Origin: a virus
IMG/VR virus record: IMGVR_UViG_3300025815_000103
Location: 1 to 24,288 of that record
Reading direction: 5' to 3' (one strand)
Length of the DNA stretch: 24,288 nt
Within the stretch, counting starts at the first letter, position 1. Each line of letters begins with the position of its first letter. Shown in pieces: positions 1-24,288 of the stretch. Below the pieces are notes generated by a model that did not search any database, had not been told where the DNA came from, and saw nothing but the letters and a program-made list of their open reading frames with translations. Both the position numbers and the translations under genes were made by a program.

Positions 1-1031
1 ACCATAGTAGTTTTACCCACGTTGCTGTGACCATTGATGATAGTGAATTCTTTCTTGTAGCGGAAGAACTCGTCCATACTGGTGTCGCCTGTGTCCAGAC
101 CTACCTCGATGTTACCGTTAGCGTAGTCATCAATCCATCGGAAGTCCTCATCGTCCGAGGATATGAATGACATGTCACCATCGTTAATAGCCATCTCACG
201 GCGCATCTTGTTCTCCTCGTCCATGGTCTCATGGATAGGACGCAGCTTGCCCGCTTCTATGCCGTCGCGGATAGTACGTAGTGCTAATTGCTCGTCGTCT
301 ACTTCGCGCTTCATAATCTCTCGCGTGAGAACACGAATGACCTCATCTTCTTCTGCGCGTCCAGCCGCTATCAAACCGCCGCAGAATCGGGAAGCACGTA
401 ACAGAGTACTGTGTTTCTCTCCGTCCTCGCAGAGACGAATCAAACGAGACGCGATGTTAATCTTCTGGTAGTCTGTGTATACCCCCGCTTTGGATACAGC
501 TACCTGAGATTCAGACTTCTCTGAAGATAGCCCACCATACACAGCTGATTCCTCGTTGATTACAATCTCAGGGTCGTATGACTCGAAGCAAGCTCGGGAT
601 TCGTTAATTCCAGATTCGTCTACCTCTAGGTCATAGGTCTTCTCGAAGTATGTGCGAAGCGAACGGAAGTGGTCGCGGTGCCGCTCAGGGTTGCTTACCT
701 TAACGAGCGCCTTAAGTCCGTCGCCACTCGGAGAAACCCAACAGCCATAGACATAAGGATCCGTGGATAGAAGCGCCTTGGATGCCGTAACATCAATGTG
801 ATCGAAGTCGAGTACAATGAATTGGCTATGACGCGCAAGCGCATTGTCATTACGTGTTTCAAATTCCCCTGAGAAGAGGACGACAGGTAGGGACTTCTTA
901 AAATCTTTAGCTTGTTCTCCTCCATTGCGTATTGTTTCAATCTTCGTTGCAGAATCGCCCTCCTTGATTCGCTTCAGGGCTTTGGCTATCGGCATGTGGT
1001 AAGCCTTCTTCGAGTACAGGGTCTCGAACAT
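1..1031 (-). CDS. Primase-helicase, 3' part cut by window edge
   Basis: Leftward gene whose C-terminal part lies outside the window; 343 codons are visible. The N-terminal part has the look of the BT4734/VirE-like primase domain: PVVLFSGEF at residues 49-57, the acidic motif IVLDFDHID at 72-80 and SPSGDGLKALV at 100-110. A Walker A loop, GHSNVGKTT, sits at the very end of the visible part, so a helicase-type ATPase follows. The expected role is primer synthesis and unwinding at the phage fork. I chose the ATG at 1031 because residues 1-40 then match the usual start of this family; ATG at 995 is the alternative. It overlaps the DUF3310 gene by 95 bases. Family call is from recognition, not from a search. 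Confidence 0.8.
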   Translation of the reverse strand, partial: MFETLYSKKAYHMPIAKALKRIKEGDSATKIETIRNGGEQAKDFKKSLPVVLFSGEFETRNDNALARHSQFIVLDFDHIDVTASKALLSTDPYVYGCWVSPSGDGLKALVKVSNPERHRDHFRSLRTYFEKTYDLEVDESGINESRACFESYDPEIVINEESAVYGGLSSEKSESQVAVSKAGVYTDYQKINIASRLIRLCEDGEKHSTLLRASRFCGGLIAAGRAEEDEVIRVLTREIMKREVDDEQLALRTIRDGIEAGKLRPIHETMDEENKMRREMAINDGDMSFISSDDEDFRWIDDYANGNIEVGLDTGDTSMDEFFRYKKEFTIINGHSNVGKTTM

Positions 1032-1248
1032 CGTTACTCTCATAGTGGTATTCAATTAGTAAGTTCAGGTAATGGATTGCTTTTAGAACGTCCTCCTTCC
1101 CATTCTTGTGGGCGTGTCTGCACACGTATTTGATTACGTTCCCTTCGATGAACGGTATGTCATTAGCAGCTATGAATTCAGTTGGCTGAATTTTCATGTG
1201 CTTGTAATGGCCTCCGCCTATCTGTTTATCGCTGTGTTTCTTTGACAT
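937..1248 (-). CDS. DUF3310 family protein
   Basis: 103 residues. Residues 11-66 carry the DUF3310 pattern: GGGHYK, IQPTEFI, GNVIKYV and a KNGKEDVLKAIHYL segment. This small family is common in phage replication regions and is sometimes labelled nucleotide kinase, but its activity is not established. The start overlaps the upstream 84-residue gene by 23 bases and the end overlaps the primase-helicase by 95 bases, so all three are probably translated from one message. Confident in the family, not in any function. Confidence 0.85.
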   Translation of the reverse strand: MSKKHSDKQIGGGHYKHMKIQPTEFIAANDIPFIEGNVIKYVCRHAHKNGKEDVLKAIHYLNLLIEYHYESNDVRDPVLEEGLPHADSQSPEANQGGRFCNED

Positions 1249-1480
1249 CTACAGTGGTTCCTATTTGCTTAATGTTATCGACCCTATCAATTATGATAGC
1301 TCGTTGCTTAGCCTTTGGGGTAAGCAGCTCCTGATCGAGCCTGTACATAGTGTGTTTGTCATGCTTCATAATATCCCTGGGGTTATCATATTTGCTTACA
1401 ATCCACACGTTTCTTTTCTGGGGGTGCTTGTTCTTAATGAACGTAGCCCTCCCAGTCATGTAATAGATTGGTTGACCCAT
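1226..1480 (-). CDS. Hypothetical protein, 84 aa
   Basis: Unrecognised basic protein beginning MGQPIYYMTGRATF. It is the first gene after a terminator-like hairpin (1497-1531), and a TATCTTTA box lies just 4 bases before its ATG, so it probably opens the primase-helicase transcript. It overlaps the DUF3310 start by 23 bases. No motif suggests a function. Confidence 0.65.
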   Translation of the reverse strand: MGQPIYYMTGRATFIKNKHPQKRNVWIVSKYDNPRDIMKHDKHTMYRLDQELLTPKAKQRAIIIDRVDNIKQIGTTVDVKETQR

Positions 1481-1484
1481 GGCG

Positions 1485-1492
1485 TAAAGATA
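1485..1492 (-). promoter_or_regulatory. Bacteroidota-type -7 box before the primase operon
   Basis: Read leftward the box is TATCTTTA, one base off TAnnTTTG, and ends 4 bases before the ATG at 1480. No TTTG -33 element is seen 20 bases further upstream, so it is weaker than the promoters at 7.4, 9.4 and 11.0 kb. If used, the transcript would be leaderless. Confidence 0.4.
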
Positions 1493-1496
1493 AGAG

Positions 1497-1531
1497 GAAA
1501 GAAAGGGGGTGAGACTTTCGCCTGCACCCCC
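1497..1531 (-). terminator. Terminator-like hairpin
   Basis: GGGGGTG (1505-1511) pairs with CACCCCC (1525-1531), extended by AG/CT inside with one bulged base. On the leftward strand the stem is followed by a pyrimidine stretch rich in T (CTTTCTTTCC). It sits in the only gene-free gap between the SSB-like gene and the 84-residue gene and is the best candidate intrinsic terminator of the window. Confidence 0.5.
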
Positions 1532-1555
1532 CTGCTAACCTGAAAACCACTATGC

Positions 1556-1861
1556 TTAGAACGGGATAGTCTCGGTATCCTCTGTTTTAGCCGTATTGTT
1601 TCGACGCTCTTGCGCCGCTTCGCTGTTCGGGTCCCACACGCTGAGGCATGCTTTGCCGTTCTTCGACATGAAGAGACGGAATCGAACGTTACCGCCTTGA
1701 CCGCTAGCATCACGCTTGGTGGTGTATTGGTCAATGCAGTCCTTTAGCTCGTTGTCCTTGAGGCGGAAAGACCACCCCATCAACTCGCCGTTGTCATTGT
1801 AGCTAGGCTCGTCTGCCCAGCCTACGAGAACACTCTCGTACTTCTTGCTCTGATCACTCAT
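1556..1861 (-). CDS. Putative single-stranded DNA-binding protein
   Basis: 101 residues. The C-terminus is acidic and ends ETIPF, close to the DDDIPF tail by which SSB proteins recruit partners. The body (GWSFRLKDNELKD, then NVRFRLFMSKNGKACLSVWDP) could be a beta barrel, but I do not recognise an OB-fold signature with certainty. Context supports the call: it lies between the exonuclease/annealing genes and the primase-helicase. The start overlaps a 29-codon membrane peptide gene by ATGA. SSB-like function is inference from tail and neighbours. Confidence 0.6.
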   Translation of the reverse strand: MSDQSKKYESVLVGWADEPSYNDNGELMGWSFRLKDNELKDCIDQYTTKRDASGQGGNVRFRLFMSKNGKACLSVWDPNSEAAQERRNNTAKTEDTETIPF

Positions 1862-1947
1862 TTGTAAAGAAAGTTAGTAAATAAGACATGAAAGATAATG
1901 GCTGCTGAAACAAACAGCAACCGTTTGATTGGTTTTTTATACTTCAT
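1858..1947 (-). CDS. Membrane micropeptide, 29 aa
   Basis: Short gene that fills an otherwise empty gap. It starts with ATG at 1947, overlapping the end of the exonuclease gene by 11 bases, and ends with TGA overlapping the next ATG in an ATGA join, the same coupling seen across this arm. The peptide begins MKYKKPIKR and then has one hydrophobic span (about residues 10-27, LLFVSAAIIFHVLFTNFL), so it would sit in the inner membrane with its basic end in the cytoplasm. Function unknown; the exact overlaps are the main reason to believe it. Confidence 0.5.
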   Translation of the reverse strand: MKYKKPIKRLLFVSAAIIFHVLFTNFLYK

Positions 1948-2719
1948 ACTGCAAATAATCTTTTACGGGGTCATAATCTTCTCGCATGAAATGCCTGATA
2001 CGATTGATTGCATCGTTGAATTTCATTTCCCCAGTGAATAATGTTTCATCCGTACACTTGACCAATGCTGGCAGGTAAGGATATGTTTTTTCTTGCACCA
2101 CCCAGTAGAAATCTTTGATTCCAAAGACCTTCGTGTAGATGTATGCTTGGATGTCGTAACAGAAGTCGCGCACTGCATAGCGGAACTTCTCCGCACTACG
2201 CGCTGACTTGCTGTCGCTGATGAATCCGTCACCCAGGCAGTCGAGGAATCCCTTGACCTGAACACCGTTCAGTTCCTCAAGGAATCCCACCTGGTAGTCT
2301 CCCGCCAGGTATGTATCTAGTAAGCCGCAAGTGGCGAGACGGTCGATCATATCGTTCGCCATTTGCCAGTCATCACTAGAGACAATCGTCTTGCCTTCTT
2401 CGAGAGCCTCCGTCTTCATGGATGCAACAACAGCCTTGTACTCAGAGGTCATCGATGGTTTCTTCGAGTTTCGTGCCTTATCTGAAAGCCTAGCCATTAC
2501 TTGGCTGTCAGACATCACGATGTATTTCTCGAATGCTTGCTCACGTTCGAACAGCAGCATATCGTATAATGTACCGAAGTCTAACGCATCGGACTTGTAC
2601 TTCAGCTCTCCCTTCATGTAGCGGTCGAACTGCGCCATGTCACCCAGCGCTTGCTTCAGCGAGGAGTACGACAGGTGTGACTTGCCGTACCGTTCTTGTA
2701 GTTGTTCAGATAAATTCAT
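1937..2719 (-). CDS. PD-(D/E)XK exonuclease (DUF3799/RecE-like)
   Basis: 260 residues. The opening HLSYSSLKQALGD (15-27) is typical of phage Cas4/RecB-like nucleases. The catalytic core is D160 in VKGFLD, then D169-S-K171 in ISDSKS, followed by YDIQAYIY with Q191, the usual Q motif. Such enzymes resect double-stranded DNA 5' to 3' and work with an annealing protein, which is encoded just upstream in the same operon (3041-3595). I chose ATG 2719, which overlaps the upstream gene by 14 bases, rather than 2764, which would overlap by 59. Family call strong; processive exonuclease role is by analogy to RecE and lambda Exo. Confidence 0.85.
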   Translation of the reverse strand: MNLSEQLQERYGKSHLSYSSLKQALGDMAQFDRYMKGELKYKSDALDFGTLYDMLLFEREQAFEKYIVMSDSQVMARLSDKARNSKKPSMTSEYKAVVASMKTEALEEGKTIVSSDDWQMANDMIDRLATCGLLDTYLAGDYQVGFLEELNGVQVKGFLDCLGDGFISDSKSARSAEKFRYAVRDFCYDIQAYIYTKVFGIKDFYWVVQEKTYPYLPALVKCTDETLFTGEMKFNDAINRIRHFMREDYDPVKDYLQYEV

Positions 2720-3044
2720 CGTATACTGGTGTTCCGTCTTCGTAAGTGTATTCGTAAGTCTCAATCTCTGCCCACTCAGTAGGCGGTGAGGGTAGTAGCC
2801 AGAATCGCTTGCCCTTTCGGTTGATGAAGAACTCAGCGATGTTAAACTCCGCAGGGAATTCCTTCTGCTTGACGAAGAACAACCCCGAAAAATCAGGGTT
2901 GCCCTCCTTCTCTACGTCCACCCAGTGTTTGGGCATCTTCGATTTCAAGCATTGTTCACGGAATCGCTCATAAAGCTTTTCATTGGTGCGTGTCTGATCG
3001 AGTGGCATGTACCACGTCTGACCGTTCCATCGCTCCTTCCTCAT
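2706..3044 (-). CDS. Hypothetical protein, 112 aa
   Basis: Unrecognised protein beginning MRKERWNGQTWYMP, rich in aromatic residues, with no clear motif. It lies between the annealing protein (4-base overlap, ATGA) and the exonuclease (14-base overlap), so it is co-translated with the recombination pair and may act with them. That link is from position only. Confidence 0.7.
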   Translation of the reverse strand: MRKERWNGQTWYMPLDQTRTNEKLYERFREQCLKSKMPKHWVDVEKEGNPDFSGLFFVKQKEFPAEFNIAEFFINRKGKRFWLLPSPPTEWAEIETYEYTYEDGTPVYDEFI

Positions 3045-3595
3045 CGCACAAACTTTTGGAGGCCAGCAATCTGTCCAGCAGTCAGCGAGTCTTCGTACTT
3101 GTCCATGATAGACTGGAAAGCTTTCTTCTTGTCGGTCTGCGACTTGATGTAAGCAACAGCCTTGTCCATGATGTTTACAGGTGGTTCGGTGTCGAACTTC
3201 TCTTGTACCTGCTTGACCTTCTTGGACGTCGTGCTTTCTTGCTTGGCGATTGCGTCATTGACTTCATTAGCTGACGCAATAGAAGTGTCGATTCCGATTC
3301 CAAGCATAGCAAGGGCTCGTCCAACAGCTGAGGTTTCGCAGTTCTCAACGTAGCTGGTCTTGTTGATGTTAGATGCACCTTGCACTTCGTGTGCATGTCC
3401 AGTGGCAATAACACGTCCAGTAGCATCTGCGATGGTTGTCTTACATACGCAATCCTCTGGGGTAAGGACGGTGAACTCGGACATGATCGTCCAATCCTTG
3501 TATCGGTCTTCTTGACGAAAGAACTTGATACGCTCGTTGACTTCGACGTACTGCTTACCACGGATGTTGGTTGTTTTGAATTTGTAATTAGACAT
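3041..3595 (-). CDS. Single-strand annealing protein (ERF/Rad52-like)
   Basis: 184 residues. The stretch YVENCETSAVGRALAMLGIG (82-101) followed by SIASANEVNDAI is the hallmark of phage ERF/Sak-type annealing proteins, where the ETSAVGRAL segment belongs to the Rad52-like core. The N-terminal part (FTVLTPEDCVCKTTI) fits the beta sheet of that fold. Together with the PD-(D/E)XK exonuclease two genes downstream it forms a two-part recombination system that would repair or join phage DNA ends. The charged C-terminal 60 residues could bind SSB. Its start overlaps the DnaA-like gene by 8 bases. Confidence 0.8.
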   Translation of the reverse strand: MSNYKFKTTNIRGKQYVEVNERIKFFRQEDRYKDWTIMSEFTVLTPEDCVCKTTIADATGRVIATGHAHEVQGASNINKTSYVENCETSAVGRALAMLGIGIDTSIASANEVNDAIAKQESTTSKKVKQVQEKFDTEPPVNIMDKAVAYIKSQTDKKKAFQSIMDKYEDSLTAGQIAGLQKFVR

Positions 3596-3980
3596 TTGTA
3601 ATCTGTTTTGATTGAATTGTTTCTTCTAGTTTTCGTTGCATGCTTTGTAGTCGGGCGATGCTTGCCTTCACAGAATGAAGCTTGGATTGCCAAGCCTTGT
3701 ACTTCAACGTCTCTCCACACAGTCGCACAGCAGCTATGTAGTTTTTCTCATAGCCAGGCCATGTAGCCATGTTAGCGTCGTGCTTCCTGGTGTGGTGAAC
3801 CACAGTGCTGTGGTCAGAGTCGAAAAGTTTTGCTATTGATGTCGTCGTCAGGTCGTTCTGACGCATGGCGGTCATCATCGCCGCTCTTGCTTTTACTTGT
3901 TCTTGCTTTCTTGATTTATCACGTTTGATTCCAAGTACATGGTAGTACTCTTTCAGTATTTGTCTTCCTTCTTCGTACAT
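3588..3980 (-). CDS. Stand-alone DnaA domain IV-like DNA-binding protein
   Basis: 130 residues. Residues 25-70 match the C-terminal DNA-binding domain of DnaA: a KARAAMMTAMRQ helix, TSIAKLF, then DHSTVVHHTRKH (56-67), the DnaA signature that reads DnaA boxes. There is no AAA+ ATPase domain, so this is only the binding module. It could mark the phage origin, compete with host DnaA, or act as a repressor. A perfect Bacteroidota promoter lies immediately before its ATG, making it the first gene of the recombination operon. The domain call is strong; the role is inference. Confidence 0.8.
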   Translation of the reverse strand: MYEEGRQILKEYYHVLGIKRDKSRKQEQVKARAAMMTAMRQNDLTTTSIAKLFDSDHSTVVHHTRKHDANMATWPGYEKNYIAAVRLCGETLKYKAWQSKLHSVKASIARLQSMQRKLEETIQSKQITNV

Positions 3981-3981
3981 T

Positions 3982-4013
3982 CAAATATAGGTTTTAAGTG
4001 TTAATAATCCAAA
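3982..4013 (-). promoter_or_regulatory. Bacteroidota promoter for the recombination operon
   Basis: Leftward strand: TTTG at 4013-4010, 20 bases, then TATATTTG at 3989-3982, exact matches to both consensus elements. The box ends only one base before the ATG at 3980, so either the message is leaderless or translation starts further in. Confidence 0.7.
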
Positions 4014-4091
4014 TAAGAGAGGGACTTTGTTTCTCAGAGTTCTCTAACAAACTCGTTACGGGATCTCCCCGCACACCATGCGCCCCTCTCC

Positions 4092-4109
4092 CTGTCAGCG
4101 TTCTGACAG
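4092..4109. other. Hairpin over a stop codon
   Basis: CTGTCAG (4092-4098), loop CGTT, CTGACAG (4103-4109): a 7 bp perfect stem that includes the stop codon of the gene at 4095-4409. No T run follows on the leftward strand, so it could protect the 3' end or weakly terminate. Confidence 0.4.
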
Positions 4110-4409
4110 TGCTTCGTTGTATGAGGTTAGAATCTCATAGAACTTGACGTAGTAGTACATTGACTGCGACACATTGCACAGTCCGTCAGCTAGTTTGTCC
4201 ATGCTGATACCCTCTTTGATGACGTCATCGGCTAGTTCTCTTGCTACGTCGGGGAACTGAGCGAGGTATTGCGACACGTCGGTGTCAAGCCATACATCAA
4301 TGTCTGCATCGAGGATGTCATCCATGGCGTACATGGCGGCCAGTCGCTCTGGCTCATTAGCTTCTTGTGCTTTTTCTTGAATCAATTGAATTGCGTTTTC
4401 GTTTGTCAT
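4095..4409 (-). CDS. Hypothetical protein, 104 aa
   Basis: Acidic, helix-rich protein beginning MTNENAIQLIQEKAQE. I chose ATG 4409 because the longer reading to 4508 adds a sequence unlike the rest and would run into a stretch with repeats and no coding character. No domain recognised. It stands alone between two gene-free gaps, with a hairpin over its stop codon. Confidence 0.65.
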   Translation of the reverse strand: MTNENAIQLIQEKAQEANEPERLAAMYAMDDILDADIDVWLDTDVSQYLAQFPDVARELADDVIKEGISMDKLADGLCNVSQSMYYYVKFYEILTSYNEALSER

Positions 4410-4725
4410 ATATCTGTATGTAATTTGTTTCTTGTTTTTGCTAAGCAAAGAAGCGCGGCTATATAGATGATCGTCGGTAGGCACCCTGCAAGCTAGGTGT
4501 CTCATCACCGCGCCTCTTTACTCACCAAAAGGTTGGCCTGTCTTTCCAAGCTGTCAGTCTTTAACACCCATGGCCGCATGATGGGGGCTTACGTATGACG
4601 CGCGGCTTTGCCCTAACTGTGTGTAAAATCTTCACAAAAACACACAGCGTTTGAAATTCGGGTGGGTGCTCGGTAACTCCTCCGACAAGAGCTGAGGTTC
4701 CGATGCGTCATACACCCCTGATGCG
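4410..4725. other. Gene-free stretch with hairpins and short repeats
   Basis: 316 bases without a credible gene. It holds an 8 bp hairpin at 4617-4647 (CTGTGTGT/ACACACAG, 15-base loop), a CCCAT/ATGGG dyad near 4568-4586, two copies of GATGCGT near 4702 and 4720, and two copies of GCGCGGCT near 4453 and 4610. I see no TAnnTTTG box in either direction. A small RNA or a long leader for the 4095-4409 gene is possible, but nothing here proves it. Confidence 0.4.
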
Positions 4726-5154
4726 TTAGAATGGAGGGGAATCAACGGGGTCTTCTTCCTCCTGGCATTCATGATTTCCAGTCAAGACGAAGATGCTGCG
4801 GTCATCAGTCACAAGGACGTCGAACTTCTCATCGTTCATGATGTTGCTGTACCTGTCCGTCCAGTTGGGGTTGTGGCGTGGGTTGAAGCGTACATAGAAG
4901 TCGTTCTCGCATGGCTTGATGAGGTCAGCTTGACCTAGCACTTGCAATTCGTCACACTCCACCCAAGCACACACAGTTTTGCATGCACCTTCATGGATTT
5001 TCTTTGATGTACCGAGCTGCACCTTGAGCTTGGCGTTGAACATAGCAAGCTGTCGTTGCTCTGGTCGGTAGTACTCGACTGTACCGTCAGGGCATTTTAC
5101 CTGCCACTTCATGAAGTTGTCTCCTCGTCCGAGGTGGAATCTAATTTTGTACAT
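4726..5154 (-). CDS. Conserved phage-type hypothetical protein, 142 aa
   Basis: Begins MYKIRFHLGRGDNFMKWQVK; I associate this opening with a conserved family of unknown function in phages and plasmids, without a firm name. Cysteines in ACKTVCAWVECDE and a later NHEC could bind metal, but the spacing is not a known finger. The C-terminus, EEEDPVDSPPF, is acidic and ends in PPF, slightly like an SSB tail. The start overlaps a possible 50-codon gene. Confidence 0.7.
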   Translation of the reverse strand: MYKIRFHLGRGDNFMKWQVKCPDGTVEYYRPEQRQLAMFNAKLKVQLGTSKKIHEGACKTVCAWVECDELQVLGQADLIKPCENDFYVRFNPRHNPNWTDRYSNIMNDEKFDVLVTDDRSIFVLTGNHECQEEEDPVDSPPF

Positions 5155-5261
5155 GAGAGTTTTGATTGGTAGTTAATTTTTACTTGGTGGTATACGTGTT
5201 GCATCCACTCGTTGAAGTCCTTCGCGGGATCTTCGTTCGCGCTTGACCGTATGCATATCAT
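5109..5261 (-). CDS. Possible small protein, 50 aa
   Basis: Reading frame starting MICIRSSANEDPAKDFNEW. Its ATG overlaps the TGA of the upstream gene (5258-5818) in an ATGA join, the usual coupling here, and residues 10-35 look protein-like. Against it, the last 46 bases overlap the start of the well-supported gene at 5154. If it is not real, 5155-5257 is a leader. Confidence 0.4.
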   Translation of the reverse strand: MICIRSSANEDPAKDFNEWMQHVYHQVKINYQSKLSCTKLDSTSDEETTS

Positions 5262-5818
5262 AGCAGAGATTCGAGGTACTTGATTCGTTTTTGCTCGTTC
5301 TTTATTTCGGTTCTTAATCGCGTCATCTCTGAATCGAAGTAAACCTTGAAGGTGCTTGGCTCTTCACACCGTTTGTTTAATTCCCATCGCTTCTTGTATT
5401 CCTTGAAGCTTTCATTTTCTTTACGCTCATCATACGCTAGACTTTCAAGGCATTCCTCTTCGTATTCCTTGGTTTTTTCTACCATCGCTTCATGAAACAG
5501 CTTTTTGATTATGTTCCAATCTAATTCCTGTCCAGGGAACAGAGTATCCAAGTCTTCCATCTCGAAGTAGTAAAGCTCATTGGATATTTGCTTAAGGAAA
5601 TCAGCGGACGTTACAATTGGTTCGTTTACAACAATCATTTCTGCTGGTGTGCATTCCATTGTGCCTTCGGCTAGATTTTCTATCAGTCTGTCCATAAATG
5701 TCTTCAGCTTCATCTGCTCTGCAACTTCTTCATTCCTGCATGATTTAATTTCTTCCTTCATAGCTTCAGACCACTCCACCATAGGGGTGTGGATGAATGT
5801 TTCTGTTTTTCCGTTCAT
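5258..5818 (-). CDS. Hypothetical acidic helical protein, 186 aa
   Basis: Unrecognised. The sequence is highly charged with long helical stretches, and the last 40 residues (through TRLRTEIKNEQKRIKYLESLL in part) have a heptad look, so a C-terminal coiled coil is likely. I chose ATG 5818, 11 bases after the stop of the HTH gene; the longer reading would overlap that gene. The coding is more AT-rich than in the small genes to the right. Confidence 0.7.
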   Translation of the reverse strand: MNGKTETFIHTPMVEWSEAMKEEIKSCRNEEVAEQMKLKTFMDRLIENLAEGTMECTPAEMIVVNEPIVTSADFLKQISNELYYFEMEDLDTLFPGQELDWNIIKKLFHEAMVEKTKEYEEECLESLAYDERKENESFKEYKKRWELNKRCEEPSTFKVYFDSEMTRLRTEIKNEQKRIKYLESLL

Positions 5819-5829
5819 GATGCAATCGT

Positions 5830-6237
5830 TTAAACTTTTTCTTTTACAATTTCCAAAGCCCCCCAAAACAAGCTGAACTTTGATTTAATGCCTGAGCTTT
5901 TGGGCTTTACTTGTTTTGCGATGGCGGGCTTAACTTCCTTCGTTGAAGTCTTGGTGCTTCGCTTAGTATTATTGATGATGCGGCTGACAGACGACAGGCT
6001 AACACCCGTTATTCTCTCGATTTCCCTGTGTGTGACGCCTTGCTTTTTGAGTTTAATCACTTTGTTTTTCTGTGCTTGAGTAAGCTTTCTGGTGTTGTTT
6101 GGCATGTCGTTTATTTTTAAAATTGATTTCACTTTTGATTCGGATAAAGAGTAAAGCTCTGCTATTTCGGTGATCGTGTTACCACGCTCATGAAGCCGTC
6201 GCATAGCTACCTCTGGGGTTACTTTTTTACTTTCCAT
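5830..6237 (-). CDS. Helix-turn-helix DNA-binding protein
   Basis: 135 residues with two helix-turn-helix segments. The first is at about 20-42 (ITEIAELYSLSESKVKSIL), the second at about 55-90 (VIKLKKQGVTHREIERITG followed by SLSSVSRII), close to the Hin/resolvase-type HTH. A basic linker (KSTKTSTKEVKPAIAKQVKP region) and a short hydrophobic end follow. There is no recombinase domain, so a transcription regulator or origin-binding factor is more likely than an integrase. Targets unknown. Confidence 0.75.
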   Translation of the reverse strand: MESKKVTPEVAMRRLHERGNTITEIAELYSLSESKVKSILKINDMPNNTRKLTQAQKNKVIKLKKQGVTHREIERITGVSLSSVSRIINNTKRSTKTSTKEVKPAIAKQVKPKSSGIKSKFSLFWGALEIVKEKV

Positions 6238-6238
6238 G

Positions 6239-6391
6239 TTATTTCATTTCATCGAACACAACCATGCTGTCCTCTTCGGACGGTGTGTTGCGTACAATAG
6301 TCTGTGCTTGTTCTCGTGTGAGTCCATCCATAAGGACTTTGGGTCGCTTGTTCCAGTCGCGGAAGATGCGGTATACTGCGTAGTTAGTCAT
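6239..6391 (-). CDS. Small protein, 50 aa
   Basis: Begins MTNYAVYRIFRDWNKRP and ends VVFDEMK. The start overlaps the end of the upstream 47-codon gene by 8 bases, and the stop lies one base before the ATG of the HTH gene, so it fills the gap exactly. TREQAQTIVRNTPSEED looks like a helix-turn-helix-sized unit but I see no known motif. Function unknown. Confidence 0.65.
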   Translation of the reverse strand: MTNYAVYRIFRDWNKRPKVLMDGLTREQAQTIVRNTPSEEDSMVVFDEMK

Positions 6392-6527
6392 TTGCTTTAG
6401 TGTTTTGTTTTTCTTGAATTCGTTTTAACCTCCGTCTTTTTTGTCTTGCAGATTCAAAGCGCTCCTTGGTTACCCCAAGGTGTATCGCTGCGAGATGTGT
6501 TGTAACGCCTGCTCGTTTACTATTCAT
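6384..6527 (-). CDS. Small basic protein, 47 aa
   Basis: Begins MNSKRAGVTTHLAAIHLG. The ATG at 6527 overlaps the stop of the upstream gene (6520-6732) by 8 bases, which favours this start over the longer reading to 6593. The C-terminal half is strongly basic (ARQKRRRLKRIQEKQ), so it may bind nucleic acid. Confidence 0.55.
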   Translation of the reverse strand: MNSKRAGVTTHLAAIHLGVTKERFESARQKRRRLKRIQEKQNTKAND

Positions 6528-6732
6528 TGATGTCAGGGTTTTGCTCGATGAAAGCATCGAAGATGATACGTGCCTTGCCTCTTGCATAGGCATCTTGTTG
6601 TGAGAGAGTACCAGCCGTCTGCGGTGTAGGCAGGTCGTCGATACGGAAGTTGTCAGTTACGTAGCCCGATGCGCCTGTCTTGATGCAGAAGGCAATGTTG
6701 CGGATATGCTCCTCTTTGCGTTGTGTTGTCAT
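6520..6732 (-). CDS. Hypothetical protein, 70 aa
   Basis: Begins MTTQRKEEHIRNIAFC. No domain recognised. Its ATG lies 3 bases after the stop of the 51-codon gene upstream and its end overlaps the next gene by 8 bases, so it is part of the same tight leftward string. Confidence 0.65.
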   Translation of the reverse strand: MTTQRKEEHIRNIAFCIKTGASGYVTDNFRIDDLPTPQTAGTLSQQDAYARGKARIIFDAFIEQNPDINE

Positions 6733-6735
6733 GAT

Positions 6736-6891
6736 TTAGAAATTTTTGTGCAGGTAGCCTGAAAGCATTAGCTGCTGGTTTACGTCTGATGTTGGTGTCT
6801 TGAGGATTTTACGTACACCCTCGTCCTCGGATGCAATCACGGGATCGATATTGTACTCCTCACACAGGAAGATGAAGTCGTTTACTTTCAT
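6736..6891 (-). CDS. Small protein, 51 aa
   Basis: Begins MKVNDFIFLCEEYNIDP and ends LSGYLHKNF. It exactly fills the gap between the 166-residue gene (stop 3 bases before its ATG) and the 70-residue gene. Acidic and helical; function unknown. Confidence 0.65.
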   Translation of the reverse strand: MKVNDFIFLCEEYNIDPVIASEDEGVRKILKTPTSDVNQQLMLSGYLHKNF

Positions 6892-6893
6892 GA

Positions 6894-7394
6894 TTAATCT
6901 ATAAGCTTAGGCAGTTTGAAGTAGTAGATGCAGATGTCGTCGGCATCGAACATAGCGGCACCTCCGTACCATAGGTCGTTGACAAACTCGTGGAATACCT
7001 CGACGTCGAAGGTGTCAGCAACAGCCTCTTGTCGTTCGCACAAGTCCTTGATGACAGCCATGTCAGTCGGTAGGTAGTCACCATCGTATGGGGCTTCGCA
7101 ATTCATTTGGTCCCACACGAGGTACTCTCGGACGTCTTTGTTCTCAGGCCACGTAGGTTTGAGTTCAATGATTTTGACAATCTCGTGTTCGCTGTTGTCA
7201 TCATCAATGATAATAATGTCCTGCATACCGTCTGTGCTGCTTACGATTTCTTCATGGTCGGTTTCCATAAGACGTGCAAGGGACTTCTGTTTGGCATCCA
7301 TAGCCTTGTCCAGGTCGTTGAACCATCGGACTGTGGTGTCGGAGTAACCTTCGGCTAGTCCACATACACCGTGTAATAATGCATAGTATTTCAT
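6894..7394 (-). CDS. Hypothetical protein, 166 aa
   Basis: Acidic protein beginning MKYYALLHGVCGLAEGY and ending KLPKLID, with no domain I recognise. It is the first gene after the promoter cassette at 7419-7450 and carries the leader AAACTCTAACAC directly before its ATG, a leader shared with several other genes in this arm. Confidence 0.75.
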   Translation of the reverse strand: MKYYALLHGVCGLAEGYSDTTVRWFNDLDKAMDAKQKSLARLMETDHEEIVSSTDGMQDIIIIDDDNSEHEIVKIIELKPTWPENKDVREYLVWDQMNCEAPYDGDYLPTDMAVIKDLCERQEAVADTFDVEVFHEFVNDLWYGGAAMFDADDICIYYFKLPKLID

Positions 7395-7418
7395 GTGTTA
7401 GAGTTTTGAATTGTTCGA

Positions 7419-7450
7419 CAAAGATACGATGAGGAATCCGTTATTCCAAA
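7419..7450 (-). promoter_or_regulatory. Early promoter cassette, copy A
   Basis: Leftward: TTTG (7450-7447), 20 bases, TATCTTTG (7426-7419). The block AAAATAAATTTGGAA around the -33 element is shared with copies at 9.4 and 11.0 kb. The start of transcription would be near 7414, giving a leader of about 20 bases. Confidence 0.8.
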
Positions 7451-7451
7451 T

Positions 7452-7853
7452 TTATTTTGTAACTAACTGATTATCAATCTTTAAGATGATGTGGTCAATG
7501 TAGTCATCAATCAAGCTAGACAGCCCGTAATCCTTGTCGTACTGTACGTACTCTATGATCTTGCGCTTGAGCCTGTCTACATCCAGTCCTGTGTAGTCGC
7601 ATAGTTCTTCGAAGAATTCATCCCACCACCGCTCGACTTCGTACAGCGTATACCATTCTCCGTCGTCATCCACCTCCATGCTTTCGTTCACGATGTTACC
7701 TGCGCCGTTGTTGAAGACGTCGTGGTTGATGCGAGCGATAGCACGGAGTGCGTTACCTGCATCGGTGTCCGCCCGCCCGCTTTCGGGTACGAGGGCTTTC
7801 CAATATTTGTCAAACAGGTCTTGATATTGACCTTCTCCGTTCCAGTATTTCAT
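7452..7853 (-). CDS. Hypothetical protein, 133 aa
   Basis: Begins MKYWNGEGQYQDLFDKYW. Acidic, with a helical C-terminal half (DVDRLKRKIIEYVQYDKDY). Its last codons, DNQLVTK and stop, run into the promoter cassette and resemble the last codons of the gene at 9438-9704 (ENQSVAK), so the cassette was probably duplicated together with a gene end. The start overlaps the upstream stop by ATGA. Function unknown. Confidence 0.75.
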   Translation of the reverse strand: MKYWNGEGQYQDLFDKYWKALVPESGRADTDAGNALRAIARINHDVFNNGAGNIVNESMEVDDDGEWYTLYEVERWWDEFFEELCDYTGLDVDRLKRKIIEYVQYDKDYGLSSLIDDYIDHIILKIDNQLVTK

Positions 7854-8107
7854 TGTTCTTCAGCTTTTAGTTGTCCTTCTTCAATCATGTATACGATGGT
7901 GTCCCCAATCGCTTCGTCGATGGTTTCCATCAATCGATAGTTGTCTTGAAACGCAGCAATGAGTATGCGCTCCACGTCCTCCTTCGAGGTGGTGGTTGCC
8001 CTGCCGAATCGTTCGAGTACATTCCGCACGTCATCCATACCCCACATGAGTTCGCTCCCTGCATAGAAGCCGTCTTCGTTAATCAGTTTTTTATTCTTGT
8101 CCAGCAT
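7850..8107 (-). CDS. Hypothetical protein, 85 aa
   Basis: Begins MLDKNKKLINEDGFYAGSE. Acidic and mainly helical (NVLERFGRATTTSKEDVERIL). It overlaps both neighbours, by 17 bases upstream and by ATGA downstream, so it is translated as part of the string. No function seen. Confidence 0.75.
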   Translation of the reverse strand: MLDKNKKLINEDGFYAGSELMWGMDDVRNVLERFGRATTTSKEDVERILIAAFQDNYRLMETIDEAIGDTIVYMIEEGQLKAEEQ

Positions 8108-8417
8108 CGTCTTGTTCTTTTAGTCGTCCGATAAGTTCTGAGTGGATGGCGTTGATAGCATCGGCTACCTTCTGCTTGCCACCCTTGAGTCCGAAGTATG
8201 CCTTCACATCTCCAATCTTCCACCCACGGTGGGGTTTGAGTCCATGTAGGTACAGGTTCACATCACGCTTGGTTACCATCAGGTTGTACAAGCATCGGGG
8301 TACGGTGTTACCTTGGATTTGCATCGTCGGTGCATCTTCGTCGTGGAGTTCCTGCCAGAACTGGGCAGAACTGTCTACCTTCTGCATGAAGGCTTGGGCT
8401 TCTTTGTCTGTCATCAT
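8091..8417 (-). CDS. Hypothetical protein, 108 aa
   Basis: Begins MMTDKEAQAFMQKVDSSAQ. Residues 55-75 (VNLYLHGLKPHRGWKIGDVK) resemble a small DNA- or protein-binding helical unit but match nothing I know. ATGA-type overlap with the 60-codon gene upstream. Function unknown. Confidence 0.75.
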   Translation of the reverse strand: MMTDKEAQAFMQKVDSSAQFWQELHDEDAPTMQIQGNTVPRCLYNLMVTKRDVNLYLHGLKPHRGWKIGDVKAYFGLKGGKQKVADAINAIHSELIGRLKEQDDAGQE

Positions 8418-8596
8418 CGTTCGTCAATTATTTCGTTTACTTCTTGTACAATAAAGGCTTCGAGTCGGTCAACCAACTCCTCCACCTCCTGGGGTGCGAG
8501 TATGCCAGTACGTGTGGATAGGGTAGTCATCAACTCCTTGTACGCACCAGTATCATTGAATGCGTTACTGATTTCGAGTGTGAGTTCTTCGTTCAT
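8414..8596 (-). CDS. Small acidic protein, 60 aa
   Basis: Begins MNEELTLEISNAFNDTG and is rich in Glu and Asp, with a likely C-terminal helix (EELVDRLEAFIVQEVNEII). ATGA overlaps on both sides. Small acidic phage proteins can be nucleic-acid mimics or inhibitors of host enzymes, but nothing here points to a target. Confidence 0.7.
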   Translation of the reverse strand: MNEELTLEISNAFNDTGAYKELMTTLSTRTGILAPQEVEELVDRLEAFIVQEVNEIIDER

Positions 8597-8748
8597 AGTC
8601 GGGGTAAAAAGTGTTCGTCATTAGCCAAGATTCCTGCAATGTCATGCACGAGATCGATGGCACGGATGTTTGTGTCAGTGTCGTTCGCTGTGTTTGCCAC
8701 GCGGTCTGCCCACTGACGGAGCAGTTCAAATTGTTCGTATGTCATCAT
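8593..8748 (-). CDS. Small protein, 51 aa
   Basis: Begins MMTYEQFELLRQWADRVAN and ends DEHFLPRL. Two ATG codons in a row (8748 and 8745) can start it. Its TGA overlaps the next ATG in the ATGA form, and the upstream gene stops 3 bases before it. Helical; function unknown. Confidence 0.65.
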   Translation of the reverse strand: MMTYEQFELLRQWADRVANTANDTDTNIRAIDLVHDIAGILANDEHFLPRL

Positions 8749-8751
8749 TCG

Positions 8752-8898
8752 TTAGAGTTTTTCAGAGTTCTCCCAGTCACGCAGGATGGTGAGCGGTACG
8801 TGGTAGTAGTCACCAGTCACAGGGTCTTTCCACGTTTCCATTTCACCTGCATAGGTCTCCTCGACGTATTCGAGGCGGTCAATAATTGCTTTGTCCAT
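8752..8898 (-). CDS. Small protein, 48 aa
   Basis: Begins MDKAIIDRLEYVEETYAG and ends RDWENSEKL. The TCTAACAC leader stands directly before its ATG, as for the genes at 7394 and 9368. It lies just downstream of the tRNA-like element at 8919-9000, so release of that RNA would free the 5' end of this message. Function unknown. Confidence 0.65.
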   Translation of the reverse strand: MDKAIIDRLEYVEETYAGEMETWKDPVTGDYYHVPLTILRDWENSEKL

Positions 8899-8918
8899 GT
8901 GTTAGAATTTTGAGTTAG

Positions 8919-9000
8919 TGACTTACCGAGGACTCGAACCTCGTGAGCATCCCCCCTGCCATTACATACGTCTATGCAATGTGGTATGCGGATGTAAGCC
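8919..9000 (-). tRNA. tRNA-like element with non-canonical middle
   Basis: On the leftward strand GGCTTAC (9000-8994) pairs with GTAAGTC (8926-8920), a 7 bp acceptor stem with one G-T pair, followed by A as discriminator base and no encoded CCA. CGAGG-TTCGAGT-CCTCG (8943-8927) is a textbook T arm. The 50 bases between do not fold as a normal D arm and 7-base anticodon loop. Instead CATTGCATA and TATGTAATG form a 9 bp stem with loop GACG, and a run of six G follows. So either a decayed or highly unusual tRNA, or a tRNA mimic. No anticodon can be named. Confidence 0.55.
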
Positions 9001-9008
9001 ATGTGTAG

Positions 9009-9368
9009 CTATGATGCCAGTATCATATCGATGCCGTCTGACAAATCTCGTCGTCGTCGCGCATCCAGTTCCATCGCGCCCGCCATCTTCTTGGCAAACC
9101 ATTGATGAAACTGCTTCTCCTCATCCCCGAAGCATCCATACGCCTGATTACGCAGGGTGATTCGGTTGCCGTTTGAATCCGTAGCCACGAGGTACGCAAC
9201 TGTGGATGTTTCTCCATTGTGTGCGTTGATTTGGTGACGGTATTCGATAGCCACCGTCGTGCCGTTCGGGGCAACAGTCATCACTGAGTCGTTACGCTCA
9301 GGAGTCATGCCAGTGACGATGAGTTTATCCCAAGAAGTCAGGAAGTCGGTAAGTGTGGGTAATGCCAT
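9009..9368 (-). CDS. Hypothetical protein, 119 aa
   Basis: Begins MALPTLTDFLTSWDKLI. Residues 25-75 look like alternating beta strands (VMTVAPNGTTVAIEY and STVAYLVATDSNGNRITL), followed by a basic helix near the end (ELDARRRRDLSDG). First gene after promoter copy B, with the leader TTTAACAC before its ATG. It is followed directly by the tRNA-like element. No known family recognised. Confidence 0.75.
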   Translation of the reverse strand: MALPTLTDFLTSWDKLIVTGMTPERNDSVMTVAPNGTTVAIEYRHQINAHNGETSTVAYLVATDSNGNRITLRNQAYGCFGDEEKQFHQWFAKKMAGAMELDARRRRDLSDGIDMILAS

Positions 9369-9404
9369 GTGTTAAAGATTTAGATGATGTCGTTGTTGAC
9401 ACTG

Positions 9405-9436
9405 CAAAGATAAGACAGAGTTTTCGTTTTTCCAAA
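9405..9436 (-). promoter_or_regulatory. Early promoter cassette, copy B
   Basis: Leftward: TTTG (9436-9433), 20 bases, TATCTTTG (9412-9405). It shares the block AAAATAAATTTGGAA with copies A and C, and as in copy A the stop codon of the upstream gene lies inside that block. Drives the 9009-9368 gene and the tRNA-like element. Confidence 0.8.
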
Positions 9437-9437
9437 T

Positions 9438-9704
9438 TTATTTTGCAACTGACTGGTTTTCAGTAGGTTGGACAAGGCCATCAACTTGGTAAGAGTAGCA
9501 CCAATGACCGTTGTTCAGGGTGAGTACATAGTGGTCGTCCAGTGTGACTGCATCCACCTCATCCCCGTACTTCTCGTTCGGGCCTTGCGTCTGCTCGATT
9601 GCGATTACCTCTGCGATTTTCTGGGCGTCGCGCCCCCATGACCCACGGTATAGCACCTTTGAGCCTTTACGAATGATTCGTGTGTTGAAGATAGATGTTT
9701 TCAT
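9438..9704 (-). CDS. Hypothetical protein, 88 aa
   Basis: Begins MKTSIFNTRIIRKGSKVLY. Probably a small beta barrel (VLYRGSWGR, then DDHYVLTLNNGHWCYSYQVDG). The last codons are similar to those of the 7452-7853 gene at both protein and DNA level, next to near-identical promoters. Function unknown. Confidence 0.75.
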   Translation of the reverse strand: MKTSIFNTRIIRKGSKVLYRGSWGRDAQKIAEVIAIEQTQGPNEKYGDEVDAVTLDDHYVLTLNNGHWCYSYQVDGLVQPTENQSVAK

Positions 9705-9835
9705 TGTTGTTCGTTAAAAATTTCACTTACGTATTCCAGTTCCTCGATGGTCATTTCGTAGACCTGTTCGCGAGTCATGTCCAGTTGCTCGCCGTACTTC
9801 TCGTACATATAATCCCATACTGTGTTCCTGCTCAT
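9701..9835 (-). CDS. Small protein, 44 aa
   Basis: Begins MSRNTVWDYMYEKYGEQ and ends VSEIFNEQQ. It fills the gap between two better-sized genes with ATGA overlaps at both ends. Acidic and helical; function unknown. Confidence 0.65.
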   Translation of the reverse strand: MSRNTVWDYMYEKYGEQLDMTREQVYEMTIEELEYVSEIFNEQQ

Positions 9836-10014
9836 TGTTCGTCAATGTAAAGTTCAAGTAATGGCATACCCGTCTTGCGCTCGATGTATGCGATAAAGTT
9901 TTCCATGTGGGCTTCGTCGTTGAAGACCTTGCTCACCACCCATCCCCGTGAAGGCATGGGCCTGCGCCAGTCACCTCGGTAACCGTTGTCGAATTGTAGT
10001 GTTGCTTTTATCAT
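9832..10014 (-). CDS. Small protein, 60 aa
   Basis: Begins MIKATLQFDNGYRGDWRRP. A beta start followed by a helix (DEAHMENFIAYIERKTG) and a final strand suggests a compact alpha/beta fold. ATGA overlaps on both sides. Function unknown. Confidence 0.7.
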   Translation of the reverse strand: MIKATLQFDNGYRGDWRRPMPSRGWVVSKVFNDEAHMENFIAYIERKTGMPLLELYIDEQ

Positions 10015-10325
10015 TCGTCCCCAAAGTTGTAGGTACTGGACGAGGCGGAAATCAAGTACTCATTGATGATTTGAAATGCTGTTTTGTCATCGTTCAGGTA
10101 CTCATCTCGCTCCCCTGACCAGTACGCTGCGGCACGTAGCACCTCCACGCCGTGGTTGTACTTGGGCTTTGGAGTCAGGTCAAATCGTGTACCCTTGAAC
10201 GCATCCTCCAACAGCTTGGCGTTTCCACCATCGGCCTTCATGTATGCGTCGATCAACGCGGACTCGAATCCGCCCGCTGTCTTGCGCCGTTCGTACAGCG
10301 CATCAATGTGTTGTTGTGTTTTCAT
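10011..10325 (-). CDS. Hypothetical protein, 104 aa
   Basis: Begins MKTQQHIDALYERRKTAGG. Mainly helical, with an acidic C-terminus (SSSTYNFGDE). ATGA overlaps on both sides. No domain recognised. Confidence 0.75.
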   Translation of the reverse strand: MKTQQHIDALYERRKTAGGFESALIDAYMKADGGNAKLLEDAFKGTRFDLTPKPKYNHGVEVLRAAAYWSGERDEYLNDDKTAFQIINEYLISASSSTYNFGDE

Positions 10326-10711
10326 TTTACAAAGATTTCTTTTTCATTCTCAAGGTCGTAGATAGCCCGCTCCCCGCGCTTCGCAGCGAGTGCAAGTGCT
10401 TCCTGCTCGTCATCGAGGACGTTGCACAAATCGAAGACAATCTTGCCGTCTTCGACCCATGTGCCTATGACCACCGCAGACTCGCGCTCCAGAGCCAACT
10501 CAGCTTGATAGAAGAAGCGGTTATACGTCTGCGTGAAAGCCATTTCGTTGTCCATATCGCAGGACTTTTCGGGTACGATTCCGCCCACTACATACCCATA
10601 CTTAGGTACATAGAACTCGCGGTTGTCCATGATTCCGATTGAAGAGCCACCAGTCAGCATCGTGCTGCCGTATGCGAAGCACATAGCTTCGTCGAAAGAA
10701 AAGTTTTTCAT
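10322..10711 (-). CDS. Conserved phage-type hypothetical protein, 129 aa
   Basis: Begins MKNFSFDEAMCFAYGSTML. The C-terminal part, from VIGTWVEDGKIVFDLCNVLD to ERAIYDLENEKEIFV, resembles a short domain I associate with other phage early regions, where it has no known role. The leader AAACTCTAAATCTCT before its ATG is almost the same as that before the gene at 10964, so leader and perhaps regulation are shared. Confidence 0.7.
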   Translation of the reverse strand: MKNFSFDEAMCFAYGSTMLTGGSSIGIMDNREFYVPKYGYVVGGIVPEKSCDMDNEMAFTQTYNRFFYQAELALERESAVVIGTWVEDGKIVFDLCNVLDDEQEALALAAKRGERAIYDLENEKEIFVK

Positions 10712-10722
10712 AGAAAAGAGAT

Positions 10723-10800
10723 TTAGAGTTTGAACGATTCGTCAGCAACGTAGGTCACGCCCACCACGAAGGCAAGCAGGACAGCGTACACCACCCACAT
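10723..10800 (-). CDS. Membrane micropeptide, 25 aa
   Basis: MWVVYAVLLAFVVGVTYV is one hydrophobic span and the tail is ADESFKL. Its ATG shares a base with the TGA of the upstream gene (TGATG), and it fills an otherwise empty gap. The size and position suggest a membrane-active accessory peptide; a holin role would be a guess, since a lysis gene lies in the other arm. Confidence 0.55.
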   Translation of the reverse strand: MWVVYAVLLAFVVGVTYVADESFKL

Positions 10801-10964
10801 CATTGGGCAGTTCCGATTAAGTCCTCCAGCTTCATCTGCTCATCGCACGGGAGTGCATCCCAGCCCGCTGTGCAGGTGATGGTAGAACCAAGGAGTTGAA
10901 CATCGTTGAACAAGGCCGAAGCCATCTGCGCTTTCTTGCGCTCTGTGTTTGTGCTGTGTAGCAT
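10800..10964 (-). CDS. Small protein, 54 aa
   Basis: Begins MLHSTNTERKKAQMAS. The frame is open further upstream to 11033, but that would place the start beyond the promoter at 11002-11034, so ATG 10964 is the sound choice. Two Cys (CTAGWDALPC) could form a pair. First gene after promoter copy C. Function unknown. Confidence 0.6.
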   Translation of the reverse strand: MLHSTNTERKKAQMASALFNDVQLLGSTITCTAGWDALPCDEQMKLEDLIGTAQ

Positions 10965-11001
10965 CTGAGAGAGATTTAGAGTTTGGCTGAATTGCCGACT
11001 G

Positions 11002-11034
11002 CAAAGATAAGGCAAAGAACCCTTAACTTCCAAA
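11002..11034 (-). promoter_or_regulatory. Early promoter cassette, copy C
   Basis: Leftward: TTTG (11034-11031), 21 bases, TATCTTTG (11009-11002), with the same AAATAAATTTGGAA block as copies A and B. Directly upstream is the hairpin TACCCT/AGGGTA (11044-11057), the first of the hairpin field. Confidence 0.8.
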
Positions 11035-11058
11035 TTTATTTTTTACCCTTTAGGGTAG

Positions 11059-11316
11059 TTAGTCGATGACATCGTACATCTCCCATGTGGGAGCGTCATC
11101 ATGCCAGCACACCACCGTGTGTGACTCACACGCTGGCTCGAACACGTAGTCCGCGCTCTCTACTTCTTTGAAGTAGCAGCAATCATCCCCCTCTTTGAGG
11201 ATGATATCGACAGCCCAGTTCGCGGCGCTCTCTGCGTCTGCGAAGTTGCGCTTGCAGCGGAACTCTCCGCCGTGTTCCCCGAAGGGGAAAACAAAAGCAA
11301 AAATTGGTTGACTCAT
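11059..11316 (-). CDS. Paralogous hypothetical protein 1, 85 aa
   Basis: Begins MSQPIFAFVFPFGEHGGEF. It resembles the neighbour at 11366-11611: an opening strand (FAFVFP against YFFQLP), GG, an R-x-F step, DAxxAxxW/DAATEWV, then an acidic run before YF. So the two arose by tandem duplication. Their leaders also match: a TAAAATC/GATTTTA hairpin ends on the start codon. Several field hairpins lie within the gene, for example at 11080-11093, 11116-11132 and 11160-11176. Function unknown. Confidence 0.7.
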   Translation of the reverse strand: MSQPIFAFVFPFGEHGGEFRCKRNFADAESAANWAVDIILKEGDDCCYFKEVESADYVFEPACESHTVVCWHDDAPTWEMYDVID

Positions 11317-11365
11317 AAAATCGTAGATTTTAAAGGTTAGAAAAAACAGAATAAGTTATTGACTT

Positions 11366-11611
11366 TCAGTCAATTTCACGAGCGAAGTGGTGGTGGTGAA
11401 ATACCGAATCCCACCAATCCCACTCGACCGCCCAGTATCCACCTACGTGCTTACGATCGAGCGCACTCTGGCCCTCGTATGCAAGCTGGAAGTAGATGAG
11501 GTCGTCATCGGACTCGACCATGAAGTCCTCCACCCACTCGGTGGCCGCGTCTATGCTCTCGAAAGAGCGCACGACTCCCCCTTCGGGGAGTTGAAAAAAG
11601 TATGCTTTCAT
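11366..11611 (-). CDS. Paralogous hypothetical protein 2, 81 aa
   Basis: Begins MKAYFFQLPEGGVVRSF. I chose ATG 11611, not the longer reading to 11692, because only this start leaves the shared leader hairpin (11611-11627) in front of the gene as in its paralogue. The C-terminal part is rich in Trp and His (WDWWDSVFHHHHFAREID), which could bind metal. A hairpin (11358-11374) covers its stop codon. Function unknown. Confidence 0.7.
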   Translation of the reverse strand: MKAYFFQLPEGGVVRSFESIDAATEWVEDFMVESDDDLIYFQLAYEGQSALDRKHVGGYWAVEWDWWDSVFHHHHFAREID

Positions 11612-11642
11612 AAAATCAAAGATTTTAAAGGTTAAACTTCGT

Positions 11643-12383
11643 TTAAACAGCAGGGGCAAAAGATGGCTCCAACATCGGATTGCTTTCAGCAATCAACGCA
11701 AGTGCCTCCAGTCGCTCTCGCTCCAGCACTGCCGAGCGGTGCCGAGCCATAGCCTCCTCTGGAGACTCTCCTGGAAGGAGAGTCAGCTTCATTTGTTCCT
11801 TCTTTCGAACCTTCGGTTCGACTACTTGAACCTCTTTACGAGGTTCAAACGGTTGAGCATCACCTTCGGTGATGGCATGAACAACTTTGGTCTTCACTGC
11901 TCTGCCAACTTTGTTGGCAGTAGCAGTCTTAGCTTGAGTTAACTCAAGCCCAGCAGTTGACGACCCTTTGGGTCGTCGAACAGTCTTCTTCGAAGACTTC
12001 TTAGCTTTCTTCGAAAGCTTTCTAGCAGCAGCTCTCTCCTCTTGGAGGAGAGCATGAAGCTCCTTGTTCAGAACGGAACGTTCTGCTTTCTTGAGCTTCT
12101 TACCAGAGGTAAGAATAGCCTCAATCTCAGCCTTACGGCTGGTCTTTGAAGCCGACTTCGAAGCCTTTGGCTTCGCTTTAGAAGCCTTTGGCTTCTTCTT
12201 TGACTTCGAAGCCTTCGGCTTCGGTTGCTCCTTCGGAGCCTCAATGGCTTCGATGAAGTTCGACAACGAAGCTAAAGCTTCGAGAGTAGCCTCCTTCTTA
12301 GAAGGAGTAGGGTTGAAAACAAAGCTGTTTACAGCTTTCTTAGCTGCCTTCAGCAGCTCTGAGTGGGAAATGGTGTTTGCCAT
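11643..12383 (-). CDS. Lys/Ala-rich basic protein encoded by hairpin DNA
   Basis: 246 residues. Residues 1-50 are a helical head (MANTISHSELLKAAKKAV onward). From 55 to 80 KPKASK occurs three times (55-60, 64-69, 71-76), and basic Lys/Ala/Ser tracts continue to about 140, much like the tail of histone H1-like proteins. The last 45 residues are helical and less basic. A DNA- or RNA-binding, condensing role is likely from composition alone; no named family is recognised. About half of the gene lies in hairpins, and their codon phase shows selection on both protein and structure. No clear promoter is seen before it; a weak TTTG near 12454 lacks a good -7 box. Confidence 0.65.
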   Translation of the reverse strand: MANTISHSELLKAAKKAVNSFVFNPTPSKKEATLEALASLSNFIEAIEAPKEQPKPKASKSKKKPKASKAKPKASKSASKTSRKAEIEAILTSGKKLKKAERSVLNKELHALLQEERAAARKLSKKAKKSSKKTVRRPKGSSTAGLELTQAKTATANKVGRAVKTKVVHAITEGDAQPFEPRKEVQVVEPKVRKKEQMKLTLLPGESPEEAMARHRSAVLERERLEALALIAESNPMLEPSFAPAV

Positions 12384-12976
12384 AACTGTTAGATATTAAG
12401 ATTAAAAGAAGAATTCACAGAATTCATTCTTCTTATAATCTATATCTACTTCCTCCAAACTCTTTCGGTATCAGCTTGCTGATACTCCTGCGGTTTGGTA
12501 GCCAAACATATGAGCATCGAAGATGCTTCAGCGCGTTTGGACAAACGGCCTCAGTTTCAACCAGTTAGTAGCAGTTTCTTAAACTGCTAGTTAGCCTTCA
12601 GTAATGAAGGCTTGTAGTTCGACCATAGGTCGAGGAGGGGGATTGTCCTGCCCTTCTCCTCAGCAGTTTTACTGCTGTCACTTCCAGCGGTTGATGAATC
12701 AACCGAGGGCAATCCTCTTAGTATCAGGCTGTTAGCCTGCTACTAAAAGCTGAAAAGTATAGCAGAATCTCAAGAGATTCTGAGGTACGGGGTCTGCCAA
12801 ATCGATTTTGGAACGTAGTTCCAAGCGGTCTATACTATATATAATCCCTCAGATCTGTATTACACACCTATTTTCCAAGCCTGGTTGTGCACACGATATC
12901 CACGAAACGACCAGCAAATCTGTTTAGTAAGCTGTTTATCAGAGACTTATGGGGATTGCTTAAAGCATATTATAGA

Positions 12977-13008
12977 CTTGCATTTTTAAAAAAAAAGCTG
13001 TAACTTCG
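12977..13008 (+). promoter_or_regulatory. Possible rightward promoter
   Basis: CTTG (12977-12980), exactly 20 bases rich in T and A, then TAACTTCG (13001-13008). The spacing equals that of the early promoters, but each element differs by one base from the consensus. It would start the late arm about 150 bases before the first gene. Confidence 0.45.
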
Positions 13009-13149
13009 CCAAAGCATTGTTAGCGATGATACTTCGAAGCTGTTTTGATTCTAAGGAGCTTCTAGAGGGGTTTGCAAGTGCAAACAAACAGACACTACGA
13101 AGCGTCAATCAAACTAATGAAGCTGTGAGAGGCGCAAAAACTGTTTTAT

Positions 13150-13157
13150 TATCTTTG
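13150..13157 (+). promoter_or_regulatory. -7 box abutting the first late gene
   Basis: TATCTTTG, a perfect -7 box, ends 4 bases before the ATG at 13162. There is no TTTG at the -33 position. If used, the message begins at or very near the ATG. Confidence 0.5.
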
Positions 13158-13161
13158 TGAC

Positions 13162-13653
13162 ATGAGAACAAAAAAGTACAACGGAGACCCAGTACCAGCA
13201 GAGTCAACTGCTACTAGAAAGCCTATGGATCCTAGGATGATTCAGGCTCTGAATGAGATGGTTGAATTCCAAAGAATGGCCAAAAGAAAGGATGAGGAAG
13301 AGATGCTTGGTTACCCTGCTTCTTATAGCGGGAGAGTAGAGGGTACGGAAGACCCTATTACAGCTTTGCTTGGTTTGGGACCTCAGTTTCTTAAGTCTGT
13401 AGGTAAGAAAGGAGTTCAAGCTTTGATGGGTGCTGTTAAGTCTGGCCAACCAGTTAAGCAAGCGGCTGATGACGTAGCCAGAATGGCTAGAAAGAACTAC
13501 CCAGATGAACCTTTGGACAGCGAAGCTTTGTACAAGTTGTTTGATGAGGCTGGTGTAGACAGTAACGTTTTGGATGAGTGGTTGGTTAATGCTACTTACG
13601 AACCAGGAGGCCCAGGATACAGAGTTATTAAGATGTCTAGGGACGTCAACTGA
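13162..13653 (+). CDS. Late protein of unknown function, 163 aa
   Basis: First gene of the rightward arm. It begins MRTKKYNGDPVPAES. The middle (ALLGLGPQFLKSVGKKGVQA) is a glycine-rich amphipathic stretch and the C-terminal half is acidic. Its last base is the first base of the next ATG. Possibly a minor virion or scaffold-like protein, but I recognise no family. Confidence 0.75.
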   Translation: MRTKKYNGDPVPAESTATRKPMDPRMIQALNEMVEFQRMAKRKDEEEMLGYPASYSGRVEGTEDPITALLGLGPQFLKSVGKKGVQALMGAVKSGQPVKQAADDVARMARKNYPDEPLDSEALYKLFDEAGVDSNVLDEWLVNATYEPGGPGYRVIKMSRDVN

Positions 13654-13784
13654 TGATCGTCAAGAAAAACAACAAATTTGAAGTTAGGAGTAAGAAAGGG
13701 AAACCTATGGGGAGTTACTCTAGCCGAGAAGAAGCTGTTAAACGTCTAAGACAGATTGAGTTTTTTAAGCGTAAAAAGCGATGA
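13653..13784 (+). CDS. Small basic phage protein, 43 aa
   Basis: Begins MIVKKNNKFEVRSKKGK, then SYSSREEAVKRLRQIEFFKR. This short strand-strand-helix unit (VRSKKGKPMGSY, SREEA, RLRQIE) is common in phage genomes, often beside portal or terminase genes; its role is not known. The start overlaps the upstream stop (TGATG) and its end overlaps the next ATG by 4 bases. Confidence 0.75.
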   Translation: MIVKKNNKFEVRSKKGKPMGSYSSREEAVKRLRQIEFFKRKKR

Positions 13785-14008
13785 AAGCCAAGAAGCGCGA
13801 CTACAAGAAAGAGTACAAGAAGTTCCAGGCTTCTACTAAGATGAAGAAGTACCGTGCTAAGCTCAATAAGTACAATCGCAAGAAGGGGACATACGGTAAT
13901 GGGGACAGCTTAGATGCGTCTCATAGAGGCGGTAAGATCGCTGGGTATGAGGCCGAGAGTAAGAATCGTGGGAGGAGGGAGAAGTCCAGATTGAGAAAAA
14001 AGAAATAA
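13781..14008 (+). CDS. Small basic protein, HNH-like pattern, 75 aa
   Basis: Begins MKAKKRDYKKEYKKFQAST. It has a basic N-terminal half, then GNGDSLDASHRGGK and NRGRREKSR. The order of a D-x-S-H step, a glycine pair and a late N-R-G-R resembles small phage HNH-like proteins in which the nuclease residues are altered. A DNA-binding structural or packaging accessory is plausible. The full HNH histidines are not present, so nuclease activity is unlikely. Confidence 0.7.
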   Translation: MKAKKRDYKKEYKKFQASTKMKKYRAKLNKYNRKKGTYGNGDSLDASHRGGKIAGYEAESKNRGRREKSRLRKKK

Positions 14009-14009
14009 C

Positions 14010-14017
14010 TATATTTG
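14010..14017 (+). promoter_or_regulatory. -7 box abutting the EF-hand-like gene
   Basis: TATATTTG ends 4 bases before the ATG at 14022, the same spacing as at 13162. No TTTG -33 element is seen. Confidence 0.45.
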
Positions 14018-14021
14018 TAGC

Positions 14022-14204
14022 ATGTACGCAAAGAAGAAAAAAAAGAAGCCGAGTCTTTACGGAAAGGGTGGTATGCTCAAGAAATATATGTCGGGAGGGA
14101 TTAAAAAGAACTCTTACAAAGAAGGCGGTGAATTTCCTGACCTGACTGGTGACGGTAAGGTGACTATGGCGGATATCCTCAAGGGTAGAGGAGTTGGGAA
14201 GTAA
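14022..14204 (+). CDS. Small EF-hand/dockerin-like protein, 60 aa
   Basis: A Lys-rich start (MYAKKKKKKPSLYGKGGML) and a glycine-rich middle precede FPDLTGDGKVTMADIL. Positions D40, T42, D44, K46, T48 and D51 match the 1-3-5-7-9-12 pattern of a calcium-binding EF-hand loop as found in dockerins. Similar short proteins occur in marine phages near structural genes; they are probably virion components, but this is inference. Confidence 0.7.
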   Translation: MYAKKKKKKPSLYGKGGMLKKYMSGGIKKNSYKEGGEFPDLTGDGKVTMADILKGRGVGK

Positions 14205-14260
14205 GAACTACTTCAACCCTAAATTAAAACGAATCAACCCTGCTTGGGTAGCAACTAAGA

Positions 14261-14731
14261 ATGCGGTTAAGCAAAAATTTAACTCTAAAGGAGGCGATCA
14301 AGTCAAACACGGCGAGTCGCCTAGGTATCCCCAACAATCCTGAAGAGTGGGAGATCCACAACTTACGCGCTGTAGCAGAAAATGTATTTCAGCCTGTACG
14401 CGATCACTTCGGGGTTCCAATCGGGGTAAGCAGTGGATATCGGTCAAAAGCCTTGAACAAAGCCATTGGAGGAAGTAAGTACTCTCAGCACATGATTGGG
14501 GAGGCGCTCGATATCGATGCAGATATCTACGGGAAGGTCACCAACGCAGAGATCTTCAACTACATCAAGAATAACCTCGAATGGGACCAGATGATCTGGG
14601 AGTTCGGGGATGATGAAGAACCCAACTGGGTGCATGTCTCTTACAAAGAAGCAGGCAGGAATCGTAAGCAGATCAAACGCGCCCGAAGAGACGAGAAGAA
14701 CAGAGTATACTACACCGTAGAGAATGGCTAA
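14261..14731 (+). CDS. M15 family peptidase (endolysin type)
   Basis: 156 residues. SSGYRSKALNKAIGGSKYSQ (57-76) followed by H77 and D84 (HMIGEALDID), with H125 in NWVHVSY, gives the zinc site of the M15A peptidase family. Such enzymes cut peptide bridges of peptidoglycan; in phages they serve as endolysins or as tail lysins. No signal peptide is present, so a holin or another route would be needed for lysis from inside. A basic C-terminus (RNRKQIKRARRDEK) may bind wall or DNA. It overlaps the next gene by 8 bases. Confidence 0.9.
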   Translation: MRLSKNLTLKEAIKSNTASRLGIPNNPEEWEIHNLRAVAENVFQPVRDHFGVPIGVSSGYRSKALNKAIGGSKYSQHMIGEALDIDADIYGKVTNAEIFNYIKNNLEWDQMIWEFGDDEEPNWVHVSYKEAGRNRKQIKRARRDEKNRVYYTVENG

Positions 14732-14858
14732 GCAAGTAAACAACTTCGCCCCAGAGGAACACAAAGTAAGTCGCCCTGGGGTACACGCTAAGACGAAGAC
14801 GTCAAGCAACAAGCGTAGCAAGAACTACAAAAAGGGATACCGTGGACAAGGTAGATAA
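14724..14858 (+). CDS. Small basic protein, 44 aa
   Basis: Begins MAKQVNNFAPEEHKVSRPG and ends SKNYKKGYRGQGR. Short basic proteins of this shape (H-A-K-T-K-T-S, then KNYKK and GQGR) are often found near terminase genes of phages; the role is unknown. It starts inside the end of the peptidase gene and overlaps the glycosyltransferase start by 17 bases. Confidence 0.7.
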   Translation: MAKQVNNFAPEEHKVSRPGVHAKTKTSSNKRSKNYKKGYRGQGR

Positions 14859-15609
14859 GCCTTCAGTCTGCTTTTTCATGTTGTATTACAAGCGCCCTGA
14901 ACTTACCAGGATGTCTATGTGGCACATGGCTAAGGTATTAAAGAAGTTTAGAGACGCTGGTCATGAATGCACTACGGTGGTTGTTGGAGATGAAGAAGAT
15001 CAAGAGGCTTATTGCAAAAAGCTTGGTTTGAATCATTATAAGCACGAAAACAACCCCTTGTCAAAAAAATTCAATTTTACTTTTAAAACCGCTGTCGATC
15101 AGGACAAGGACTACATTTGCTGGATAGGTAGCAACAGTGTTCACTCTGATGAATTCTGGGATAAGTGCCTACAAAAACTTAAGGGACCCCCTGTGGCTTC
15201 GTTTGGCAGCAAGAACTGCACTATTGTTTCAAACGATTTTTTAAACCCCAGAACTAAAACTTGGGTTTCTAGACATTATTCTTTTTGCTCTTGCGGTCAA
15301 TTTTACTTCACTCTAACCATAAAAAAGACATTTAACGTTTCTGATATTTTTACTAGTCGTCTAGACGAAAAGAAAATGGGGTTTGATGCAGTCATAAACA
15401 GAGGCATAAAAAACAAATGGGGTGCAAAAGTTTTTGAAGAACTCCCTATGGACCCCCTCGACTGCGTTGATGTAAAAGGCGATAACGATATTCACGGCTT
15501 TGAAGTTTACGACATGCCTTATTATAAGCAACACTACACTAGAGATGAAGTTTACAGCAAGCTTGAGGAGCTTCAAATGTTAGAGTCCCGTGAATTTAAA
15601 TACCCGTAA
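14842..15609 (+). CDS. Putative GT-A type glycosyltransferase
   Basis: 255 residues. The start SVCFFMLYYKRPELTRMSM and the following TTVVVGDEED are like the nucleotide-sugar end of family 2-type transferases. The place of the DXD motif is held by NSVHSD (about 97-102), so the fold is probable but catalytic residues are uncertain. The GTG at 14842 gives the best length; ATG 14878 is the alternative. The gene is AT-richer than the M15 gene before it and uses many TTT and AAA codons, a sign of separate origin. The end overlaps the leftward gene by 37 bases. Confidence 0.6.
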   Translation: MDKVDKPSVCFFMLYYKRPELTRMSMWHMAKVLKKFRDAGHECTTVVVGDEEDQEAYCKKLGLNHYKHENNPLSKKFNFTFKTAVDQDKDYICWIGSNSVHSDEFWDKCLQKLKGPPVASFGSKNCTIVSNDFLNPRTKTWVSRHYSFCSCGQFYFTLTIKKTFNVSDIFTSRLDEKKMGFDAVINRGIKNKWGAKVFEELPMDPLDCVDVKGDNDIHGFEVYDMPYYKQHYTRDEVYSKLEELQMLESREFKYP

Positions 15610-16013
15610 AAACGCTGTACCGCTAGCCTACCTTTCTGTGACAGCGCATAGCGAACTCTGTAGTTATATTTTGTCTCATCACGGAACAGATGATCCTCTA
15701 GTGTCTGAGAGGGAGTAAGCTTATCGAAATGTTTGTATAGGTACCCCGCTATAACCAGAGGGTATATCATCCTGTCAGCTAGGTTTTTACGATTCATACC
15801 ATATTCAGACGCTACGTAGTCAATCGTGAAAAACTCTAAGTCGTAAAGGAACAACATGAGGTGTAGATACGACTTGGTTAAGTCTGGGCTACTCTCTAAG
15901 AACTCGTTCGTAGCTGACCGCAGGTTCTTTAAATAGTTATGCTTTACGTATTTATCTGGGAGCTTAGAGAAGTCTCTAAATAACCTGGATCTTTTTACAG
16001 TGGACTTAGGCAT
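15573..16013 (-). CDS. Putative winged-helix regulator, 146 aa
   Basis: The only leftward gene in the late arm. It begins MPKSTVKRSRLFRDFSK. The part FTIDYVASEYGMNRKNLADR could be a helix-turn-helix, followed by a strand-rich piece (NYRVRYALSQKGRLAVQRF) like the wing of PadR/MarR-type regulators. It is divergent from the gene at 16054, with a dyad over the shared promoter region, which is the usual layout of a self-regulating repressor. Function is inference from shape and position. Confidence 0.55.
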   Translation of the reverse strand: MPKSTVKRSRLFRDFSKLPDKYVKHNYLKNLRSATNEFLESSPDLTKSYLHLMLFLYDLEFFTIDYVASEYGMNRKNLADRMIYPLVIAGYLYKHFDKLTPSQTLEDHLFRDETKYNYRVRYALSQKGRLAVQRFYGYLNSRDSNI

Positions 16014-16026
16014 ATGAATTGTGTTG

Positions 16027-16039
16027 TATCTTTGAGATA
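16027..16039 (+). promoter_or_regulatory. -7 box inside a dyad (possible operator)
   Basis: TATCTTTG (16027-16034) is a perfect -7 box for the gene at 16054. It lies within the inverted repeat TATCT-TTG-AGATA (16027-16039), which extends imperfectly outward (TTG/CAA). A protein bound here would block the promoter. The leader is about 15-20 bases. Confidence 0.5.
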
Positions 16040-16053
16040 AACAAATTTACATC

Positions 16054-16356
16054 ATGGACTCTAAGACCACCCTCTTCTTCGCCGAAATGTACTCACTCGT
16101 CAAGAAGATGGAGGAGACTATCGACGAATTCGGAATGAAAGATCAGACGCTAGCCTCCATTGTCGTAGGAGTTATCGACTTCGATGAAATTGAACACGGC
16201 GATACAGACGCCGAAATGAAGACCATGTACAGCTTCAACCTGCAAAGCAGAGCAGAGTTAGAAGCTGTCAAGGAAGTCATGGACAATGCATACAAAGACG
16301 AAGACGATATCGACCTCGATGAACTATTGGGTGACTTGGGTATATCGTTAAACTAA
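16054..16356 (+). CDS. Acidic protein, 100 aa
   Basis: Begins MDSKTTLFFAEMYSLVKKM. Strongly acidic, helical, with Asp-rich tracts near the end (KDEDDIDLDELLGDLG). It could be a DNA mimic or a chaperone for a basic partner. First gene after the dyad-bearing promoter; its stop shares a base with the next ATG. No family recognised. Confidence 0.7.
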   Translation: MDSKTTLFFAEMYSLVKKMEETIDEFGMKDQTLASIVVGVIDFDEIEHGDTDAEMKTMYSFNLQSRAELEAVKEVMDNAYKDEDDIDLDELLGDLGISLN

Positions 16357-16592
16357 TGGAAGGACTTATTAGAAAGATCGTCATCGGCAAAGAGCCGAAA
16401 GACGGCATGGCGTACTATATCGGTATGCGAGCAGGAAAAGGAGAAGTGTCTGCTATCTTGGAAGATGACTACCATCTTCATAAATTTGGTAAGAAAAGAT
16501 ACCTCATCTATATCGAGAACGAAGAAGGAACCCTCCTTTGGAAGAGCGTGGACGAAATGCCTTGCATGCTAGAATTCGATTTAAATTTTTAA
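16356..16592 (+). CDS. Hypothetical protein, 78 aa
   Basis: Begins MEGLIRKIVIGKEPKDGMA. Probably a small beta protein (KRYLIYIENEEGTLLWKSV). It lies between the acidic protein (1-base overlap) and the GroES-like gene (3 bases). Function unknown. Confidence 0.7.
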   Translation: MEGLIRKIVIGKEPKDGMAYYIGMRAGKGEVSAILEDDYHLHKFGKKRYLIYIENEEGTLLWKSVDEMPCMLEFDLNF

Positions 16593-16595
16593 TTA

Positions 16596-17180
16596 ATGAA
16601 AACGTTTGACTTGTTCGTTGTTGAAATCAAGAAACGCATCAACGACACCATGAAAACCGAAAGCGGATTAGAACTCTATATAGACAACAGATTTAATGAA
16701 TTCCAAAACAGAACCACAGAAGCGCCCGTCGTGGCGGTCCCGTTTAAATACGATACTGGAGTCGAAGTGGGTGACACACTCTACTTCCATCATCTTGTTG
16801 TTATTAACGATGGTCAGCCTCTTACTGGTGATGATGATCACTATCTTGTACGGTTTGATCCTAATCACACCGTTAATAACCAGGCTATTGCTTACAAGTC
16901 TGCAAAGACTGGGGACATACGTCCGCTGGCGGGCTGGTCACTTCTCGAACGAGTGGAAGAAAGAGAAGAGAAACAGTCTGATATTATCGACGTTGTTAAA
17001 CTTAAGGAAAGCCCTGTCACGAAAGGGAAGGTCTCTTTTACTCCGCCTTGGGTGGAAGAGCTAGGTCTCGAAGTAGGAGACGTAGTTGGGTTCAAAAAGA
17101 ACATGGATTACCGCATTACAATCGAGGGTACAGAGTATTACCGCGTCCGAGCAGAAGACTTGATGTATGTCGAAAGGTAA
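16596..17180 (+). CDS. GroES-like co-chaperonin with duplicated fold
   Basis: 194 residues. The C-terminal part, GLEVGDVVGFKKNMDYRITI (157-176) then EGTEYYRVRAEDLMYV (177-192), follows the end of GroES: a GD-x-V turn, a strand, an x-I-x-G-x-E-Y hairpin and an ED-x-x-x-V finish. Residues 24-70 (SGLELYI, VVAVPF, GVEVGDTLYF) look like the start of the same barrel, so the whole may hold two GroES-like parts with a long insert. It would cap host GroEL during capsid folding, as gp31 of T4 does. A mobile loop cannot be identified surely. Confidence 0.6.
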   Translation: MKTFDLFVVEIKKRINDTMKTESGLELYIDNRFNEFQNRTTEAPVVAVPFKYDTGVEVGDTLYFHHLVVINDGQPLTGDDDHYLVRFDPNHTVNNQAIAYKSAKTGDIRPLAGWSLLERVEEREEKQSDIIDVVKLKESPVTKGKVSFTPPWVEELGLEVGDVVGFKKNMDYRITIEGTEYYRVRAEDLMYVER

Positions 17181-17457
17181 GTTCACTACTATCAGCGCGG
17201 CTGAGCGCCTCATGTCTAGTATGGAGGTGGCTATCAACAACATGATCGAGGAGATAAAGAAGCCTGTCGATCCTGAAGCTGGTGGGTCTGCCCGAAAAGC
17301 GGAGCTACAGTCTATCAAGCAGACAGCTATTGATTGCAAAGAGCTTCTGGTAGAGCGCCAGAGACTAGAACAAATGGTTAAAGACCTCAGAGACAATGGA
17401 GAAATCGAACAAGAAAAAGACTACTCAGGTGGATTCGCCGAGCGCTTCTCGAAGTAA
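17167..17457 (+). CDS. Hypothetical helical protein, 96 aa
   Basis: Begins MSKGKFTTISAAERLMSSM. Long charged helices (KAELQSIKQTAIDCKELLVE and on) suggest a coiled coil, and position upstream of TerL with this shape would fit a small terminase subunit, but no HTH is clear. It overlaps the GroES-like gene by 14 bases and the next gene by 62. Confidence 0.6.
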   Translation: MSKGKFTTISAAERLMSSMEVAINNMIEEIKKPVDPEAGGSARKAELQSIKQTAIDCKELLVERQRLEQMVKDLRDNGEIEQEKDYSGGFAERFSK

Positions 17458-17578
17458 AGCTAGCGGATTGATCTACTGGGACGACTATGACTTTGATAAT
17501 CAGACAGATACGGCTGGTTACTTAAAGGAAGACTTCAACATTATCTACGATGCCCCAGCAGGACGGAACTCTAACTGA
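17396..17578 (+). CDS. Small protein, 60 aa
   Basis: Begins MEKSNKKKTTQVDSPSASR, then SGLIYWDDYDFDNQTD. Ser/Lys-rich start followed by an acidic aromatic part. The long overlap (62 bases) with the upstream gene makes the start uncertain, but the part after 17458 is in no other gene. Function unknown. Confidence 0.55.
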   Translation: MEKSNKKKTTQVDSPSASRSKASGLIYWDDYDFDNQTDTAGYLKEDFNIIYDAPAGRNSN

Positions 17579-17804
17579 CTATCCTTCGACTATAGATTAC
17601 TACAGCGATGAATGGACTCATGACTGGTCTACCGATGTATCTAGCACCGTACATTTTAATCCATGTAACACGCCTAACCCACCGTGGTGGTGCGAAGAAC
17701 ACGAACCAATCCCGATCGAACCGAACATTTTAATGATTGTTGGAATGTTCACATTTGGAACATTACTTTTGACAAAGAAATGCACCCGTAGCTCAGCTGG
17801 ATAG
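17550..17804 (+). CDS. Small membrane protein ending inside tRNA-Arg
   Basis: 84 residues. Begins [18 protein letters not shown], with a Pro/Trp-rich middle ([17 protein letters not shown]) holding two cysteines. One membrane span follows (about 58-76, [19 protein letters not shown]). The tail CTRSSAG and the stop are read from the first 23 bases of the tRNA gene, so the original C-terminus may have been replaced when the tRNA arrived. The topology would leave the N-terminal part outside the cytoplasm if inserted tail-first. Function unknown. Confidence 0.6.
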
Positions 17805-17855
17805 AGCATCTGCCTTCTAAGCAGACGGTCACAGGTTCGAATCCTGTCGGGTGTA
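17782..17855 (+). tRNA. tRNA-Arg (anticodon TCT)
   Basis: 74 bases fold as a full cloverleaf: acceptor GCACCCG/CGGGTGT with a G-T end pair, D arm GCTC/GAGC, anticodon arm TCTGC-CTTCTAA-GCAGA with anticodon TCT, T arm ACAGG-TTCGAAT-CCTGT and discriminator A. CCA is not encoded. It reads AGA, a codon used often in the late genes. Confidence 0.95.
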
Positions 17856-17869
17856 CTAATTAAGTATCA

Positions 17870-18763
17870 ATGAAAATAAGAATCTACTGGGATGGATCTA
17901 CCCTATGGAGAGACAGTGGGGCTAAGTTATCCCTTAATGAAAGCGATCTTTTTGATTTAAGGGATTTCTTTTATCTGTATGAGGATCGACAAAAAATAAT
18001 TAATGATGGGTACATCATTATGTACGTTCACAGGAGGCACTTAGAATCAATCAGCAAGCTCGTTTCATGGGTCCCTAGCAACGTGAGGTTAATATTATGG
18101 ACCAACGATTGGGCTCCTATTGACGTTCTCACTAAAATTCCTGATTGCACTTTTTTAGCGCCGTATATAATTAAAGATAAGGTTATCTCCTCTAGGCTGA
18201 ACTCCAGGTATATTACTCAACCAGGATATAAGTTTGAGTCAGAAATAGATTTTGACAGCTGTGATGTAGCTTTTTATGGAACCTTAAGTTGGGACACCGA
18301 TGCACACAGAGACAGAAACAAGATCGTAAAAAAAATACTAGAAAACGTAGATAGCAAAATATTTTTTAAAAGGGAGAACGATCATGTCCCAATGAATAGA
18401 AATAATTTTGATTTCAACCTATTGGTTAAAAGTCAATCAAATGCTTATAGAGCTGCAAAGTTTTCGATTTGCGCAACCTCAGGAAAACCTGGCTTTTCTC
18501 ACATTCAGAGCAATAGGCTGTTTAACGTTATGGCTTCGGGTGGTTGCCCTTTAGTTTTGAGAAATGAAGGCATTGAGGACTATGTAACGGATGGTGTTAA
18601 TGGAAGGATATTTGAAACGGCTGAGCATGCTTTAGACATAATAAACGAAACCAGTAGACTTGACTCCGATAAAATGAAAAAAGAATCTCTGTCTTGTTTT
18701 TTGGAAAACCACACCATAGACGTGCTTTATAGCAAGCTATTAGACATACTGAAAAATGGATGA
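17870..18763 (+). CDS. GT-B type glycosyltransferase (group 1/CgeB-like)
   Basis: 297 residues. The C-terminal half has the donor-site pattern of group 1 transferases: SNRLFNVMASGGCPLVL (214-230), E233-G-I then DYVTDGVNGRIF (237-248). The N-terminal half includes VRLILWTNDW and CDVAFYGTLSWD (131-142), as in CgeB-type enzymes. It likely adds sugars to DNA bases, virion proteins or host surface polymers; the substrate cannot be told. It overlaps the next glycosyltransferase by 8 bases and starts 14 bases after the tRNA. Codons are AT-rich with much AAA, ATA and TTT, unlike TerL next door. Confidence 0.75.
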   Translation: MKIRIYWDGSTLWRDSGAKLSLNESDLFDLRDFFYLYEDRQKIINDGYIIMYVHRRHLESISKLVSWVPSNVRLILWTNDWAPIDVLTKIPDCTFLAPYIIKDKVISSRLNSRYITQPGYKFESEIDFDSCDVAFYGTLSWDTDAHRDRNKIVKKILENVDSKIFFKRENDHVPMNRNNFDFNLLVKSQSNAYRAAKFSICATSGKPGFSHIQSNRLFNVMASGGCPLVLRNEGIEDYVTDGVNGRIFETAEHALDIINETSRLDSDKMKKESLSCFLENHTIDVLYSKLLDILKNG

Positions 18764-19415
18764 CGTTTACGGCACTATGTGCATGATGCCTAACAGGTAT
18801 CCTAAATCCTTAGAATGCGTTATGTCTCTTAAGGGGCAGGTTAAAAAACTATTCATTTGTTTGAATGGATTTAATGATGTTCCTGAAGGGCTAAAAGAAG
18901 ACTGGATAGACATTATACACATAGGTGAGAATATTGGTTCTGTTGGTAGGTTCACCAAGCTCCCTGATTTTGAAGGCCACCTTGTTTCTTGTGATGACGA
19001 TCTTGTATATCCTAAGCTTTATGTCTCTGATTTCTTAAAGAGGTATAAAAAGGTTGGTCCAGCTATGTTATCTCATCACGGTAAAACAATAATGTTTAAC
19101 AAAGCCGTTAATTTTGTTGCCTGTTTACGAAAAAACACATACGATAAAGACTTGGACATACCAGGTTCTGGCGTGTTGTTTGTTCCGCGTGAATTCAAAG
19201 GATGGAACAAGATGGTTTTAGATTCTCCGAAAAACCCATCAGATGTATACGTTGGATGTATAGCTAAAAAAAACAACTACAGAGTTTTAGCCATGCCTCA
19301 TCAAAAAGATTATTTTCGTTACGTTGAGCCACCTAAAGGCGAAACGATATATGACAAAGAAACAAAGCATCAAAATCTAGCGTCTCTGTTTAAAGAGATA
19401 TTAAACAAAATTTAA
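18756..19415 (+). CDS. GT-A type glycosyltransferase
   Basis: 219 residues. Begins MDDVYGTMCMMPNRYPKSL, as in enzymes that act on a list of linked sugars, followed by KLFICLNG and HLVSCDDDLVYP, where DDD (80-82) stands as the metal-binding DXD motif. Later PGSGVLFVPREFKG fits the acceptor side. Same AT-rich composition as the upstream glycosyltransferase and an 8-base overlap, so they came and act together. Substrate unknown. Confidence 0.75.
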   Translation: MDDVYGTMCMMPNRYPKSLECVMSLKGQVKKLFICLNGFNDVPEGLKEDWIDIIHIGENIGSVGRFTKLPDFEGHLVSCDDDLVYPKLYVSDFLKRYKKVGPAMLSHHGKTIMFNKAVNFVACLRKNTYDKDLDIPGSGVLFVPREFKGWNKMVLDSPKNPSDVYVGCIAKKNNYRVLAMPHQKDYFRYVEPPKGETIYDKETKHQNLASLFKEILNKI

Positions 19416-19416
19416 A

Positions 19417-19605
19417 ATGCCAGACTTACATTGCCCAGAATGCGGTAGCGAGAGATTTGAGAGATCTCTCACTATGAAAGTAAAAGACGGAGAGGCCTAC
19501 TATGTAGAAGGTCAATGCGAATGCGGAGCCCAGATGGAGCTCACCAATCCCAAGACGGGAGCCCCAGGATTCAAAAGAATGGGAAGATTTGGTAGAAGTT
19601 ACTGA
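19417..19605 (+). CDS. Zinc-ribbon protein, 62 aa
   Basis: Begins MPDLHCPECGSERFERSL. C6 and C9 (CPEC) with C34 and C36 (CECG) form a zinc-ribbon type site. The C-terminus is basic (FKRMGRFGRSY). Placed directly before TerL with a one-base overlap, it may assist DNA packaging or act as a late regulator; this is position-based inference. Confidence 0.75.
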   Translation: MPDLHCPECGSERFERSLTMKVKDGEAYYVEGQCECGAQMELTNPKTGAPGFKRMGRFGRSY

Positions 19606-21737
19606 TGTCTGTACTGATTGACATAGACGGTTATGAAACTAAAGGGATTAAGATCGACCCTAACGGTACAGAAGGAGACGTCATTGAGCTCCATGGGCTA
19701 CTCGTTGTACTCCCAAAGAAACCAAAGCGATCGGAGATTCTCTTCCATGAAAAGCCAAAGGCAATGCAGATGTGGCAACGCATCGCTATGCCTGAAGAGC
19801 TGCAAAGGATTCGCAGTATGGATGAGTGGCTCGAAAAGCCTTCCGAGTTTCGAAAGAAGTTTCGTTCTTACATCGAACAAGAGTTTCAGCGTAGGCGTGA
19901 CGGTGTGTGGTTTTACAATAATGGGGTCCCTACGTATATTACAGGGCGACACTATATGTTTCTACAATGGTCTAAAATTGATATCGGATACCCATCATAC
20001 CTCGCTTTCCAAAGGGAAATCTTTCTCCACATGGCTGCTTGCGAAGCTGATCCCCGTTGTTTCGGTCAGCTTTATACTAAGTGTCGTCGTTCTGGCTACA
20101 CTAATATATGCTCTTCTGTCCTTGTGGACGAGGCTAGTCAAGTTAAAGAGAAGTTGTTGGGCATTCAGTCAAAGACTGGTAAAGACGCGCAGGAAAACAT
20201 TTTCATGAAGAAAGTAGTTGCGATATTCCGCAGTTACCCGTTCTTCTTCAAACCAATTCAGGATGGTACTACGAATCCCCGCATGGAGCTCGCTTTCAGA
20301 GAGCCTTCGAAGAGAATTACTAAAAATAACAAAACCTCAAACAGAGGAGACGCGCTAAACACCGTTATAAACTGGAAGAATACTACGAATAACGCATATG
20401 ATGGTGAGAAGCTACATATGTTGTATCTGGATGAGGCTGGGAAGTGGGAAAAACCAGCAGATATCCGTGAAGCATGGAGGATCGAAAGGACCTGTCTTAT
20501 TGTAGGTAAAAAAATAATAGGGAAAGCTCTGGTTGGCAGCACCGTCAACCCAATGGATAAAGGAGGTGAAGAATACAGAGGTTTATGGAAGGATTCTGAC
20601 CCTGATGAGCGTAACAATAACGGAAGAACCAGGTCTGGATTATACCGCATATTTATACCCGCTTATGATGCTTTAGAAGGTTTCTTTGATAAATATGGAA
20701 ATGCTGTTGTTGACGACCCACCCGAAAACGTACACATACATGGTATCGACGATAGTATCATCGATCAGGGCAGTCGGAAGTATTTAAAAAACGAGCGTCA
20801 CTCATTTAAAGATGATCCTTCAGAGCTAAATGAAATCATTAGGCAGTTCCCGTTTACTGAAGACGAGGCGTTTAGAGACAGCATCGAAGGAAGTCTGTTT
20901 AACATTGGTAAGATATACCAACAAATAGAGCACAACGACAGCTTATACCCAAATCCAGTAATTCAAGGTAACTTTATATGGAGAAAGAAAGATGAAGAGG
21001 TAGTTTTTTCCCCTGATCCTAATGGTAGGTTTCGCGTAGCCTGGCTTCCTCCTGATCACCTAAGAAACAAAAGAGCTGAAGACCGAGGAAAGCGAATAGC
21101 TCCAAACGGTCATATTGGCGTCGGCGGCGTTGACTCATACGACCTAGACGCTACTGTTGACAGCAGAGGATCTAAAGGTGCGCTTCATATGTATAATAAG
21201 TTTAATATGGACGTTCCTCCAAATACATTTGTCGTGGAATATGCTTCTCGTCCAGACCTCGCTAGCATCTTCTATGAAGACGTGTTGATGTGCGCGTTTT
21301 TCTACGGGTACCCAATACTTATAGAAAACAACAAATACGGTATTGCAAGATACTTTGAATCAAGAGGTTACGATGGTTATTTGATGGATCGCCCTTCTCA
21401 TCTAAAAAGCAGTAGCTACGGATCCAATGTCAGAACAAAAGGCATTCCATCTAACTCTCAAGACGTCATCCAAGCACACGCTCATGCTATTGAAGCGTAT
21501 ATTCACGATCATGTAGGTGTAAACCTAGAAGACGGCTCGATGGGCAAGATGCTATTTAATAGAACGCTAGAGGATTGGATTGGATATAAAATCGACAAGC
21601 GAACTAAGTTTGACTTGACGATTAGCTCTGGACTGGCGCTGCTTGCAGCTCAAAAAGAAAAGAAAGAAAAGAAGAGAGCTGACTTTTCTGACAAGAAGTT
21701 TTTTAGGACTCACAAGCCAAAAGCCTGGCACTTGTAG
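19605..21737 (+). CDS. terL: Terminase large subunit
   Basis: 710 residues, the motor that cuts and packages phage DNA. The ATPase part has TKCRRSGYTN (158-167) in the place of Walker A, a form without the usual GK-T/S, and MLYLDEAG (272-279) as Walker B with D276 and the catalytic E277. GSTVNP (311-316) is the coupling motif. The nuclease part has D510 (GVGGVDSYD), E574 (ILIENN) and D670 (KFDLTISSG), the RNase H-like triad. The conserved block FYNNGVPTYITG (103-114) before the ATPase is familiar from Bacteroidota phage terminases. It follows the zinc-ribbon gene by a 1-base overlap. Call is firm; subfamily is not assigned. Confidence 0.93.
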   Translation: MSVLIDIDGYETKGIKIDPNGTEGDVIELHGLLVVLPKKPKRSEILFHEKPKAMQMWQRIAMPEELQRIRSMDEWLEKPSEFRKKFRSYIEQEFQRRRDGVWFYNNGVPTYITGRHYMFLQWSKIDIGYPSYLAFQREIFLHMAACEADPRCFGQLYTKCRRSGYTNICSSVLVDEASQVKEKLLGIQSKTGKDAQENIFMKKVVAIFRSYPFFFKPIQDGTTNPRMELAFREPSKRITKNNKTSNRGDALNTVINWKNTTNNAYDGEKLHMLYLDEAGKWEKPADIREAWRIERTCLIVGKKIIGKALVGSTVNPMDKGGEEYRGLWKDSDPDERNNNGRTRSGLYRIFIPAYDALEGFFDKYGNAVVDDPPENVHIHGIDDSIIDQGSRKYLKNERHSFKDDPSELNEIIRQFPFTEDEAFRDSIEGSLFNIGKIYQQIEHNDSLYPNPVIQGNFIWRKKDEEVVFSPDPNGRFRVAWLPPDHLRNKRAEDRGKRIAPNGHIGVGGVDSYDLDATVDSRGSKGALHMYNKFNMDVPPNTFVVEYASRPDLASIFYEDVLMCAFFYGYPILIENNKYGIARYFESRGYDGYLMDRPSHLKSSSYGSNVRTKGIPSNSQDVIQAHAHAIEAYIHDHVGVNLEDGSMGKMLFNRTLEDWIGYKIDKRTKFDLTISSGLALLAAQKEKKEKKRADFSDKKFFRTHKPKAWHL

Positions 21738-21743
21738 TTTTAC

Positions 21744-21751
21744 TATATTTG
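21744..21751 (+). promoter_or_regulatory. -7 box between terL and portal
   Basis: TATATTTG, 7 bases after the TerL stop and 31 bases before the portal ATG. No TTTG 20 bases upstream. It would allow the head genes to be made at a higher level than terL. Confidence 0.5.
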
Positions 21752-21782
21752 CAATGAGTTAAAATGACTCTACTTATTGCAG

Positions 21783-24224
21783 ATGTATAGTAACAATAAA
21801 AAATCTTCTAACTTTCCCGACCCTTTAGCTTCTTCCGAGGAAAAGCAAGGAAAGGAATATGGGCTAAAGTACGCTAAGTCCATATACCAGCAGTGGGGAA
21901 AGATGGATCAGCAAAATTCTATTTACGGTAATAGAAAAAAGACATTCGAAAAAAACCGTAGATACGCAAATGGCACACAAGACACAACAATCTATAGGTC
22001 GCTTCTTACTTCTTTGGATCCTAATAACGGGGATGGAAGTATGCTTAATCTGGATTTCACACCAGTTCCTATCCTTCCTAAATTCGTTAGGATCGTAGTA
22101 AATAAGATCCTTTCTTTAAATCCATATCCAAATCTAGAGGCGGTTGACCCGCTTTCTTCTTCAGAAAAAGATACTGATCGAAGAAAGATAGAGATGTTGA
22201 TTGCAGCTAAAAACCAGCTGAAAAAGATAGAGGATAAGACTGGCGTAATCATTGGAATGGACTCAAACACTATTCCTGACACGCTGGAGGAAGTTGAGAT
22301 ATTTATCGGGAACAATATCAAGTCTTCTTCTGAGATTGCAGCTCAGATCGCTACCAACCTTACGCTTGAGTGGAATGACTTTAACGAAGGTGTTTTGCGA
22401 AGATGTGTAAATGACTTGGCTGTTTTGGGTCTTTCAGTTGTAAAACGAGACAACGATCCGCAATACGGCATTAAAACGAGCTATGTAGATCCAATTCATT
22501 TTATCCACAGTTTCACTGAGGATCCAAACTTTAGCGACCTGGTTTATGCTGGGCATGTAAGGTATATTCCTATTCAGGAGCTTAAACGTATGGCTGGCGA
22601 TCAGTTTACAGAGGAAGAATACAAGCAGATTGCTCAGAAGGCCCAAAAGAAATATGGGTATGACGCATCTAAGCTCACTCAGTCTTCTTACGACAGAGTA
22701 AACAACATTAACAATTTTGGGTACGACGAGTATATGATTGAGGTGTTGGACTTTGAGTTTATATCTGTTGATTGTGAATACTTTGAGTCTAAAGAGAGTA
22801 GATACGGCAATGTAGGGTTTTACTCTAAGGGAGAGAACTACAAGGCGCCTAAAAACTCTGTGTTTAATAGAGAGGTTTCAAAGTTAGAAAACGCTTCTGT
22901 ATACGGAGGATGTTATATTCTAGGTACTGACTTCTTGTTTGATTATGGGAAGAAGAACAACATTCCGAAAAACATCCACGACATTTCAAAAACGAATCTT
23001 TCGTACTCTGTCTGTGCTACCAATCTACTCGACATGATGCCAAAGTCTATGGTAGACAGCTGTATTGGGTTTGCAGACCAGCTTCAGTTGACTCACCTTA
23101 AGATCCAGCAAGCTGTAGCCAAGGCTAAACCAGACGGCATTATTATCGATATCGAAGGATTAGAGAATGTCCAGCTCGGTAAAGGAGGAGAGCTTCAGCC
23201 TTTGGACTTGCATGATATTTACGAGCAGACAGGTGTTTTCTACTATAGAAGTAAAAACCCAGATGGAGGATTTCAGAATCCGCCTATCAGAGAAATCGGC
23301 AATAGCATTAGAAACATCAATGAGCTGATTGGTTTGTATAATCATTACCTTAAAATGATTCGTGACGCAACAGGAATCAACGAGGTTATGGACGCTACCT
23401 CCCCAAAAGGAGATGCATTAGTTGGTGTAAGACAACAAGCTTTGGCTGCTGCGAACAACGCTATTTACGATATCACAAACTCCTCTATGGTTCTTTACAA
23501 GAAGGTTTGTAGCGACATCGTAAAATGCATTCAGGTTATTCACCCAGACTCTGTTCTTTATAAGATCTATGAAAATGCTATCGGAAAAGAGAACATGAGT
23601 GTGTTAAGTTCTTTCCGCAACTTAGCTATGTATAACTTCGGTGTACGTGTGGTAAAAGAAATGGAGGAAGCTGAACGGCAGTACTTGGAACAGAATATTC
23701 AAATTGCTCTGGGTCAGAAAGAGATCGATTTAGAAGATGCCATTGCTATTCGTCAGTTAAAAGACGTAAACCAAGCAGAAAGACTTCTCATCGTAAGAAG
23801 AAAAAAGAGAATAGCTCAGCAGCAGCAGATGGCTCAACAGAACTCACAGCAACAAGCTCAGGTTCAGCAGCAATCAGCTCAGGCCGCTTCTGAGGCAAGA
23901 CAGCAAGAACTTCAACTGCAAGCTCAACTTAAAGCTCAAGAAATGCAGTTAAAAGCTCAGTTAGAAGCTCAGCTAGAAGAAGTTAGACACGGTTTTAGAA
24001 AAGAGATTGAGATGATTAAGGCTCAAGCTGTTTCGAATAAAGTTGAGTCAGAAACTTCTTTTAAGCAAGCCATCGAGACAATGAAGGACGACCGAAAAGA
24101 CGAAAGAGTTAAGAAGCAAGCAGTAGAACAAAGTAAACTCATCTCTCAAAGACAAGGGCAGAGAGGAGAGTTAGAAGGAGAAGAAGCAGGCCCTGGAGAC
24201 ATAACATCAGAAATATTAGGCTAA
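21783..24224 (+). CDS. Portal protein
   Basis: 813 residues from ATG 21783; a TTG two codons upstream (21777) is a less likely start. The order of a polar head (KYAKSIYQQWGKMD), VRIVVNKILSLNPYPNLEAVDP, FIHSFTEDPNFSDLVYAGHV, a core with GLYNHYLKMIRDATGINEVM, and a long Gln-rich coiled tail (QQQMAQQNSQQQAQVQQQSA, about residues 672-745) fits large portal proteins. These form the ring through which DNA enters the head and to which the tail joins. Directly downstream of TerL, the normal place. A dedicated promoter box lies before it. The Gln-rich tail may form the portal barrel. Confidence 0.88.
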   Translation: MYSNNKKSSNFPDPLASSEEKQGKEYGLKYAKSIYQQWGKMDQQNSIYGNRKKTFEKNRRYANGTQDTTIYRSLLTSLDPNNGDGSMLNLDFTPVPILPKFVRIVVNKILSLNPYPNLEAVDPLSSSEKDTDRRKIEMLIAAKNQLKKIEDKTGVIIGMDSNTIPDTLEEVEIFIGNNIKSSSEIAAQIATNLTLEWNDFNEGVLRRCVNDLAVLGLSVVKRDNDPQYGIKTSYVDPIHFIHSFTEDPNFSDLVYAGHVRYIPIQELKRMAGDQFTEEEYKQIAQKAQKKYGYDASKLTQSSYDRVNNINNFGYDEYMIEVLDFEFISVDCEYFESKESRYGNVGFYSKGENYKAPKNSVFNREVSKLENASVYGGCYILGTDFLFDYGKKNNIPKNIHDISKTNLSYSVCATNLLDMMPKSMVDSCIGFADQLQLTHLKIQQAVAKAKPDGIIIDIEGLENVQLGKGGELQPLDLHDIYEQTGVFYYRSKNPDGGFQNPPIREIGNSIRNINELIGLYNHYLKMIRDATGINEVMDATSPKGDALVGVRQQALAAANNAIYDITNSSMVLYKKVCSDIVKCIQVIHPDSVLYKIYENAIGKENMSVLSSFRNLAMYNFGVRVVKEMEEAERQYLEQNIQIALGQKEIDLEDAIAIRQLKDVNQAERLLIVRRKKRIAQQQQMAQQNSQQQAQVQQQSAQAASEARQQELQLQAQLKAQEMQLKAQLEAQLEEVRHGFRKEIEMIKAQAVSNKVESETSFKQAIETMKDDRKDERVKKQAVEQSKLISQRQGQRGELEGEEAGPGDITSEILG

Positions 24225-24225
24225 G

Positions 24226-24288
24226 ATGGCAAATCAAATCAACTTAGATAGGTCACAAAGAGTAGACATTACTTGCAAGCGAGGGGAT
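24226..24288 (+). CDS. Start of a further structural-arm gene, cut by window edge
   Basis: ATG one base after the portal stop; 21 codons are visible, MANQINLDRSQRVDITCKRG and one more. The DxxRxxRVDIT-C-K-R-G-D pattern at the start of a head protein fits a capsid-region protein, possibly a fibre or scaffold, but too little is seen for a call. Confidence 0.6.
   Translation, partial: MANQINLDRSQRVDITCKRGD

Follow-up and report, generated by a model that had tools for sequence, protein, structure and literature searches.

The window analysed here, 24,288 nucleotides of a viral genome from IMG/VR, contains a field of short, perfectly paired hairpins within and around a single leader and gene. 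Our best explanation, to which we give an even chance of being right, is that of a gene-bounded palindrome field whose structure is selected and renewed by template switching. The field itself is real and not an artefact. Defining hairpins as non-overlapping, with a perfect Watson–Crick stem of at least 6 bp and a loop of 3–5 bases, we counted 40 at positions 11044–12824, compared with 1.56 ± 1.21 in dinucleotide shuffles (n = 200; maximum 5) and with only 25 in the remaining 22,507 bp of the window. In synonymous-codon shuffles, which keep both the protein and its codon usage, the gene at 11643–12383 had 2.0 ± 1.3 hairpins; 20 are observed, and across seven phages the excess corresponded to z = 9.4–15.9. 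Composition- and codon-preserving controls were thus both far exceeded, confirming the hairpin-rich field proposed in the first-pass annotation and the scarcity of hairpins elsewhere; the proposed number, about 48, was close to ours. The non-coding leader is as hairpin-dense as the gene. As had also been claimed, the stems are unlike one another and no copied repeat underlies them, the 40 field hairpins having 37 distinct inner 6-mers.

The field had been described as unbroken. In its dense core (11640–12824), a non-coding leader of ~440 nt and a 246-aa gene form one unit with ~30 short perfectly paired hairpins; the remainder is a thinner tail. The elements of the field are as follows.

11643–12383, minus strand: 246-aa Lys/Ala-rich gene with 20 perfect hairpins within the coding sequence; protein conserved in relatives
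12384–12824, minus strand: non-coding leader with 12 hairpins, their positions constant in relatives and their stems altered
12391–12447, minus strand: long leader hairpin AGATATAGATTATAAGAAGAATGAATTC-tgt-GAATTCTTCTTTTAATCTTAATATCT, just 5′ of the ATG and paired across 15 aligned relatives
11044–11640, minus strand: thinner tail of the field, 7 hairpins versus 0.39 expected, over two small downstream genes
11366–11602 and 11059–11316, minus strand: the small downstream genes under the tail
11611–11627, minus strand: dyad TAAAATC-TTT-GATTTTA, its last base being the A of the start codon of the next gene; such a dyad is conserved there in relatives
11316–11332, minus strand: second dyad TAAAATC-TAC-GATTTTA, whose last base is likewise the A of an ATG, that of gene 11059–11316

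Several pairs of the long leader hairpin show two-sided changes among the 15 aligned relatives, and the leader also has conserved unpaired linkers. Hairpins are also positioned on or at the gene's stop codon and over the start codon of the gene that follows. The AAAATC-NNN-GATTTT dyads at the ATGs of two consecutive small genes could represent an operator or a translation-control hairpin. Gene 11643–12383 is presumably translated. Its product had no match in Pfam, PHROGs or PDB, and the predicted structure consists of helical segments and low-confidence stretches (pTM 0.26). Three GAAGCC-type stems come from repeated KPKAS-like motifs of this protein. An Rfam search with the window and the field returned no family, only weak sub-threshold matches; sigma-70 promoter matches were at chance level, and terminator-like matches were mostly the field hairpins themselves. 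Downstream of the field, three small genes (9438–9704, 10322–10711 and 10800–11033) are common to the field carriers compared, and their homologues are missing in one field-free genome (G008), few genomes having been compared; they are possible functional partners of the field.

The leftward arm, presumably the early one, begins with gene 11643–12383 and also includes primase/helicase, exonuclease-VIII-like and HTH genes and a gene for a DnaA C-terminal-domain protein. Endolysin, terminase and portal are encoded in the rightward arm. A conserved tRNA-Arg (17782–17855; TCT anticodon in relatives) precedes the terminase region, and some relatives have a second tRNA, tRNA-Met. The field had been placed exactly at the divergent junction of the two arms; it does cover the start of the leftward arm, but it stops short of the rightward arm. 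The following features lie beside the field or may relate to those that do.

12841–12863, minus strand: conserved ~25-bp motif (window form GTAATACAGATCTGAGGGATTAT, common form GTAATACAGATCGTGGGGATTAT), marking the start of the field
12870–13060, no strand assigned: hairpin-poor conserved non-coding region 5′ of the motif, with a DnaA-box-like site and a skew minimum nearby
12885–12893: DnaA-box-like site TTGTGCACA, the window copy having one mismatch
3588–3980, minus strand: phage gene whose product contains the DNA-binding C-terminal domain of DnaA (Pfam Bac_DnaA_C, a match of 34.4 bits that exceeds the cutoff)

Hairpins are dense only downstream of the motif. Of 20 sequences examined, most have DnaA-box-like sites with at most one mismatch, chiefly ~500–630 bases 5′ of the gene, and the protein encoded at 3588–3980 could possibly read them. 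The cumulative GC skew of the window has its minimum at the field region, as does that of a 63.5-kb relative; gene direction switches there too, a confounder. Taken together, the skew minimum, the conserved motif and the DnaA-box-like sites suggest that a replication origin probably adjoins the field; region 12870–13060 is a probable replication origin or divergent promoter region. At 12980–13060 the divergent intergenic region also holds a very conserved block, CAGCTTCGAAG..TTATCGCTAACA..GGCGAAGTTACAGCTTTTTTTTT, with a poly-T tract.

We compared the window with relatives in a set of 24 non-redundant IMG/VR sequences, the window included. The 23 other carriers, which like all carriers of the field are metagenome contigs, are 58–87% identical to the window over the field. 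Every one of the 24 sequences has a hairpin excess at the equivalent place. On the alignment, hairpins form 39 clusters represented in at least six sequences each, a few of these clusters being adjacent counts of one hairpin. As many as 12 different stems occur at one hairpin position, and 93–96% of stem cells are Watson–Crick. Depending on the phage, the first hairpin of the leader is, for instance, ttggaac-TAC-gttccaa, tcggagt-GTA-actccga, tcggtgc-TAC-gcaccga or ttggggc-ATC-gccccaa. Divergence in the leader is 0.40 for stems versus 0.38 for linkers; nevertheless, the stems remain paired. Moreover, RNAalifold identified two-sided changes at 20 of 48 leader pairs and one-sided standard-pair changes at only 2. 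The earlier view that structure rather than sequence is kept is therefore borne out by same-place hairpins with changing stems.

The edges of the field were followed in 17 relatives. Hairpin density, mostly below 0.2 per 100 bp upstream, rises within ~100 bp of the motif to 1–2.7 per 100 bp inside the field and is 0.1–0.5 beyond 100 bp past the stop codon; the drop is sharper with the gene end as the alignment point of the profiles than with the motif. Relatives have 2–9 hairpins in the 600 bp 3′ of the gene, and the remaining genome is at background. A motif-based search again found the field carriers, with 17–27 hairpins per kb compared with at most 8 at chance unrelated loci.

Among cultured phages, no near relative was found at the DNA level or for the gene. 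The terminase has relatives at <60% identity, chiefly in Flavobacterium elemo phages, Cellulophaga phages and a Manatee Spring phage; 50 kb of each of the elemoA and Manatee Spring phages was scanned and revealed no field. The gene was absent from the bacterial genomes searched, which gave no prophage or host link. The terminase relatives, as the only pointer to the host, suggest Flavobacterium or Cellulophaga. The field carriers form an environmental phage family related to Flavobacterium phages. In the 63.5-kb relative, a virion protein (L252, 10945–15285) has a crAssphage-type muzzle C-terminal domain (Pfam crAss_MUZ_C), which hints at kinship with crAss-like phages. Pieces of what appears to be a single giant virion ORF are spread across contig ends (L250, 28–3414; L253, 3–3515; L252, 17516–19999), and those searched had no informative database matches.

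Within the gene, synonymous positions carry a signal of their own. Pooled divergence at fourfold-degenerate sites is 0.28 in stems versus 0.42 outside, and it is lower in stems in 145 of 153 pairs. The codon phase is biased as well: 69 of the 108 distinct gene hairpins pair third with second bases, and only 10 pair third with third. In the segment encoding FEPRKEV, carriers have GAG CCT CGT AAG GAG GTG where hairpin-free relatives have GAA CCT CGT AAA GAG GTT, so that the two groups differ synonymously in both arms. The phase bias, and some of the reduction in stem divergence, could also result from template switching combined with protein constraint.

A sister clade (L255–L259, including contigs of L042 and L047) has kept the C-terminal domain of the gene, and L255 and L256 have also kept the motif. 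In this domain (~270 bp), however, the clade has 0–1 hairpins versus 4–7 in field carriers. In the protein tree (25 rows, midpoint root, many weak forks) the sister clade falls inside the carriers with clade support of 99/99. It is therefore more likely to have lost the field than to have lacked it primitively. Since this lineage has the gene without the field, the field is dispensable there and not universally needed. Absence of such a field at this place in related phages had been named in the first-pass annotation as grounds for refutation, and to that extent the sister clade speaks in part against the annotation.

We next consider how the stems change. In pair counts that rest on MAFFT alignments of diverged sequence, G-T and A-C mismatches in field stems number 52 and 43 (31:24 in the leader, 21:19 in the gene), compared with 19 and 0 in the tRNAs from these phages (Fisher p = 5e-5). 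Among close pairs, in which multi-base changes might be seen as single events, the usable ones were ~88–91% identical; nearer pairs had almost no stem changes. Selection on RNA is expected to tolerate G-U above A-C, as in the tRNAs; in field stems there is no such excess, although compensatory changes are present. The arms of field stems are thus homogenised to Watson–Crick pairing without strand preference. Loops point in the same direction. Where leader loops differ at the same position, 41 of 250 pairs are exact reverse complements, and none is complementary only or reversed only; these comparisons share ancestry and are not independent events. The corresponding values for random loop pairs are 6.9% reverse complements, 3.4% complements and 2.9% reversals. 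Identical stems with inverted loops are also found, such as tcgacc-TAT and tcgacc-ATA, or tatcag-CTTG and tatcag-CAAG. Leader triloops show some sense-strand bias. Folding energies of sense and antisense strands, tried as a test for RNA, were alike, but so were those of the tRNA control, making the comparison uninformative.

Arm homogenisation together with spacer inversion is the footprint of template switching (PMC8604942, PMC8794818). The symmetry of pairing between strands and the inverted loops therefore suggest that template switching plays a part in the field. They also mean that perfect stems alone are no proof of selection for function. The claim that the structure itself is selected consequently stands in part: the structure is conserved, but its perfect stems have lost weight as proof.

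Our favoured explanation combines the two processes. A change in one arm would be followed by the copying of one arm onto the other during DNA synthesis, presumably by template switching, and this copying would keep stems perfect and flip loops. Selection would keep the stem-loops in the leader–gene unit, exploiting synonymous codon freedom inside the gene. The selected form would most likely be the stem-loop that arises when the origin-proximal unit is single-stranded, either in unwound DNA, which we favour, or in the nascent transcript, and the stem-loops would serve as a structural platform and not as a site recognised by its sequence. Selection on structure is supported by the excess over both kinds of shuffles, the fixed positions of rewritten yet paired stems in 24 sequences, the reduced fourfold-site divergence and codon-phase preference, and the field edges that follow the gene. 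On the other hand, the sister clade does without the field, template switching under protein constraint could lower synonymous divergence in stems, and a strand-symmetric role does not predict the strand bias of leader triloops. More tentatively, the field may represent a novel type of phage element, in which DNA stem-loops of unrelated sequence are densely arrayed over an early leader and gene beside the origin, read by shape instead of sequence and kept up by template switching; we regard this as possible rather than probable. Candidate readers of shape would be the encoded Lys/Ala-rich protein or the replication machinery.

Could the field be purely mutational? A unit prone to template switching, being single-stranded near the origin or highly transcribed, would then perfect near-palindromes into functionless hairpins. 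Strand-symmetric pairing, loop inversions and the dispensability of the field in the sister clade all agree with this, neutral repeat conversion has been proposed for the coding palindromes of Nematomorpha (PMC6649704), and in yeast, mutation at quasi-palindromes is known to be associated with transcription (PMC3820800). We nevertheless find it doubtful that mutation is the whole story: hairpin positions are kept at ~60–80% identity, the edge at the gene end is sharp with no gradient from the origin, hairpins elsewhere in the genome stay at background level, and synonymous changes in both arms of the FEPRKEV hairpin are not expected from one whole-arm copying.

Selection might instead act at the RNA level, on a long, densely structured leader–gene mRNA for which template switching merely supplies mutations. 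Such an RNA might be stabilised by its structure, be shielded from RNases or from RNA-targeting defence, control translation or act as a decoy. The coincidence of the field with one leader–gene unit, the hairpins on the next gene's start codon and on or at the stop codon, the conserved unpaired leader linkers and some sense-strand loop bias are in line with this reading. We consider it rather unlikely, given that field stems, unlike the tRNAs, lack an excess of G-U over A-C and that no Rfam family matches.

Promoters in hairpin form that serve a virion RNA polymerase, such as those of phage N4, are brought to mind by the 6–9 bp stems with mostly 3-base loops, the adjoining early arm and the relative with the apparent giant virion ORF; with ~30 hairpins of unrelated stems and varied loops, most of them inside a gene, and no RNA polymerase match in the giant ORF pieces searched, this idea is highly improbable and we rejected it. 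Finally, chance, base composition or a low-complexity Lys/Ala protein, to which the three stems from KPKAS-like repeats might be ascribed, is refuted as the origin of the hairpins by both kinds of shuffles, by the homologous domain of the sister clade with its 0–1 hairpins and by the equally dense non-coding leader, leaving it a negligible likelihood.

The field is a compact natural example, and a well-sampled one, of dozens of perfect hairpins evolving in parallel in coding as well as non-coding DNA; the field-free sister clade serves as a control. It makes two questions testable: whether compensatory changes without G-U intermediates arise by template switching or stepwise, and whether a phage uses a DNA or RNA stem-loop array by shape alone.

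The closest analogue is found in the mitochondria of Nematomorpha, whose translated genes contain perfect inverted repeats and almost no imperfect ones (PMC6649704). The phage gene likewise carries perfect inverted repeats within a conserved gene (20 hairpins, z 9–16). Codon phase is biased in both systems, and conversion by template switching has been proposed for Nematomorpha (PMC6649704). However, the palindromes of Nematomorpha reach 284 bp, are scattered over many genes and are gained and lost among species (PMC6649704), whereas the phage stems are 6–9 bp long, lie by the dozen in one leader–gene unit and keep their positions across the clade. Template switching and quasi-palindrome correction described elsewhere (PMC8794818, PMC8604942, PMC3820800) are alike in arm homogenisation, two-sided changes without G-U steps and spacer inversion. 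Published template switches are described as single events, dispersed across genomes or RNA genes; those of the phage would be concentrated in one unit of ~1.2 kb with conserved positions.

In phage N4, the promoters of the virion RNA polymerase lie close to early genes and are likewise short DNA hairpins whose loops have 3 bases (PMC4496689). They are few and have required stem and loop bases, in contrast to the numerous, sequence-unrelated hairpins of the field. Large RNAs of the GOLLD type are known from phages. The large ornate RNAs GOLLD and ROOL (PMC12286853) resemble the field in being long structured elements. The field differs from them in having no Rfam match and no G-U signature and in being more than half protein gene. 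REP, BIME and RPE are palindromes found in and between genes as copies of one sequence. Their shared stem sequence sets them apart from the phage field, and a copied palindromic repeat of this kind is excluded by its unshared stems. The claim that the field has no described phage counterpart held up: the literature searched on tandem phage hairpins and hairpin density contained no precedent for such an array, and we found no cultured phage with a field. Template switching as a molecular process has been described before, but not, in the literature searched, as concentrated in one conserved phage unit.
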